From NCBI RefSeq assembly GCF_000316645.1, contig NC_019684.1, forward strand, positions 496,001 to 560,000: a stretch of DNA of 64,000 nucleotides. Direction: 5' to 3'. The stretch comes from Nostoc sp. PCC 7524. Lineage in GTDB: Bacteria > Cyanobacteriota > Cyanobacteriia > Cyanobacteriales > Nostocaceae. Shown one piece after another: positions 1-64,000 of this stretch. Position 1 is the first letter of the stretch, and every line of letters starts with the position of its first letter. The notes under the pieces were generated by a model. That model was not told where the DNA came from. It did not search any database and saw only the letters and a program-made list of their open reading frames with translations. The translations under genes and the position numbers were made by a program.

Positions 1-66
1 AACACAGGGATAAATCCCTCACTACGAACTTATGACAGTTTGCCAATAACTGCTGCCCGGCTTTAA
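1..66 (+). CDS. 3' end of an unidentified HEP-locus gene (partial)
   Basis: Frame 1 is open from the window edge and ends in TAA at 64-66, giving the last 21 residues of a protein that ends SLPITAARL. It stops 9 bp before the next ATG, so it is probably in the same operon as the following glycosyltransferase. Too little is present to name the product. A sugar-nucleotide enzyme would fit the locus, but that is a guess. Confidence 0.45.
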   Translation, partial: NTGINPSLRTYDSLPITAARL

Positions 67-75
67 TTCCTGAGT

Positions 76-963
76 ATGAGCAAATTATTAACCATTGCCA
101 TTCCCACTTATAATCGTGCTGAATTACTTGATCAACAGTTATCTTGGCTAGAAAGGTCTATCCAAGGATTTGAATCAGACTGTGAAGTATTAGTTACTGA
201 TAACTGTTCTACTGATGATACTCAAGAGATTATAGATAAATGGCAACAAAAGCTCATTAATCTCACATTTAAATATCACAGACATCCAGAAAATTTAGGC
301 GTAATGAATAATATTATGTATTGCCTAAATTCATCAGCCACTCAATATGTGTGGGCAATTGGTGATCATGACCCAATTCAAGATAGAACTATTCCTGATG
401 TTATAGATATCCTCAAACAACGGCAGAATCTATCATTATTATTTCTCAACTTTTCTGGGCGCAATAAAATTACTGGTCATCCAGTATATCCACCAACTAT
501 CATTGGTAATCGCTGGTTTGATGCTAATGGTGAAGATGGTGGTAGTGACGGTAAAGCCATTTTTGAAGCTTGTTTAGCGAAAAGTCTAGGTGCAGTTATC
601 TTCTTAACTGCTAATATCTATCGCACTGATTTAGTCAAAGGCGCTCTGCAAAATTGGTCAGATGCTGCAAATAACTGGATGTCGTTAGCATATTTAGCTG
701 GTTATTGTGCCGCGCATGGTAATGTTTTTGTCACTAAAAAGACTTATTTAGAATGTATTTTTGGTGCTACTGTTTGGCATAAAAAGCCGAAAGCGGTGCT
801 ATTAATGCAATATAAACATATCCCTGAAATGATATCTAAGCTGGCAGAAATTGGATATTCTCAGGAATTTTGCAGGCAGATGATGTTGCGGCTATGCCAA
901 GAGATTGACTTAAAAGTGTTATTAGAGAAGTTGCAACGATGGCCTGTTGCTGCTCTCAGATAA
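76..963 (+). CDS. Family 2 glycosyltransferase, HEP locus
   Basis: Cytoplasmic GT-A fold glycosyltransferase of 295 residues. The N-terminus reads LLTIAIPTYNRAELL, the usual GT2 nucleotide-binding start. A GDHD stretch near residues 96-99 takes the place of the metal-binding DXD. It probably adds one sugar to the lipid-linked repeat unit of the heterocyst envelope polysaccharide. It starts 9 bp after an upstream partial gene and lies 69 bp before the dioxygenase gene, consistent with one transcript. The donor and acceptor cannot be deduced. Confidence 0.85.
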   Translation: MSKLLTIAIPTYNRAELLDQQLSWLERSIQGFESDCEVLVTDNCSTDDTQEIIDKWQQKLINLTFKYHRHPENLGVMNNIMYCLNSSATQYVWAIGDHDPIQDRTIPDVIDILKQRQNLSLLFLNFSGRNKITGHPVYPPTIIGNRWFDANGEDGGSDGKAIFEACLAKSLGAVIFLTANIYRTDLVKGALQNWSDAANNWMSLAYLAGYCAAHGNVFVTKKTYLECIFGATVWHKKPKAVLLMQYKHIPEMISKLAEIGYSQEFCRQMMLRLCQEIDLKVLLEKLQRWPVAALR

Positions 964-1032
964 GAAATATTCTCCCAGATGAGAATTAAGTTGAATAAAG
1001 TAGTCGAAAAATAGAAAGATTGAATCTGTGCC

Positions 1033-1896
1033 ATGCTTAACAACATCCAAGAAACCATTGATTCGTTGAACCATGAATTAACTTATAGACGAAAACTACG
1101 GGAGCATGAGAAAAATTTACCCCCACTAGACGCAGGCGATCGCCTAATCGTTAATACCCTCAAACGTGACGGTATTTACATGACTAACTTAGCAGAGTTA
1201 GGATTGACATCCACTTCGCAACTGCTGAGTGCGGCTTATCGTCTTTTACCAACTATGGGACGATCTGATTACCAAATTACTCAGGAAAATCACCCGGAAA
1301 TTTACACGGTTACAGATATAGCAGAATTTTATAACTGGGGAAGTGAAACCAGACTAATCAGTATCATCGAAAATTATATTGGTCTTCCTGTGGCTTTTCA
1401 TGGCGTACATTTACGCAAAGATTTTCCCAACGAAAACCAGTTTGCAACACTGCTTTGGCATAGAGATATAGAAGATCGCCGAGTTCTGAAAGTCATTGTT
1501 TACTTAAACGATGTTGACACGGAACATGGGCCTTTTGAATACGTGCCAGAGGCTTTTACTTCCATGTATGGACTTAATTATTATCGAATTAAGCACAAAA
1601 TTAAAAATACAGGGGGAATTAATGATGAAACCCTCAATGAAATTGTCCCCAAATCAGCTTGGAAGTCTTGTACAGGAGCCGCAGGTACAGTAATTCTAGT
1701 TGACACAAGAAGACTTTTACATCACGGTACTCTCCGTACTCAAGAGCGTTCCACACTATTTTTTGCTTATACTGCTAACCCACCTAAACAACCAAAACTC
1801 TGTACTCATTTTTGGGATGATTACTATCCTAAACCAGAGGTAGTTAGTCAATTAAAGGAAGTAAATATGGATACGCCATTGACTTTAGTAAAGTAA
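1033..1896 (+). CDS. PhyH-type 2-oxoglutarate/Fe(II) dioxygenase
   Basis: 287 residues with the phytanoyl-CoA dioxygenase arrangement. The iron facial triad is visible as H143-x-D145 (WHRDIED) and a distal His in LLHHGT near 230-231, followed by RSTLFFAY, where the Arg would bind 2-oxoglutarate. These enzymes hydroxylate small molecules or lipid tails. Its position between a GT2 gene and rfbC suggests a hydroxylation step on a sugar, lipid carrier or envelope component, but the substrate is unknown. It may instead belong to heterocyst glycolipid chemistry. The family call is firm; the role is inference. Confidence 0.8.
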   Translation: MLNNIQETIDSLNHELTYRRKLREHEKNLPPLDAGDRLIVNTLKRDGIYMTNLAELGLTSTSQLLSAAYRLLPTMGRSDYQITQENHPEIYTVTDIAEFYNWGSETRLISIIENYIGLPVAFHGVHLRKDFPNENQFATLLWHRDIEDRRVLKVIVYLNDVDTEHGPFEYVPEAFTSMYGLNYYRIKHKIKNTGGINDETLNEIVPKSAWKSCTGAAGTVILVDTRRLLHHGTLRTQERSTLFFAYTANPPKQPKLCTHFWDDYYPKPEVVSQLKEVNMDTPLTLVK

Positions 1897-2054
1897 AAAT
1901 TTTTGCCATGCTTTAGATTAACAAGGTATTAGTAATTGAGCATGGAGCAAATTTAACTAGATATAGATAAAGTTCCTGTTGAGCATCTATATCTAGCGTA
2001 AATACTAAGTGATTAGTAATTATTTCTTCTTAGCAAATTATATTCCTGTAAACT

Positions 2055-2624
2055 ATGATTTTTACTTCTACTTCACTACAAGACGCATTTATTATCGATT
2101 TAGAAGAAAAGCCAGATCATCGTGGTTTTTTTGCCCGGACTTTCTGCGCTCAAGAATTTGCCGACCACGGATTAAAACCAGTAGTTTCTCAGTGCAACGT
2201 TGCTTATAACCATCAAAAAGGCACAGTGCGAGGAATGCACTATCAACTCAAACCCGCAGCCGAAACTAAACTGGTACGTTGTACTAAAGGTGCTATTTAT
2301 GACGTAATTATTGATATGCGTCCTGAATCACCAACATTTTTATCCTACTTTGGTGTAGAACTCACAGCAGAAAACCGCCGAGCTTTATATGTACCAGAAA
2401 TGTTTGCTCATGGTTATCAAACCTTGACTGATGAAGCTGAGATTGTATATCAAGTAGGTGAATTTTATACACCAGGATATGAAAGAGGTTTACGTTATAA
2501 CGACCCGTTTTTTAACATTGAATGGCCTCTAGAAGTCACATTAATTTCTGAAAAAGATGCCAATTTTCCCCTGTTAGAGAACATTCCCATCGGTAGTTCT
2601 AATCCAGTGGAAGCGGTTTGTTAG
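2055..2624 (+). CDS. rfbC: dTDP-4-dehydrorhamnose 3,5-epimerase
   Basis: Cupin-fold epimerase of 189 residues, the usual RmlC length. The catalytic His is H62 in the RGMHYQ motif, and the family signature PEMFAHGYQTL follows. It inverts C3 and C5 of the 4-keto-6-deoxy sugar in nucleotide-rhamnose synthesis; HEP-locus homologues may act on a related CDP- or dTDP-sugar. The partner genes rfbA, rfbB and rfbD are not in this window. The TAG stop lies at the edge of a GGGGATT heptamer repeat run. Confidence 0.9.
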   Translation: MIFTSTSLQDAFIIDLEEKPDHRGFFARTFCAQEFADHGLKPVVSQCNVAYNHQKGTVRGMHYQLKPAAETKLVRCTKGAIYDVIIDMRPESPTFLSYFGVELTAENRRALYVPEMFAHGYQTLTDEAEIVYQVGEFYTPGYERGLRYNDPFFNIEWPLEVTLISEKDANFPLLENIPIGSSNPVEAVC

Positions 2625-2842
2625 GGATTGGGGATTGGGTATTGGGGACTGAGAACTGGGCAAAAACTCTACTTCTTGTCTCCCTTACTTCTCCTAGCTT
2701 GAAAGTGCTGTTAGCTTTCTTTGGGGCGATGAGTCTCCTGCTGAGTACAAATCCCAACTTTACTTTCATTATTGGCTGTGAAACTTGTTTCATTAGAACT
2801 GCTTCCTGCCTTTAAAAAATATTACATAAAGGAATTGACTAA

Positions 2843-4156
2843 ATGATTATTATCGATCGCGCCTTAGAAGCTCGTGCTGCTGCTGGTAATCCCGTAAGAG
2901 TGGGGATGATTGGGGCTGGTTTTATGGGACGAGGTATTGCTAACCAAATTATCAATTCTGTCCCTGGGATGGAGTTGGTGGCGATCGCTAACCGTAGTCT
3001 TGATGGCGCTAAACGAGCTTATACAGAAGCTGGTATTGAAGATATGCAAGTGGTTGAGAGTGTCGGCGCATTAGAAGCGGCGATCGCTCAGGGTAAATAC
3101 GCTATCACTGAAGATGCCAACTTCATCTGCCAAGCAGAAGGCATTGATGCCATTATCGAAGTGACTGGTGCAGTGGAATTTGGCGCTCACATAGTCATGC
3201 AGGCGATCGCTCACGGCAAACATACTATTATGATGAATGCCGAACTCGACGCAACTATCGGTCCCATCCTCAAAGTCTATGCAGACAAAGCTGGTGTGAT
3301 TCTTAGCGCCTGTGATGGCGACCAACCAGGGGTAGAGCTGAACCTATACCGATTTGTCAAAAGTATTGGTCTGACTCCCCTATTGTGCGGCAACATCAAA
3401 GGGCTACATGACCCCTATCGCAACCCCACCACTCAAGAAGGATTTGCCAAGCGTTGGGGACAACAGGCGCACATGGTAACAAGCTTTGCTGATGGTACTA
3501 AGATATCATTCGAGCAGGCGATCGTTGCTAACGCCACAGGCATGAAAGTAGCCAAGCGGGGAATGTTGGGCTATGACTATACCGGTCATGTGGATGAAAT
3601 GACCAATATGTATGATGTCGAACAACTCAAAGAACTCGGTGGCATCGTAGATTATGTAGTTGGAGCTAAACCCAGTCCTGGCGTATTTGTCTTTGCTACC
3701 CATGACGATCCCAAACAACGCCACTATCTCAACTTGTACAAACTAGGTGAAGGCCCTCTCTATAGCTTCTACACACCCTATCACCTCTGTCATTTTGAAG
3801 TTCCCTTGTCTGTCGCGCGTGCGGTGCTGTTCCAAGATGCCGTTATGGCTCCTTTAGCCGGCCCCATAGTGGACGTAGTGGCCACTGCAAAAATTGACCT
3901 AAAGGCAGGAGACACTTTAGATGGCATCGGCTACTATATGACCTACGGACAATGTGAAAATTCCCATATTGTCCAAGAACAAAAACTTCTACCAATGGGT
4001 TTAGCTGAAGGATGCCGTCTCAAGCGTGATATCCCCAAAGATCAAGTCCTCACCTATGATGATGTAGAACTACCAGCAGGCAGACTTTGTGACCAACTCC
4101 GAGCCGAACAAAACACATATTTTGCCCCAGAAAAAGTTTTGGTAACAGTTGGCTAG
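2843..4156 (+). CDS. SAF-domain NAD(P)-dependent oxidoreductase
   Basis: 437 residues. An N-terminal Rossmann fold is marked by GMIGAGFMGRGIA near residues 21-33, a homoserine-dehydrogenase-like middle part follows, and a SAF domain covers roughly residues 350-430. Proteins of this type sit in many polysaccharide loci, often beside sugar epimerases, and are thought to oxidise or reduce a sugar or sugar precursor. The start is supported by AAAGGAATT about 12 bp upstream. A hairpin at 4195-4216 follows the stop. The exact reaction is unknown. Confidence 0.8.
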   Translation: MIIIDRALEARAAAGNPVRVGMIGAGFMGRGIANQIINSVPGMELVAIANRSLDGAKRAYTEAGIEDMQVVESVGALEAAIAQGKYAITEDANFICQAEGIDAIIEVTGAVEFGAHIVMQAIAHGKHTIMMNAELDATIGPILKVYADKAGVILSACDGDQPGVELNLYRFVKSIGLTPLLCGNIKGLHDPYRNPTTQEGFAKRWGQQAHMVTSFADGTKISFEQAIVANATGMKVAKRGMLGYDYTGHVDEMTNMYDVEQLKELGGIVDYVVGAKPSPGVFVFATHDDPKQRHYLNLYKLGEGPLYSFYTPYHLCHFEVPLSVARAVLFQDAVMAPLAGPIVDVVATAKIDLKAGDTLDGIGYYMTYGQCENSHIVQEQKLLPMGLAEGCRLKRDIPKDQVLTYDDVELPAGRLCDQLRAEQNTYFAPEKVLVTVG

Positions 4157-4194
4157 CATCTAGATTTAATTGACAGTAATAACTCAGAAATATG

Positions 4195-4218
4195 ACCCCC
4201 CTGCAACAAGGGGGGTTT
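4195..4218 (+). terminator. Hairpin after the oxidoreductase gene
   Basis: ACCCCCCT (4195-4202) pairs with AGGGGGGT (4209-4216) around a 6-base loop. Only a short T run follows, so this is a weak terminator or a transcript-stabilising hairpin. Confidence 0.45.
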
Positions 4219-4357
4219 GAGGGCATCTTATCCTATTTTCGTCAGAATTCTTGAACCTCTTAAATCTGTATTCTCTTTGGTTCTGTGGTTGGTTAATTCT
4301 TGTCACCACAGAGGCACAAAGACACAGAGAGAACAGCCAAAATTGTTGATAAAAACC

Positions 4358-5446
4358 ATGAAAATTGCCCTAGTTCATGATTATTTAACTCAGCGCGGTG
4401 GCGCAGAACGCGTCTTTGAACTACTTTGTAAACGCTATCCAGAAGCGGATATTTTTACATCTTTATATGATCCTGAGAAAACTATCGATGTAGGCGATCG
4501 CATAGTTCAGACAACTTTCTTACAAAAAATTCCTGGTGCAGCCAAATATTTTAGATTGATGGCTCCCTTATACTTTCCTGCTTTTCGGGCTTTAGATTTG
4601 CAAGACTACGATTTAATAATTAGCAGTAGTACCAGCTTTGCTAAAGCAGTGAAAAAGCGGCAAGATGCCAAACACATCTGCTTTTGTCATAATGTCACCC
4701 GGTTTTTGTGGGATACAGAAACCTATTTACGAGAATATAGCGATTATCGCTATTTTGCACCATTCATACAACGCATTTTTCAATTAATGAGAGATGTAGA
4801 TCTGAAATATGCTCAGGAACCTGATATCTACATCGCCAATTCCAGCACTGTGGCCCGTCGTATTCAAACAATTTACGGCAAACAAGCATTGATGGTTAAC
4901 TATCCCATTGATACCAGCAATTTTGTGTTTTCAGATGCCAAAGATGAATACTATTTAGCATCGGCACGGATGATTAGTTATAAGCGGCTCGATATTATAG
5001 TTGAAGCTTTTAATTGGTTAGGATGGCCATTATTAATCTCTGGTGATGGGCCAGAAAGAGAAAGATTAGAAGCTAAAGCATTGGGTAATATTCAATTTTT
5101 AGGTCATGTGAGTGACAGCCAACGCAAAGATTTATTTGCTAGAGCTAAATCCGTCATAGTAGCAGCCTTAGAAGACTATGGTTTAGTACCCGTAGAGGCT
5201 AATGCTAGTGGGACACCAGTGATTGCTTATGGTGCGGGTGGTGTATTAGATACTCAAATACATAGACAAACCGGAGTCTTTTTTAACAGGCAAACACCCG
5301 AATCTTTACAAACAGCATTATTAGAGTCCGGAGAAATTCCTTGGAATTATGAAAATATTCGTAATCATGCTGTGAATAATTTTTCGGAATCTGTCTTCTT
5401 TAGCAAAGTTGAGCGAGTGATTGAACAAACTTGTAGTGTCAATTAA
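4358..5446 (+). CDS. GT4-type glycosyltransferase, HEP locus
   Basis: 362 residues from the ATG at 4358. The frame is open from 4217, but the N-terminus MKIALVHDYLTQRGGAERV is the normal GT-B start, and the 47 codons before it cross an interspersed repeat. The donor-binding E-x7-E region reads ALEDYGLVPVEANASG near the C-terminus. It is a retaining GT-B enzyme that probably extends the lipid-linked HEP repeat unit. It precedes the Wzc-like gene by about 100 bp. Confidence 0.85.
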   Translation: MKIALVHDYLTQRGGAERVFELLCKRYPEADIFTSLYDPEKTIDVGDRIVQTTFLQKIPGAAKYFRLMAPLYFPAFRALDLQDYDLIISSSTSFAKAVKKRQDAKHICFCHNVTRFLWDTETYLREYSDYRYFAPFIQRIFQLMRDVDLKYAQEPDIYIANSSTVARRIQTIYGKQALMVNYPIDTSNFVFSDAKDEYYLASARMISYKRLDIIVEAFNWLGWPLLISGDGPERERLEAKALGNIQFLGHVSDSQRKDLFARAKSVIVAALEDYGLVPVEANASGTPVIAYGAGGVLDTQIHRQTGVFFNRQTPESLQTALLESGEIPWNYENIRNHAVNNFSESVFFSKVERVIEQTCSVN

Positions 5447-5549
5447 AGCAGAAGACAGCCGTCATACTTCAGCTTGGGCAATTAGTGAAAATTACCAAAT
5501 TTGATTTGTTATTAGTTCACGTAGCGTCTCACAGATAAGGATAATAAAC

Positions 5550-7781
5550 GTGGTTCAAAGCAGTCTAAGCACCAATATCGTCAACTCAACTAATGACACA
5601 GAACCAAGTTATGGTCAGATTTTAGCAGTATTTATTCGTAGGTTTCCTTGGTTTATAGCAGCATTTATTACTGCAATTGCCTTAGCAGCTTTTATGACTG
5701 CTAGAACCAAACCGACCTATAGAAGTTCAATGCAGCTGTTGGTAGAACCCAACTATCAAGGTAGAGAAGATCGCGCTGGCGCACAAGCTCAGTTTTTAGA
5801 ACCTGATGTTCAGATAGATACTGCTACTCAACTGAACTTGATGCAAAGTTCAGGACTTATTCAAAAAGCAGTGACAAAACTGCAACCTGAATATCCAGAT
5901 ATTACAATTGCTGACATTAGAAATGCTTTAGTCTTGAATCAACTTAGGTCAAAAGAAGATAATGTAGCAACCAAAATCTTTCAGGTAGACTACACTGCCA
6001 ATGATCCAGAAAAGACGCAAAAAGTTCTGGCTGCTATTCGTCAAGTTTATGTGGAATATAACAAACAGCAGCAGGATTCCCGTCTGCGAAAAGGTCTACA
6101 AGTCATCAGAGAACAGTTAAGCAAAGCCAGTGAAGAAGTCAATGCGGCTGAAGCTAACTTACAACGGTTCCGCAGAAACCAGAATCTAATTGATCCAGAA
6201 GCACAGGCTAAAGCATTAGAAGATTCTTTAAACACCATTGAACAGGAACGCCGTACTACTCGTTCTCTGTATCAAGAGGCTTTAGCCAAACAGAAATCTT
6301 TGCAAGAACAACTCAAGCGTTCTCCCCAAAATGCTTTAGTTGCTTCACGTCTGAGTCAATCTACTCGCTACCAAGGCTTACTCAACGAAATCCAAAAAAC
6401 AGAATTGTTGTTGGCTCAAGAACGCCTACGCTTTACAGATGAGACTCCTGGCGTGCAGAAGTTAAAAGAACAACTACAAAGCCAAAAGGAATTATTACAA
6501 CAAGAAGTCAGCAGAACTTTAGGTAATAAATCTGCGGGTGTCTTCAATTCTGGGGAACCTCTTTTGGAACAAGGACAGTTTGGTGAAATTGATCTGAGTC
6601 TGGCTAGTCAATTAGTAGAAACTCAGACAACCATAGTTTCATTAACTGCCCGTGACCAAAGTTTGGCACAGAAAGAAAATCAGCTACGTCTGGAAATTAA
6701 ACGCTTTCCGCCCTTATTGGCTTATTACAATCGGATACAACCACAGTTGCAATTTAGCCGGGAAAGGTTAGAGCAACTATTACGGGCAGAACAGCAATTG
6801 CGCCAAGAATTAGCCAAGGGTGGATTCAATTGGGAAGTGGTGGAAGAACCCCAACTAGGTATAAAACTAGGCCCCAACCTCCAGCAAAATCTGATGTTGG
6901 GTGCAGTGGTGGGGTTAATGTTGGGAGGTATTGCTGCCTTTATTCGAGAAGTATCTGATGATTCTGTTCACACTACGGCTGAGTTAGAAAAACAAGCTGC
7001 TTTGCCTTTGTTGGGAACTACTCCTAAGTTACCACCTGCGAAAACTAGAGAATCTGTCATCAAGCTGCCTTTCGGTAAGCCAGATATACCCGCACCCTGG
7101 ACGGTTGAGGTTTTACAATCTCCTCCCCGTTGGGAATCATTGGATATGATTTATAAAAATATCGAGCTGTTAAATTCTGTCTCTAGCTTGAAATCCTTGA
7201 TGATTTCCTCGCCTATGGTGGATGAGGGTAAGTCAGCTTTGGCTTTAGGTTTAGCGATGAGTGCGGCACGGTTACACAAACGGGTACTGTTGATTGATGC
7301 TAATTTACGCAATCCCAGTTTGCATCAACAGCTGAATATTCCCAATGATCAAGGGCTTTCCACGCTCTTGGCTAGTGAAATCACTTTACCTCATCAGATT
7401 GGGACTCATTCTGTAGGCTCAACCTATATCGATATTTTGACAGCTGGCCCCCGACCTACTGATCCCGCCAATCTTTTGAGTTCTCCTCGGATGAAGGAAT
7501 TGATGAACGCATTTGAAGAGAACTATGATTTGGTGATTCTCGATGCGCCTCCTGTTCTGGGTTTAGTAGATGCCATGCTGACAGCTTCCTCTTGTCGGAG
7601 TGTGGTATTAGTAGCCAGCATGAGTAGAGTAACTCGCGCTCAAATCGCCCAAGCTACAGCAATGTTGAGCAAGTTAAACCTGATTGGGGTTGTGGCTAAT
7701 GGGGTGGCTAACTCTGGTAGTACCTATGTGCAGTATGCCAGAGAATATCGATATTCTCTGCAACAAGCAGTAGAGAAGTAG
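5550..7781 (+). CDS. Wzz/Wzc-like polysaccharide co-polymerase with BY-kinase domain
   Basis: 743 residues from a GTG start with AAGGA upstream. Order: TM1 near residues 31-48, a long periplasmic Wzz region with coiled coil (about 190-330), TM2 near 445-465, then a cytoplasmic BY-kinase domain. The P-loop is DEGKS (K561). Walker A' is LLIDANLR (583-585), where the usual second Asp is Asn. Walker B is LVILDAPP. The C-terminus carries Y726, Y729, Y733 and Y735, a candidate autophosphorylation cluster. The family sets chain length and export of Wzy-dependent polysaccharides. The Walker A' change may mean weakened kinase activity. Confidence 0.85.
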   Translation: MVQSSLSTNIVNSTNDTEPSYGQILAVFIRRFPWFIAAFITAIALAAFMTARTKPTYRSSMQLLVEPNYQGREDRAGAQAQFLEPDVQIDTATQLNLMQSSGLIQKAVTKLQPEYPDITIADIRNALVLNQLRSKEDNVATKIFQVDYTANDPEKTQKVLAAIRQVYVEYNKQQQDSRLRKGLQVIREQLSKASEEVNAAEANLQRFRRNQNLIDPEAQAKALEDSLNTIEQERRTTRSLYQEALAKQKSLQEQLKRSPQNALVASRLSQSTRYQGLLNEIQKTELLLAQERLRFTDETPGVQKLKEQLQSQKELLQQEVSRTLGNKSAGVFNSGEPLLEQGQFGEIDLSLASQLVETQTTIVSLTARDQSLAQKENQLRLEIKRFPPLLAYYNRIQPQLQFSRERLEQLLRAEQQLRQELAKGGFNWEVVEEPQLGIKLGPNLQQNLMLGAVVGLMLGGIAAFIREVSDDSVHTTAELEKQAALPLLGTTPKLPPAKTRESVIKLPFGKPDIPAPWTVEVLQSPPRWESLDMIYKNIELLNSVSSLKSLMISSPMVDEGKSALALGLAMSAARLHKRVLLIDANLRNPSLHQQLNIPNDQGLSTLLASEITLPHQIGTHSVGSTYIDILTAGPRPTDPANLLSSPRMKELMNAFEENYDLVILDAPPVLGLVDAMLTASSCRSVVLVASMSRVTRAQIAQATAMLSKLNLIGVVANGVANSGSTYVQYAREYRYSLQQAVEK

Positions 7782-7846
7782 AGGGCATGGGGAATAGGGT
7801 ATAGTTGCTTCCTCGTCTCCCCACTCCTTGGTTGAATATTTTGATT

Positions 7847-7888
7847 GTGCGATCGCTTCTTATGGGGTGCGATCGCACATATCTTTTT
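7847..7888 (+). terminator. HIP1-built terminator after the Wzc-like gene
   Basis: GTGCGATCGC (7847-7856) and GCGATCGCAC (7869-7878) form a perfect 10-bp stem, followed by TATCTTTTTG. Both arms contain the HIP1 octamer. It lies 65 bp past the stop of the Wzc-like gene. Confidence 0.6.
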
Positions 7889-8695
7889 GTAGGTCTCATA
7901 CAACTAAGTGGCTGAGATATATTTAATCATCAATCTATTTAAAATAAATTCATATCTTTTCATCAGTCTCTGGGCAAATTTTAATGACATTAACTTGACT
8001 ATTTTAACTGTAAAAATTAAACTTTTTTTGTGTTATAATTAAGTCTATTAATATTATTAAATAATTAAGTATATTTATACCAGCTTTATATTTAGCAGGA
8101 AAAACACTGCCTGTTTAAAGAATAAATAAAGAATTAGATTAAGTATCTAGTTATTTCTACAGACTCTTATATCCTAGAGATTGAAATCGATTTTAGGTGA
8201 CTCAAAGACAATAGTAGACTAACTTTTTTAGATTTCTTGGACAAAGTAGACAAGGAGCCAACATAAACATAATTACCAAGTTATTCAGGTCTTCATGGGG
8301 TTACTTACCTCTACATTTACCCAACATCCCTAATTTGTATCAGAGACATCTAAATTTCCAGTCAACTTTCTAATTATGTTTACTAATACCTATCTACTTG
8401 GTGTCTAGTACAACGCAACGTAAATTTAACAACTATACTTCTGCAAAGAAGCAAGTTACTAGACAGTACAAAAAAATCAAAATATTAGGCTTTTGTCTTT
8501 TGAATTCCCCGGAAATCTCAAACATAGCAGAATTGCTTAGGTGAAATACTTACGGCTCATGCAAATTAAACCAGGATATTTTGGCACGTAAGTATCTATA
8601 ACTTTGAGGAATAAACCAGATTCACATCGCAGTCTTTGGCATTGATAGCCTTTGATATCAACTTAGCGATTTAGTGTACATAAATCCAAAGACAT
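7889..8695 (+). promoter_or_regulatory. Long AT-rich leader upstream of hepC
   Basis: About 800 bp with no convincing reading frame between the terminator and the hepC start. An extended -10 element (TGTTATAAT) lies at 8031-8039 without a good -35. The length and AT richness suggest a developmentally controlled promoter region with a long 5' leader. No clear NtcA site (GTAN8TAC) was found by eye. Confidence 0.4.
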
Positions 8696-9427
8696 ATGAC
8701 CAGCACAATAGTTCCAAGTCTTGAGAATAACCGTCCTGCAACTCCACAACAGCCAGAACATCACTCCTCGCCCTACACGCTCCAATGGCGGCGAGGTCAA
8801 CTGTTGGTGAAGGCTTCCACAAAATTACCACAGCCTTATTTACCTTCTTTAGATAGCCAGCAATTGTTAGTAGAGTGCTTAAAACATTCACCAGTCAATT
8901 TGGTATGTATAGATGCCAAACTTGGTAAAACTTTGTTACAGTTCTGGGCTGAAGGCTGTGAACAAGCGCAAAAGCCTATATTTCTCCGCATACCTTCTGG
9001 CTCTCAATTTTTTAAACGAGCTAGCCAAGGTGCAGTGTGGTTGCAATTCATTGACAGGGTAATTGCCGGTGTATTGCTACTGTTATTGAGTCCAATCATG
9101 GCAGTATTGGTGATACTAATGCAGGTTTACTCACCCAAGTCACTCTTTACCCGTGAATGGCGCGTGGGAGAAAGGGGTAAACTGTTTCGAGCTATCAAGT
9201 TTTGTACTACTCATCAGCAAAATAGCACTCCCTTGGGGCGTTGGTTGCGTAAATCTGGTTTAGAACATCTACCGCAATTATGGAATGTACTGCGGGGTGA
9301 AATGAGCTTGATTGGCACTCGTTGTTGGACTTTAGAAGAAGCCATCAGTTTGAGTTTAGAAAGACAATATCAGCTCCAACCGCTATCAAGAGGGAGTGGG
9401 GAATGGGGAATAGGGAGTGAGGTGTAG
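8696..9427 (+). CDS. hepC: HepC-like polyprenyl-phosphate sugar-phosphate transferase
   Basis: 243 residues. An N-terminal region of about 115 residues without a recognised domain precedes a membrane-inserted helix (about 122-145), then the bacterial sugar transferase core (REWRVGERGKLF, LPQLWNVLRGEMSLIG). The family transfers a sugar phosphate to undecaprenyl phosphate and so starts repeat-unit synthesis. The conserved Asp-Glu dyad before LPQL is Glu190-His191 here, and the terminal GPRP reads GTRC (207-210). The last residues (GSGEWGIGSEV) are encoded by a heptamer repeat run. Assigned hepC by its position directly before hepA. Confidence 0.8.
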   Translation: MTSTIVPSLENNRPATPQQPEHHSSPYTLQWRRGQLLVKASTKLPQPYLPSLDSQQLLVECLKHSPVNLVCIDAKLGKTLLQFWAEGCEQAQKPIFLRIPSGSQFFKRASQGAVWLQFIDRVIAGVLLLLLSPIMAVLVILMQVYSPKSLFTREWRVGERGKLFRAIKFCTTHQQNSTPLGRWLRKSGLEHLPQLWNVLRGEMSLIGTRCWTLEEAISLSLERQYQLQPLSRGSGEWGIGSEV

Positions 9428-9882
9428 GGGTGTAGGGGAATGGCACGCTTGTAAAGATGAAATCTCGTCAGGGCAGGGTGTAGGGGCTAGGGTGTAGGGT
9501 GTAGTGTTTAAGACAATTGAATTTTAATTGCGCTCCGGAGTTCAATATCTTCTTAATTCCCCACACCCTCCAAGCAAACCATATCAAGGGTTTGCGCTTA
9601 ACGAGCGTGGCATTCGGGTATAGGGGTTGGAAAGACTCTTTGATATTTGGGGAACTCCAAGAAATTAATTATCCCCTCCATCTCCCCCATCTCCCCCATC
9701 TCCCCCATCTCCCCAACTCTCCCATCTTCCCCAACTTTACAACATCTTTAAATCTGCAAGTTTTCTTGAGAATTAGTCCAGTAATTGCTAAATTTATCTG
9801 TTTCCTAAGAAGAAAGCAGAATTAGTTACATAGTGTATATCTTCAACTGTGTGTATTGCCCAATTCTGATCCAAAAATAATC
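9428..9882 (+). promoter_or_regulatory. hepC-hepA intergenic region with repeats
   Basis: 455 bp holding GTAGGG-rich repeats (about 9420-9510), a TCCGGA hexamer at 9533-9538, and a tandem 9-mer CTCCCCCAT at about 9680-9716. It should contain hepA control elements, since hepA homologues are induced during heterocyst development. A reading frame at 9517-9825 is repeat-derived and is not called. Confidence 0.4.
9680..9716. repeat. Tandem 9-bp repeat (CTCCCCCAT)
   Basis: Three to four near-perfect copies of CTCCCCCAT lie about 170 bp upstream of the hepA start codon, followed by degenerate copies. Low-complexity repeat of the kind common between Nostocales genes. Confidence 0.8.
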
Positions 9883-11733
9883 ATGCGTTTTAAACCAAAT
9901 CAGCTCTTCCGTAATCTATTTAAAGCTACTAGCTTCTGGAAAGATAATTATTTAATTTTGCAAGAGATCAAGAAATTCCGCAAAATAGCAATTTTAGCCG
10001 TGATATTTTCAGTGCTAGCGGCAGGTTTTGAAGGGGTGAGTATTGGATTTTTACTATCATTTCTGCAAAGTTTGACTAGCCCAGATGCTCAACCAGTTAA
10101 GACTGGTATCGAGTGGTTTGATATCTTAATTTTGGGTGCGAAAGAATCGCCAATTAATCGATTATATCGTATATCCGTGCTAATTTTATTCAGCACTTGG
10201 TTACGAGCTGCATTTAATTATTTGAGCCAAGTCTATACAGAATTAGCACAACTACATCTTGGCGATCGCCTGCGTAAAAGTATTTTTGAACAACTGCAAT
10301 CTTTCCAATTGAGTTACTTTGCTAAAACTCGTTCTGGAGAACTGGTAAACAGTATTACCACAGAAATTGAAAGAATTAGACAGGCTTTCAGTAGTGCAGC
10401 ATTTTTATTCACTAGAAGCTTGACAGCTAGCGTGTATTTATTCTCCATGTTTCTCATGTCATGGAAATTAACCTTACTGTCTACGATGCTGTTTTCTTTG
10501 TTAGCAGTTGGCTTATCTAATTTAAATACCAGAGTGCGAGAAACCAGCTTTGGGATGACGGTAGCTAATGGTAATTTTGCTTCAACAGCCGTAGAGTTTA
10601 TTAATGGAATTCGCACAGTCCACGCTTTTGGAACTCAAAATTTTGAACGCGATCGCTACTACAAAGCTAGTAACCAAGTAGTGAGTTCTTCTACTAAAGT
10701 CATCATCTCTTGGACATTGGTAAAGCCCATTGCCGAAGCCACCGCCACCACTGTCTTAATCGGGATGATTATTTTAGCTTTCACGAACTTTGTGGCACAT
10801 GGTGAGCTACAAGTTTCTTCTCTCCTAACATTCTTCTTTGTTTTATTCCGTCTTGTACCATTCATTCAAGATATTAACGGTACTAGAGCCTTTCTCAGCA
10901 GCCTGCAAGGTTCCGCAGACAATATTAAAAATTTGCTGAAAAAGGATGATAAACCTTACTTCCAAAACGGCAAAATTAAATTTACAGCCTTAAAAAGGTC
11001 AATCGATTTAGTATCTGTCGATTTTGGTTACAGTCCTGATAACTTAATTCTCCATGACATTACATTGAGCATTGAAAAGGGCAAAACTACAGCTTTAGTA
11101 GGTGCCTCTGGTGCTGGTAAAACCACACTAGCTGATTTAATTCCCCGTTTTCATGATGCTACCGAAGGCAATGTTTATTTAGATGATATTGACATTAGGA
11201 AATTTGAAATTAATTCCTTACGTCGTAAAATAGCTGTCGTTAGTCAAGACACCTTTATCTTTAACACTTCCGTATGGAAAAATATCGCCTACGGTACACT
11301 GGAAGCCACCAAAGAAGAAATTAGAGAAGCTGCACAACTAGCTAACGCTTTAGAATTTATTTTAGAAATGCCAGAAGGATTTGACACCCAACTAGGAGAT
11401 AGAGGTGTACGTTTATCTGGAGGACAAAGACAAAGATTAGCAATCGCTCGTGCTTTATTACGTAACCCAGAAATCTTGATTTTAGATGAAGCCACCAGCG
11501 CCTTAGATTCCCTATCGGAACGCCTAATTCAAGACTCATTAGAAAAGCTATCGGCGGGCAGAACAGTAATTGCGATCGCTCACCGACTTTCTACTATTGC
11601 CAAAGCCGATAAAGTCGTAGTTCTCGAACAAGGACGCATCGTAGAACAAGGCGGCTATCAAGAATTGCTAGAGCAAAAAGGCAAGCTGTGGAAATATCAC
11701 CAAATGCAGTATGAAACCAGTCAATCAGAGTAG
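9883..11733 (+). CDS. hepA: HepA-type ABC exporter for heterocyst envelope polysaccharide
   Basis: 616 residues from the ATG at 9883; an upstream TTG at 9856 is less likely. The N-terminal half is a six-helix exporter membrane domain. The C-terminal nucleotide-binding domain has Walker A GASGAGKTT, signature LSGGQRQR, Walker B LILDEATSALD and switch AHRLST. HepA mutants of Anabaena lack the heterocyst polysaccharide layer (established knowledge). As a fused half-transporter of the MsbA/PglK type it may flip lipid-linked oligosaccharide. It follows hepC and starts the second run of glycosyltransferases, with 12 bp to the next gene. Confidence 0.92.
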   Translation: MRFKPNQLFRNLFKATSFWKDNYLILQEIKKFRKIAILAVIFSVLAAGFEGVSIGFLLSFLQSLTSPDAQPVKTGIEWFDILILGAKESPINRLYRISVLILFSTWLRAAFNYLSQVYTELAQLHLGDRLRKSIFEQLQSFQLSYFAKTRSGELVNSITTEIERIRQAFSSAAFLFTRSLTASVYLFSMFLMSWKLTLLSTMLFSLLAVGLSNLNTRVRETSFGMTVANGNFASTAVEFINGIRTVHAFGTQNFERDRYYKASNQVVSSSTKVIISWTLVKPIAEATATTVLIGMIILAFTNFVAHGELQVSSLLTFFFVLFRLVPFIQDINGTRAFLSSLQGSADNIKNLLKKDDKPYFQNGKIKFTALKRSIDLVSVDFGYSPDNLILHDITLSIEKGKTTALVGASGAGKTTLADLIPRFHDATEGNVYLDDIDIRKFEINSLRRKIAVVSQDTFIFNTSVWKNIAYGTLEATKEEIREAAQLANALEFILEMPEGFDTQLGDRGVRLSGGQRQRLAIARALLRNPEILILDEATSALDSLSERLIQDSLEKLSAGRTVIAIAHRLSTIAKADKVVVLEQGRIVEQGGYQELLEQKGKLWKYHQMQYETSQSE

Positions 11734-11745
11734 AGACTTATCAAT

Positions 11746-13182
11746 ATGGTTAACTTCATCAATAAATCCAAAGCACCAGCTATTTTAAATAGCCAAAATA
11801 CTACTAATGTTACCGATAATGGTAGATCAAAGCAAACTCTATTATGTATAACTCACGACCTACCACCGTTAAAAACGCCAATTGCCAACCGAGCTAAAAA
11901 GTTATTAGAACAATTCCAACAAACTTGGCGATTAAAAGTTTTAACTGGAACTAAGAATGCTGATTTGGGTGAAGAAGTTAGTATTCATTATGCTAAAAAT
12001 TGGTACCCTAAAAGTTTAATTGAATTACTCAGTAGGCTCAGACTAGATAAATTATTATCGTTGTTAATTTGGCCAGACCAAGAAATTTTTTGGATCATCC
12101 CTGCCATTATTAAAGGCTATCGACTCATCCAGAAACAACGACCTGACGCAATTTTTGTCTTGATGATGCCTTATTCCGCAGGTTTAGTAGGAATCGTCCT
12201 GAAGTGGCTCACAGGTTTGCCCTTAATCTTGAGCTTGGATGATTCACCAACCTGCACTGATATGCACCCTAATGCCCTGAGTTGGTTACATCATCATTTA
12301 GACTACTGGTTAGAAGACTTTTATGTATGTCAATCTAATGCAATAGTTTATGTTTCTCAATTCAATTTAGATGCAGTCAAAAACCGACAAACTCCCAAAC
12401 AACAATCAAAACTGCATTTGATTCGTTGTGGTGCTGATCCTCAAGATTTTTCTCATCCTATTTATGCCCCAGTTAATGATAGTAATTTGGAAATTGTTTA
12501 TACTGGCGGTATGAATGGATGGTATCGATTTTATCACCGTCCTGAAGAAATCACACTGCCGAAAAAGCTCTATCAAGCTTGGATGGAATTAGGCTATTAC
12601 AAACGAGCCACCATTGATTATCGTAGTTCTAGCCCAGTATTTGCAGGGCAAGCAATTAACCAAGTATTAGCTCAACATCCCCAATGGCAACAACGAATTC
12701 ATCTATCAGTGTATGGCAATAGCTTTCCAGAATTTGTTGTGCATAGGGTTTTAGAAAATCAAAATTTGACAGATGTGGTATCTGTGTTTGGTGCTTTACC
12801 ACATTTTCAAGCAATTCAATTAGCTAGACAAGCAGACCTGTTATTAATCACTTTACCGAATCGTCCGGATGGCTCATCAGGAGGACGTATTTCTTGTAAA
12901 ACCTATGAATATTTAATGACAGATCGACCAATTTTAGCAGCAGTACCTAAAGGAGAAAACTGGGATTATTTACAAGGTAAACCAGGGGTTTGGCTAGTTG
13001 AACCCACAGATACAAAAGCTATGAGCCAAGTTATTGCTACTGTAGCAGCCGCCAAATTTACTGGTAATCCCTTGAGATTTGATCGTTCTCATTTTCTATC
13101 AGAACTTAGTTATATCAACTTAGTACAAGATTATTTACACATCTTTGACAGGGTTTTGTCCAAGACAGTTAATACTAGATAA
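11746..13182 (+). CDS. GT-B glycosyltransferase, HEP locus
   Basis: 478 residues. The first 35 residues are polar, then LLCITHDLPPLKTPIANRAKKLLEQF opens a GT-B N-domain. Near the C-terminus RISCKTYEYLMTDRPILA resembles the donor-binding region of GT4 enzymes. It starts 12 bp after hepA and ends 5 bp before the next start, so the three genes are almost certainly co-transcribed. It likely adds one sugar to the HEP repeat unit; specificity is unknown. Confidence 0.75.
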   Translation: MVNFINKSKAPAILNSQNTTNVTDNGRSKQTLLCITHDLPPLKTPIANRAKKLLEQFQQTWRLKVLTGTKNADLGEEVSIHYAKNWYPKSLIELLSRLRLDKLLSLLIWPDQEIFWIIPAIIKGYRLIQKQRPDAIFVLMMPYSAGLVGIVLKWLTGLPLILSLDDSPTCTDMHPNALSWLHHHLDYWLEDFYVCQSNAIVYVSQFNLDAVKNRQTPKQQSKLHLIRCGADPQDFSHPIYAPVNDSNLEIVYTGGMNGWYRFYHRPEEITLPKKLYQAWMELGYYKRATIDYRSSSPVFAGQAINQVLAQHPQWQQRIHLSVYGNSFPEFVVHRVLENQNLTDVVSVFGALPHFQAIQLARQADLLLITLPNRPDGSSGGRISCKTYEYLMTDRPILAAVPKGENWDYLQGKPGVWLVEPTDTKAMSQVIATVAAAKFTGNPLRFDRSHFLSELSYINLVQDYLHIFDRVLSKTVNTR

Positions 13183-13187
13183 AAGTG

Positions 13188-14357
13188 ATGAAAGTTACTC
13201 TTACTTGCAACACCCAATTAGGTATAGGCGGACAAGGTGTTTGTTTAGCAAATGCCGCCACAGGTTTAAGCAAACTCGCTGATTTAACTGTGTTATGTTC
13301 TGGTACGCAAAAACCGCCATCTAATTTTCCAGTTTATCCTCTAGGGTATTCTCAATGGAGTAAAAGATTACTGGCTACTCCTCTTCTGCGTCGTCGTAAT
13401 GATTTAGCTGTTCTCCTCAGTGATTTATATTTTGATCGTCAAGTAAGTAAACAGCTAAAATCACAGGAATGTGATTTGATTATGGGGGTAGCCGGTCAAA
13501 GTCACTTAGGTTTTAAAACTGCCAAAGCTCAAGGTGCTAAAGCTTGGCTATATTGCCTCAATAATTATCTTCCTTTCATGCAGGAACAGATTCAGCAAGA
13601 ATTGGACTTTCTAGCTGATTCTACAGTTGCTACGATGAATCCTATGATGCTACAACGCTTTTTAGGAGAGTGTGAGCAATCAGACTTAATTATTGTGCTT
13701 TCGGAAGTAGCTAAACAAAGCTTTATCCGGGCTGGATTTGCACCAGAGAAAATAGCAGTTATTACACCTTTTGTAGATACTAAAAGGTTTCATCCTACAC
13801 CTAAAACTGATCATATCTTTCGGGTACTTTATGTAGGGACAATTGAACCTCGTAAGGGTTTACATTATTTGGTGAACGCTTTCTTAGAAGCTAAAATTCC
13901 GAACTCAGAATTATTAATTGTTGGCGGAGCTTCCACCCGTGGTTTAAGAATTTTTGTAGAAAAAACTCTAAGTCAGCACAAAAATATTAAACAAGAATTT
14001 TGGGATTTTAGTCAGGCTGATCCGACACAAGTTTTTGGTAAATCTTCTGTTTTAGTTTTACCTTCTGTGGAAGATGGTTTTGGTTTGGTGGCATTAGAAG
14101 CAATGGCTTGCGGATTGCCTGTGATTACTACATCTCAATGTGGTGCAGCTGATGTTGTTGATGATGGGGTAAATGGGTTTGTTGTGCCGCCTAGAGATGT
14201 TCAAACTATGGCGGATAAGCTTGTATTTTTAGCAGAAAACCCAGAGAAAACTAGAGAAATGGGTAAGGCTGCGCGAATCAGAGCAGAACAACAAACTCCA
14301 GAGGTTTATCAGCAAACTTTGAGCCAGATATTTTCTCAAAAGGATATGTGGAATTAA
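13188..14357 (+). CDS. GT4 glycosyltransferase, HEP locus
   Basis: 389 residues from ATG 13188; a GTG lies one codon earlier. N-terminus MKVTLTCNTQLGIGGQGV has the Gly-rich loop of GT-B enzymes. The C-terminal donor site reads PSVEDGFGLVALEAMACGLPVITT with the E-x7-E pair. Five bp separate it from the preceding glycosyltransferase. Likely cytoplasmic, acting on the lipid-linked HEP repeat unit. Confidence 0.85.
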   Translation: MKVTLTCNTQLGIGGQGVCLANAATGLSKLADLTVLCSGTQKPPSNFPVYPLGYSQWSKRLLATPLLRRRNDLAVLLSDLYFDRQVSKQLKSQECDLIMGVAGQSHLGFKTAKAQGAKAWLYCLNNYLPFMQEQIQQELDFLADSTVATMNPMMLQRFLGECEQSDLIIVLSEVAKQSFIRAGFAPEKIAVITPFVDTKRFHPTPKTDHIFRVLYVGTIEPRKGLHYLVNAFLEAKIPNSELLIVGGASTRGLRIFVEKTLSQHKNIKQEFWDFSQADPTQVFGKSSVLVLPSVEDGFGLVALEAMACGLPVITTSQCGAADVVDDGVNGFVVPPRDVQTMADKLVFLAENPEKTREMGKAARIRAEQQTPEVYQQTLSQIFSQKDMWN

Positions 14358-14474
14358 TCGGTTTGGCTTTGCTAAAGGGATGAATTTGTTTCACCCAGAG
14401 CCGCAGAGGCACAGAGAGTTTGAGAGAGAGCATTTTCAGCTACTGGGAGTGATGTAATTGATTGAAGAGTTGGG

Positions 14475-15602
14475 ATGATGAATGCACAAATACTAGATTC
14501 TCAAATGATCTATCACTGCTCTCCGGCTGATATTAGTGGTGGTGGTGGTATTGAAACTTATGTGGCTTCTTTGGTACTGGCTGAACTACCTGGAGTGAGC
14601 GATCGCACGATCACTTCCTTAAAAACAGTAGATCAAAAGCAGTTCAAGTTACTACATATCCATGACTCAGATATGTTAGTTGATTGGCGGGAAGAATGCC
14701 CAGCGATCTTAACTCTGCATAATCACTCGATTTACTGTCCCAGTGGAACCAAATATCTGGCAGATCGGACTCAAGTATGCGATCGCGCTATGCACCCTCT
14801 CGGATGTACTTGGGGTCATCTAGTAGATGGTTGTGGTAGTCGCAGGCCACAAAATATCCTCCAAGACTGGCGCAACGCCCACCAGCCGCTAGAAGTCCTG
14901 AAAAAATCGTCAATTCCGGTAATCGCTAATAGTGATTATGTCCGTCAGCAAATCATTAGTAATGGTGTAGCACCGGAAAGAGTAATCACACTACGTTGTG
15001 GCGTGCAAGCACCCCAGAGTGTGACTGCACCTTTGAGTCAAGATATCCATCAACAGCAGCGCATTTTATTTGCTGGTCGAATTGTTCCCTACAAAGGGAT
15101 TGAATGGCTGATTAAAGCCTTAGCTCAAACTGACGCAAATATCCATCTAGATATTGCTGGTGATGGTTGGGGTAAGGCAAATATGGAACGATTGGCCGAG
15201 AAAATGGGGTTAAGCGATCGCATTACTTGGCATGGTTGGTGTAGTGGCGAAAAATTAGCAGCACTCTATCAACAATCCTTAGCTGTTGTCTTTCCCAGTC
15301 TATGGCCAGAACCCGCCGGTCTGGTGACATTGGAAGCCTATAGTCACTATCGACCCGTCATAGCCAGTGCAGTGGGAGGGATTCCAGAACATCTGCGGGA
15401 TGGTGAAACAGGTCTTTTAGTTTCACCTAATCATGTGCAGAAGTTAGCAGATGCCATCAACGAACTAGCATCAAACTATCACAAATGTCGGCTCATGGGT
15501 CAACAAGGTCAGGCTTGGTTTGAGGAAGAATTTACTATAGATGTTCATGTACAACGTCTAGAAAAAATCTATGACCAAACTATTGCTAAGTTCCATCATT
15601 AA
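14475..15602 (+). CDS. GT4 glycosyltransferase, HEP locus
   Basis: 375 residues with two adjacent ATGs at the start. SPADISGGGGIETYVASL gives the GT-B N-domain loop, and WPEPAGLVTLEAYSHYRPVIA gives the donor-site E-x7-E region. The 117-bp gap before it carries a degenerate copy of an interspersed repeat (CAGAGGCACAGAG). Expected to add a sugar in HEP assembly; donor not deducible. Confidence 0.85.
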   Translation: MMNAQILDSQMIYHCSPADISGGGGIETYVASLVLAELPGVSDRTITSLKTVDQKQFKLLHIHDSDMLVDWREECPAILTLHNHSIYCPSGTKYLADRTQVCDRAMHPLGCTWGHLVDGCGSRRPQNILQDWRNAHQPLEVLKKSSIPVIANSDYVRQQIISNGVAPERVITLRCGVQAPQSVTAPLSQDIHQQQRILFAGRIVPYKGIEWLIKALAQTDANIHLDIAGDGWGKANMERLAEKMGLSDRITWHGWCSGEKLAALYQQSLAVVFPSLWPEPAGLVTLEAYSHYRPVIASAVGGIPEHLRDGETGLLVSPNHVQKLADAINELASNYHKCRLMGQQGQAWFEEEFTIDVHVQRLEKIYDQTIAKFHH

Positions 15603-15680
15603 ATCCTAACTCGTAGGAGACAAGGAAAAATTTTGTCTGCCCAATCCCCTAATTTTACTTTCACATTATTATCTAGAATT

Positions 15681-16679
15681 ATGAATAATTCAGTACCTAA
15701 AATTGTAGTTATTACTCCCGTTAAAAATGAAGCGTGGATTTTAGAGCGTTTCTTATCAGTTACCAGTCAATTCGCTGACTATATTATTATTGCTGACCAA
15801 AACTCAACTGATGGCAGTCAGGCAATTTGTAAAAAATATCCTAAAGTCATACTTGTAGAAAATAAATCAGAAAAATTTAATGAGGCTGACCGACAGCTTT
15901 TATTAATAAAAACTGCTAGAGAATTAATTTTAGAACCTAAGATACTTATAGCATTAGACGCTGATGAAATTTTAGCAGCCAATGCGATTAAAACCCAGAG
16001 TTGGCAAACAATGCTCCAAGCCAAACCAGGGACAGTTATATATTTTGAAAAACCCGATTTATTTGAAACAACCCATCAATGTATTAGAACTGGTATTCTC
16101 ACACCTCTAGCTTATGTAGATGACGGTGCTGCACATCAACCGCAAGCCATTCATAGTGTACGCATTCCCACACCCGAATATGCTACAAGATTGCATTGTC
16201 ACGATATTAAAGTGCTGCATTATGGTATAACTCGCCTAGATGCCCATGCTGCCAAAATGCGGTTATATGGTGTAATAGAAAATGTTTTGGGAGTAGGTCA
16301 TCCACTGGGTAGAAGGTATCGCTATAACTCACGTCCAGATTATTTAGGACTAGGTAAATTAGAAGCTGCTCCTGATGAATGGTTTAGAGGTTGGGAAGAA
16401 CAGGGAATTGATATGCACACCATTATTAAACATAAGTATTATGCTTATGATTTTGAAGTGCTACGTTATTTCCAAAAATATGGCATGAGACGTTTCTTGA
16501 TGGAAGATATTTGGAAATTTGATTGGGAAGCTTGTCGGCAATATGCTAAATCACAGCAACTAGAAAGTATTCCTGATTATCCAATTTCTCAGCCTTCTAA
16601 AGTTGTAGATTCGATGTTGGATATGATGATGAACGTTAGTGTTAGAGCTAAATCCCTATTAGCAGCTTGGTTGAAGTAA
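15681..16679 (+). CDS. Family 2-like glycosyltransferase, HEP locus
   Basis: 332 residues from the ATG at 15681; a TTG at 15633 would add 16 residues without family resemblance. N-terminus VPKIVVITPVKNEAWILERF, then an ALDADEIL metal-binding motif near residues 88-95, indicate a GT-A fold. It follows the previous glycosyltransferase by about 78 bp. Role in HEP repeat-unit synthesis is inferred from position. Confidence 0.75.
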   Translation: MNNSVPKIVVITPVKNEAWILERFLSVTSQFADYIIIADQNSTDGSQAICKKYPKVILVENKSEKFNEADRQLLLIKTARELILEPKILIALDADEILAANAIKTQSWQTMLQAKPGTVIYFEKPDLFETTHQCIRTGILTPLAYVDDGAAHQPQAIHSVRIPTPEYATRLHCHDIKVLHYGITRLDAHAAKMRLYGVIENVLGVGHPLGRRYRYNSRPDYLGLGKLEAAPDEWFRGWEEQGIDMHTIIKHKYYAYDFEVLRYFQKYGMRRFLMEDIWKFDWEACRQYAKSQQLESIPDYPISQPSKVVDSMLDMMMNVSVRAKSLLAAWLK

Positions 16680-16777
16680 GCTGTTCTACATTTGATTTGC
16701 ATAATAGGGTGGACAACTTTCCCACCCTACAAAAAAATTAAATTAATAAAACTAATTTTGGCAGGGCAATTAAATTT

Positions 16778-17764
16778 ATGATTAATATTAATTCTTCCGA
16801 ACCTTTAGTTAGTGTCATTATCCCGACCTATAATAGACCGGAGTATTTGCAACAGGCGATCGCCAGCGCAATTAAACAAACTTATCAAAATATTGAAATT
16901 ATTGTTTCTGATAATTGTAGCCCCGAAAATCCCCAAGCAATTGTCGAATCTTTTCAAGACTCTCGGATTAAATTTTGGCGACATCCAGAAAATATTGGGA
17001 TGTTGCCTAATCAAATGAATGCCTTCAAAATGGCACAAGGTAAATATGTCGCTAGCCTCCATGATGATGATATTTGGCATGAGGATTTTTTAGCCAAGTT
17101 AATACCATATTTAGAGGCAGATTCTAGTTTAGTTTTGGCTTTTTCTGACCAAGATGTCATCGATAGTCAAGGCAAAATTAATCTTCAGCAAACAGAAGTC
17201 TATACTCATGCTTACAAGCGGGACAAATTAGCCCAAGGAGTTTATCAAAATTTTGCTCAAATTGGCTTAATTGATAAAAGTATACCCACAGCTTCAGCTT
17301 GTGTAATTCGCAATCATATTATTAATTGGGATACTATTCCCTCAGAAGTTGGTGGAATGTGGGATTTATATTTAACTTATCTTTGTTGTATATCAGGTTA
17401 TGGTGTTTACTATTATCCTGAAAGATTAACCCAATATCGTGAGCATGAGCAAACTGATACTCAACTCAGTGGCAGTAGAAATGCTCAAGCCAAAATTCGC
17501 AAAGCCCAAAGCGAAATCTTCTGCTACAAAATCTTCATGGAAGATATCCGTTTAAAAGTGTTTCGCCCATACTTTCAACAAAAATGGTTGGAAGCTCATA
17601 CAACTTTAGGCATTGGTTTGTTACGCAACCAACAAACAGCAGCAGCACGTTCCTATCTTTGGCAAGCATTCAGTCAACATAAATTTAATTTACGGAATTT
17701 AGTGGCATTAAGTCTTAGTTTTACTCCTCGTCATTTAGCTAATTCATTATTGGGTGTGAAGTAG
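16778..17764 (+). CDS. Family 2 glycosyltransferase, HEP locus
   Basis: 328 residues. LVSVIIPTYNRPEYLQQAIAS is the textbook GT2 start, and SLHDDDIWHEDFL near residue 93 supplies the DXD metal site. The 98-bp gap before it contains a perfect inverted repeat TAGGGTGG/CCACCCTA (16705-16729). Expected to be a cytoplasmic HEP glycosyltransferase. Confidence 0.85.
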   Translation: MININSSEPLVSVIIPTYNRPEYLQQAIASAIKQTYQNIEIIVSDNCSPENPQAIVESFQDSRIKFWRHPENIGMLPNQMNAFKMAQGKYVASLHDDDIWHEDFLAKLIPYLEADSSLVLAFSDQDVIDSQGKINLQQTEVYTHAYKRDKLAQGVYQNFAQIGLIDKSIPTASACVIRNHIINWDTIPSEVGGMWDLYLTYLCCISGYGVYYYPERLTQYREHEQTDTQLSGSRNAQAKIRKAQSEIFCYKIFMEDIRLKVFRPYFQQKWLEAHTTLGIGLLRNQQTAAARSYLWQAFSQHKFNLRNLVALSLSFTPRHLANSLLGVK

Positions 17765-17807
17765 GAAAGGTATCTGACTTTTCACGTTATGTGGAAAAGT
17801 TAGCGCA

Positions 17808-17905
17808 AAACCTAACCCCCTAACCCCCTTCCCTACTAGGGAAGGGGGAAAATTAAAGCCTCTCTCCTTTTAGGGGAGACAAGGTAGACAAGGTAGACAA
17901 GATGG
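17808..17905. repeat. Interspersed intergenic repeat with C-rich hairpin
   Basis: CCTAACCCCCTAACCCCC leads into a strong hairpin of CCCCCTTCCC and GGGAAGGGGG, then a short direct repeat of AAGGTAGAC. It fills the gap before the next glycosyltransferase. The type is common between Nostoc genes. Confidence 0.6.
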
Positions 17906-17920
17906 AAGAATTAATAACCA

Positions 17921-19123
17921 ATGAAAATTTGCATTGTTACCCATAAATTAAAAAAAGGTGATGGTCAAGGTAGGGTTAACTATGAAGTTGCAAAAGAAGC
18001 ACTTCGTCGCGGACATCACCTCACATTATTAGCTAGTGAAATTGCACCGGAGTTAGAAGAAAATAACTCTGTAAATTGGGTGAAAATTCCCGTTGCTGGT
18101 TATCCTACGGAATTTATTCGGAATTTTATCTTTGCTCAAAAAAGTGCAGATTGGTTGCGAAACAATCGCGCTAATTTTGACTTACTCAAAATTAACGGAG
18201 CGATTACAAAAGTTGCTGCCGATGTGAATGCTGTGCATTTTGTGCATAGTTCTTGGTTGCGATCGCCTGTTCACATTTCCCGTGTGCGTCGTGATTTGTA
18301 CGGTGCTTATCAGTGGCTATACACAGCCCTGAATGCCCGTTGGGAAAAACAAGCTTTTCAAGCAGCCAAAGTTGTCGTCGCCGTCTCAGAAAAAGTTGCC
18401 CAAGAATTAGTCGCCATTGGTGTTCCCCGTTCCCGAATCCGGGTAATTGTCAACGGTGTGGACTTGCAAGAATTTACTCCTGGTGTAGCCAATCGTCAAC
18501 AATTAGGGCTACCAGAGAACGTAACTTTGGCATTATTTGCCGGAGATATCCGTACACCACGGAAAAACTTAGATAGTGTGCTGCACGCTTTGGAGAAAGT
18601 TCCCGACTTACATTTAGCCGTAGTGGGGAATCCCGAAGGTAGCCCCTTTCCTGAGCTAGCAGGTAGTTTGGGGTTAAGCGATCGCGTTCATTTTGTCGGC
18701 TATCGTCGTGATATCGCTGACATTATGCGAGCCGTGGATTTATTCGTATTTCCTTCCCGCTACGAAGCTTGCACCTTGGTACTGTTAGAAGCACTCGCCT
18801 CTGGATTACCTGTAATTACCGCCACCGCCACCGGGGGAGCAGAGTTAGTCACCCCAGAATGCGGCGTGGTTCTGCCTGACTCTGATGATACCGATGCTTT
18901 AGCAGTCGCCTTATTGTCAATGGTGAGCGATCGCACCCTCATGCAACAAATGGGTCAAGCAGCCCGTACTTTAGCCGAAAAGTACAGTTGGCAGACTATG
19001 GCACAAACCTATATGGATCTATTTGAGGAGTTCATTCCCCATGCAGAACACAGTTCTCATCCCCACCTATCGCCGTCCTCTGGATCTATCACGCTGCCTG
19101 TTGGCACTACAAGCGCAAACTAA
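17921..19123 (+). CDS. GT4 glycosyltransferase, HEP locus
   Basis: 400 residues. N-terminus MKICIVTHKLKKGDGQGRVNYE is the GT-B loop, NGVDLQEFTPG lies mid-protein, and FPSRYEACTLVLLEALASGLPVITA is the donor site. The last 28 residues (about 373-400) are Ser/Pro-rich and overlap the next gene by 83 bp in another frame, so they may be a dispensable tail. Membership of the HEP operon is inferred from orientation and spacing. Confidence 0.85.
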   Translation: MKICIVTHKLKKGDGQGRVNYEVAKEALRRGHHLTLLASEIAPELEENNSVNWVKIPVAGYPTEFIRNFIFAQKSADWLRNNRANFDLLKINGAITKVAADVNAVHFVHSSWLRSPVHISRVRRDLYGAYQWLYTALNARWEKQAFQAAKVVVAVSEKVAQELVAIGVPRSRIRVIVNGVDLQEFTPGVANRQQLGLPENVTLALFAGDIRTPRKNLDSVLHALEKVPDLHLAVVGNPEGSPFPELAGSLGLSDRVHFVGYRRDIADIMRAVDLFVFPSRYEACTLVLLEALASGLPVITATATGGAELVTPECGVVLPDSDDTDALAVALLSMVSDRTLMQQMGQAARTLAEKYSWQTMAQTYMDLFEEFIPHAEHSSHPHLSPSSGSITLPVGTTSAN

Positions 19124-19997
19124 AGCAGTTGACCAAGTGATAGTAGTTGTCCGGGATACAGATACAGAAACTTGGCAATTCCTCGCCCACTTCGACCCCC
19201 AACACCTCCCACTACAAACCGTCACCGTCACACAACCAGGGGTAGTAGCAGCCCTCAACGCTGGGATGGCAGCAGTCACAGGCGATATAGTTTCCATCAC
19301 CGATGACGATGCCGCCCCCCATCCTGATTGGTTAGCACGCATCAACACCCACTTTCTTGCAGATAGTGCCGTTGCTGGGGTGGGAGGTCGTGACTGGGTT
19401 CACCAAGGCAACCAAATATTAGACGACTCCCGCCCCATAGTCGGACAATTGCAATGGTTTGGCCGAGTCATTGGCAATCATCACCTAGGAGTAGGAGAAC
19501 CCCGCGAAGTTGATGTTCTCAAAGGCGTGAACATGAGTTTTCGCACCCAGGCGATCGCCCAACTACGTTTTGATGAGAGGATGCGAGGTACAGGCGCACA
19601 GGTACATTTTGAAATGGCCTTCACCCTTACCTTAAAACGCGCCGGGTGGAAAATGATATACGACCCCCAAATAGCCGTAGATCACTATCCCGCCCAAAGA
19701 TTTGACGAAGACCAACGTCACAACTTCAACCCCACAGCCCAAATCAACCTAGTCCACAACGAAACCCTCATCTTACTAGAACACCTCCCCCCCCTACGCC
19801 GTGCCATCTTCCTACTGTGGGCAATCCTCATAGGCACAAGAGACTGTTACGGCCTCATCCAATGGCTAAGATTCTTCCCCAGCCAAAACCAACTAGCCAC
19901 CCGCAAACTCCTAGCCTCACTCCAAGGACGCTGGCAAGCATACAAAAACTTCCAAACCCAACCCCTCCTCAAAACCCTTAGCGCACCTTTGCGTTAA
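19041..19997 (+). CDS. Family 2 glycosyltransferase, C-rich gene
   Basis: 318 residues from ATG 19041, inside the 3' end of the previous gene. TVLIPTYRRPLDLSRCLLAL starts the GT2 fold, SITDDDAAPHPDWL supplies the DXD, and a C-terminal hydrophobic segment (about 245-265) may associate with the membrane. The coding strand is noticeably richer in C than its neighbours, with many C-ending codons. It ends in a repeat related to other intergenic copies (GCGTGCCTCTGCG). Confidence 0.85.
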   Translation: MQNTVLIPTYRRPLDLSRCLLALQAQTKAVDQVIVVVRDTDTETWQFLAHFDPQHLPLQTVTVTQPGVVAALNAGMAAVTGDIVSITDDDAAPHPDWLARINTHFLADSAVAGVGGRDWVHQGNQILDDSRPIVGQLQWFGRVIGNHHLGVGEPREVDVLKGVNMSFRTQAIAQLRFDERMRGTGAQVHFEMAFTLTLKRAGWKMIYDPQIAVDHYPAQRFDEDQRHNFNPTAQINLVHNETLILLEHLPPLRRAIFLLWAILIGTRDCYGLIQWLRFFPSQNQLATRKLLASLQGRWQAYKNFQTQPLLKTLSAPLR

Positions 19998-20033
19998 CCT
20001 CAGCGTGCCTCTGCGTTTTACCAAGGAAATACC

Positions 20034-21467
20034 GTGATTTCTCAACAAATACTCTTTAACCCATTTTCCAAAGAACACTTTTCACCCAAAGAGCGATCGC
20101 TACAGGCTTGGATCGTCATCCTCGCCTTTGCATTCCTCACCATCGCCTGTTATTTTATCGGTGCTGCCAGCCTCCTGCGCCTCATTTATCCAGTCGGAGC
20201 TTTTGTTGTCGCCATATTTTTATACTTACGCCATCCTATCTTATATATCGGCTTTAACTGGTGGATTTGGTTCATCTCCGCCTTTGTTGCCCGTTTAGTA
20301 GACTATCGCATCGGTTGGGATCCCACCCGCCAGATGCTCGTAGCACCATATTTAGTATCATTTGTTAGTATTGCTACCTTTATCAAATACTTACCCAGTG
20401 CTGCCCGTCAGGGAGGCTTACCCTTTATTTTGCCTGCTTTGGGCGTATTTTACGCCTTTCTCGTAGGACTAATTTATAACGCACCCCTACCCGTAGCACG
20501 GGGACTTTTAGATTGGCTCAGTCCCATCATTTTCGCCTTTCACTTATACATCAACTGGCGAGATTACCCCAGCTATCGCCAAAATATGCAGCGAGTCTTT
20601 TTCTGGTGTGTACTACTTACAGGTGCTTACGGCGTGTATCAATTTGTAGTAGCACCAGAGTGGGATCGTTACTGGCTGATAGAATCGAGACTTTATACCA
20701 GTTCCGGCTCTCCTGAACCCTTCGGAATGCGTGTGTGGAGTACAATGCACTCCGTTGGCCCTTATGCAGCCGTATTGCAAGCTGGCTTGTTATTAATGTT
20801 CACCGGTACCCAAGGAGCATTAACTTTTCCAGCTTCCGCCTTGGGTTATTTGTCATTCCTACTTACCCAAGCCCGTAGTAACTGGGGAGGTTGGGTAGTG
20901 GGGGTAATCATGATTTTCATTTCAGTGAAAACACGCATTCAAATGCGATTAATCGCTATTATTGTCATGATGGCAATTTGCGTTGTCCCCTTAACTACTA
21001 TCGAACCCATTTCTGAAGTTGTAGCAGAACGGATGGAAAGTTTTACCAATCTGCAAGAAGATACTAGCTTTAGAGATAGGTCAGGGAACTATGACAGAAA
21101 CTTGAATCTCGCCTTGACTAACGGATTGGGTAACGGATTAGGAAATATTTGGAAAGTCAACGAAAAAACCGGACAAATTGAAGTATTCGTAGTTGACAGT
21201 GGTGTTTTAGATATGTTTTTCACCTTGGGATGGTTTGGCGCTCTCCCATATTTAGGTGGATTAATTTTATTGCTTTACAGCGTTTGTAGTTATAGTGAAG
21301 CCCGATTTGATAGTTTTGTCAGTGCTGCCCGTGCTATTGGTATAAGTTCATGCGCCCAGTTAATTATCAGTAGCGGAATGCTGAGTGTAATGGGGATGAT
21401 TTTGTGGGGATTTTTAGCTATGGCAATGGCAGCTCACAAGTATTATAAGCAGCAAGGGATGAGTTAA
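20034..21467 (+). CDS. Wzy/O-antigen-ligase-like membrane polymerase
   Basis: 477 residues from a GTG with CAAGGAAAT upstream. It has about ten to eleven hydrophobic segments and a large outside loop (about 215-245 and 310-380), the usual topology of Wzy polymerases and WaaL ligases. It would join lipid-linked HEP repeat units at the outer face of the plasma membrane, working with the Wzc-like protein encoded upstream. It is the last plus-strand gene of the locus that clearly concerns polysaccharide. Confidence 0.75.
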   Translation: MISQQILFNPFSKEHFSPKERSLQAWIVILAFAFLTIACYFIGAASLLRLIYPVGAFVVAIFLYLRHPILYIGFNWWIWFISAFVARLVDYRIGWDPTRQMLVAPYLVSFVSIATFIKYLPSAARQGGLPFILPALGVFYAFLVGLIYNAPLPVARGLLDWLSPIIFAFHLYINWRDYPSYRQNMQRVFFWCVLLTGAYGVYQFVVAPEWDRYWLIESRLYTSSGSPEPFGMRVWSTMHSVGPYAAVLQAGLLLMFTGTQGALTFPASALGYLSFLLTQARSNWGGWVVGVIMIFISVKTRIQMRLIAIIVMMAICVVPLTTIEPISEVVAERMESFTNLQEDTSFRDRSGNYDRNLNLALTNGLGNGLGNIWKVNEKTGQIEVFVVDSGVLDMFFTLGWFGALPYLGGLILLLYSVCSYSEARFDSFVSAARAIGISSCAQLIISSGMLSVMGMILWGFLAMAMAAHKYYKQQGMS

Positions 21468-21598
21468 TAGGCAATAGGCACTCTTCCAATAGGCAATAGT
21501 TCTTCTCCCTCATCTTCCCTCACTCCCCACTCCCCCAACTGTACTGCTGCATCCCAAGTTGGTACAATTCAGGGTACGAGAGAGGAAAACATTCAGAC

Positions 21599-22333
21599 AT
21601 GGTAGCTACCCATACAGATTTAAATATTGCTGCCCTAGAAGCAGAATACAGTCAAAAATCACCAAGGGAAATTCTCAAATTTGCCTTGGAAACTTTTAAT
21701 AACCTAGCAATTTCCTTCAGTGGTGCTGAGGATGTTGTTCTCATTGATATTGCTTCTAAAATTACCAATAACTTCCGCGTGTTTACACTTGATACCGGAC
21801 GTTTGCACCCAGAAACATATCAGTTGTTGGATCAAGTCAGAAAACATTATGGGATAAAATTAGAAGTAACGTTTCCTGACACTGCGGAAGTTCAAGCTTT
21901 GGTAGAAGAAAAGGGATTGTTTAGCTTTTACCAAGATGGTCATAAAGAGTGCTGTGCAGTCCGCAAAGTCAGACCACTGCGCCGCAAACTTAACACCCTT
22001 GATGCTTGGGTGACAGGACAACGCAAAGACCAAAGCCCCAGCACCCGCAACCATATTCCAGTCATTGAAGTTGATAGCGCCTTCTCTACCGAAGACCATC
22101 AATTAATTAAGTTCAATCCCTTAGCAAATTGGTCTTCTGCTCAGGTATGGGAATACATCCGCGCTTTAGATGTGCCTTACAACAAATTACACGAACGCGG
22201 TTTTATTAGCATTGGCTGCGAACCTTGTACTAGACCAGTATTACCCAACCAGCACGAACGCGAAGGCCGCTGGTGGTGGGAAGAGTCCACCGCTAAAGAA
22301 TGTGGTTTACATGCTGCTAACTTGCAGAAATAG
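21599..22333 (+). CDS. cysH: Phosphoadenylyl-sulfate reductase
   Basis: 244 residues, typical length. The substrate loop [14 protein letters not shown], the [14 protein letters not shown] region with the paired Cys, and the C-terminal [14 protein letters not shown] with ECGLH are all present. ECGLH carries the catalytic Cys that attacks (adenosine) phosphosulfate. CC plus CEPC would fit the iron-sulfur (APS-using) type; both substrates occur in the family. A terminator follows. It supplies sulfite for cysteine synthesis; cysK lies at 34.7 kb. Confidence 0.9.
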
Positions 22334-22358
22334 TATAGACATACCTGTATGATGTATC

Positions 22359-22398
22359 TGTAGAGACGTAGCAGTGCTATGTCTCTACAATAGTTTTT
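22359..22398 (+). terminator. Terminator after cysH
   Basis: TGTAGAGAC and GTCTCTACA (22359-22389) form a stem around GTAGCAGTGCTAT, followed by ATAGTTTTTAG. It belongs to the GAGACG hairpin family seen elsewhere in the window. Confidence 0.65.
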
Positions 22399-22471
22399 AG
22401 TTAATGACGACCCTCGATTTTTAAAACATCCCCTAAAGATAGATTTACTTTATAAATTGTCTCTGAGTAAT

Positions 22472-22668
22472 ATGGCTGTTGCAGGATATGGGTATCGAAC
22501 AGCTAGTCTTAGACACTTAGTTCGAGAACTCCAGCAAACACTCAAGCTAATACAGGAGAAGTTCTCGATTTTATTTAGGGTGACATTTGCTCAATCAATC
22601 AGTGGAAAAATGAACGTAAGACTCCTTCTCCTTTAGCACTCAAGCAAATTGACACTTTGCTTGATTAA
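22472..22668 (+). pseudogene. Frameshifted XRE-type helix-turn-helix regulator
   Basis: From ATG 22472 the frame reads LRHLVRELQQTLKLIQEKF then RVTFAQ. The family continuation INQWKNERKTPSPLALKQID appears in a different frame and ends at TAA 22666-22668. Restoring one base near 22594 joins the two parts into a normal short XRE-HTH protein. It sits 83 bp upstream of the hybrid kinase, where it could once have been a co-transcribed regulator. The call rests on my reading of the two frames and recall of the family. Confidence 0.65.
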
Positions 22669-22751
22669 TTGTCTGAGTCACACAACGAGACTTTACACAA
22701 TCGCAATCAAGCAATGGGAGGCAAATATTTTCCAGCAAAGGGGCTAAAAGC

Positions 22752-25700
22752 ATGAGTGCAGAGGAACACAAGGTAATGTCCGAAAACTTGTTTATTGGTG
22801 GTGGCGATATGGGTGCGCTGATGAGAGCTTACGATTGGGCGCAGACATCACTGGGATCTGTCGAGAACTGGTCAGAAAGCTTGAAAACTACCATTAGTAT
22901 CCTATTAAACGCCCCCTATCCTATGTTTTTGGTTTGGCAGGGTAATTCCGATGCACGTCTTCTGTTTTATAATGATGCCTCCGCTTCTGTATTTGATAAG
23001 AGCGGCGATCTAATTCCCTTGGGTCAGAGCATTAGCCAGGATTGGGCTAAGGGTTGGGGTAAGCTGCGATCGCATATCGAGCAAGTATTCACCACTGGGC
23101 AACCTCTGCGACACGAAAATGAACAGGTTCCCCATGATCAAGATGATAATTTTGGCGGACGCTCCTACACTTGGTCATACACCCCCATCTGTGACGAGAC
23201 GGGACAGGTAAGTGGTGTACTGGTGACAGGGTATAAAGTCTTACCCGAAATTATACAACCTGCACTCAGCAACCAGTCCTTTGACAGCATCAAGGAAAAA
23301 TTACAGCGTCGGGAAGAGCAGTTGAGCCTGATTACCAACGCTCTACCTGTTTTGATTGCTTACATCGACAAAAATCATTATTACCAATTCAATAACCAAA
23401 CCTATGAAACTTGGTTTGGGCAAACTGCTGCCAACTTAACAGGTAAACACGTTCGGGAAGTTTTGGGTGAATCTGCTTATGAATCTGTTCGTCCCTACAT
23501 GGAGCTGGCGTTATCTGGGGAACAAGTTACCTTTGAAAGCCAAATTTCTTACCTTGAAGGTGGCACTCGTTATATTAGAGCAGATTACGTTCCCCACATC
23601 AACAGTCAGGGTGAGGTGGAAGGATACTTCAGTCTAGTCAGCGACATCAGCGAACAACAAGCTGCCCTTCGTGAACGCCAACAAGCAGAAGCAGCACTAC
23701 ATCACAGTGAAGCTCAACTTCGCCTACTTACAAATTCACTGCCTGTTCTCATCGCTTACGTTGATCATCAGCAGTATTATCGTTTCGTCAATCAAACTTA
23801 CACCGATTGGTTTAATCTTCACCCACAAGAGATTATTGGTAAGCACGTTAAGGATATTCTAGGACAGGAAGCTTATCAAACCATAAAACCTGATATTGAA
23901 ACTGTATTGTCTGGGCAGAAAGTCAGCTCAGAGAAATATGTATTTTTCAAAACTGCTGGCTGGCGTTATGTCCAACGCTATTTTGTCCCCGAACTTGGGG
24001 AAGATGGCACTGTCAGAGGCTATTACGCATTAGTGATTGATGTCACAGAGCGTACACGAGCGGAAGCAGCCCTGCGTCAAAGTGAAGAGCGACTAAGACT
24101 GACGATGGCAGGCGCACAAATGGGAACATGGGATGTAGATCTGCTCACTGGTCAAGCCATTTGGTCAGAACAGCATTTCACGATGTTAGGATATGAGCCT
24201 GTCACCACTGGGGAAGCCACAGAAGAAATGTGGATGAGCCGCATTTATCCCGATGATTTAGAGCGAGTCATCCAGGAATGGCAGCAGTCACGCCAAGAAA
24301 ACAGGTTTTATCGTACGGAATACCGGGTAATTCGAGCAGACAATGGAGAAATTTCCTGGTTAGCAGCTTTAGGAAATTTTACTTACGATCGCAATGGTCA
24401 GGCAATCCGCTCTATCGGGGTTTTATTTGATATTAGCGATCGCAAACGAGACGAAGCCGAACGCAAACAAGCGGAAGCAGCCCTGCGTGAAAGTGAAGAG
24501 CGATTCCGTTTAGTAACGCACGCTGTCAATGGGTTGGTCTTTGACTGGAACTTACAAACTAATGAGGTATATCGTTCTGAAAAGTTATATCAGCTTGTAG
24601 GGATTAAACCAGAGGATGCCCCACCTTCTGCTAGTTGGTGGCAAGAGCGAATTCATCCCGTTGATTATGCTCGTTTGCAATCGCAAGCCATCGAAATGTT
24701 TAACAGTGGCAATCCCCTTTATGAAGCGGAGTATCGGGTTCTTCACGCTGATGGACACTGGGTGGAGGTGTGGGAGCGGGGCTGTTTAATTCGAGATCAG
24801 CAAGGGCAGGTAATCCGTTTGGTTGGTTCTACTGTGGATATTACTGAACGCAAACGCACTGAGCAAGCATTGCGGCAAGCTGAAGAAAGGTTGCGAGTGG
24901 CACTGCAAAATGCACCGATTACGGTCTTTAACCAAGATTGCGAATTAAAATATACCTGGCTGCATAATCCGGTTCTGTATGATTTGAATGAAATGATCGG
25001 CAAAGGCGATCGCGATTTTTTGCCACCCGAAGATGCGGAAATACTCATGAGAGTGAAACAACGGGTTTTAGAAACTGGTATCGGCACTCGTGAAGAAATC
25101 AAGTTGACCAGAAATGAAACTAACTACTACTACGACTTAACAGTAGAACCTTTGCGCGATGTAAATAACACTATTGTGGGCATCACCTGTGCTGCAATCG
25201 ATATTTCCCGACTGAAGCAAACTGAAATCAACTTGCGTGAAAGTGAAGCCCGCTTCCGGGGCGTGGTGGAGTCCAACATGGTGGGCATTCTCTTCTGGGA
25301 AGCGTCGGGTTGTATCACCGATGCCAACGAGAAAGCAGTGCAAATGCTGGGCTATAGTCGTGAGGAACTGCAATCAAAACAGGTGCAGTGGCAAGACATC
25401 ACACCACCAGAGTTTCACGAGCTTGATGCCGCGATGGTGGCACAGATCCTAGCAACAGGGATTTGTCCCCCGTTTGAAAAAGCTTACATCCGTAAAGACG
25501 GAACCAAAGTACCTATCTTAATTGGCTGTGGTTTGTTACCGGGTTATAGCGATCGCGGTGTGGCTTATTTTATTGATATTAGCGAACGCAAACAAGCAGC
25601 AGAGGCACTACGAGAGAGTGAGGAGCGGCTACAAATTGCCTTAAAAGGAGCTAATTTAGGCACTTGGAACTACGATTTAACTGATGGCAAATTAATTTGG

Positions 25701-27539
25701 TCAGATCGTTGCAAGGCAATGTTTGGACTGCCAGTGGAGGTAGAGATGAATTATGCTCTGTTTCTTGAGGCTGTTCATCCTGAAGACCGACAACAAATTG
25801 ACCAGGCAGTTACCCAAGCGATCGCCCAGCAGCAGGACTATGATGTTGAAATGCGAACACTGGGGGCGGATGGCACATTACACTGGGTGCGGTCAATTGG
25901 GCGGGTTTACCGGAATCAGCAGGGCTTACCCGTGCGGATGGCAGGTGTAGCTCTTGACATTACCGCTCGCAAACAAGCCGAAGCCGCATTACACCAGAGT
26001 GAAGAACGATTAAGGCTAGCTCAACGGGCGGCGGGTGCTGGACTATGGGATTGGGATATTGTTAATAACCATGTCACTTGGTCAGAGGAATACTACCAAA
26101 TATATGGTCTTGATGCCACGGTCACACCCTCCTACGATACTTGGCTGGCATCGATTTTGGCACCAGATCGAGAGCAAGCAGATCAGGCAACGCGTGAGGC
26201 TTTAGCACATCGCACCAATCTGAATGTAGAATTTCGTATCCTGCACCCAACCCAAGGAATTTGCTGGATCTCAGCCATTGGGCAAACATTCTGTGATGCT
26301 GACGGACAACCAAAACGGATGACGGGTATTGTCCTCAACATCACCAACCGCAAGCAAGCTGAGGCAGAACGAGAACAGTTGTTGGCTAGGGAACAGGTAG
26401 CACGACAAGAAGCTGAACGAGCCAACCGGATTAAAGATGAGTTCTTGGCGGTGCTTTCCCATGAGTTGCGATCGCCTCTCAATCCGATTTTGGGTTGGTC
26501 AAAGTTACTGCAAAGTCGTCGGTTAGATGCTGAAAAAACCGCGCAAGCTTTGGCAGTGATTGAACGCAATGCCAAGTTACAGTCCGAACTGATTGAAGAC
26601 TTGCTTGATGTCTCGCGGATTTTGCAAGGCAAACTCCGCTTGAATGTTGTGAATGTGGATCTGGCAGCAACCATTAAATCAGCTATGGAAACGGTGCGGT
26701 TAGCGGCGGAAGCTAAGTCAATTCAAATTCAGCAACAACTCGATTTTAATATTGCCCCAGTTTTTGGAGATTCTGCTCGCTTACAACAGGTAGTATGGAA
26801 TTTGCTCTCTAATGCAGTGAAGTTTACACCCCAAGGCGGGCAAGTTGATGTGCGGTTAGAGCAACATGGCCATCAAGCCCAAATTACAGTTAGCGATACG
26901 GGTAAAGGCATTGCGGCGGATTTTCTACCCTACGTGTTTGACTACTTCCGTCAAGCTGATGGTACAACCACCCGTAAATTCGGGGGATTAGGTTTAGGCT
27001 TGGCGATCGTCCGTCACTTGGTGGAACTACATGGCGGCACAGTTGAGGCTGAGAGTTTAGGGGAAGGGCAGGGGGCAACATTTACAGTCAGGCTGCCACT
27101 GATAGCCAATGTGCCGCAGATCAGCCAGAACCATCAATCATCAAAATTATCAGTTGATTTAAGCGGCGTGCAAATTCTGCTTGCTGATGATGATACCGAC
27201 ACAAGGGAGTTTGTGGCTTTCTTGTTAGAGCAAGCTGGGGCAAGAGTGGTGACAAGCAAAACTGCCAGCGAAGCATTCGCCATTTTAATGCGATCGCAAC
27301 CAGATGTGTTAGTCAGCGACATTGGAATGCCCGATATGGATGGTTATATGCTGATGCAACAAGTGAGAGCGTTACTACCAGAACAAGGTGGGCAAATTCC
27401 CGCGATCGCCCTCACTGCTTATGCTGGGGATTTTAATCAACAGCAAGCTTTACAGGCAGGATTCCAACACCATATCTCAAAACCTGTGGAGCCAGATATT
27501 TTACTGCGGGCGATCGTTAATCTTATCAAACACAGCTAG
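22752..27539 (+). CDS. Multi-PAS hybrid sensor histidine kinase
   Basis: 1595 residues with no clear transmembrane segment, so probably cytoplasmic. About nine PAS-like repeats span residues 20-1190, linked by short RKQAEAALRESEERF-type helices. A HisKA domain follows with FLAVLSHELRSPLNP (phospho-acceptor H1237), then an HATPase with NAVKFTPQGG and GLGLGLAIVRHL. The C-terminal receiver is ILLADDDTD with acceptor D1523 in VSDIGMPDMDG. There is no output domain, so it must signal through a phosphorelay partner not seen here. AAGGGG lies upstream of the ATG. A broken XRE regulator precedes it. The signal sensed is unknown. Confidence 0.92.
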   Translation: MSAEEHKVMSENLFIGGGDMGALMRAYDWAQTSLGSVENWSESLKTTISILLNAPYPMFLVWQGNSDARLLFYNDASASVFDKSGDLIPLGQSISQDWAKGWGKLRSHIEQVFTTGQPLRHENEQVPHDQDDNFGGRSYTWSYTPICDETGQVSGVLVTGYKVLPEIIQPALSNQSFDSIKEKLQRREEQLSLITNALPVLIAYIDKNHYYQFNNQTYETWFGQTAANLTGKHVREVLGESAYESVRPYMELALSGEQVTFESQISYLEGGTRYIRADYVPHINSQGEVEGYFSLVSDISEQQAALRERQQAEAALHHSEAQLRLLTNSLPVLIAYVDHQQYYRFVNQTYTDWFNLHPQEIIGKHVKDILGQEAYQTIKPDIETVLSGQKVSSEKYVFFKTAGWRYVQRYFVPELGEDGTVRGYYALVIDVTERTRAEAALRQSEERLRLTMAGAQMGTWDVDLLTGQAIWSEQHFTMLGYEPVTTGEATEEMWMSRIYPDDLERVIQEWQQSRQENRFYRTEYRVIRADNGEISWLAALGNFTYDRNGQAIRSIGVLFDISDRKRDEAERKQAEAALRESEERFRLVTHAVNGLVFDWNLQTNEVYRSEKLYQLVGIKPEDAPPSASWWQERIHPVDYARLQSQAIEMFNSGNPLYEAEYRVLHADGHWVEVWERGCLIRDQQGQVIRLVGSTVDITERKRTEQALRQAEERLRVALQNAPITVFNQDCELKYTWLHNPVLYDLNEMIGKGDRDFLPPEDAEILMRVKQRVLETGIGTREEIKLTRNETNYYYDLTVEPLRDVNNTIVGITCAAIDISRLKQTEINLRESEARFRGVVESNMVGILFWEASGCITDANEKAVQMLGYSREELQSKQVQWQDITPPEFHELDAAMVAQILATGICPPFEKAYIRKDGTKVPILIGCGLLPGYSDRGVAYFIDISERKQAAEALRESEERLQIALKGANLGTWNYDLTDGKLIWSDRCKAMFGLPVEVEMNYALFLEAVHPEDRQQIDQAVTQAIAQQQDYDVEMRTLGADGTLHWVRSIGRVYRNQQGLPVRMAGVALDITARKQAEAALHQSEERLRLAQRAAGAGLWDWDIVNNHVTWSEEYYQIYGLDATVTPSYDTWLASILAPDREQADQATREALAHRTNLNVEFRILHPTQGICWISAIGQTFCDADGQPKRMTGIVLNITNRKQAEAEREQLLAREQVARQEAERANRIKDEFLAVLSHELRSPLNPILGWSKLLQSRRLDAEKTAQALAVIERNAKLQSELIEDLLDVSRILQGKLRLNVVNVDLAATIKSAMETVRLAAEAKSIQIQQQLDFNIAPVFGDSARLQQVVWNLLSNAVKFTPQGGQVDVRLEQHGHQAQITVSDTGKGIAADFLPYVFDYFRQADGTTTRKFGGLGLGLAIVRHLVELHGGTVEAESLGEGQGATFTVRLPLIANVPQISQNHQSSKLSVDLSGVQILLADDDTDTREFVAFLLEQAGARVVTSKTASEAFAILMRSQPDVLVSDIGMPDMDGYMLMQQVRALLPEQGGQIPAIALTAYAGDFNQQQALQAGFQHHISKPVEPDILLRAIVNLIKHS

Positions 27540-27570
27540 ATTATCCCAAGGTATTTTTGTGATGTTTATT

Positions 27571-28110
27571 TCACAACTTAATCATAAAACTTTCTCGTAG
27601 ATGAAAATCAGCCTCTAAACCTTTATGAGTTAATGCCCAGTAAGTCACATGATTATTTTGTTGTTTAACAACAGTAGTAATTGCAACTTCCAAGATTTGT
27701 TCAGGCGAGATAATCTTATCTAAATTGAAACTCAACGAAAGCATTAAACTATCTGATTGATTTTGGACACTAAAAGGAAACACACTAAAAGCTGTTTCTT
27801 CTTGCATACCTTGGCGATAGCCATCAAAACGGTAGATATTCCAATGTCCAGTCGGTGAAAGGTTAAATTCCCAATAACGTTGAGAATTATTGATACCAAG
27901 AAAGAACTCAAAGCAGGTATCTTGCCATAGTTCATGCTGGCGTGTGGGTGTGTTTGCGAGTGGAGGAATTACAACTTGTCCTAAATCACCTGTAAGTTGG
28001 TAGTTGATGGCAAGTTGATTTCCGTCACGACTGATATCTCCCGTGATGATTGCATCAGGTAAAGATTCTCCAGAAGGGAATGGTTGTAAAGAAAATGTTT
28101 GCTGGTTCAT
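27571..28110 (-). CDS. DOMON-like domain protein
   Basis: 179 residues, no signal peptide or membrane segment. The central part (WQDTCFEFFLGI, YWEFNLSPTGHWNIYRFDGYR) matches the DOMON-like beta-sandwich family found in cyanobacteria and proteobacteria. The start ATG overlaps the stop of the upstream APH-type kinase by 4 bp, so the two are translationally coupled. The family may bind sugars or haem; no function can be assigned. Confidence 0.75.
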   Translation of the reverse strand: MNQQTFSLQPFPSGESLPDAIITGDISRDGNQLAINYQLTGDLGQVVIPPLANTPTRQHELWQDTCFEFFLGINNSQRYWEFNLSPTGHWNIYRFDGYRQGMQEETAFSVFPFSVQNQSDSLMLSLSFNLDKIISPEQILEVAITTVVKQQNNHVTYWALTHKGLEADFHLRESFMIKL

Positions 28111-29225
28111 TTCATGTCTTGAATTATCTGGCGAATCTGGGCTGCTTGAGATTCAATACTCTCAGTAAGCTTAAACTGAACGATCGCTCTAGCTAAATTA
28201 TGTTCTGGATGCTTAACTTTAAAGTAGACATTCCCAGCTAAATAATCAGCAAAAAACCGCAAGCCTAACTCAAAGGCAATCAAGCGGATAGCATCATACA
28301 TATAGGCGTAATCATTCTCAGTCAAAAATGCTTTAGCTACTGAGAGATAACCCTGTAGAATTCCTTGACACAAGTCAGTATCAAAATAAACACTATCCCA
28401 GGCTTCTGTTTCTTCCCCTGCCGTATTACAACCAGAACGCAAACAGTCACCAATGTCATAATGTACTAATCCAGGCTTCACAGTGTCGAGGTCAATTACA
28501 CTGACGGCTTTGTGAGTAATAGTATCAAACATGACATTGTTAATTTTGGGATCGCCGTGCATTAACCGCAGAGGTAATATACCCTCAGCTTTGGCATTTT
28601 CTAGGATATGTGCAAATGTGGTGCGATCGCTCACAAACTCTAAGCAATAATTTACCTCTGGGGATGGTTGCGGTGTAGTCTTCGCCAGCACTTCTTGATA
28701 ATGGCACAGGTAAAGCGGTGTAATATGAAAACCTTCTAGGGTATCGGCTAGTTTTTCCGGTGGTAAGTCGCTGATTAAGTTGTGAAACATCCCCAAGGCA
28801 TAGCCAATTTCTTGAGCCTGTTCTAGACTTTGCATGGTGTCGAAAGATTGCGACTGTTCAATAAAGCTAATCGCTCGCCAAAAGTTACCCTCAGTATCAA
28901 TACAATAGTCTTGATCTGTCTGAGTCGATAATACGCGCGGTACTTCCCAACGGCGGTTCAGAGGGGTATGTTGTAAGCGTTGGTAAATATGTTCAGTAAA
29001 AGTCCGCATATTTTGCATAATCAGTTGGGGTTGGCGAAACACCTGCGTGTTGATGCGTTGCAGAATGAAATGCTTTGCCCCAGGAGCGTCAAGAGTTACT
29101 AAGAAAGTATCATTGATATTGCCACTGCCAAATGCTTGAACATCTGTGACTTTAGTCTGAAGCGTGAATTGTTCAGCAATTGTAACCAGATTTTCTACGC
29201 TGTGCGTCCTGATAACGGTTGTCAT
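28107..29225 (-). CDS. Aminoglycoside phosphotransferase/choline kinase-fold kinase
   Basis: 372 residues from the ATG at 29225; a GTG at 29249 would add 8. The APH kinase core shows LRLMHGDPKINNVMFD (catalytic loop HGD.K.NN) and AVSVIDLDTVKPG (metal-binding Asp). Related proteins phosphorylate sugars such as N-acetylhexosamine, choline or small metabolites. It shares an ATGA overlap with the DOMON-like gene. The substrate is not known; antibiotic resistance is unlikely. Confidence 0.8.
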   Translation of the reverse strand: MTTVIRTHSVENLVTIAEQFTLQTKVTDVQAFGSGNINDTFLVTLDAPGAKHFILQRINTQVFRQPQLIMQNMRTFTEHIYQRLQHTPLNRRWEVPRVLSTQTDQDYCIDTEGNFWRAISFIEQSQSFDTMQSLEQAQEIGYALGMFHNLISDLPPEKLADTLEGFHITPLYLCHYQEVLAKTTPQPSPEVNYCLEFVSDRTTFAHILENAKAEGILPLRLMHGDPKINNVMFDTITHKAVSVIDLDTVKPGLVHYDIGDCLRSGCNTAGEETEAWDSVYFDTDLCQGILQGYLSVAKAFLTENDYAYMYDAIRLIAFELGLRFFADYLAGNVYFKVKHPEHNLARAIVQFKLTESIESQAAQIRQIIQDMK

Positions 29226-29454
29226 ATTTGTTTTTACTACTCCCCACACATGAATTGCACTAAGGCAATAGGAGACTATAGTAGCCTAAGTTTTACATTA
29301 GGTCTGTATATAAGTGTTGCAATTAATGCGTAGCAAAGAAATTTCAAAATTTATGGCCGCGACAAATCAGCTTGGGATAGTTCGATTCATCAAGATTGCG
29401 GCGGAATAAAAACTGCGGTTTCCTTGATTGTTGCATGATGATTCATTCTGAAAA

Positions 29455-29823
29455 TTAGTCCTTCATTTTCCCTTTGCTGACAAGAAACAGAGAACTGGGT
29501 AGCCAAAATCCCAAAATTAATCCTAAACGGGAAGTGATTACTACCCAGTTGAGAGTGCCATCGCGGAAAATATCGTAGATCGCAAAAATGCACGAAGCTA
29601 AACCAATCAAACCAATCACCCGTAAACTAATGGCGTGACTTCGGGGAAACCAACAGGCGATCGCAAATACACTACATAATCCTACTATCGCTGCTGTACC
29701 AATGATAAATTCTAGTTGTTTATCAGGTGGTCTGGTAGCAAATACACCCGGAGACTGCATCAACAGTGAAATTGCAGCCAGCATTGATAAGACTCCCAAC
29801 ACTTTCCAGAAAGTTTTACTCAC
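29455..29823 (-). CDS. Small four-helix membrane protein
   Basis: 122 residues with about four hydrophobic segments (near 10-27, 37-58, 66-83 and 93-115) and a basic C-terminus (SKGKMKD). No family recognised. It stands alone on the minus strand; the upstream 337 bp show no other gene. Confidence 0.6.
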   Translation of the reverse strand: MSKTFWKVLGVLSMLAAISLLMQSPGVFATRPPDKQLEFIIGTAAIVGLCSVFAIACWFPRSHAISLRVIGLIGLASCIFAIYDIFRDGTLNWVVITSRLGLILGFWLPSSLFLVSKGKMKD

Positions 29824-30160
29824 AATAGTTCTTCCTTTAGTGATGATTTATACTACTTTTTGGAATAAGCCATTGTAATCCACTTTTATAAGTCAGCGAG
29901 GGCGCAGAACACTCACCGTAGGCGATATCTTCGGTAAGCTACAGTGATGCGTCAGCCTAAAATGTCTCCAAGTCTATACCATAGGGCTACCCTGCTGGAT
30001 GTTCGGTAAACCTCATCAACTCAATTGAACGTGTAGCAGTAAAAGTTAATCTATCTAAAGAACAGGTATAAAGACTTGATCATTACGGTAAACTACAGTA
30101 TCCAAGCTAATTAAAGAACCGTTAAAATCAAAACTAGAGGTAAATTGAGGAGCCGCCAGG
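29824..30160. other. Intergenic region with no recognised feature
   Basis: About 337 bp between the small membrane protein and the DUF4870 gene. No reading frame, repeat array or strong hairpin seen. Confidence 0.5.
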
Positions 30161-30535
30161 ATGCAAGTTACATTCGATTCTGATAAGCGCAAACTGCTAT
30201 CAAGTCTGTGTCATGGGGCAATTTTCTTTAGTACAGCCATATTTTCCATTGGGGTTCCCATTGTCATTAACTTGATTTCTGATGACCCAGTTGTGAAAAG
30301 TAATGCTAAAGAATCGATTAATTTTCACTTTAATGTTTGGTTTTGGGCAACTGTCATTGGCGTACCTGTTGGGATTATATCTTGGCTAACCTTTGGTCTG
30401 GGCGGGCTTTTGTTCTTCCCATTGGTGGCTTTGGGGTTTTTACTGCACTGGGGATTAACTATTTGGGCGCTATTTCACTGTCTTACCCAACCCGATGCAC
30501 CGTTCCGTTATCCGTTTATTTTTCGAGTGTTCTGA
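30161..30535 (+). CDS. DUF4870-type membrane protein
   Basis: 124 residues. SDKRKLLSSLCHGAIFFS, then the family hallmark AKESINFHFNVWFWA, then two long hydrophobic segments and LFHCLTQPDAPFRYPF. GAGGAGCC lies just before the ATG. The function of the family is unknown; it is a polytopic inner-membrane protein. An IS1-family element has inserted 33 bp past its stop. Confidence 0.75.
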   Translation: MQVTFDSDKRKLLSSLCHGAIFFSTAIFSIGVPIVINLISDDPVVKSNAKESINFHFNVWFWATVIGVPVGIISWLTFGLGGLLFFPLVALGFLLHWGLTIWALFHCLTQPDAPFRYPFIFRVF

Positions 30536-30568
30536 CTAGATAAATAGCTAAAATGTAGAGTTTTGGCA

Positions 30569-31357
30569 AAAGGGATGGAGAAAACGGCGTTGCATAATAT
30601 AGGGAGGAATTGAGGTAAACTACTGTGCATTGTCCATACTGTGAGTCTACGGAGATCAGAAAAAATGGTAAACGTCGAGGTAAACAGAATCACATCTGTG
30701 TGAGTTGTGGTCGCCAATTTATCGATGTCTATAGTCCCCCAAAAGGGTACTCAGATGAAATCAAACAAAGTTGCTTGCGCTCGTATGTCAACGGCATGGG
30801 ATTTAGAGCGATTGAACGTGACAAAGGGGTTCATCACACAACTGTCATTAATTGGGTAAAACAAGCAGGCGAAAAACTCCCAGATGCGCCACCAATTGAA
30901 CAAATACCACTGGTTGGCGAGCTTGATGAATTAGAGACTTTTGTCGGGTCAAAAAAAACAAAATCTGGTTGTGGACGGCAGTAAATCACTTCCAAAAAAA
31001 TATTTTAGCTTGGGTCTTGGGAGACCACAGTGCAGAAACCTTCCAACCTTTATGGGATATTGTTTCTTTATGGCAATGCTATTTTTATGTCTCTGATGGA
31101 TGGCCGGTCTACGCGAGTTTTATTGACTCAGGAGACCACATTATTAGCAAAACATACATGACCAGAGTAGAAGGAGAAAATACACGCGGCAGTCATTATT
31201 TAGCACGTCTACATCGCAAAACGTTATGTTATTCCAAATCAGTAGATATGCTTAAATATTCAATTCGTTTATTACTCCATTATCTCAAGTATAGACGAAT
31301 ACCTGTATTTAGTTAACTCATCCCGCATTTATGCAACGCCGAGAAAACCATCCCTTT
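30569..31357 (+). mobile_element. IS1-family insertion sequence, 789 bp
   Basis: Bounded by 29-bp terminal inverted repeats at 30569-30597 and 31329-31357. Both ends read AAAGGGATGG, six bases, CGGCGTTGCATAA when oriented inward. The six central bases do not match inward; both ends carry AGAAAA on the plus strand. It contains a two-frame transposase. No target duplication was found by eye. The length is typical for IS1. Confidence 0.85.
30625..31316 (+). CDS. IS1 transposase made by -1 frameshift (InsAB')
   Basis: Frame 1 (30625-30984, GTG start) encodes an InsA-like part with a zinc-finger CPYC...CVSCG and an HTH. Frame 2 (to 31316) encodes the catalytic DDE part: YVSDGWPVY and VEGENTRGSHYLARLHRKT. 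The join is an A8C run at 30951-30959. Slipping back one base there reads on into IWLWTAVNHF. This is the IS1-type programmed frameshift, giving a fusion of about 230 residues. DELETFVG supplies the first Asp. The catalytic motifs look intact, so the element may be active. Confidence 0.8.
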
Positions 31358-31433
31358 GTTATTGATGATGCGTCATCGCCTAGGTTGAGGCATAGACTAT
31401 TGTTGGCGCTCATTTCCCTCTCATCGGTTAATT

Positions 31434-32141
31434 ATGGGTCAAAATTTTGACAATCCTCAAATTTCTATTATCATCCCGACACTCAACGAAGCCGAAAATA
31501 TCAAAGCAGCGATCGCTACTACTCAAACCAGCAGCAATACAGAAATTATTGTTGTAGATGGTGGTTCACAAGATGACACTGTAGCCATAGCCCAGTCACT
31601 AGGTGTAAAAGTTATCTCATCTTTTCCTAGCCGTGCTGTGCAAATGAATACAGGTGCGGCGGTGGCGAGTGGTGAAATTTTGTTGTTTCTCCATGCAGAT
31701 ACCCTCTTACCGATTGGGTTTGATGAGATGATTACCACAGCATTACAACAGCCAAAAGTGGTAGCAGGTGCGTTTGCATTGCGGATAGATGGGGCTTTGG
31801 CAGGGTTGCGCTGGGTAGAAACAGGGGTAAACTGGCGATCGCGCTGGTTACAAATGCCTTACGGCGACCAAGCAATTTTTATTACCAAATCAGTCTTTCA
31901 AAAAATTGGTGGTTTTCCTGAACTCGCCATTATGGAAGACTTTGAACTCATACGGTGTTTGAAACGTATCGGTAGAATTACAATCCTTCCTGTACCTGTT
32001 ATTACTTCTGCCCGGAGGTGGATACAAAAGGGAGTCTGGAAAACTACTCTAATAAATCAAATTGTAATTATTGCCTATTTACTGGGTGTCCAACCAGAGC
32101 GAATTCGGCAATGGTATCGCCAAGGTTTCAAATACATATAA
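31434..32141 (+). CDS. TIGR04283-type arsenosugar biosynthesis glycosyltransferase
   Basis: 235 residues, GT2 fold. ISIIIPTLNEAENIKAAI is the start, LFLHADTLLP the metal site, and YGDQAIFITKSVFQKIGGFPE the family signature near the C-terminus. This subfamily is linked to arsenosugar synthesis in bacteria that also carry a radical-SAM ArsS protein. No ars genes are visible here, so the role is by homology only. It lies just downstream of the IS1 element. Confidence 0.75.
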   Translation: MGQNFDNPQISIIIPTLNEAENIKAAIATTQTSSNTEIIVVDGGSQDDTVAIAQSLGVKVISSFPSRAVQMNTGAAVASGEILLFLHADTLLPIGFDEMITTALQQPKVVAGAFALRIDGALAGLRWVETGVNWRSRWLQMPYGDQAIFITKSVFQKIGGFPELAIMEDFELIRCLKRIGRITILPVPVITSARRWIQKGVWKTTLINQIVIIAYLLGVQPERIRQWYRQGFKYI

Positions 32142-32171
32142 AAAAAATGGAGACGCGCTAGCGCGTCTCTA
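32140..32171 (-). terminator. Terminator of queD, minus strand
   Basis: AGACGCGCTAGCGCGTCT (32151-32168) is a perfect palindrome. On the minus strand it is followed by a run of seven T. It lies between convergent genes and may serve both. Confidence 0.7.
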
Positions 32172-32177
32172 TAAATT

Positions 32178-33050
32178 CTAGATTCTTGCTAAAACTGGCT
32201 GATTTTGAACTGCACCAACAGAGTTTGATTCTGCATCTGTACAGTAAATTTCACAGGAGTTATTCGGGCTTTCGATGAGTTTAACTTTGTGAAGTTTTGC
32301 ACCTATGTTTTGGATGGGCGATCGCAGTAAATTACTAATATACAAGGCGATATTCTCAGCCGTCGGTACAACCTCAGCAAAGTAAGGAATATCTTTGTTT
32401 AAAAATGTGTGGTCGAATGGTTCTACTACATAATCTTCTATCACCTGATTCAAAGCACCTAAATCGACAATCATCCCAGTGCGCTGATCAATTTCACCTT
32501 TAACGGTTACTTCTAAATGGTAGTTGTGTCCATGTCCGTGGGGACGGGCGCATTTACCATAAATTTCATGATTATCTTCATCACTAAGGTTAGGATGTGC
32601 TAGCCGATGGGCGGCGCTAAAGTGAGTGCTGATAGAGAGGTAAGCTTCCATTCCGTTTCCTATATAATCTGCCCAAAGTTCAGGATGTTCAAACAACTGT
32701 ACGCGGACTAGAGGTAAATGGGGTGCTAGTCGCTGCCAAATCACCCGTGCAATATTCTCAGTTGTGGGCAAAGTTTGCTGAAATTCTGCCCAGACATCAT
32801 TCAGATACGAAAAGTCAAGTTGGCTGGTAACTTCGCGTTTAATTACGTGTTTCACGTCAGATAAGTTCAATACCATGCCATATTCATCTAGTTCTCCAGC
32901 CAGAGAGATAAATAAAACATAGTTGTGTCCATGTCCAGGAAATTTAGAACAAGCGCCAAATTTCTCTAGATTCTCAGCTAGACTCAATTCTGGCAACCAA
33001 TAACGATGACTTGCCGAGAACTGAGCGCGGCGATTTACGATACATTGCAT
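32178..33050 (-). CDS. queD: Tandem-domain 6-carboxytetrahydropterin synthase (QueD-like)
   Basis: 290 residues made of two PTPS/QueD domains of about 135 residues each; the usual protein has one. Domain 1 has H15, C34 (GACSKF), H40 and H42. Domain 2 has FSAAHRL and KCARPHGHGHNY. Both therefore retain the zinc His cluster and the catalytic Cys. QueD converts dihydroneopterin triphosphate to the precursor of queuosine. A pteridine role is also possible because cyanobacteria make pterin glycosides. phhB at 38.7 kb is another pterin gene but is not linked. Confidence 0.85.
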   Translation of the reverse strand: MQCIVNRRAQFSASHRYWLPELSLAENLEKFGACSKFPGHGHNYVLFISLAGELDEYGMVLNLSDVKHVIKREVTSQLDFSYLNDVWAEFQQTLPTTENIARVIWQRLAPHLPLVRVQLFEHPELWADYIGNGMEAYLSISTHFSAAHRLAHPNLSDEDNHEIYGKCARPHGHGHNYHLEVTVKGEIDQRTGMIVDLGALNQVIEDYVVEPFDHTFLNKDIPYFAEVVPTAENIALYISNLLRSPIQNIGAKLHKVKLIESPNNSCEIYCTDAESNSVGAVQNQPVLARI

Positions 33051-33319
33051 GAGTACACTGGGAGCAGAATTTAAAATTTCTTAATCTTTCTCTGTTTCCA
33101 GCATAAACTAATTCTTTAGTCATTAGTCATTAGTCTCTACACTATTGACGATTGACTTTAGACTATGAACAAGTGCGATCGCCACACAAGGTTTAGGGGA
33201 TGCAGCGATAGCTTATTTCCTGCCAGTACAAAACCCAAGCAAAGACAGCATTTAGCCTTATGTTCTGCCCTAGAATTAGAAGAAAGAGTCTAATAACTTT
33301 AAACTTGCGTATTGCTCAT

Positions 33320-33589
33320 ATGGCTAATCCTCAACTCAGTGGTGAAGAAATTACCCAACGTGGTAGAGAACTCTATGAAAAGAGCATTCGTTCTCAAGTA
33401 GAAACAAAAGAAAATATTGGTAAGATTATCTCCATTAATGTAGAAACCGGTGAATATGAAATAGGTGAAGATTTAATCATGACGAGTCGCCGATTACAAG
33501 CTAAACAATCTGATGCTCCCATTTGGGCAGGACGAATTGGCTTTAACGCTGTCTATGCAGTTGGTGGTACATTGACCAGGATGGCATAG
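33320..33589 (+). CDS. Small conserved protein paired with a retropepsin-like protease
   Basis: 89 residues from ATG 33320; an in-frame ATG at 33260 would add 20 residues that fit less well. ELYEKSIRSQVETKENIGKIISINVETGEYEIG, then RIGFNAVYAVGGTLTR. No named domain is recognised. The stop overlaps the next start by one base, so the pair is co-translated. This two-gene arrangement recurs in cyanobacteria from memory and resembles a toxin-antitoxin layout, but that role is not shown. Confidence 0.65.
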   Translation: MANPQLSGEEITQRGRELYEKSIRSQVETKENIGKIISINVETGEYEIGEDLIMTSRRLQAKQSDAPIWAGRIGFNAVYAVGGTLTRMA

Positions 33590-33957
33590 TGATACATGGA
33601 ACCGTAGTTGGGCTGCAAGCTCGAATTAATGTGATTTTTTGCCTTCGGGAAAGCTCAAATATAGAAATTGAATGTGTCGTTGATACAGGCTTTGAAGGTT
33701 TTTTGACGCTGCCATCCCTTGTAGTTACTGAGCTTCGGTTGCCTTATATTGCTCGAATCGATGCAAATCTTGCTGATAATTCTAATGTTGCCGTTAATGT
33801 CTATTCAGCAACTATCGTATGGCAAGGGATAGAACGGGATGTTGCCGTGCTAGCAATGGGTAGCCGTCCTCTGATTGGAACTGGACTACTTGAAGATTAT
33901 CATCTCGGTATAGATTTCTATGATGGCGGTACGGTTATAATTGATGAAGTTTTGTAA
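33589..33957 (+). CDS. Clan AA retropepsin-like aspartic protease
   Basis: 122 residues from a GTG overlapping the previous stop by one base. CVVDTGFEGFLTLP (about residues 29-42) carries the single catalytic Asp of the family, and LIGTGLLEDYHLGIDF is the typical C-terminal flap region. These enzymes act as dimers. The physiological target is unknown; the coupled upstream small protein may be a partner or substrate. Confidence 0.7.
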   Translation: MIHGTVVGLQARINVIFCLRESSNIEIECVVDTGFEGFLTLPSLVVTELRLPYIARIDANLADNSNVAVNVYSATIVWQGIERDVAVLAMGSRPLIGTGLLEDYHLGIDFYDGGTVIIDEVL

Positions 33958-33994
33958 TTTTGAGTATTACATCTCCAAAATTTGATTCTCATCA

Positions 33995-34696
33995 TTACTC
34001 CACAGAGGCTTGGGCTTCACAGTGCAATCTTGTAGCTATCCGAAATAGTTCTTGTCCTGTGTGCAGATAACGGTCATCATAATTCAAGGGAAAATAAGAC
34101 AACTCTTCTAGTCCATCTCCCACTTGATTGAGGCTGTAGTAGAGATGAGCTGCGGCTCTAGCTAAACTGGGGGGATTAGGTAGGGAACGAAAAGTAGTTT
34201 GGGCTTGTTTAAGATCTGCTTTACAGTTTTTTAAGTATTCCTGAAATTCATCTAATAATTCATCATCAAAAGGATCGGCGGCGAGTTCTTCAATTTGCTG
34301 TTCTAGAGAATTGAGAATGCTGCACAGTGAACGATTAACTGGTTGATATACCAGGCGCAGCCATTCTTCAACTTGCTCATCAGCATCTTTTCCAGATTTG
34401 CGTGTAGTTTGATAATGCTTTTGTGCTGATGCTGTACGCTGTTGACGTTCGCTATTTAAGTTTTGCGACTCACTTTGCAATTGTTGGTCATAATTGAGGC
34501 GACTTTGACTGTCGCCTAAGACCTCGTATGCGGCGTTAATGCGGATAATTTGCTCTTTATCTGCTGTTTCCTGATTACTATCAGGATGAAATAATTTTAC
34601 CAAGCGGCGGTAGGCTTGTTTAATCTCCGCTTGGCTAGCATCAGGACTCACTTTGAGAGTATCGTAGTGATTGGAATCTTGTTTAAAATCGGCCAT
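33995..34696 (-). CDS. J-domain protein
   Basis: 233 residues. Residues 11-66 are a J domain with the essential HPD motif (KLFHPDSNQE), which would stimulate an Hsp70 ATPase. The rest is helical and charged, without the Gly/Phe-rich or zinc regions of DnaJ, so it is a type III J-protein. It is 15 bp downstream of cysK on the same strand, probably in one transcript. Confidence 0.8.
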   Translation of the reverse strand: MADFKQDSNHYDTLKVSPDASQAEIKQAYRRLVKLFHPDSNQETADKEQIIRINAAYEVLGDSQSRLNYDQQLQSESQNLNSERQQRTASAQKHYQTTRKSGKDADEQVEEWLRLVYQPVNRSLCSILNSLEQQIEELAADPFDDELLDEFQEYLKNCKADLKQAQTTFRSLPNPPSLARAAAHLYYSLNQVGDGLEELSYFPLNYDDRYLHTGQELFRIATRLHCEAQASVE

Positions 34697-34711
34697 TCCT
34701 CTACTGTTTTG

Positions 34712-35674
34712 TTAGCTGACGCTAGTGGCTACCCTAGCCTCTAGGTCTTGGAACAATGGTGTACTCAAATACCTCTCGCCAAAACTGGGCTGAATCATCA
34801 CGATTAAGCGTCCCTCGTTTTCTGGGCGTTGGGCAACACGTAGAGCAGCGTATAAAGCTGCGCCACTGGAAATACCAGATAGTAGTCCCTCTTCTCTAGC
34901 TAAACGCCGACTGTAGGCGATCGCTTCTTCATCGGTGACTGTAATCACTTCATCAATTAAGTCTAACCTGAGTACCTGGGGAACAAAGCCAGCACCAATA
35001 CCTTGGATTTTATGGGGGCCTGGTTTGCCTCCTGATAAAACTGGACTGTTGGCTGGTTCAACTGCGATCGCTTTAAAACCAGGTTTCCGGCTTTTGATCA
35101 CTTCCGCTACACCTGTGATCGTACCACCTGTACCCACCCCGGCCACAATCATATCTACTTGGCCATCGGTGTCTTGCCAGATTTCTTCGGCGGTAGTTTC
35201 TCGATGTATTTTGACATTCGCCGGATTGCGGAACTGCTGCAACATATAAGCATGAGGTGTACTATTGACAATCTCCTGCGCCCGGCGAATTGCCCCACTC
35301 ATCCCTTCCATCCCTGGGGTAAGTTCTAATTCTGCACCATAAGCCCGCAACATTGCCCGGCGTTCACCACTCATCGTCTCTGGCATGGTTAAAATTAACC
35401 GATAACCCTTAGCAGCTGCTGCCATTGCTAGGGCAATACCTGTATTTCCCGATGTCGGTTCTACCAATACAGTTTTACCAGGAGTAATTAACTTCTCCTC
35501 TTCAGCAGAATTGATCATACTCATACCAATTCTATCTTTCACAGAAGACGACGGATTCATACTTTCAAGTTTGACAAGTATTTGCGCCACACATCCCTCA
35601 GCTTGGGGGATGCGATTCAACTGTACTAAAGGTGTCCGACCAATCAGTTCTGTAATGTTACGAGCAATATTCAT
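34712..35674 (-). CDS. cysK: Cysteine synthase A (O-acetylserine thiol-lyase)
   Basis: 320 residues, standard length. [11 protein letters not shown] contains the PLP lysine, [11 protein letters not shown] is the substrate loop, and [10 protein letters not shown] binds the PLP phosphate. It makes cysteine from O-acetylserine and sulfide in the cytoplasm. An Rrf2 regulator is encoded 676 bp upstream on the same strand, with a hairpin repeat element between. Cysteine-responsive control by that regulator is a reasonable inference. Confidence 0.92.
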
Positions 35675-35700
35675 AAGTTTTCCTTATCGGTAATGTATTA

Positions 35701-35795
35701 GGGACTTCCAGATCAAAAAATATCCAAAGCTTAGGGTGCGTCAGTGCGGTAGAACCTAACTACACTCAGAAATTATTCATACTGACGCACCCTAC
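35701..35795. repeat. GGGTGCGTCAG hairpin repeat element, copy 1
   Basis: Starts GGGACTTCCAG and ends CTGACGCACCCTAC. TAGGGTGCGTCAG and CTGACGCACCCTA form a long stem. The whole element matches the reverse complement of 41259-41352 at roughly 85-90 percent by eye. It lies 26 bp upstream of the cysK start codon. Confidence 0.8.
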
Positions 35796-35912
35796 CCAAC
35801 AATCAATTTCGGATAATTTATTTTTTGGTGTTCCCTTAATCATTTATCCATAATCTCAGCATTTAAACTTTGGAGTCCACAGCTTTCTTTACGAATGACC
35901 AATCAGTATGGA

Positions 35913-36350
35913 CTAGATGTAGTACATAATATCTAACTGCCGCCGAGAATCTCTTTTTTCGCAAAGATCCTGAAGAGTGTAATTTTGCAAAACTGAATTT
36001 GCTGCTTGACAAGCTTCTTGCCAAATTTCTTTGATTACTGAACTGTCTATAGTCTTGGAGTTGGTATTGCTTTCGCCTGTACTTACATCTAACCCTTCCA
36101 AACATTCCAATATTTCCAAGAGGGTAATTTTGCGAGGCTCTCGCGCTAAAAGGTAGCCACCTTTTGACCCGCGTTGACTTTTAAGTATACCTCCACGCCT
36201 TAAGGTCGCTAGTAGCTGCTCCAGATAGCGATCAGGTATATTTTGCTGGGCGGCAATTTGTCGAATTTGCATTGGTTCACCGCTCTCGTAATGAGTTGCC
36301 ATCTCTAGTAAGGCGAGAATTGCGTATTCTGATTTACACGATAGTTCCAC
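35913..36350 (-). CDS. Rrf2-family transcriptional regulator
   Basis: 145 residues from the GTG at 36350; a TTG at 36356 is the alternative. N-terminus ELSCKSEYAILALLEMA and RYLEQLLATLRRGGILKSQRGSKGGYLLA are the Rrf2 winged helix. The three clustered Cys that bind Fe-S in IscR are absent; the Cys are scattered. That favours a CymR-like, metabolite- or partner-sensing type. Upstream of cysK on the same strand, so sulfur control is plausible. Confidence 0.8.
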   Translation of the reverse strand: MELSCKSEYAILALLEMATHYESGEPMQIRQIAAQQNIPDRYLEQLLATLRRGGILKSQRGSKGGYLLAREPRKITLLEILECLEGLDVSTGESNTNSKTIDSSVIKEIWQEACQAANSVLQNYTLQDLCEKRDSRRQLDIMYYI

Positions 36351-36463
36351 AAGCAAAATAGTAAGTGGTGAGTGAGATTATGAGAAAGCTAAGAATTAAG
36401 TCTTAACTTTCTCCAGTATACTCCGGTTCATCACTAGGGTTTTTGTCTTATGAGCCAAGAACA

Positions 36464-36488
36464 TAAAAAACCCCGCTTTGTAGCGGGG
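36464..36488 (-). terminator. Terminator of the porin gene
   Basis: CCCCGCTTTGTAGCGGGG with six A on its left, read on the minus strand as a stem followed by T6. It lies 40 bp past the porin stop. Confidence 0.85.
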
Positions 36489-36527
36489 ATAAATTTAGTT
36501 TAAAGTGTTGAAAAGTTTGAGAATGCT

Positions 36528-38318
36528 CTAGAAGGTGAAAGTAGTTCTGAGAGTACCGATAATCGCATCATCAGCATTACCATTTTGACCAGGATTGGTC
36601 AACCAGATGATACCGGGGGTGATGGAGATGTTATCAGATACACGATATTTGTAGAAGCCTTCAACTTGGTATGGAACTTTGTTCAAACCAGCTTCTCTTC
36701 CTCGTGCATAGGGTTGAGCGCCTGCGAAAATCCCTAAAACGTTACCTCTCTTACCAAAGTCAGGTAAAGCTATACCAGCGCCGTAAGACCAAACTTCACT
36801 ACTGTCATTAGCACCAAAGCCACTAACATCGGTGTAGGAAACGAAACCACTTACAGATATCCTATCACTAGGTCTGAAGGCTGCCGACAAACCATAGGAG
36901 TTAGTCGCAAAGGCGCTAGTTTCCAGTGTTGCACTATTAATACCACCATAGTTGGCGGTGGTGGTACCCACTACAGGTCTAGCAGAGGCTGGATTCAACA
37001 CATTGGCATCAGACCCAGAGTTGAAGATTGCAGACCCTGCACCATGATAACCATGAACATAGGTAGCAGCTAATGCCAAGCGATCGCCGACACTAAAGTT
37101 TAACTGACCTAATGCCGCATAGTTACCGTTAAACACACCTGAACCAGCGCCAGGATCATTAGCTTCTGATGCCAAGTAACCCACTGTTAAAGAGCTAGGT
37201 CTCAGAATACTGCCGCCTGAGCCAAAGGGTAAGTTAAAAGCAATACCTGAGCCACCACCAATTCGATAGATGGGGCTTTCAGAGGCAAAGGTAGATAATG
37301 CGCCATTACCACCATCTGTTTTGTCAAAGAAGTAGGGGTTATTGACTGCTGCATAATGGCTATGTTGCCCACCGCTAGCTGCGAGGTAAACTCTCGCTGG
37401 GCCAAAGGGAGCTTCATAGGTCAGTCGGTCAATCTCAACGTTGTTGTTACCAGTGTTACCAACGTTAAAGGTTTGCAGACCTTCGCCACTTTGAGCGAGA
37501 GCCGGGCCAACAGCTCTATCATTACCCAGGTTAAAGTTATTGGCATTACCAGCAGCTAGACGGGTAGTTAACAGGTCTCTACCTGTAAAGCTGGTGTTTA
37601 AGCTGAGACGGACTCTGTTTTGGAAGACAGTATTATTGTTGTCTCCGACTTGATCGCCAAAAACATCACTTACGGCAAAAATAGCTTCACCAGCGAGTTT
37701 AGTGGTTGTCGAGAACTGGTTGGCTTCCAATTCCGCAGTCCGCGCTTCCAAAGCATCTACACGACCACGCAAGGTTGCTAGTTCAGCAGAGAATTCTTCT
37801 TGCAGGCGTTGTAAGGTAGCTAAATCTTCTTTTGTTACTAAATCAGCTGTTGCTGTGGCGATTAATTCGTTCACCCGATCCAAACAGGCGTTCAAACCAG
37901 CAGCAAATTCATAACGGGTTAAGGCTCTGTTACCACGATAGGTGCCGTTGGGATAACCAGCAATACAGCCATAACGCTCAACCAAGGACTGCAATGCTTG
38001 GAATGCCCAGTCAGTTGGTTGTACGTCAGAAAACTGGGACACAGATGTTACCTGAGACAGAGAAGTATTATTTCTGCCTTCGGTGCTGTAGCGGTTAACT
38101 TGGTCGATGACTTTTGTATCTTCAGTTGTTGGGGCTGCTTGAGCTACAACTTCTGGCTGTTGTGCAATTTCAGGAAATGCGGTTTCTGTGGTTGCTACTT
38201 CTGTGGTTGGTACTTCTGTAGCTGTGGTGGGAGCTGCAATTGCTGTTGACGAAACTAACAGTGTTGCTCCTAAAACCGCAGGGCTAACCACTAGGGATTT
38301 CCACAATAGATTAGACAT
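36528..38318 (-). CDS. SLH-domain outer-membrane porin (OprB/iron-uptake porin type)
   Basis: 596 residues from ATG 38318, supported by GAGGAG upstream. A signal peptide ends near residue 28 (STAIA). A Thr/Glu-rich linker follows, then an SLH domain (SQFSDVQPTDWAFQAL to LTRYEFAAGLNACLDRV), a coiled coil (LQRLQEEFSAELATLRGRVD), and an OprB-like beta-barrel ending in TFTF with a terminal Phe. Abundant cyanobacterial porins of this type admit small solutes and inorganic ions. A strong terminator follows. Confidence 0.9.
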   Translation of the reverse strand: MSNLLWKSLVVSPAVLGATLLVSSTAIAAPTTATEVPTTEVATTETAFPEIAQQPEVVAQAAPTTEDTKVIDQVNRYSTEGRNNTSLSQVTSVSQFSDVQPTDWAFQALQSLVERYGCIAGYPNGTYRGNRALTRYEFAAGLNACLDRVNELIATATADLVTKEDLATLQRLQEEFSAELATLRGRVDALEARTAELEANQFSTTTKLAGEAIFAVSDVFGDQVGDNNNTVFQNRVRLSLNTSFTGRDLLTTRLAAGNANNFNLGNDRAVGPALAQSGEGLQTFNVGNTGNNNVEIDRLTYEAPFGPARVYLAASGGQHSHYAAVNNPYFFDKTDGGNGALSTFASESPIYRIGGGSGIAFNLPFGSGGSILRPSSLTVGYLASEANDPGAGSGVFNGNYAALGQLNFSVGDRLALAATYVHGYHGAGSAIFNSGSDANVLNPASARPVVGTTTANYGGINSATLETSAFATNSYGLSAAFRPSDRISVSGFVSYTDVSGFGANDSSEVWSYGAGIALPDFGKRGNVLGIFAGAQPYARGREAGLNKVPYQVEGFYKYRVSDNISITPGIIWLTNPGQNGNADDAIIGTLRTTFTF

Positions 38319-38604
38319 CTTGACTTTTCTCCTCACACCTTGTATTGATAATTGTTTTCGCTGTACCTATTCTCAAAAGCATGAGACATCATCATTTTGA
38401 AATCTGTTGATGAGGCACAGTTGCCACCTACCACAATTTTAGTTTTTGCCAAGCTAATAACTGATTAACTTAATGTTAAAAATTGATGTGATTAACTTAT
38501 GCAAAAAACATTGCTATATAGCCTGTTATTATAGGTCATCTCAAGGGGATGGCAAGGTAGAAGCGATCGCCTCATCAACTGTCACAATTAGTCAACTACA
38601 TATA

Positions 38605-38640
38605 TAAAGAAAGAGTAGGGTTTTGAAAGTTCCCTACTCT
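38605..38640 (-). terminator. Terminator of phhB
   Basis: AGAGTAGGG (38612-38620) and CCCTACTCT (38632-38640) form a 9-bp stem. Read on the minus strand the stem is followed by TTCTTTAT, a weak T stretch. Confidence 0.6.
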
Positions 38641-38691
38641 CGATAAAATCTTGATTTTTTCAGCACTTGGCCGTGGGTAGCTCCCAAACCT

Positions 38692-38973
38692 TTAGCTGAT
38701 TTGAGAAATGACATTGGCCACGTCAAAATCCTTTTGTGTCAAACCGCCTGCATCATGTGTTGTTAATGTGATTTGCACTTTGTTATAAGAAATTTCTATA
38801 TCTGGATGGTGTCCGGCTGACTCCGCAGGTTCGACTAGCTTATTCACAAATGCGATCGCTGTTACAAAGTCTTTAAATTTGCGGGTAGTCTGTAACTTAG
38901 AACCTGCCACTGTCCAACCCGATAGGCTACTAGCTTGTGCTTGAATCTCTGCATCAGTTAGTAGTTGCGCCAT
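38692..38973 (-). CDS. phhB: Pterin-4a-carbinolamine dehydratase
   Basis: 93 residues, typical length. AGHHPDIEISYNKVQITLTTHDAGGLT carries the active-site His pair and the family pattern. It dehydrates 4a-hydroxy-tetrahydrobiopterin. In cyanobacteria without phenylalanine hydroxylase the role is unclear, possibly in pterin or molybdopterin handling. A terminator follows at 38605-38640. The structured RNA described below ends 181 bp upstream. Confidence 0.88.
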   Translation of the reverse strand: MAQLLTDAEIQAQASSLSGWTVAGSKLQTTRKFKDFVTAIAFVNKLVEPAESAGHHPDIEISYNKVQITLTTHDAGGLTQKDFDVANVISQIS

Positions 38974-39154
38974 ATCAACAACCCTCTAATATTTACGTCT
39001 TTGCTATCCCACTGCCTGCAACATTTGTCTTTTCTGTACTGTTAAAACAAATTTCGCAGAAAAAGAAAAATGCTAGATATTTTTGCTCTACAAAACTTTA
39101 ACGTGATTGGCACTGTCATGACAGACAGTAAGCATCAAAAAATCTAAAGTTAAC

Positions 39155-39206
39155 CATAAAAAACTATCCGCTCTGACTTAGATCAGATGACCTAATATCA
39201 GAGCGG
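39155..39206 (-). terminator. Intrinsic terminator of the structured RNA
   Basis: CCGCTCTGA (39168-39176) and TCAGAGCGG (39198-39206) form a 9-bp stem. On the minus strand the stem is followed by ATAGTTTTTTA. It marks the 3' end of a minus-strand transcript. Confidence 0.75.
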
Positions 39207-39310
39207 TCTAGCGGGTCTTCAGGTTGCAACCAGACTGCCGGAAGGAACTCCGTGCTTTAGCCTAGCTACAAGTAGCTAACTTAATCTGACAAGCAGACTA
39301 AGGCTAACTT

Positions 39311-39382
39311 TTAGAGAACAGCCCCGGCGCACAGCCGGCTAACTGCAACCTGATGACCCATGCGTTTACTACTTTCTATCAT
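39311..39382 (-). CDS. 23-codon small ORF with an 11-nt Shine-Dalgarno
   Basis: ATG at 39382 on the minus strand, stop TAA at 39311. The peptide starts MIESSKRMGHQV and ends LCAGAVL. AAGGAGGTGAT upstream is fully complementary to the 16S rRNA 3' tail, with ideal spacing. The start codon lies in a hairpin GATGCCCATG/CATGGGTCATC, whose right arm also forms the closing helix of the structured RNA. This suggests mutually exclusive folds controlling translation. It could be a leader peptide or a dual-function RNA. Confidence 0.4.
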   Translation of the reverse strand: MIESSKRMGHQVAVSRLCAGAVL

Positions 39383-39420
39383 GGGCATCACCTCCTTGTT
39401 GCCTAAACGGTCTTAGTCTC

Positions 39421-39444
39421 AAAAAGGCAGAGAGTAAATCTCTG
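39421..39444 (-). terminator. Small hairpin plus T run upstream of the structured RNA
   Basis: CAGAGA/TCTCTG (39428-39444) with CCTTTTTG after it on the minus strand. It resembles a short terminator or attenuator placed between the candidate promoter and the small ORF. Confidence 0.45.
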
Positions 39445-39496
39445 GGTATTAACCTTCGAGTAATATAGCATATCAATTGCAAAATATTCACTAACA

Positions 39497-39527
39497 ACAA
39501 AAAAACCTCCGCGTTGCGGCGGAGGTT
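39497..39527 (-). terminator. Terminator of psbD
   Basis: AACCTCCGC/GCGGAGGTT stem with a run of A on the left, read as T on the minus strand. It lies 28 bp past the psbD stop. Confidence 0.88.
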
Positions 39528-39554
39528 AGGAATTTGAATGCTAACTGTTCAAGC

Positions 39555-40610
39555 TTACAGTGCGTTACCGCGAGGTAATACCTCTTCGGGGAAGACAAAT
39601 TTTTCGTGGGGTTGGTCTTGAGGAGCCATCCAAGCGCGGATACCCTCGTTCAACAAAATGTTTTTGGTATAGAAGGTTTCAAATTCGGGGTCTTCTGCCG
39701 CACGCAATTCTTGCGATACGAAGTCATACGCCCGCAGGTTGAGTGCTAAACCGACAATACCGACAGCACTCATCCACAAACCAGTTACTGGTACGAACAA
39801 CATGAAGAAGTGCAACCAGCGTTTGTTGGAGAAAGCAATCCCGAAAATCTGTGACCAGAAACGGTTTGCTGTCACCATGGAATAGGTTTCTTCTGCTTGG
39901 GTGGGGTTGAAGGCGCGGAAGGTGTTAGCACCGTCGCCGTCTTCAAATAGGGTGTTTTCTACGGTGGCACCGTGAATCGCACACAATAGCGCCCCACCGA
40001 GTACACCCGCTACACCCATCATGTGGAAGGGGTTGAGTGTCCAGTTGTGGAAACCTTGCAGGAATAACAAGAACCGGAAAATGGCTGCTACACCGAAGCT
40101 GGGTGCGAAGAACCAGGAGGATTGTCCCAAGGGGTACATCAAGAACACGCTGACGAATACCGCGATGGGGGCTGAGAATGCTAGGGCGTTGTAGGGACGG
40201 ATGCCTACTAACCGCGCAATCTCAAATTGCCGCAACATGAAGCCGATTAAACCAAAGGCTCCGTGTAGGGCTACGAAGGGCCATAATCCACCTAGTTGAC
40301 ACCAACGGGTGAAGTCCCCTTGGGCTTCTGGTCCCCACAGCAACAACAGGGAGTGTCCCATGCTGTCGGCGGGGCTAGATACTGCTACTGTCAAGAAGTT
40401 ACAGCCTTCTAGGTAGGATGAGGCTAGTCCGTGGGTGTACCAGGAGGTGACGAAGGTTGTGCCGGTGAGCCAACCGCCTAGTGCGAGGAAGGCGCAGGGG
40501 AATAATAATATCCCTGACCAACCTACGAATACGAAGCGATCGCGCTTCAACCAGTCGTCTAGTACGTCAAACCACCCTCTACTGGGGGCGCGTCCTACTG
40601 CGATGGTCAT
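39555..40610 (-). CDS. psbD: Photosystem II D2 protein, solitary copy
   Basis: 351 residues, complete. [20 protein letters not shown] is the D2 N-terminus. Five membrane helices, RPYNALAFS (redox-active Tyr D region) and [38 protein letters not shown] helix D with chlorophyll and iron ligands are present. It binds reaction-centre chlorophylls, pheophytin and QA. No psbC overlaps or follows, so this is the monocistronic, psbD2-like copy. Own promoter and terminator are visible. Confidence 0.97.
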
Positions 40611-40664
40611 TAGAGCAAATCTCCAAATGTTTATAATTACGTCACTGTTCGCAAGCTGGCATTT

Positions 40665-40693
40665 TGTATAACCATCTGCAAACAGAAAGTTAA
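40665..40693 (-). promoter_or_regulatory. Candidate psbD promoter
   Basis: On the minus strand TTAACT is followed, after 17 bases, by TATACA, about 55 bp before the ATG. Spacing and sequence fit a sigma-70-type promoter. Repeat-rich DNA begins at about 40806. Confidence 0.5.
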
Positions 40694-40805
40694 CTAGATT
40701 GTCAACCTAGTTTACAATTTTTTACTGACTCTAATAATTCTAGGGGCAAATCGCTAATTTTTCCAGGGGATCTTGGGGAGAAATTAATTTTTGGATACAG
40801 AAATT

Positions 40806-40905
40806 AGGGGTGCAGGGGTGTAGGGGAAGATGAGGGGGATGGGGGAGAAAAAATTATAACTATTCCCCAATCCCCAATCCCCACTCCCCAATCCCTCATC
40901 TCCTA
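40806..40905. repeat. G-rich and C-rich heptamer repeat arms
   Basis: GGGGTGTAGGGG-type sequence followed by CCCCAATCCCCAATCCCC. The two arms are partly complementary and can form a hairpin. It occupies the gap between psbD and the next gene. Confidence 0.65.
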
Positions 40906-40946
40906 ACGCTAAAATGAGTCCTACAGTTATATGTAGTTACTGCTAA

Positions 40947-41219
40947 ATGTTTACCATTGACTTAAGCATCAAAAATACTGCTTTCCCTGTATCAGTACAA
41001 CGTAAGACAGCAGAAGACGCAGAAGCGGTCTACCAGCTAATTTTGGCGGCTATGCGTTCTGGAAATCCTGACATCGTGGAACTCAAGTGTGAAGGTAAGA
41101 CAGAGAAAAAAATCGCTGTTCGTGCCAGTGAGATTTCTGGTGTACAAATTATGGAAAAAGATGGTGTTACTGCTGCTGGCGGCAGACCACCAGGCTTTTT
41201 CGCCTTAGCTGGCGAGTAA
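40947..41219 (+). CDS. Small conserved cyanobacterial protein
   Basis: 90 residues. MFTIDLSIKNTAFPVSVQRKTAEDAEAVYQLILAAM then VELKCEGKTEKKIAVRASEISGVQI, ending PPGFFALAGE. No membrane segment. I recognise it as a conserved hypothetical of cyanobacteria but know no function. Confidence 0.7.
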   Translation: MFTIDLSIKNTAFPVSVQRKTAEDAEAVYQLILAAMRSGNPDIVELKCEGKTEKKIAVRASEISGVQIMEKDGVTAAGGRPPGFFALAGE

Positions 41220-41258
41220 GGTAACACCGAAAGATAAATTATCCCAAATTGACGGTTA

Positions 41259-41352
41259 GTAGGGTGCGTCAGTAGGAATAATTCCTTGGGTAACTAGGTT
41301 TTCTCGCACTGACGCACCCTAAGCTTTGGATATTTTTTGCGCTGGAAGTCCC
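41259..41352. repeat. GGGTGCGTCAG hairpin repeat element, copy 2 (inverted)
   Basis: Same element as 35701-35795 in the opposite orientation. The stem is GTAGGGTGCGTCAG and CTGACGCACCCTA. Its outer end (GCTGGAAGTCCC) finishes 18 bp before the ATG of the next gene, so it forms most of that gene's upstream region. Confidence 0.8.
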
Positions 41353-41369
41353 TGATCCAAGGTGTATTC

Positions 41370-42041
41370 ATGGTGGAAGCGGGCATTATAGTTAAAGATT
41401 TACAGTTCAGTTGGCCAAATGGTGATACCGCAATTCAATCTTGCTCTTTGGCAGTCCCCAAGGGTGAATTTTGGATGCTGTTGGGTACCAATGGCAGTGG
41501 TAAATCTACATTACTCCGACTGTTGGCAGGACTTTTAGCTCCCCAGTCTGGTGACATTCGGGTTTTGCATCCTGTGGGTTTTGTCTTTCAAAATCCTGAT
41601 CATCAATTGGTGATGCCAACTGTTGGTGCGGATGTGGCTTTTGGTTTGGTGGAAGAAAAGCTACCAACTGCTACTGTGAGAGCGAGAGTCAAAGAGGCTT
41701 TAGACGCAGTGAATTTGAGCGCCTTACAATTGCGCCCAATTTATGCCCTCAGTGGGGGACAAAAACAACGGGTAGCCATAGCAGGTGCGATCGCTCGTCA
41801 TTGTGAAATCTTATTATTAGATGAACCCACAGCTTTACTCGATCCAGATAGCCAACTAGACTTAGTAGCTAGTGTCCGCAACCTAGTAAAAAGTAGAGGC
41901 ATCACAGCTTTGTGGGTGACACACCGATTAGACGAGTTGAATTATTGCGATGGCGCTTTCTTACTAGAAAAAGGCTTACTCGTGGATCAAGGTGAACCTG
42001 AACGTCTGAAACAACGTTTGATGGAAGTAAATAGGGATTAG
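41370..42041 (+). CDS. ECF-type/CbiO-like ABC transporter ATPase
   Basis: 223 residues from ATG 41370; a start at 41337 would run into the repeat element. Walker A LLGTNGSGKST, Q-loop FVFQNPDHQLVMPT (typical of ECF A-subunits), signature LSGGQKQR, Walker B ILLLDEPTALLD, switch VTHRLDEL. It would power uptake of a vitamin or metal ion together with an EcfT and an S-component, none of which is encoded nearby. The stop codon is formed by the GGGATT repeat that follows. Confidence 0.82.
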   Translation: MVEAGIIVKDLQFSWPNGDTAIQSCSLAVPKGEFWMLLGTNGSGKSTLLRLLAGLLAPQSGDIRVLHPVGFVFQNPDHQLVMPTVGADVAFGLVEEKLPTATVRARVKEALDAVNLSALQLRPIYALSGGQKQRVAIAGAIARHCEILLLDEPTALLDPDSQLDLVASVRNLVKSRGITALWVTHRLDELNYCDGAFLLEKGLLVDQGEPERLKQRLMEVNRD

Positions 42042-42081
42042 GGATTGGGGACTGGGGATTGGGGACTGGGGACTGGGGACT
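42033..42081. repeat. Heptanucleotide STRR (GGGGATT/GGGGACT)
   Basis: Seven tandem heptamers alternating GGGATT and GGGGACT. This is the short tandemly repeated repetitive class known from heterocystous cyanobacteria. The first units overlap the end of the ECF ATPase gene. Confidence 0.85.
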
Positions 42082-42359
42082 AGGAAGAAGCAGGGTAGTA
42101 GAGGGGTAAGAAGCAGGGGAGCAGGGGAAGAATTTTTACCCCCAATGCCCAATTCCCACAGCTAATTAATCATTAATTTATGACAACTGCGACGCGCCTC
42201 TTCATGGCGCGTTTACTTTTAATGGGGCTTTTCATAGTAAACTTTGCAATTAAATCATATTATTTAGGTCTTTGTAACATAGTGTTACAAGCAATGCTTC
42301 AATTACTATAAAACTTATGAATGGATCTTGTTAACTCTAGAAAATTGTGATTAAAAACC
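42082..42359. other. Intergenic region before the NYN gene
   Basis: No gene seen. After further degenerate G-rich repeats there is a short hairpin (CGCGCC 42193-42198 with GGCGCG 42206-42211) and an AT-rich stretch that should contain the promoter of the next gene. Confidence 0.5.
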
Positions 42360-42911
42360 ATGCCCCGTCCCCTACCACAAGCCGTTTTATTGGTAGACGG
42401 CTACAATATAATTGGCGCTTGGCCTTGCCTGAAAAAAACCCGTGATTATTCTGGATTAGAAGCGGCTCGCGGGGAACTTGTAGAAGCAATGACAAGTTAC
42501 AGTGCGTTTCAAGCTTATGACACACAAATAGTGTTTGATGCCCACTATCAAAATACTTCTAGTAATAGAGAAGTAATTACAGAACTGGTTTCAGTTCATT
42601 ACACTGACTTCGGGCAAACAGCAGACACTTATATTGAAAAAATTTGTGCATCTTTGCGCCCTCAAATTACACAAACTCGCATTTCTCGTGTAATTGTGGC
42701 AACTTCAGATCGCGCCCAACAATTGACGGTACAGGGGTATGGGGCTGAATGGTTATCAGCACAACAACTTTGTTGGGAAGTAGAAGCTACGGTTTGTCGG
42801 GTGAGAAAGAAGTATCAACCACGTAAGCAATCTTCGAGTCGGTTTTTAGCTAGTGCTATTGATGCCAAAGCACGACAACGGCTGGCTGAATTGCGAATGG
42901 GATTTAAATAG
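42360..42911 (+). CDS. NYN-domain ribonuclease, YacP/Rae1-like
   Basis: 183 residues. AVLLVDGYNIIGAWP holds the first catalytic Asp, IVFDAHY the second region, TADTYIEKICA the third, and VIVATSDRAQQ the fourth acidic site, as in PIN/NYN nucleases. Bacillus Rae1 cuts mRNA in the ribosomal A site; cyanobacterial homologues are likely ribosome-associated endonucleases. A GAGACG-type hairpin follows at 42952-42977. rqcH, another ribosome-quality gene, lies 480 bp downstream. Confidence 0.82.
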   Translation: MPRPLPQAVLLVDGYNIIGAWPCLKKTRDYSGLEAARGELVEAMTSYSAFQAYDTQIVFDAHYQNTSSNREVITELVSVHYTDFGQTADTYIEKICASLRPQITQTRISRVIVATSDRAQQLTVQGYGAEWLSAQQLCWEVEATVCRVRKKYQPRKQSSSRFLASAIDAKARQRLAELRMGFK

Positions 42912-42951
42912 ACATCTCCAGAAATTAAATATGCGTTTTCCAGAAACCTTG

Positions 42952-42977
42952 TAGAGATGTTTCATGGAACGTCTCTA
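42952..42977 (+). terminator. GAGACG-family hairpin after the NYN gene
   Basis: TAGAGATGTT (42952-42961) pairs with AACGTCTCTA (42968-42977) with one mismatch. There is no T run, so it may be a repeat rather than a terminator. Confidence 0.4.
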
Positions 42978-43199
42978 CTAAGTTGCGCCCAAAAAGATAC
43001 TGAGAAACGGGTAAGGTGGTTAGAAATATTCTTACTCCCCACTCCGAGGCTAAGTTACGATATTTGACTACAACTCAGTATCAGAGAGAGTTTTAGCTTG
43101 TATAAGCCTGGAAGTTACGCATCGGCAAAAAAATTTTAGAAAAAGGACTTGCCATCTCCTAGAAACTAGGCTAATATTATAAATCGTGAGCGCAAGCGT

Positions 43200-43271
<72 letters not shown>

Positions 43272-43389
43272 TTAAATAATTTATGGAAAAGTTAAAGCCT
43301 GAGTCTAGTGGTTGGGAAGAATTACTCTGACGATATAGCATATACTGAGCATTGACCTTAGAAGGCCAAAAGCTAACTATATAATCGTT

Positions 43390-45120
43390 GTGCAACCAGT
43401 AGATTTTACCACCCTCACAGCTACTTGTAGCGAACTGCGTGTTGAATGGATACCATCACGCTTAGAACAAGTTTATCAGCGCGATCGCTACACTATTGCG
43501 ATCGCATTACGTACCTTGAAACAAAGAGGTTGGCTAGAGATTTCTTGGCATCCTCAAGCTGCACACATTTGTATAGGTAATCCACCACCACGCACACCCG
43601 ATACTTTTACTTTTAGTCAGCAATTAATACACCAGTTGGGAGGATTAGCCTTGGTGGCAATTGAGGCGATCGCACCCTGGGAACGAGTGATAGATTTACA
43701 ATTTGCCCGTCGTCCTGGAGAGGCTGCGCTTTATCATCTCTACATTGAGATTATGGGCAAATACAGCAATGTCATCCTCACTGATGGAAGTAATCAGATT
43801 ATTACGGCTGCTCACCAAGTGAGTCAGCAACAGTCGAGTGTGCGCCCTATCCAAACTGGACAACCTTATGAAACACCACCAAAACTGACTGGCCCTGTGC
43901 CTAGTGGGAATGAATCTCCAGCACGTTGGCAAGAACGGGTGAGTTTAGTTCCAGGTGCGATGAAGCGGCAATTACTTAAAAGTTATAGTGGCTTAAGTGC
44001 GGCTTTAGTAGAGTCTATGTTGCTGGCGGCGAATATAGCACCAGACACCAGCACCGATACTTTGACTTTTGAAGACTGGCAAAGATTATTTACACGCTGG
44101 CAAGAATGGCTACAAGCATTAGAACAGAAAAATTTTCAGCCAGGGTGGACGAAACAGGGATATACAGTTATGGGTTGGGGTGTAGTTGCACCAGCCAAAG
44201 ATATTCAAACATTAATCAATGAATATTATACTGGGCAATTCAATCAGCAGATATTTGCCCAATTGCGCCATCAACTGACGCAGAAATTGAGTAATATCTT
44301 AACGAAATTGCGAAATAAAGCTCAGACTTTCAGCGATCGCTTACAACAATCCGATCAAGCAGATGAGTATCGTCAAAAAGCTGATTTATTGATGGCTCAC
44401 TTGCAAACATGGGAACCGGGAATGACAGAAATTACCATACCGGATTTTGAGACAGGTGAACCAGTAGCGATCGCCCTGCAACCAGACAAAAATGCTGTGC
44501 AGAACGCCCAGAACCTTTATAAGCAACACCAAAAACTCAAACGGGCGCGTACAGCCGTTGAGCCATTATTAGAAGAAGTGCAGACAGAAATTGATTACTT
44601 AGAGCAAGTAGAAGCAGCTCTTTCGCAAATAGAAAACTACCAAGCAGCAGAAGATTTACAAGCCCTAGAAGAAATCCGTGACGAATTAATTGGGCAAAAA
44701 TATTTAGAAGAATTAGATTATCGTCGTAGCGTGAATGAAACGCCTAGTACAAACTTTCATCACTACTCTACACCTAACGGCTTTCAAGTTTTAATTGGTC
44801 GTAATAATCGCCAGAATGACCAGTTAACCTTTCGGGTAGCGGGAGATTATGATTTATGGTTCCATGCTCAAGAAATTCCTGGTAGCCATGTGTTATTGCG
44901 TTTAGAACCCGGTGCTGTTCCCGAAGCTAATGATTTGCAATTTGTCGCTAATCTGGCTGCTTACTACAGTCGCGCTCGTCAGAGTGAGCAAGTACCAGTA
45001 GTTTACACCGAACCCAAGTATGTTTATAAACCCAAAGGTGCTAAACCTGGAATTGCTATTTATAAGCAAGAGCGGATTATTTGGGGAAAACCACAAATGG
45101 TTAATGGGAGTGGGGAATAG
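43390..45120 (+). CDS. rqcH: Rqc2/RqcH-type ribosome quality control protein (NFACT)
   Basis: 576 residues from a GTG. The NFACT-N domain (about 1-200), a middle helical and coiled-coil region (about 285-440), and the NFACT-R domain (TPNGFQVLIGRNNRQNDQLTF, DLWFHAQEIPGSHVLLR) appear in order. In bacteria RqcH recruits tRNA-Ala to stalled 50S subunits and adds alanine tails. The last residues (NGSGE) and the stop are supplied by a GGGGAAT repeat run. A tRNA-Asn gene lies just upstream. Confidence 0.9.
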   Translation: MQPVDFTTLTATCSELRVEWIPSRLEQVYQRDRYTIAIALRTLKQRGWLEISWHPQAAHICIGNPPPRTPDTFTFSQQLIHQLGGLALVAIEAIAPWERVIDLQFARRPGEAALYHLYIEIMGKYSNVILTDGSNQIITAAHQVSQQQSSVRPIQTGQPYETPPKLTGPVPSGNESPARWQERVSLVPGAMKRQLLKSYSGLSAALVESMLLAANIAPDTSTDTLTFEDWQRLFTRWQEWLQALEQKNFQPGWTKQGYTVMGWGVVAPAKDIQTLINEYYTGQFNQQIFAQLRHQLTQKLSNILTKLRNKAQTFSDRLQQSDQADEYRQKADLLMAHLQTWEPGMTEITIPDFETGEPVAIALQPDKNAVQNAQNLYKQHQKLKRARTAVEPLLEEVQTEIDYLEQVEAALSQIENYQAAEDLQALEEIRDELIGQKYLEELDYRRSVNETPSTNFHHYSTPNGFQVLIGRNNRQNDQLTFRVAGDYDLWFHAQEIPGSHVLLRLEPGAVPEANDLQFVANLAAYYSRARQSEQVPVVYTEPKYVYKPKGAKPGIAIYKQERIIWGKPQMVNGSGE

Positions 45121-45270
45121 GGAGTGGGGAGTGGGGGAGATGTAGCGTCAGTTTCCCGCAGGGTGGGAGTGAGGGGAGATGAGGGAGATGGGGGAACAGA
45201 GGAGCGGGGGAGAACAAGAATAATTTTTTACTCAGTACCCAGTCCCCAGTCCCCAGTCCCCAATCCCCAA
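45112..45270. repeat. Long inverted heptamer repeat arms
   Basis: GGGGAATAGGGAGTGGGG at the rqcH end, and CCCAGTCCCCAGTCCCCAGT then CCCCAATCCCCAA near 45238-45270. The arms are partly complementary, forming a large hairpin between two convergent genes. Confidence 0.7.
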
Positions 45271-45274
45271 TTCC

Positions 45275-46186
45275 CTAAGCCAGTTTAAAGAGGAACGTTA
45301 CCAAATCTCCTTTACCAAGACTGATGCGATCGCCTGGTCTGAGGCGGTGTCTGTTACCTGGTAATAAGGGCAAATTGTTAATGTAAGTGCCATTAGAACT
45401 GCCCACATCTTCTATATAATGAGCGTCTCCCTCAACGCGAATATCTGCGTGTACCCGTGACACAATTTCAGAATTGGAAAATCCTGAAACGTCTATATCT
45501 GGAGGAATGCGGTCATTGGGCTTGCCAATGTGAATTACAGACAGACTTGGCGGCAATTCAATTTCTCTATCACTTTGGACGTGAACTAATCGCGCTGTAA
45601 TCTGCTGTAATTGAGTTCTGGCAGGTGATGGTGCTGCAATAGGTTGTGGTGCTGGTGGGGGTTCTGGTGCCGGTGCAGGTTCTGGTGCGGGTGCTTCTAC
45701 TGCTTGCACTGGTTCTGGTGCGGGTGCTTCTACTGGTGCGGGTGCGGGTGCAGATGCTTCTGCTACTGGTGCGGGTGCAGGTGCGGGTGCCGGTACTGGT
45801 GCAGGTGCTTCTACTGCTATGGGAGCAGGTGCTACTGGGGGTGGAGGTGCTGCGGCTGATTGTGCCACTACTGTAGGGGGTAAGGGCGCTGCTGCTGGAT
45901 CAATGCCTAAAGCATTGGGTTGTAATAGTTCTAAAATTGGGTCGGGATTTACTAAGGATGGAACTTCCACAGGGACATCAGGTGCAACGGTGGCAACGGC
46001 AGTAGCAGCCGCAGGTGCAACGGCTGAGTGGAGGTTAAAACCACATTGGCCACAAAAAGCAGCATCTGACTGTACAGTTGCGCCACAATTGGGACAATTA
46101 GTAGTAGCTGGTAACGGCGTGTAACAAGCTTCGCATTGGACAGCGCCGTCTGGGTTGGGGTGATTGCAATTAGGGCAGACGATCAT
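45275..46186 (-). CDS. Zinc-ribbon and FHA-domain protein
   Basis: 303 residues. Two N-terminal zinc ribbons (CPNCNHPNPDGAVQCEAC and CPNCGATVQ to FCGQCG), a long Pro/Ala/Glu linker of PAPAPEPV-type repeats (about 90-195), and a C-terminal FHA domain with VSRVHADIRV and SSNGTYINN. The FHA would bind phosphothreonine on a partner, probably a Ser/Thr kinase substrate. No kinase gene lies next to it. Confidence 0.85.
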   Translation of the reverse strand: MIVCPNCNHPNPDGAVQCEACYTPLPATTNCPNCGATVQSDAAFCGQCGFNLHSAVAPAAATAVATVAPDVPVEVPSLVNPDPILELLQPNALGIDPAAAPLPPTVVAQSAAAPPPPVAPAPIAVEAPAPVPAPAPAPAPVAEASAPAPAPVEAPAPEPVQAVEAPAPEPAPAPEPPPAPQPIAAPSPARTQLQQITARLVHVQSDREIELPPSLSVIHIGKPNDRIPPDIDVSGFSNSEIVSRVHADIRVEGDAHYIEDVGSSNGTYINNLPLLPGNRHRLRPGDRISLGKGDLVTFLFKLA

Positions 46187-46244
46187 TGATTTAAGCCTTT
46201 GTTCAAGAGCATCCTAAAAATAGTTGTGGCAAGCACAGGGATGA

Positions 46245-46325
46245 AAGGGGGATTGGGGACTGGGTATTGGGGACTGGGTATTGGGCAAAAGTTCTTCTCC
46301 CTACTCCCTACTCCCTACTCAGCAC
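46245..46325. repeat. Heptamer repeat cluster upstream of the FHA gene
   Basis: GGGGACTGGGTATTGGGGAC followed by CTCCCTACTCCCTACTC. Intergenic STRR-type DNA. Confidence 0.65.
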
Positions 46326-46473
46326 TCAACACTTTCAAGACAGCGAAGAGTTGGGAGGATGGGTTTCCCTATACAGGCAACTGCTCATCCCTTGTGCTTG
46401 TCGTTAGACATAAGTAGTTCTACAAGGGAGTAACTCTAGCTTCCGATTTTAACAATTACTCGTGAAGAGAAAA

Positions 46474-47196
46474 TTAAGCTGAGAGTTCCGCACCTGCGGC
46501 GGCATCAAGTAGCCACCACAGTTCCCCTTGGGGTTGAATTAGGCGGGATGGGTAGGTGAAGTTATCCGCTACAGGGGCAAATACTTGAGCTAGAGCTGGT
46601 ATTTTGTTAGCACCAGCGACGATAAACATGACACTGCGAGCCGCATTAATGAATGGGTACGTGAAGGTTATGCGGGGGTTGCTGTCTTTGTTACCCACAG
46701 TAATCAAGCGATCGCGAACTTTTAAAGCGTCTGTGTGGGGAAACAAAGATGCAGTATGGGCATCATCACCCATCCCTAGCAGTACCACATCCAAAGCGGG
46801 AAACTCTTTCGGTTTTGACTGAAAGAATGCTTGCAGGTGCTGTTCGTACTTATTAGCTGATACCACCGGATCATTATCTAATGTGGGTACAGCGTGAATA
46901 TTGGCGGCGGGGATATCAACACGATCTAGCCATGCACGCCGCGCCATCAATTCATTACTATCGGGATGATCTGGGGGAACATAACGCTCATCACCCCAGA
47001 ACACATGAATCTTATCCCAAGGTAACTTTTGCTGGGCGATCGCTTCATACAACGGCTTAGGTGTGCTACCGCCAGATAAGGCAATAGTAAATCGTCCCTG
47101 CTGTTTAATGGCAGTATCTAACTTGGTCAGGATCAAATCCAGCGATCGCGCAACTAACGCTGATTGATCCGGTAGGACTTCAACCGTTTTATTCAT
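46474..47196 (-). CDS. pgl: 6-phosphogluconolactonase
   Basis: 240 residues, usual length. FTIALSGGSTPKPLYEAI, HVFWGDERYVPPDHPDSN and LLGMGDDAHTASLFPH are the family motifs, with active-site residues in the last two. It hydrolyses 6-phosphogluconolactone in the oxidative pentose phosphate pathway, the main source of reductant in the dark and in heterocysts. Upstream gap carries repeats only. Confidence 0.92.
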   Translation of the reverse strand: MNKTVEVLPDQSALVARSLDLILTKLDTAIKQQGRFTIALSGGSTPKPLYEAIAQQKLPWDKIHVFWGDERYVPPDHPDSNELMARRAWLDRVDIPAANIHAVPTLDNDPVVSANKYEQHLQAFFQSKPKEFPALDVVLLGMGDDAHTASLFPHTDALKVRDRLITVGNKDSNPRITFTYPFINAARSVMFIVAGANKIPALAQVFAPVADNFTYPSRLIQPQGELWWLLDAAAGAELSA

Positions 47197-47354
47197 GGCT
47201 TTATCATCACATTACCGGCTTCCAGCAATACCATATCGAACTTATGACAACTCTCCTGTTTAAATTTTGAAACTTTTAACAACAGGAAGAAGGTGAGCAT
47301 AAATCAAGTCAACTCATGCTTATCACCTTCTATGGTGAGTTGTCCGTAGTCGAT

Positions 47355-47480
47355 GGTACTAATGGGGGATTGGGGATTGGGGATTGGGGACTGGGTAAAA
47401 AATTATTCTTGTTCTCCCCTGCTCCTCTGCTCCTCTGCTCCTCTGCTCCCCTATCTCCCCCATCTCCCCCATCTCCCTAC
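47355..47480. repeat. STRR cluster between pgl and rph
   Basis: GGGGATTGGGGATTGGGGAC heptamers, then CTCCTCTG octamers repeated three times, then CTCCCCCATCTCCCCCAT 9-mers. Three repeat unit lengths (7, 8 and 9 bp) sit side by side. Confidence 0.75.
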
Positions 47481-47484
47481 TCCC

Positions 47485-48222
47485 TCATAACAACAAAGTC
47501 TCCCAATCGGGGATTGCTTCCTGCTGGGCGATTAATAATTGTTGAATGCCTTTTTCGGCGTAATCTAGGAGTTGATTTAATTGAGTACGAGTAAAACTGC
47601 CTTCTTCTGCTGTACCTTGAATTTCGATGATGCCTAGGTTTTGATTCATGACAACGTTAAAGTCTACTGTGGCAGCAACATCTTCTATATAGTTCAAATC
47701 TAAATATGGTTCTTGTTCTAATAAACCTACAGAAATGGCTGCTATTTGTCCACACAGAGGCGATCGCTCTAAAACTCCTTGCTGCATTAATTTAGCGATC
47801 GCATGAGCTAAAGCCACAAACCCGCCTGTAATCGCAGCTGTTCTTGTCCCTGCATCAGCTTGCAATACATCCGCATCGACGGTTAAAGTTCTTTCTCCCA
47901 AGGCCTCAAAATCAATTGCTGCCCTTAAGCTACGCCCAATCAAACGCTGAATTTCCTGTGTCCTGCCAGATAATTTCATTAATTCTCGTTCCTGACGCTG
48001 TTGTGTAGCAGAAGGTAGCATCCGATACTCAGCAGTTAACCAACCTTTGCCAGTTCCTAGCAAAAACTTGGGGACTCCTTCAGCAACGCTAACAGTACAA
48101 AGCACCTTTGTCTCACCACAGATTGCCAGCACCGAACCAGGGGCAAAGCGGGTAAATTCAGGTTGAAAGGTGACAGGGCGGAGTTCGTAGGGTTTTCGAC
48201 CATCGGGACGCTGCCAAACCAT
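47485..48222 (-). CDS. rph: Ribonuclease PH
   Basis: 245 residues. [13 protein letters not shown] start, [10 protein letters not shown], the [14 protein letters not shown] loop, [18 protein letters not shown] phosphate-binding Arg region, and [20 protein letters not shown] are all present. It trims tRNA 3' ends by phosphorolysis as a hexamer. It lies 199 bp downstream of the adenylate kinase gene on the same strand. Confidence 0.93.
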
Positions 48223-48421
48223 TAGGGCTGCCTCAAAATTTGAATGATGAAATACTGTCTTAAAGTTACTTTAGTATCGCAACTTATTTCAGTGCTGTAT
48301 CGTAGGGTCAGCATCTCAAGCTGAAGACAAAGTAAAAAGACTGAAATAAAAGTATAAGGTTTATTGTGAAATATACAGTAGCCCGCAAAGAAAACTTTAG
48401 GATAACTAAAACAAGATTTAA

Positions 48422-49003
48422 TTAAGGTACTGAAAGTAAGGTGAGAATATTTTGCAGCACCAATTCTGGTGATTGATCGCCGTTGATTGTCAATAGGCGG
48501 CGACGACGGTCATAATACTCTAGGATGGGAATCGTGCGGTCATAGAAGACTTCTACTCGGCGTTGGACAATTTCAGGTTGATCATCGGGTAAAGAACGCC
48601 CTAGAGAACGACTCACCATTACCGCCTCTGGGACTTGTAAATAAATTGCCCAATCTAACTTCTGTCCCAACTCATCCAGCAAAAAATCTAATTCTTCAGC
48701 TTGGAAAGCAGTACGGGGATAACCCTCTAAAATCCAGCCACAGTTAACATCAGGTTTTGTCAGACGCGAGCGAATGAGATCAATAATCATTTCATCTGGG
48801 ACTAATTCCCCCCTAGACACGTATGGCTTGGCATAACGACCTAGTTCACCCAGGTTAGCGTAAACCCCGTCAAGCGACTCGCCAGATATCGCTTCCCGCA
48901 AAATCTCACCCGTAGAAATTTGGGGGACTTCAAAGTAACTACAAAGCCTTTGGGCTTGCGTACTTTTCCCTGATCCCGAACCTCCTAAAATCACTAATCT
49001 CAC
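48422..49003 (-). CDS. adk: Adenylate kinase-family protein
   Basis: 193 residues. The P-loop is GGSGSGKST instead of the usual GGPGAGKGT. STGEILREAI, the GWILEGYPRT region and RRVEVFYDRT follow, with a short lid. It interconverts AMP/ATP and ADP, or another nucleoside monophosphate. The main adk of cyanobacteria is normally in the ribosomal protein operon, so this is probably a second paralogue with possibly altered specificity. Confidence 0.82.
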   Translation of the reverse strand: MRLVILGGSGSGKSTQAQRLCSYFEVPQISTGEILREAISGESLDGVYANLGELGRYAKPYVSRGELVPDEMIIDLIRSRLTKPDVNCGWILEGYPRTAFQAEELDFLLDELGQKLDWAIYLQVPEAVMVSRSLGRSLPDDQPEIVQRRVEVFYDRTIPILEYYDRRRRLLTINGDQSPELVLQNILTLLSVP

Positions 49004-49317
49004 AACTATTCACTCCTCAACGAGTAACATTCACAACATAATAAGTTTGTTTTGCCCAACCTCCAAGGAAATCTAACATTTCACAAGGGGGTAGGGGGGT
49101 AGGGGTGCAAGGGTGTAGGGGAGAAGAACTTTTTCCCAGTCCCTACTCTCTAATCCCCACTACCCTTGACTTCAGAGCAAACCTAGTGTTTGACTTATAG
49201 AGCAGATTGCCAGACCCATGATCCTGAGCAAAAACAGATTGATTATACAGGTAGATTTTCTACAGGGAATCTCTGCAAATTCTATTTAATTTATTGTGAT
49301 TTTTTGAAATTTATCCT
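49004..49317. other. Intergenic region between divergent genes
   Basis: Holds a GGGGGTAGGGGTG-type repeat cluster (about 49085-49160) and AT-rich DNA with the promoters of both divergent genes. No gene or RNA seen. Confidence 0.5.
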
Positions 49318-49854
49318 ATGGTTGCCCAGTTAGAAACACCCAGTGCAAATTCGACCCTCAGCTTACCACATCCTCTTGAAGGGCTAGTGCAGGTTTTTAC
49401 CAGTTCCCACCGTAATTTCTTTACCAGCGTGATGGGGGAAGCACTCAGAATTGCCGGTCAAGGTACATCAGTGTTGTTAGTGCAGTTTCTCAAAGGTGGC
49501 ATAAATCAAGGACAAGATCACCCAATTCAGTTGGGGCAGAATTTAGATTGGATTCGCTGTGATTTGCCTCGTTGTATTGATACACCACACTTAGATGAAG
49601 CTGAAAACCAAGCTTTACAAAGATTGTGGCAGTATACACAACAGGTAGTAAATGAGGGTAAATATTCCCTTGTAGTTTTAGATGAGTTAAGTTTGGCAAT
49701 TAACTTTGGTTTGATTGCGGAAACTGAGGTTTTAGCATTTCTAGCCAAACGCCCTCCCCATATCGATATCATTCTCACAGGCCCCGAAATGCCGCCATCT
49801 CTCCTCGACATCGCAGATCAAATTACAGAGATTCGTCGTAGTCATCGACCTTAA
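49318..49854 (+). CDS. CobO/BtuR-like protein lacking the P-loop
   Basis: 178 residues with the fold pattern of cob(I)yrinate adenosyltransferase: LLVQFLKG, YSLVVLDELSLAINFGLI, PPHIDIILTGPEMPPSLLDIADQITEI. The N-terminal ATP-binding loop, normally a GDGKGKT-type sequence, reads VFTSSHRNFFTS (about residues 27-38) with no Gly-Lys. It is therefore unlikely to bind ATP in the usual way. A non-catalytic corrinoid or partner-binding role is possible. Confidence 0.75.
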   Translation: MVAQLETPSANSTLSLPHPLEGLVQVFTSSHRNFFTSVMGEALRIAGQGTSVLLVQFLKGGINQGQDHPIQLGQNLDWIRCDLPRCIDTPHLDEAENQALQRLWQYTQQVVNEGKYSLVVLDELSLAINFGLIAETEVLAFLAKRPPHIDIILTGPEMPPSLLDIADQITEIRRSHRP

Positions 49855-49879
49855 GCTGTACAACTTTAAATTGATGATA

Positions 49880-50003
49880 GGACTTACGCAACTGGTACAT
49901 TCGTAGTGTGCGTCAGATTTGAGTTTTTCGTTATTCTCAAAAGATTTTTGGCATCTGACGCACCCTACAAGATAGGTTGAGTGTGACACCTGTGTAAGTG
50001 CTG
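49880..50003. repeat. Hairpin repeat element, copy 3 (degenerate)
   Basis: Inner arms GTAGTGTGCGTCAG (49903-49916) and CTGACGCACCCTAC (49955-49968), with outer arms GGACTTACGCA and TGTGTAAGTGC. It has the same core stem as copies 1 and 2 but different flanks. It separates the CobO-like gene from the deoxypyrimidine cluster. Confidence 0.65.
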
Positions 50004-50024
50004 GATTAGTTGAAAATAATATTT

Positions 50025-50504
50025 TTAAGTGGAGGAGAATGGCACTGAAGAGGATTGCTTGATGTGCTGTTGTCTCCACTTTTTTAAAACAATTTCTAGT
50101 TGAGCTAAAGCATCTTTATAGTCTGTGAAAGCAATTTCAGAAAAAACAGTAGGTATACCACGAGGAAATCTCGATATTACCTTATCTTTTTCATAGAGCA
50201 GGATAATCGGGATAGCGTATGTTTCCGCATAAGCTAGCTCCATGCCCACACCCAGTGAAGCATAGCCAATATAGGCAATCACTAGATCAGATTCAGTGAC
50301 TTGGTGCTTGTCAGTCTCAAAAACTGTGCAAGGACTAATATCAGGATGTTGTATGGGGTCAGTTTTGAGATGAGGAATATAAGTCTGAAATCCCATTTTC
50401 TCAGAAAGTAAACCAATAGTCACATAGAATTCTTTAACAGAATCTAAATTATTAATTCCTGTTAACGCGCCAGACACATATACACGCGTTCTTGATTCAT
50501 TCAT
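50025..50504 (-). CDS. Nucleoside 2-deoxyribosyltransferase-like protein
   Basis: 159 residues. TRVYVSGALTGINN is the Rossmann-like start, and ESDLVIAYIGYASLGVGMELAYA holds the Asp and the conserved nucleophile Glu (G.GMELA) of the family, as in DNPH1 and BlsM-type N-glycosidases. It could cut the glycosidic bond of a deoxynucleotide. It is last in the minus-strand cluster, 86 bp after the dCTP-deaminase-like gene. A 20-residue Gln/Ser-rich tail ends the protein. Confidence 0.7.
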   Translation of the reverse strand: MNESRTRVYVSGALTGINNLDSVKEFYVTIGLLSEKMGFQTYIPHLKTDPIQHPDISPCTVFETDKHQVTESDLVIAYIGYASLGVGMELAYAETYAIPIILLYEKDKVISRFPRGIPTVFSEIAFTDYKDALAQLEIVLKKWRQQHIKQSSSVPFSST

Positions 50505-50590
50505 GTCATTGATTAGTTACCATTAGCAAAGACATACTACTAATTATGAATGATATTTTTGTATAATTTTTATTAAAAATCAGATAATAT

Positions 50591-51313
50591 TTATTTTGGT
50601 TTTAATAGTTCGATGATACTGGGGCTAACAACAGCAAGAAAAGCAGCTAATGATGCACCCAAGGCAGCATCTTTAAAAGAAATTTGAAGACCAATAAATG
50701 ATGCTAGTAAGATAAAAGCCACCATTAAGCCAATACGAATTCTATCTTCTGCTTTTTCTTTTCCTTTTTTTATCTGTATCTCCTTTATTTGTCTATCTCT
50801 TTCTTCCTTGGCTATCTCTAGTAATCTTTCCCATATATCATCTCTATCAACAGGTCTTCCAAGAGTTGCTATTGATTCAGATTCCATCTGATAAAAGCAA
50901 ACTGTACAGAAAGAATCCCTAAAACGAAGCATTACAGAACTATCTCGATAATTACTAACCGAAATTAATAGTTTCCCTGTCCATCCTGGATCTATAGTTG
51001 TCGAAATATGAGATAAACCATAAAGAACAGCTTTTGAAACCATTGCGTGTATAGTAGCACCTACTTCTTTAGAGAGACTAACTGATTCTAAAGTTTCAAT
51101 AATTACTGTATCGTTGGGTTCAATTTCTATACCTCTCTCTTTTTCTATATCAATTTCACACTTCTTTTTCCACGAGAATCCCTTGGTTCCAACTCTCAAA
51201 TCATACCCAACAGGAGTTAAGTATTTTTCTTCAAATGGATCTATCAAGATTCCCTTAGCTGAATTATTTTTTCTTTCTTCTATTTGTTGTTTAATATCTG
51301 TATCACTGAGCAT
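50591..51313 (-). CDS. Membrane-anchored dCTP-deaminase-like protein, probably non-catalytic
   Basis: 240 residues. Residues 1-150 follow the Dcd/dUTPase trimer fold (VGYDLRVG, STTIDPGWTGKLLISVSNY). The Escherichia coli Dcd catalytic Glu138 aligns with S118, Arg115 with L97, and the RSS before it with VSK. A charged helix (160-192) and two hydrophobic segments (about 194-212 and 217-236) follow, an unusual addition for this family. It may bind deoxynucleotides at the membrane without deaminating them. The start has no strong ribosome site. Confidence 0.65.
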   Translation of the reverse strand: MLSDTDIKQQIEERKNNSAKGILIDPFEEKYLTPVGYDLRVGTKGFSWKKKCEIDIEKERGIEIEPNDTVIIETLESVSLSKEVGATIHAMVSKAVLYGLSHISTTIDPGWTGKLLISVSNYRDSSVMLRFRDSFCTVCFYQMESESIATLGRPVDRDDIWERLLEIAKEERDRQIKEIQIKKGKEKAEDRIRIGLMVAFILLASFIGLQISFKDAALGASLAAFLAVVSPSIIELLKPK

Positions 51314-51329
51314 ATATAAATATGTAGGT

Positions 51330-51899
51330 TTAAAATTTATTTAAAATGTCACAACTAACAACAGATGTAGAAAATAATAGAAATGATGCTGCTTTTTGTG
51401 CTGTAGCTTCAGAAAGCTTAACTTGCTGAAGAAAGACTAAACCTTCATTCACAAAAGAATCTCTGACCACGGCTTTCTCTCCACTATTAAAGGAAGTTTC
51501 ATAAAACACTTCTTTAATACCTGCGGAGATAATTAATTTTAAACAAGACAAACAAGGTTCTAATGTGACATAAATGCTTGCGCCATCTGTAGATATACCA
51601 TGCTTGGCGGCTTGTGCGATCGCGTTTGCTTCAGCGTGTACAGCCCTTGATGGTAAAGTTTTGCTAGCATCACAACTGCTCAAACCAGGATAACAGTATC
51701 CTTGAGAAGTACAGTGAGCAGAACCAGATGGTGAACCATTATAACCAGTTGCCACTACTTGCTTATTTTTAACAATCACAGCACCTACTGGAAATGCTAA
51801 ACAAGTTGAGCGGGTGGCAGCGAGTTTAGCCAACATTAGAAAGTATTCATCCCATGTTGGTCTTTGAGAGTGTTCATCATTTAAGGAAATATCTTGCAT
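51330..51899 (-). CDS. dCMP deaminase
   Basis: 189 residues, ComEB/Dctd type. Zinc ligands and catalytic Glu: H88-A-E90 and PCLSC (C116, C119). An additional Cys-rich insert (AHCTSQGYCYPGLSSC, residues 61-76) matches the second zinc site of dCMP deaminases. It makes dUMP from dCMP, the substrate for the ThyA fusion encoded 55 bp upstream. That pairing strongly suggests a dTMP supply pathway. Confidence 0.85.
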   Translation of the reverse strand: MQDISLNDEHSQRPTWDEYFLMLAKLAATRSTCLAFPVGAVIVKNKQVVATGYNGSPSGSAHCTSQGYCYPGLSSCDASKTLPSRAVHAEANAIAQAAKHGISTDGASIYVTLEPCLSCLKLIISAGIKEVFYETSFNSGEKAVVRDSFVNEGLVFLQQVKLSEATAQKAASFLLFSTSVVSCDILNKF

Positions 51900-51954
51900 G
51901 ATTTATCAATTTCAATTACCAGCTATATCTATGTGAATTACAGTCTTTTTTTGT

Positions 51955-53448
51955 TTACTGATCCTGAACATAAGGCTTGCCAATTTTAATACATTGACTC
52001 GCCTTTTGCAGTTCTATCCCCAAGTAACCTGTATGTTCAGGCTGAATGGCTGGAGATGCAGCACAAATGTCCCTCAGTAGGTTGAGAGGGTTTTTCCCTC
52101 GATAAGATTTAACAATCTCACCACTACCAGGAGTTGTTTGAGTAACTACAATCTCCTTCTCATCGACTTCGATTAAAAAGTTACCTGAAGGATCATCATA
52201 GTTACGCTGCTTAAGTATTACACCGTATTGATTAGCAATTAGCCTATCAGCATTTTCCCAAGTGTCATCATATATATGAGCCGACTGGCTCATTGTGATC
52301 AGTGGCCCCATCTTTAAGTTATATTCAGAACGTTCAGCAATTTTATCTCTAACGTGTTGTTGCAAAGCCCTAAGTCCCATTGCGTTTGCAGGCCAAGCAG
52401 CAAACATATCATTACTTCTTAATGTGGCTGTTAGTGATAATTCGTTATCAACAACTCTTAACCAAATGTGATTCAGACAGGGGCTACCGCCTTTCTCATG
52501 GTCTTTTACATCCCAAAGACTCATGACTGCACTAGCCGCGTCAATTTCCCCAATTAATTTATTGATAACTTGATCAATTTGGTCACGTCCAAACCAGGAA
52601 CGTAAACGTTGACCATAAGTATATTTCAATCCTTCCCTGTATGGTGCATCATCTAAAATTTGAGAAATATATTCTTCTAGAAAACTGCGATCAATTGGCA
52701 AATAATTAGGTTCAGGGAAGTAAAAATCAGTAGGCTCATCAGTCACTACTGCCATTAAATCAATTAATTCTTGCCATTGTCCATCATAGCCAGTAGGACG
52801 AATTGTTCCTGTTGTCTTAATTCGATGAATAATTTTTACCCAAGTTTCCGCTATGGTTTTACCTTCAATTCTGTGTCCGTATCTTGGCCCTGGTAAAACT
52901 GTTGGTTCAAGAGTAGAGATGGGAAATTCTAACGGTATACTCCACGCAGCTACTGTTTCTTGTTGAGCATAGGATTTAGCGAAACTAACAGCTTCAGGTA
53001 TGGATTTTGCTTCACTATACTTTATTGACCGTCGTAGTTCTTCCAAGGCATTAGCTTCAACTTCCAGATCAATGTAACCAGGAATAGTCGAACGAATTAT
53101 CCAGCAACGTAAGCCAGTGTCACATACACCCTCTTCAAATCCATGACGGAAAAAGTCTAGTAAACATTCTCCCGCACCCGCGTTTTTATCTTCCTTAGTG
53201 GCGTTAAGAACAACTAAGTGTCGGACATGAGGATTCCACAGTAAATTTCGGATGAGTAAGTTGATACCTCGTGTAGGAGAGTACAGTTGCCCAATTACAG
53301 CGTACTCTTGGGGTTGTAGGTGTTTGGCGATCGCCTGCTTGACTGTCCATCCTGTAATCACTGCTGTTTGTCCGTTGCCGTAAATCAGTTGATTCGGCTT
53401 GTACAGTGCTTTGTACTCGAATTGGGTTGCCTTACCCGCTAGTGTCAT
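51955..53448 (-). CDS. thyA: Thymidylate synthase fused to an MtrA-like DUF4346 domain
   Basis: 497 residues, about twice a normal ThyA. The N-terminal part (about 1-165, YAVIGQLYSPTRGINLLIRN) resembles the DUF4346/MtrA-like domain seen in archaeal ThyA proteins. The C-terminal part has the active-site Cys in GGSPCLNHIW (C324), RSNDMFAAWPANAMG and SAHIYDDTW. The usual PCH is PCL, as in archaeal-type enzymes. It methylates dUMP to dTMP. The origin may be archaeal-like, by transfer. Confidence 0.78.
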   Translation of the reverse strand: MTLAGKATQFEYKALYKPNQLIYGNGQTAVITGWTVKQAIAKHLQPQEYAVIGQLYSPTRGINLLIRNLLWNPHVRHLVVLNATKEDKNAGAGECLLDFFRHGFEEGVCDTGLRCWIIRSTIPGYIDLEVEANALEELRRSIKYSEAKSIPEAVSFAKSYAQQETVAAWSIPLEFPISTLEPTVLPGPRYGHRIEGKTIAETWVKIIHRIKTTGTIRPTGYDGQWQELIDLMAVVTDEPTDFYFPEPNYLPIDRSFLEEYISQILDDAPYREGLKYTYGQRLRSWFGRDQIDQVINKLIGEIDAASAVMSLWDVKDHEKGGSPCLNHIWLRVVDNELSLTATLRSNDMFAAWPANAMGLRALQQHVRDKIAERSEYNLKMGPLITMSQSAHIYDDTWENADRLIANQYGVILKQRNYDDPSGNFLIEVDEKEIVVTQTTPGSGEIVKSYRGKNPLNLLRDICAASPAIQPEHTGYLGIELQKASQCIKIGKPYVQDQ

Positions 53449-53604
53449 AGTTGTTTGGCTAAGGTTTGAAAAAACTGGCTAGGTTAACATATCACTTCGA
53501 CAGTAGCTAGTCGAGGAGATGCTTTAGAAAAGTTTAATACAGAATCCAAGGTGGGGTTATGGCTGTATCTAATCAAAGTTAAGACTTTAGAAAGATTCAT
53601 ATAC

Positions 53605-53622
53605 TTTACAAATGTTCATATA
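53605..53622 (+). promoter_or_regulatory. Candidate HLR1 (RpaB) site upstream of hli
   Basis: TTTACAAA, two bases, TTCATATA: a good fit to the HLR1 pair of octamers (KTTACAWW N2 KTTACAWW) that binds RpaB at high-light genes. It lies 46 bp before the hli start codon. Confidence 0.5.
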
Positions 53623-53667
53623 TTTGTTACAGTTCTTAAAGAATAAAAAATAACTGGAAAAAATTTT

Positions 53668-53883
53668 ATGCGTACAAATGCTTCCATCGTTGATGATCAA
53701 GGTAAACTAAACAATTTTGCGATTGAGCCAAAAGTATATGTAGATGAGCAAGGCGATCGCACTGGTTTTACCCCCTACGCAGAACTCATCAACGGCCGTT
53801 TAGCAATGATTGGCTTTATCTCTCTCATCGCACTAGAAGTGTTTACAGGACATGGCATTTTTGGTGTGTTAGCCAGCCTGTAA
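53668..53883 (+). CDS. hli: High-light-inducible protein (HLIP)
   Basis: 71 residues. A polar N-terminal half is followed by the one-helix chlorophyll-binding motif [21 protein letters not shown] (Glu/Asn/Arg ligands) and a short tail [11 protein letters not shown]. HLIPs bind chlorophyll and carotenoid and protect photosystems and chlorophyll-synthesis complexes under excess light. A candidate RpaB site and a terminator flank it. Confidence 0.93.
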
Positions 53884-53918
53884 AAGAAAAATTCAATTTT
53901 TGTAAAATTAGGCTTAAC

Positions 53919-53955
53919 AAAAGAGAGATGGGAATTTCCTGTCTCTCTTTTGATT
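53919..53955 (+). terminator. Terminator of hli
   Basis: AAAAGAGAGA (53919-53928) pairs with TCTCTCTTTT (53942-53951); the right arm ends in T4. Confidence 0.75.
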
Positions 53956-53997
53956 GAGAATTTCATGCTATTTTGACAATGACTGAATAATATAGCG

Positions 53998-54022
53998 GAA
54001 GGCAATAGGCAATAGGCAATAG
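53998..54022. repeat. GGCAATA heptamer repeat
   Basis: Three tandem copies of GGCAATA. Same unit as the run at 57043-57087 in the opposite orientation. Confidence 0.8.
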
Positions 54023-54123
54023 TAAAATCCATACCATGAATGAGTTTGAGCTTTTAGTCATGCCCTAATCGCCTTGTCTACAGCTATAAAAGCTGCTTTG
54101 AAAATCAAAATATCGGGTGATTT

Positions 54124-54705
54124 ATGGTTTTAACTGCTTCAACAATGTTGGCATTAGGCACAAAAGCACCAGATTTTTATCTACCGGAAGTCATATCTGG
54201 CAAGACAATTTCTTTGTCTACTTTTGCTGATCAAAAAGCATTGTTGGTGATGTTTATTTGTCGCCATTGTCCGTTTGTAAAACACATTCAAGAGGAATTA
54301 ACCAAGTTAGGACAAGATTATTTCACCAGTGATTTAGGTATCGTTGCTATTAGCGCCAATGATGCCCAAAAATACCCAGATGATGCCCCTGATTCCTTAA
54401 AAGAACTAGCAACAACACTGGGTTGGCAGTTTCCGTTATGCTATGACGAAACCCAGGCAACCGCCAAGGCTTATACGGCGGCTTGTACGCCTGATTTTTT
54501 TGTTTTTGATGGCGATCGCCAGCTAGTTTATCGAGGACAATTAGATGATAGCCGTCCTAGTAATGGTAAACCTGTCACGGGTGCAGATTTACGCGCTGCT
54601 ATTGATGCAGTCTTAGCGGGTAAACCTGTCACTACAGAACAAAAGCCTAGCATCGGTTGCAATATTAAATGGAAATCAGGGAACGAACCTAGTTATTTTG
54701 GTTGA
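54124..54705 (+). CDS. AhpC/TSA-type thioredoxin-fold protein
   Basis: 193 residues. KAPDFYLPEVISGKTISLSTF is the redoxin start and CRHCPFVKHI supplies a C-x-x-C pair in place of the single peroxidatic Cys. PDFFVFDGDRQLVYRGQLDD is the family C-terminal part. Proteins of this group are thiol redox enzymes, likely cytoplasmic because no signal peptide is seen. Substrate unknown. Confidence 0.82.
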   Translation: MVLTASTMLALGTKAPDFYLPEVISGKTISLSTFADQKALLVMFICRHCPFVKHIQEELTKLGQDYFTSDLGIVAISANDAQKYPDDAPDSLKELATTLGWQFPLCYDETQATAKAYTAACTPDFFVFDGDRQLVYRGQLDDSRPSNGKPVTGADLRAAIDAVLAGKPVTTEQKPSIGCNIKWKSGNEPSYFG

Positions 54706-54710
54706 TGTTT

Positions 54711-54736
54711 GGAGACGTTGCATTGCAACGTCTCTC
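54711..54736. terminator. Bidirectional terminator between convergent genes
   Basis: GAGACGTTGCA and TGCAACGTCTC form a near-perfect palindrome (54712-54734) 6 bp after one stop and 12 bp before the opposite one. It belongs to the GAGACG hairpin family. Confidence 0.6.
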
Positions 54737-54746
54737 AAGGGCATCA

Positions 54747-55259
54747 TTAATGTTTAATTTCTAGATTCAGGATATAACGCCCTAATTGGACTTGTTCAGC
54801 CCATAATTCGTATTCCACACGCAAATGCTCTGGTAGTTTGTGTCCGCTCAGAGTCAAACTGTTGGTAAAGTTGCGTAGGCGAATAGGATAGTTAGGTTGT
54901 AATGACTCAGTGGGTAGCCAATATCGGCTTACGCCATACACACCCTGTTCCCAAAAGTGGCGGTAACTTACCTGTTCATTACCTTGCATAGTCATAATGA
55001 TGCGGTAAGGAGAAATCTCTAACCACAACACCCTCGGACTACTGGGAGGATAGACTTTACTTCTGGGTGCGGCAAGTGTATCTTCTGGAGGATCGGGACT
55101 TGTGATCTCGCAAGTAATTAAAGGCGGCGCAGTTAAAAGCAAATGGAATCTATCAGTATCTTTTTGATATAGTGTTCCGGCAGTTTCCACAACAGACCAA
55201 AATGGTAGATCAGTGGAAATAAGTGATAAGCACACGGGCTTGCGGTGATGGGTGAGCAT
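54747..55259 (-). CDS. Conserved cyanobacterial protein of unknown function
   Basis: 170 residues, beta-rich by appearance, no membrane segment. SYRHFWEQGVYGVSRYWLPTESLQPNYPIRLRNF is the most conserved-looking stretch. No domain recognised. It is convergent with the redoxin gene and transcribed away from aroA. Confidence 0.6.
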   Translation of the reverse strand: MLTHHRKPVCLSLISTDLPFWSVVETAGTLYQKDTDRFHLLLTAPPLITCEITSPDPPEDTLAAPRSKVYPPSSPRVLWLEISPYRIIMTMQGNEQVSYRHFWEQGVYGVSRYWLPTESLQPNYPIRLRNFTNSLTLSGHKLPEHLRVEYELWAEQVQLGRYILNLEIKH

Positions 55260-55656
55260 GGGAGCAATGGGAGCTAAAAGCTATGAACGAGATGAAAATA
55301 ATACCAGATGGTTTAATAGGTCAAATTGAGCGACTAAAGATTAATTCATTGTAAAACCTGATTAATATTAACTGAAGATGCTTATTAAGTAAGCTAAATA
55401 AACAAATATAAAAAATAGTCAATAGTCCATTGTTAAAAACAATAAATAATTACCATTAACTACCTGTAATCTGGCTTTAGTGTGCCAGTTGTATCAGTCG
55501 GATTCAAGTAGTAATAACTAAAAAATAGATATGTTGCGGTAAATGTCGGTAAATTTTAGTGAGCAAAAAGCGATACGATACTAGGCAGGAAGTAACCAGT
55601 AGCGTCCAATAAAGTCGCTGACGAGCTTCTAGTGTCATCAAAACCAGAGTATCGTG
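55260..55656. other. Intergenic region upstream of aroA
   Basis: About 395 bp of AT-rich DNA between divergent genes. No reading frame, repeat or RNA structure stands out. It must hold the aroA promoter. Confidence 0.5.
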
Positions 55657-57006
55657 ATGTCGGCTGCTGCTATAACCTTAGAGACTCAAACAGACCTTTC
55701 TCAGAAGTTAATTATCCAAAGTCCCTCGACTGGGCTATCTTTGCAAGGTCGTATTCAAATACCAGGGGATAAATCGATTTCCCATAGGGCGTTGATGTTA
55801 GGTGCGATCGCGCAAGGTGAAACGGAAATCCAAGGGCTACTCTTGGGTGAAGATCCCCGCAGCACTGCTAGCTGTTTTCAAGCTATGGGTGCAGAAATTT
55901 CGGAACTGAATACGGAATTGGTGCGGGTAAAAGGCATTGGTTTAGGCAATTTGCAAGAACCTGTAGATGTTTTGAATGCTGGTAACTCCGGCACAACACT
56001 CAGATTAATGCTGGGACTTTTGGCATCCCACCCAGGACGGTTTTTTACTGTCACTGGGGATAGTTCCTTGCGATCGCGTCCCATGTCCCGTGTAGTACAA
56101 CCTCTGCAACAGATGGGGGCGCAAATTTGGGGACGCAAGGGAAATTCTCTAGCACCTTTGGCGATTCAAGGACAGGTTCTCAAACCAATTCACTATCATT
56201 CTCCCATCGCCTCAGCCCAAGTCAAATCTTGCATCATGCTGGCAGGTTTATTCACTGAGGGGAAAACTACGATAACTGAACCGGCAGTTTCCCGTGATCA
56301 TAGTGAAAGGATGCTCAGGGCTTTTGGGGCGGATATCAGCGTTGATCCTGAAACCAAAAGCGTTACCGTGAATGGCCCCGCTCAACTATATGGGCAGAAG
56401 GTGGTTGTACCAGGTGATATTAGTTCCGCAGCCTTTTGGTTAGTGGCTGGGGCGATTGTCCCTGGTTCAGAATTGGTAGTAGAAAATGTCGGTGTGAATC
56501 CCACACGCACGGGGATTTTAGAAGCATTAGAAATGATGGGCGCAGATATCCAATTGGAAAACCAGCGCGAAGTCGCAGGGGAACCGGTGGCAGATGTCCG
56601 GGTGCGCTCTAGTAAGTTGCGAAGTTGTACGATTGCTGGTGATATTGTGCCAAGAATGATTGATGAAATCCCGATTTTAGCTGTGGCGGCGGTATTCGCT
56701 GAGGGGAAAACGGTGATTCGGGATGCTGAGGAGTTAAGAGTCAAAGAAAGCGATCGCATTACGGTGATGGCGCAGCAACTCAATAAACTCGGCGCAAAAG
56801 TCACCGAACTCCCCGATGGCATGGAAATTATTGGCGGTACTCCCTTAGTAGGTACAGATGTCGATAGTTATACAGATCATCGCATTGCCATGAGTCTAGC
56901 GATCGCGGCTCTTAATGCTACGGGAATCACGACAATTCACCGTGCCGAAGCTGCGGCAATTTCTTATCCTAATTTCACTGCGACGTTGCAACAGGCTGTG
57001 GGTTAG
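55657..57006 (+). CDS. aroA: 3-phosphoshikimate 1-carboxyvinyltransferase (EPSP synthase)
   Basis: 449 residues from ATG 55657; a GTG lies one codon earlier. [20 protein letters not shown] (PEP/shikimate-binding Lys-Ser), [28 protein letters not shown] and RVKESDRI (catalytic Glu) are all present. GNSGTTLRL rather than the GNAGTAMRP of class I places it among class II-like, glyphosate-tolerant types. It makes chorismate precursors for aromatic amino acids. Confidence 0.95.
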
Positions 57007-57042
57007 ACGGAGGAGGGGAGCAGAGGGGCAGGGGAGAATAAC

Positions 57043-57087
57043 TATTACCTATTACCTATTGCCTATTGCCTATTGCCTATTGCCTAA
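57043..57087. repeat. CTATTGC heptamer repeat
   Basis: Six tandem units of the form CTATTACC or CTATTGCC. On the minus strand they encode the last residues (GNRQ) and the stop of the flavin-fold protein. Confidence 0.85.
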
Positions 57088-57525
57088 AACCATTGTTTGC
57101 GGATGAAATTTAGATTCTTCTTCCCAATAATCGGCTTTATTAATATTGACTTTAAGTAAGGCAATACTGGGATCATCTAACCCTTGGGGAAACCATGTTT
57201 GTAGTTCTGGTTGCCATTTTTCTTGAATTTTTTTCTGGTCTTTGACTATTTGTGCTGTACCAGAAATCGAAATATATCGCTGCTGATCGGGTGATGAAAA
57301 ATTAACGTTTACTTGCTGACGATGCTCAATCTCAATTACTTTATGAGAACTGCTTGATGTAAAGAACCAAATTGTACCATCAGAGTCAATATCGCGATTG
57401 ACGAACATGGGACGACTATGTAAGCTACCATCATCATCAACGGTGGTTAACATCCCATAATTCAAGTCTTTAATTAATGCTCGCAGTTGCTGAATGTTTT
57501 GGTTTTGAACTGTAGAATGTGTCAT
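57070..57525 (-). CDS. Pyridoxamine 5'-phosphate oxidase-fold protein (general stress 26-like)
   Basis: 151 residues. LNYGMLTTVDDDGSLHSRPMFVNRDIDSDGTIWFFTSSSSHK is the split-barrel flavin-binding start of general stress protein 26, and QRYISISGTAQIV follows. Likely binds FMN or F420-like cofactors; the reaction is unknown. The C-terminus reads out of a GGCAATA repeat run. The upstream 448 bp is repeat DNA only. Confidence 0.8.
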   Translation of the reverse strand: MTHSTVQNQNIQQLRALIKDLNYGMLTTVDDDGSLHSRPMFVNRDIDSDGTIWFFTSSSSHKVIEIEHRQQVNVNFSSPDQQRYISISGTAQIVKDQKKIQEKWQPELQTWFPQGLDDPSIALLKVNINKADYWEEESKFHPQTMVLGNRQ

Positions 57526-57539
57526 TTATTGTGAATTGC

Positions 57540-57775
57540 GAATTGGATTTATCAAGAAAGGCAGAGGGCAGAGGGCAGGAGGCAGAAGGAATACTGGCCT
57601 CTGTCCTCTGCCGCGACCATTCCCCGAAGGGGTTCCCGCAGGGTAGGGAGCAAGGGTTTAAGACCCCCACCAAATTTTCAATTTGGTGGCTCTTGTTTAG
57701 GAGGGGTCGGAATCCCCTTCTAAACAAAACCTTCTGCCCTCTGCCTCCTGCCTCCTGCCTTCTTCAATCTATTTT
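57540..57775. repeat. Nested palindromic repeat element
   Basis: Outer arms GGCAGAGGGCAGAGGGCAGG and CTGCCCTCTGCCTCCTGCC flank smaller hairpins: CCCCGAAGGGG, CCACCAAAT/ATTTGGTGG and GTTTAGGAGGGG/CCCCTTCTAAAC. No coding capacity beyond chance frames. It resembles a non-autonomous mobile repeat. Confidence 0.7.
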
Positions 57776-57976
57776 TTAGAATTAGCATTTTGGATTGTTA
57801 ATTGCGTGAGCCTAGAGGGTGAATTATTCTCAATAGTCGATAACTTAAAATGGAAATTTATTACTTTAGATATATGTTTCATAGATTTATTTATAAAGTT
57901 TTAAATGCCCTGTAACTTTAGGTTGATGGAATTAGGAATTGATTTAATTAAGCTTTGTACTTGACAACCTGCTGTG

Positions 57977-58504
57977 ATGGGAGAAGTGCAGATGACAGAT
58001 ATGTTGGAATTACAAGACGTGAATATTCCTGAAATTGTCGAGACTCTGACAGCAATAGTTCTCTCACCTGTAATTCTTCCTGTTGCAGATGCTGTTAAAC
58101 AGCCTCTAGTACAAACTGTAATTAAAGAAGTTATTGAGAGTTGGGAAGATATTACTGTGGGCGTAAACACTAATGTTTCTAACGGACATAGAGAAACATC
58201 TAGATATATCAATATTCAAATAGAGCAAGCTTATGGGAGTGAGGGTAAATCTGAGGTAGCTAATGATGTTATTAACCTCTTATCTGATATGAATGCAGAT
58301 GTCAGAAGTATGACTAATGGTGTGGCTGATTTACGATTGCTAGTGCCTATGGGATTAGGCTTATTGGCAATTCGTCAATTATGGGTACAAGGGCTAAAAC
58401 TGAATGATATTCCTTGGTATATCTTGGCTTGGTGTGCCTTTGATAGTTTTATAAAACTTAATAATGTTAGGGAATTACCAACCTCTAATGTACCTCAAAA
58501 TTAG
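57977..58504 (+). CDS. Small helical protein preceding a P-type ATPase (DUF5132-like)
   Basis: 175 residues from ATG 57977; ATG 57992 with GGGAGAAG upstream is an equally good start. It has a hydrophobic patch early (VLSPVILPVADAV) and one likely membrane segment later (LRLLVPMGLGLLAIRQLWV). Proteins of this type are found next to cation-transporting P-type ATPases carrying an HMA-like N-terminus. It is 180 bp upstream of such an ATPase, on the same strand. Function unknown; metal handling is inferred. Confidence 0.6.
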   Translation: MGEVQMTDMLELQDVNIPEIVETLTAIVLSPVILPVADAVKQPLVQTVIKEVIESWEDITVGVNTNVSNGHRETSRYINIQIEQAYGSEGKSEVANDVINLLSDMNADVRSMTNGVADLRLLVPMGLGLLAIRQLWVQGLKLNDIPWYILAWCAFDSFIKLNNVRELPTSNVPQN

Positions 58505-58684
58505 CTAGTTAAGAATTAGCTAGGAATATGTCAAAAGGTTGACTATTTTTACTATTGTTAAGACTCCTACTTTGAAACTCTTAACAGTAGTAGTCTCTGT
58601 TTTTATAGTTATTGGAACTATAATCATTGAATACGGATATACGTATGTTCCTATTTTCAGGGCAGGAAGGGAGTAGAAATTGCT

Positions 58685-61600
58685 GTGATTAAAGCAATAC
58701 ATACGAGCGTGAAAGGGAGAGCTAGATATAAAATCACAGAGCTTTATGGCTCACGGGATTTAAAAGAATATTTAGAGCGATCGCTAGCTAGTAAATCAGC
58801 CATAATTAAAGCTAATGCCAATCCCTTAACAAGCAACTTACTGGTAATTTTCTCACCAAAATATAATTATCAGCAAATAGGCTCTCTCGTGGAACAGATT
58901 GTCTTAAGTTTTTGCAAAAAACATCCTGTAAAACAAAAAACTAAAGCACTAAAACCTAGCTCCAAAATTGCCAAACTTGATAACAAAGCCACAGAACAAA
59001 GCCAAGAAAATTGGCATTTAATCCCTACAGATAAAGTTCTGCATCAATTGCAAACATCACCAGAATCAGGGTTATCTAGTGAATCGGCAGCGATTAATTT
59101 AAGTCAATACGGGCTAAATCTCCTCTCAGAAACAGAGTTACGCTCTGGTTGGAGCATCATAATTGAACAGTTTAAGTCCTTACCTGTGGCTTTGCTGGGA
59201 GTGGCGGCTGGGGTTTCGATGTTTACGGGAGGATTAGTTGATGCTGTTGTAATTTTAGGTGTGGTGGGACTGAATGCAGTAATTGGTTATCTCACAGAAA
59301 GCCAGTCTGAAAGAATCATTAACTCCCTCAAACATCATCAGCAAACATCTGCTTGGGTAATTAGAGATGGTAAGCAAATAGAAATACCCATTGAAAATGT
59401 AGCTGTGGGCGATATTTTAGTTCTCAAACCAGGGAATTATTTAGCTGCTGATGCGCGATTAATTGCCGCCGATAACCTAAGTGTTGATGAGTCGGCTTTA
59501 ACTGGCGAGAGTATCCCGGTGAACAAAACTACGGCATTCTTGATGGGTGAAGATGTGCCATTAGGCGATCGCTTCAACATGGCCTACAAAGGTACTTATA
59601 TCACAGGTGGTCAAGGATTGGCGGCGGTGGTAGCAACCGGCACCTATACAGAAATGGGTAAAATTCAACAGCTAGTAGGTGAAGCCAAAGCCACGGAAAC
59701 CCCCCTCGCCAGACAGCTAGATGAAGTAGGCGGACAGCTGGTATTAATCAGTATGGGGATTTGCGGTTTAGTTTTTGGTATGGGCGTGCTGCGGGGATAT
59801 GGTTTAGTGCAGATGCTCAAATCATCCATCTCCCTAGCTGTAGCAGCTGTTCCCGAAGGATTACCCACAATTGCCACTACCACCTTAGCTTTAGGTATCC
59901 GCGATATGCGGAAGAATAAGGTTCTGGTGCGGAGTCTGGCTGCCGTGGAAGCTTTGGGTTCCGTGCAGACAATTTGCATGGATAAAACCGGCACAATCAC
60001 CGAGAACAGAATGTCTGTGGTGGAAATTCATGCCAACTCACGACAGATTCAAGTGTCAGATGGTGACTTTGTGAATGGGGAGAAGAATATTAACCCCTAC
60101 AGCGACGATGAACTATTAAAACTGATTCATGTATCGGTATTATGTAACGAAAGTGAAGTCAGTAAATCTGCCAATGGGGAGTATGCTGTCACAGGTTCAG
60201 CTACGGAAAATGCCCTGATTTATATGGCTATCTCCGCCGGAGTCGATGCGATCGCCCTCAGAGAAAAGTATCCCTTACTACAAACCAACCTGCGATCGGA
60301 AAACCGTAATATTATGAGTACCATTCACCAGACTCATAATCAACAAAAATTTGTAGCTGTTAAAGGTAGCCCCGCCGAAGTAGTACAACTATGCCAAAGT
60401 CAGGTGAAAGATGGGCAAATAGTACCTTTAGATGAAGAAGAACGGCAGGCGATAGAAATTGAAAACGATCGCATGGCTGGAAAAGCATTACGAGTCTTGG
60501 GCATAGCCTACAGCCATATAGATGAATATCACAACTGCAACGGCAATAACCATGAATCCAACCTGATTTGGTTAGGTTTGGTAGGAATGGCAGATCCCAT
60601 CCGAAAAGGGGCAAAAACATTAATTGCCGACTTCCATCATGCAGGTATCGACACCGTGATGATTACCGGCGATCAAAGTCCTACCGCCTATGCGATCGCC
60701 AAAGAATTAGAATTAAACCGTGATCCCCAACTGGAAATTCTCGACTCTACCAACATTAATAACCTCACTCCCGAAGCCTTAATTGCCCTCAGCGACAAAG
60801 TAGACGTATTTGCCCGCATCAGCCCCAGCAATAAATTGCAAATCGTCCAAGCGTTGCAAGGTGCAGGTAAAGTTGTCGCCATGACAGGTGATGGGATTAA
60901 CGACGCACCCGCCTTAAAAGCTGCCCAAGTGGGTGTAGCTATGGGTAAAGGTGGTACAGATGTCGCCCGTGAGGTAGCAGATATCGTCTTAGAAGACGAT
61001 CGCCTGGAAACCATGATTATCGCCGTCAGTCGCGGCAGAACAATTTACAACAACATCCGTAAATCCGTGCATTTCCTCCTCTCGACTAACCTGAGTGAAA
61101 TCATGGTGATGACGATTGCTACCGCCGTTGGGATTGGGGAACCCTTAAACGCCATTCAACTACTATGGCTGAACTTAGTCACAGACATTTTCCCTGGTTT
61201 ATCCCTGGCATTGGAAGCACCAGAACCAGAAGTCTTAAACCAACCACCCCGCAATCCCGAAGAACCAATTATCAAAAAGTCCGATTTTGGCAGAATTGCT
61301 TTTGAATCAGCCGTGATTTCTGGCGGCACCCTCACCGCCTATAGTTACAGTCTCCTCAGATATGGTATGACTCCCAGGGCTAGCACCATTGCCTTTATGA
61401 GTCTGACATCAGCCCAACTGCTACATACAATTAGTAGCCGTTCCGAAACCCACAGCATCTTTAGTCAAGAAAAACTGCCGACGAATCCTTACTTAAATGC
61501 TGCCATTACAGGTTCCTTTGCGATCCAACTGTTAGCGATCGCCATTCCGCCACTCAGAAGTCTGTTGAGAATCGCGCCAATTAATCTTGTGGATGGTGCT

Positions 61601-61720
61601 GTGATTGGTGCTAGTGCTGTACTGCCTTTGCTAGTCAATGAAAGCACAAAAGGAATTGGTGACTGGCAACTAGGAACTAGGAAAACATTACCCCAATCCC
61701 CAGTACCCAATCCCCAATAG
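58685..61720 (+). CDS. Type II-like cation-transporting P-type ATPase with N-terminal HMA-like domain
   Basis: 1011 residues from a GTG. An HMA_2-like domain (about 1-75) is followed by the cation-ATPase N-terminus, TGES loop, PEGLP in TM4, phosphorylated D433 in CMDKTGTITEN, GDGINDAPALK and NLVTDIFPG in TM6. The TM4 and TM6 motifs match Ca2+-ATPase-like pumps, but the ion is uncertain. The last 20 residues (GDWQLGTRKTLPQSPVPNPQ) are encoded by a heptamer repeat and are unlikely to be functional. It lies 10 bp before the MetK-like gene. Confidence 0.88.
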   Translation: MIKAIHTSVKGRARYKITELYGSRDLKEYLERSLASKSAIIKANANPLTSNLLVIFSPKYNYQQIGSLVEQIVLSFCKKHPVKQKTKALKPSSKIAKLDNKATEQSQENWHLIPTDKVLHQLQTSPESGLSSESAAINLSQYGLNLLSETELRSGWSIIIEQFKSLPVALLGVAAGVSMFTGGLVDAVVILGVVGLNAVIGYLTESQSERIINSLKHHQQTSAWVIRDGKQIEIPIENVAVGDILVLKPGNYLAADARLIAADNLSVDESALTGESIPVNKTTAFLMGEDVPLGDRFNMAYKGTYITGGQGLAAVVATGTYTEMGKIQQLVGEAKATETPLARQLDEVGGQLVLISMGICGLVFGMGVLRGYGLVQMLKSSISLAVAAVPEGLPTIATTTLALGIRDMRKNKVLVRSLAAVEALGSVQTICMDKTGTITENRMSVVEIHANSRQIQVSDGDFVNGEKNINPYSDDELLKLIHVSVLCNESEVSKSANGEYAVTGSATENALIYMAISAGVDAIALREKYPLLQTNLRSENRNIMSTIHQTHNQQKFVAVKGSPAEVVQLCQSQVKDGQIVPLDEEERQAIEIENDRMAGKALRVLGIAYSHIDEYHNCNGNNHESNLIWLGLVGMADPIRKGAKTLIADFHHAGIDTVMITGDQSPTAYAIAKELELNRDPQLEILDSTNINNLTPEALIALSDKVDVFARISPSNKLQIVQALQGAGKVVAMTGDGINDAPALKAAQVGVAMGKGGTDVAREVADIVLEDDRLETMIIAVSRGRTIYNNIRKSVHFLLSTNLSEIMVMTIATAVGIGEPLNAIQLLWLNLVTDIFPGLSLALEAPEPEVLNQPPRNPEEPIIKKSDFGRIAFESAVISGGTLTAYSYSLLRYGMTPRASTIAFMSLTSAQLLHTISSRSETHSIFSQEKLPTNPYLNAAITGSFAIQLLAIAIPPLRSLLRIAPINLVDGAVIGASAVLPLLVNESTKGIGDWQLGTRKTLPQSPVPNPQ

Positions 61721-61730
61721 CAGGTGAATT

Positions 61731-62918
61731 ATGAAAAAAGACTTCATGTTTACATCAGAATCAGTGACAGAGGGGCATCCTGATAAACTGTGTGATCAAA
61801 TTAGTGATGCGATCGTAGATCGTTTTTTACAACAAGATCCCTTCGCCAGAGTGATTACAGAATGCGCTGTTGCTACAGGGATTGTGTTTTTAGCCGCCCG
61901 GTTTGAACCCAACGCCAACGTAGATTTTACCAATATAGCTAGACAGGTTATTGATCAGGTTGGTTATGACCACAAAGAATTTAATGGTAAAACTTGTAGT
62001 GTTTTGACCAGCTTAACAGAATTACCACCTAATAAATATCACCTATTTGATGAACAAAAACTATCTGATGAAGAGATAGAGCAAATAACTGTAACTAACC
62101 AAGCTACAGTTTTTGGTTTTGCTTGTAATCAAACATCAACACTCATGCCCTTGCCTATCTGGTTAGCACATAAATTAGCCAGAAAAATGAGTGAAGTGAG
62201 AAATAAAAATATCCTCGATTATTTAACGCCTGATGGTAAAACCCAAGTAGGAATTGAATATAGAAATCGCCGCCCCTATAGAATTCATAGTATTACAGTT
62301 ATTGCCAGTCAATATAAACGTGGAAAACCAGAACTCAAGCAATTACAAGATGATATTAGAGAAACTGTAATTTTTCCAGTCTTTGAGCATGAAGATATTA
62401 AACCAGATGAAAAAACTCGAATATTTATCAACCCCGATGGCCCATTTATTATTGGTGGACCGTCGGTGCATTCTGGTTTAACAGGTAGGAAAAATGCTAT
62501 AGATACCTATGGCGAATATTCTCAACATAGTGGTTCGGCATTAAGTGGTAAAGACCCCATCAGAATTGATAGGGTAGGAGCTTATGCAGCCCGTTATGCA
62601 GCTAAGAATATTGTCGCAGCTAAATTAGCTGATGAATGTGAAGTACAGCTAAGTTATTCTATTGGCATTTCTCGTCCTGTGAGTGTGCAAGTAGAAACCT
62701 TTGGTACAGGTAAAATATCTGATGAAGAAATTACAATTCTGTTAGAAAAACATTTTGATTTTCGCCTTGCTGGTATTTTGAAAGAGTTTAATTTAAGACA
62801 TTTACCTTCATTAGTGAAAGGTGGATTTTATAGAAAGCTGGCCGCCTATGGTCATGTCGGTAGGGATGATATAGATTTGCCTTGGGAGAAATTAGATAAA
62901 GTCAGCTTTTTCAATTAA
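61731..62918 (+). CDS. metK: Divergent S-adenosylmethionine synthetase
   Basis: 395 residues, MetK length. TSESVTEGHPDKLCDQISDAIVD is intact. The canonical GAGDQG is VTNQAT (about residues 122-127), and the usual GGPQGDAGLTGRK is GGPSVHSGLTGRK. SGKDPIRIDR is kept. Normal MetK makes SAM from ATP and methionine; loss of GAGDQG may change the substrate or weaken activity. It starts 10 bp after the P-type ATPase, suggesting co-expression. Confidence 0.75.
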   Translation: MKKDFMFTSESVTEGHPDKLCDQISDAIVDRFLQQDPFARVITECAVATGIVFLAARFEPNANVDFTNIARQVIDQVGYDHKEFNGKTCSVLTSLTELPPNKYHLFDEQKLSDEEIEQITVTNQATVFGFACNQTSTLMPLPIWLAHKLARKMSEVRNKNILDYLTPDGKTQVGIEYRNRRPYRIHSITVIASQYKRGKPELKQLQDDIRETVIFPVFEHEDIKPDEKTRIFINPDGPFIIGGPSVHSGLTGRKNAIDTYGEYSQHSGSALSGKDPIRIDRVGAYAARYAAKNIVAAKLADECEVQLSYSIGISRPVSVQVETFGTGKISDEEITILLEKHFDFRLAGILKEFNLRHLPSLVKGGFYRKLAAYGHVGRDDIDLPWEKLDKVSFFN

Positions 62919-62937
62919 CAAGAAAACATAACGAAAC

Positions 62938-62979
62938 AGCCCGTCTACTCTTTATTTCATGGAGTGAGCGGGCTTGTTT
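62938..62979. terminator. Terminator between convergent metK-like and hemerythrin genes
   Basis: AGCCCG (62938-62943) with CGGGCT (62969-62974), extended by CTACTC/GAGTGAG pairing, followed by TGTTTG. A strong stem suited to both directions. Confidence 0.7.
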
Positions 62980-63018
62980 GACTATCAACCGACTTGATTA
63001 GACAGTGGGCATTTTATT

Positions 63019-64000
63019 TTACCTATTTGCTCCGGTAGCTTGCCCGCCTAATCTTTCTTGAATGCGGCTTTTAGCTGCTTTAAATTGTGTTGCCAATTGT
63101 TCACTTTGATCTGAACTGAGATTATTGCGAATAGACGCAAACATGGTGCTTTCTTCTTGACGAATATGATCGCCCACTATATCCATCAAATGTCTGACTC
63201 TATCTTTGAATTCAGATGTAGAAGGATTCATGTTGCGGATGGTATCTAATAGCCGCTTCATTTCAGATTGTTCATCATACAGTTCTTGGGTTTCACCCTC
63301 ACCGTAGAAGGAACGTACTCTGGGATAAACTACTTCTTCTTCTGCTTCAGCGTGAGCAGTCAAATCTTTATAAATTTGACCGAAATATTCTTGAATCTTC
63401 TGAGGATCGTTACTTTGTAGTAATTCGGTAAACAGGATATTTACCTTATTGTGATCCATCCGAATCACATCTTGAATATTCATATCCCGCTTGTCACTAC
63501 CTTGGGTAACAGCACTACCAACAGCACCAGTCAAAGCCGCCATCGCATCTTGGACTCGTCCCCAAATACCTTGATCTACTTCTTGCCCAGTCAGTTCGCG
63601 CACACCCAGCACTTCCAAAATACCTTTCAGTTGTTCTTGGTGAGCGCGGTTCTCAAAATTAACGGTATTTAAAGGGCCAATTGCTGCCATCACATCAGCA
63701 CCAACTTTTTGTGCAGCTTTGTGAACCAACAAACCACTCATTACTTGCTGATGCTTCAATAATTCGTGCTGAAATACTTTTTCATAGAAGTTCAATTCCG
63801 AGCCTTGCATTAATTGGCGAATTGTATCTACCATTTGGCGAACTGTATTGCGTGGTTCTTTTTGAATGCCATACTGCACATTAACAGTTTCCAGAACTCC
63901 CATATTTTTGCGATCATCATCGAGCATACTGCGAAAGCGATCGCTAATTTCATTATCAGTTGATTCTCTCAAAAATAATTGCTCATTATCTATGAGCAAC
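63019..64000 (-). CDS. Hemerythrin HHE-domain protein (5' end may lie beyond the window)
   Basis: At least 326 residues; the frame is open to the window edge with only a TTG near it, and the first internal ATG is residue 25. The N-terminal helical region (about 30-165) resembles a ferritin-like or four-helix domain. The C-terminal hemerythrin domain (about 172-315) shows RMDHNKVNILF, HAEAEEEVVYPRV and GDHIRQEESTMF, giving the His and Glu ligands of a di-iron site. A role in oxygen, NO or iron sensing or storage is likely. Expression control not visible. Confidence 0.8.
   Translation of the reverse strand, partial: LLIDNEQLFLRESTDNEISDRFRSMLDDDRKNMGVLETVNVQYGIQKEPRNTVRQMVDTIRQLMQGSELNFYEKVFQHELLKHQQVMSGLLVHKAAQKVGADVMAAIGPLNTVNFENRAHQEQLKGILEVLGVRELTGQEVDQGIWGRVQDAMAALTGAVGSAVTQGSDKRDMNIQDVIRMDHNKVNILFTELLQSNDPQKIQEYFGQIYKDLTAHAEAEEEVVYPRVRSFYGEGETQELYDEQSEMKRLLDTIRNMNPSTSEFKDRVRHLMDIVGDHIRQEESTMFASIRNNLSSDQSEQLATQFKAAKSRIQERLGGQATGANR

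Follow-up and report, generated by a model that had tools for sequence, protein, structure and literature searches.

A structured, putative mini-mRNA of cyanobacteria that fits ncl0160/Sye_sRNA1 and whose start codon is predicted to be gated by its own fold

Introduction

The minus strand between psbD and phhB in Nostoc sp. PCC 7524 raises a simple question: what is the compact RNA encoded there, and why would a 23-codon open reading frame (ORF) be built into its fold? The window, i.e. the whole stretch of 64,000 nucleotides that was analysed, had been given a first-pass annotation, which listed this RNA as unassigned and pointed to two competing folds of the kind expected for a switch.

Two RNAs in the literature are candidates for its identity. 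According to the part of the report available (PMC4734099), ncl0160 of Synechocystis PCC 6803 has homologues in 83 cyanobacteria with an ORF of 23–25 aa after a ribosome-binding site (RBS); the ORFs end in TAA, TAG or TGA, and the RNA was called likely translated and predicted to be structured. Sye_sRNA1 of Synechococcus elongatus UTEX 2973 is described, in the accessible part of its report (PMC6091082), as an sRNA that only 16S rRNA exceeds in abundance, with a main transcript of ~200 nt on Northern blots and with homologues that lie mostly downstream of psbD or cobB and conserve their structure; a homologue is listed for Anabaena PCC 7120, and in Synechocystis 6803 it is fused to sll1501. 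A third cyanobacterial RNA, Yfr6, has a length of ~250 nt and a 33 aa ORF that begins at nt 97 (available parts of PMC1242208 and PMC2864571). We did not recognise the window RNA in the accessible parts of the Norf1/Norf4 paper (PMC5126843), PMC1242208, PMC2662882 (the 2009 prediction set), PMC2864571 or PMC3219970, short strings of the RNA and its peptide had no match in open-access full texts, and the portions of the open-access literature that were available gave no function in print for the RNA.

The answer that we favour, with slightly better than even confidence, is that the window RNA is a copy of ncl0160/Sye_sRNA1 and acts as a stand-alone structured mini-mRNA of ~300 nt, the start codon of which is gated by the RNA's own fold.

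Results

A self-contained unit between psbD and phhB

The unit at 39470-39158 on the minus strand lies between psbD (39555-40610; PF00124) and phhB (38692-38973; PF01329). It is self-contained and comprises, where the first-pass annotation had placed them, an extended -10, a 5' hairpin, an 11-nt Shine-Dalgarno (SD) sequence, a 23-codon frame and a terminator, together with a closing rod. Its features, all on the minus strand, are as follows.

39462..39470, minus strand: extended -10 promoter element TGCTATATT, from the sequence
39428..39444, minus strand: short 5' hairpin and then a U-rich run, detected in 35 of 42 close relatives under a loose rule
39402..39411, minus strand: conserved leader ACCGUUUAGG, from the alignments; some Chloroflexota copies are similar by eye
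39387..39397, minus strand: 11-nt SD AAGGAGGUGAU (DNA AAGGAGGTGAT), 4 nt before the AUG, from the sequence and alignment
39311..39382, minus strand: 23-codon ORF MIESSKRMGHQVAVSRLCAGAVL plus UAA, kept in 90 of 90 loci
39352..39389, minus strand: start-codon hairpin GAUGCCCAUG/CAUGGGUCAUC, 89.7% of alignment cells paired, no covariation among 30 sequences
39344..39359, minus strand: closing helix P1, 5' strand, within the ORF, from covariation
39333..39339, minus strand: P2, 5' strand, partner 39229-39236, from covariation
39322..39328, minus strand: P3, 5' strand GCCGGGG, partner 39237-39243, from covariation
39314..39319, minus strand: P4, 5' strand, ending at the stop codon, partner 39245-39250, from covariation
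39237..39250, minus strand: P3 and P4, 3' strands, from covariation
39229..39236, minus strand: P2, 3' strand, from covariation
39213..39228, minus strand: P1, 3' strand, from covariation
39158..39211, minus strand: intrinsic terminator CUAGACCGCUC...GAGCGGAUAGUUUUUU, 13 pairs, six of them changed on both sides

The sequence holds the signals for a transcript of its own, i.e. a promoter and a terminator. Among 90 aligned loci (60 fetched regions and 30 from a DNA search, with the window copy counted once), 77 have TGNTANNNT at a distance of 25-110 nt upstream of the SD, compared with 11 of 90 in a reversed control. The combination of SD, spacer and AUG, AAGGAGGTGATNNNNATG, occurs a single time in the whole 6.7-Mb genome (control, 0), and the GGAGGUG core of the SD is invariant in the 30 sequences of alignment A1 (see below), the flanking letters being less so. 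The short 5' hairpin was not seen in the distant relatives in the alignment of 90 loci; in the window it is terminator-like, and in this copy the predicted partner of the U-run is the SD.

Folding of a 282-nt RNA gave -111.7 kcal/mol (z = -5.25), and none of 200 shuffled sequences was equally stable. The minimum-energy fold contains the closing helix but not the start hairpin, and the SD is paired with the leader U-run. A search of the window against Rfam found no family at the gathering threshold over the RNA, and in 12 related loci none of 14 Rfam matches fell at the RNA. Six sub-threshold matches in the window (E up to 10) lie outside the RNA body and were taken as chance; five cover the psbD terminator, one of these (Pinc) extending to 39424 at the 5' edge of the RNA, and the sixth is at 39054-39126. 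The best of them, OmrA-B, scored 28.3 bits versus a cut-off of 40 (E 0.0029).

The RNA fits ncl0160 and Sye_sRNA1 and is widespread in Cyanobacteria

The window RNA fits ncl0160/Sye_sRNA1 closely, as matched by descriptions rather than by letters: ORF length, RBS and stop codons, the location next to psbD or cobB, and a conserved structure all agree. It shares with ncl0160, as far as the available text describes the latter, a conserved 23-codon ORF preceded by an RBS, varied stops, structure and a phylum-wide spread, and with Sye_sRNA1, on the same partial basis, the stand-alone nature, psbD or cobB upstream and the conserved structure. Because of this fit, we count the object as already known; the label "unassigned" holds for Rfam but not for the literature. 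Differences concern the accounts given so far. In its accessible part, the report on ncl0160 (PMC4734099) contains no gating model, excludes picocyanobacteria and leaves Chloroflexota unmentioned, and that on Sye_sRNA1 (PMC6091082) describes an sRNA and gives it no separate small ORF, the one frame mentioned being a 24-codon extension of sll1501; the ~200 nt reported there compare with ~300 nt predicted for the window RNA. Yfr6 and the Downstream-peptide RNAs are likewise cyanobacterial RNAs with a short ORF, but their conserved part, according to the source text available, is the 5' UTR motif RF01704, for which there was no match at the window RNA. What we add here is the gate, a covariation test on held-out sequences, and picocyanobacterial as well as probable Chloroflexota relatives.

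A DNA search detected the RNA in 141 of 149 genomes (96 of 100 genera), including its own genome with one copy, and gave no match in the remaining eight. Under strict filters, a covariance model, the check proposed in the first-pass annotation, had hits in 140 of 386 genomes from the phylum, again including its own; among 20 listed of the 246 non-matching genomes, at least four are of the same genus or family and at least three of the same order. Two of the matches, L258 and L259, are weak and represent another class, with only the SD and AUG in common and hydrophobic ORFs; we rejected them as chance, so that 138 of 386 genomes remain. L258 and L259 themselves have short hydrophobic ORFs after a strong SD and are, as far as seen, unrelated to this RNA. 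Eight picocyanobacterial copies have ORFs of 17 codons. In L097, L260 and L265 an earlier UAG gives a 17-codon ORF with an altered C-terminal part. By reading, L266 has 3 extra nt before the AUG and a 17-codon frame, and L267 has a shorter SD and a 23-codon frame. The exact pattern had no match in viral contigs.

Covariation supports a long rod that starts within the ORF

For the consensus structure, 30 sequences were picked from 48 that are <80% identical (alignment A1) and analysed with RNAalifold, which returned a single long rod, P1-P4, the 5' strand of which extends from codon 9 to the stop codon; the apical part is variable, and the terminator follows. In A1, the 45 pairs of the rod are paired in 97.5% of cells and 23 of them show double changes, a level reached by 0 of 500 shuffles, and versions of the structure slid along the alignment are only 30-50% paired. 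Because the rod had been derived from A1, we repeated the test on alignment A2, in which 27 held-out sequences and the window copy were aligned with plain MAFFT and onto which the structure was mapped via the window copy (L057 and L061 were also held out but are absent from A2). Here, 94.8% of cells are paired and 28 of 45 pairs have double changes, again with 0 of 500 shuffles as high; as the 27 sequences are relatives of those in A1 rather than independent lineages, A2 is a check and not a fully independent sample. Thus, covariation supports the rod. The closing helix P1, annotated at first as 15 bp, is present, with 14 pairs around a small internal loop instead of 15 perfect ones. The terminator helix coexists with P1 in the consensus and does not overlap the switching helices, and the conserved unpaired bases are the SD, the AUG and GUAGU, which resemble a translation start.

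Two further pairings were considered and rejected. A local hairpin within the ORF (CCGGC/GCCGG) can pair in 29-30 of 30 sequences at each position, but the variants in L066 and L086 suit P3 better; GCUGG/CCAGC variants of P3 occur in L066, L072 and L086. A pairing of the leader with the GUAGUA loop, proposed by eye, is not maintained across the alignment.

The frame and its stop appear more constrained than the peptide

All 90 loci preserve the ATG and a frame of 23 codons (86 loci) or 24 codons (4 loci), which ends in TAA in 66, TAG in 23 and TGA in 1. When the known Chloroflexota loci are set aside, the fetched DNA contains 172 different SD-start motifs; 165 of them open a frame of 23 or 24 codons and seven do not, and two of these seven, L258 and a second site in L039, appear to be chance occurrences. 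All 128 distinct copies in which the C-terminal motif was found have it in frame, and the insertions in L058, L066 and L076 are whole codons. We found no significant excess of synonymous changes (p = 0.48 and 0.26), and only four single changes from the consensus would create a stop; selection on the peptide is therefore weakly supported. The peptide is non-hydrophobic by reading, and where codons 10-11 change radically, for example from HQ to LL, P1 carries compensatory changes. From these comparisons, constraint appears to be stronger on the frame and stop than on the peptide, and we infer that translation, not the exact peptide, is the selected property.

We considered that the RNA might be non-coding and structural, with an incidental ORF, binding the 30S subunit through its maximal SD and thereby titrating or sensing free ribosomes, as could be argued from the genome-wide uniqueness of the SD-spacer-AUG, the invariant SD core in A1, and the fact that the SD and start region are the part common to the Chloroflexota copies. 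Given that start, frame and stop persist in every locus, that insertions come as whole codons and that the stop varies among stop codons only, we regard this as quite unlikely.

The 3' half of the RNA is predicted to open the start codon

The competition between the start-codon hairpin and the closing helix, as noted in the first-pass annotation, is borne out: the two are mutually exclusive because both use 39359-39352. The start hairpin shows no covariation, but its 5' side is fixed by the SD and AUG, so that little could be visible; of its ten pairs, one is broken in 9 and another in 12 of the 30 sequences. Among 161 distinct 23-codon ORFs, 153 have C or T as the third base of codon 7, which can thus pair with the G of the AUG, even though the codon itself stands for many different residues.

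We computed the mean probability that the AUG is unpaired in 48 homologues with a 30-nt leader and 10 scrambles per sequence. The full RNA gave 0.43, compared with 0.09 for RNAs cut right after the ORF and 0.11 after scrambling of the 3' part; from cut to full RNA, the value rose by >0.2 in 33 of 48 homologues and fell by >0.2 in one. With a 60-nt leader, which approximates the predicted transcript start in the window, and three scrambles per sequence, the values were 0.42 (full), 0.10 (cut) and 0.09 (scrambled), with 31 rises and one fall. The SD changed less, from 0.38 (cut) to 0.49 (full) with the shorter leader and from 0.35 to 0.43 with the longer one; in the window copy with the 60-nt leader, the SD is 0.22 open, being mostly paired to the leader U-run, and the AUG 0.77. 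Opening of the AUG in the full RNA is partial on average, and some RNA 3' ends are approximate because they were placed by the terminator motif. In these predictions it is thus the 3' half, a part of the RNA outside the ORF, that makes the start accessible. The picocyanobacterial copies do not follow this pattern, the AUG being less open in the full RNA in seven of eight and more open in one, and among 11 Chloroflexota copies six rise, three are unchanged and two fall. We therefore claim the AUG gate for the main cyanobacterial group only, in which the folding switch looks genuine.

Neighbouring genes vary around a conserved unit

Around the 90 loci, psbD lies upstream in 56 and cobB in 7, and downstream we found phhB on the same strand in 53, a porin of the SLH-OprB type in 58 and cysK in 5; because flank lengths are unequal, these counts are lower bounds. 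None of the five genes was found within the available flanks of six loci. In the window, the SLH-OprB porin gene (36528-38336, minus strand; PF04966, PF00395) follows phhB.

The frequency of phhB and the porin downstream would suit a cis-acting leader or attenuator of these two genes. However, neighbours vary, with cysK for example taking the downstream place in five loci, while promoter and terminator persist; the conserved terminator is not exclusive with P1, the distance from the first position of the aligned RNA to the porin match is 366-2067 nt, and the main transcript of the homologue is short on Northern blots in the accessible part of PMC6091082. We consider a leader function very unlikely. 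The same observations bear on the suggestion that the RNA is a metabolite-binding riboswitch. Covariation and the folding tests uphold the structured RNA with exclusive folds, which is what a riboswitch would have, but a ligand-sensing switch is unsupported because the terminator stands apart from the switching helices and different genomes have different genes downstream; moreover, no Rfam family matches at threshold, the sub-threshold matches touch the RNA at most at its 5' edge, and the unpaired conserved bases look like those of a translation start. We find this reading highly improbable.

Alternatively, the RNA could be dual-functional, encoding a peptide and also pairing with other mRNAs, e.g. 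that of the nearby porin, with ribosomes on the ORF exposing the 3' strand as antisense. The porin is downstream in most loci and also near the picocyanobacterial copies L250 and L253, and the named homologues are very abundant according to the part of PMC6091082 available. Yet the conserved stretches outside helices are the leader, the SD and the start region, with no obvious antisense seed, and six loci have none of the usual neighbours in the available flanks; we judge this possibility unlikely.

Three minor observations concern these neighbours. By reading, the order psbD, RNA, phhB-like ORF, porin recurs in the distant cyanobacterium L266. In L064, L065, L072 and L075, only 0-35 nt separate the end of the cobB match from the aligned RNA that follows (the three other cobB loci, L055, L058 and L066, are not included in this distance), in agreement with the cobB fusion printed for Synechocystis 6803 in the accessible text of PMC6091082. 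The contigs of L007, L014 and L020 break inside psbD, as expected because this gene has more than one copy.

A model for gating of the start codon

We propose the following model for the mini-mRNA, which builds on the computed anatomy, the covariation of the rod, the conserved frame and stop, and the predicted opening of the AUG by the 3' part, and which supposes translation of the frame in this organism. In the rod, the 5' strand is supplied by the second half of the ORF, and the 3' strand directly precedes the terminator. As long as the 3' strand is not yet made, or if it is lost, the ORF would fold back on its own start and hide the AUG. In the full RNA, P1 would capture the 3' arm of the start hairpin, freeing the AUG behind a maximal SD. 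A ribosome crossing codons 9-23 would have to melt the rod, and because the rod is then open, the start hairpin could re-form behind the ribosome and limit loading.

Type I toxin mRNAs such as hok and AapA have a start that is masked by a metastable hairpin and remodelled via 5'-3' pairing. By analogy, the logic here would be inverted: the long-range fold of hok and AapA closes translation, whereas that of the window RNA would open the start. Type I toxins are also hydrophobic membrane peptides with an antisense antitoxin RNA, and the peptide encoded here is by reading not hydrophobic. The covariation-tested structure, the prediction that the 3' half opens the AUG, and the relatives in picocyanobacteria and probably Chloroflexota make an unexplained abundant RNA testable with few mutants. 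The RNA also merits an Rfam entry.

A look-alike in Chloroflexota

A pattern scan of genome contigs returned at least 117 stretches, and among the 80 listed, at least five are on contigs labelled Chloroflexi, Anaerolineae or with a Chloroflexota genus; Anaerolinea and Oscillochloris are genera that we take to belong to Chloroflexota. In a sample of 301 Chloroflexota genomes, seven match with at most one mismatch and none in a backward control, but this is a narrow sample because one of the seven is the seed genome and the other six share one mismatch and look closely related. The Chloroflexota copies have the SD, the spacer, the AUG and GANNGUAGU in common with the cyanobacterial RNA, followed by a frame of 14-18 codons; they are shorter and without the rod. 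By reading, they have a hairpin covering the SD or the start and a terminator-like end, and some have a leader ACCG..AGG or ACCG..GGG. With the phylum labels, which come from metagenome-assembled genomes (MAGs), taken as given, the look-alike is likely homologous to the cyanobacterial RNA.

This distribution invites a broader and more speculative reading, which we put forward tentatively and consider rather unlikely: that this is an ancient RNA of Cyanobacteria and Chloroflexota, the function of which is the act of translating a short frame and not the peptide, such that the maximal SD and the GUAGU start region catch a ribosome, the RNA's own codons are the lock and its 3' half is the key. 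If this were true, cyanobacteria would be using one of their most abundant RNAs to meter or report translation. As a separate observation, a 23S rRNA gene is found near the Chloroflexota copy L244, on the opposite strand.
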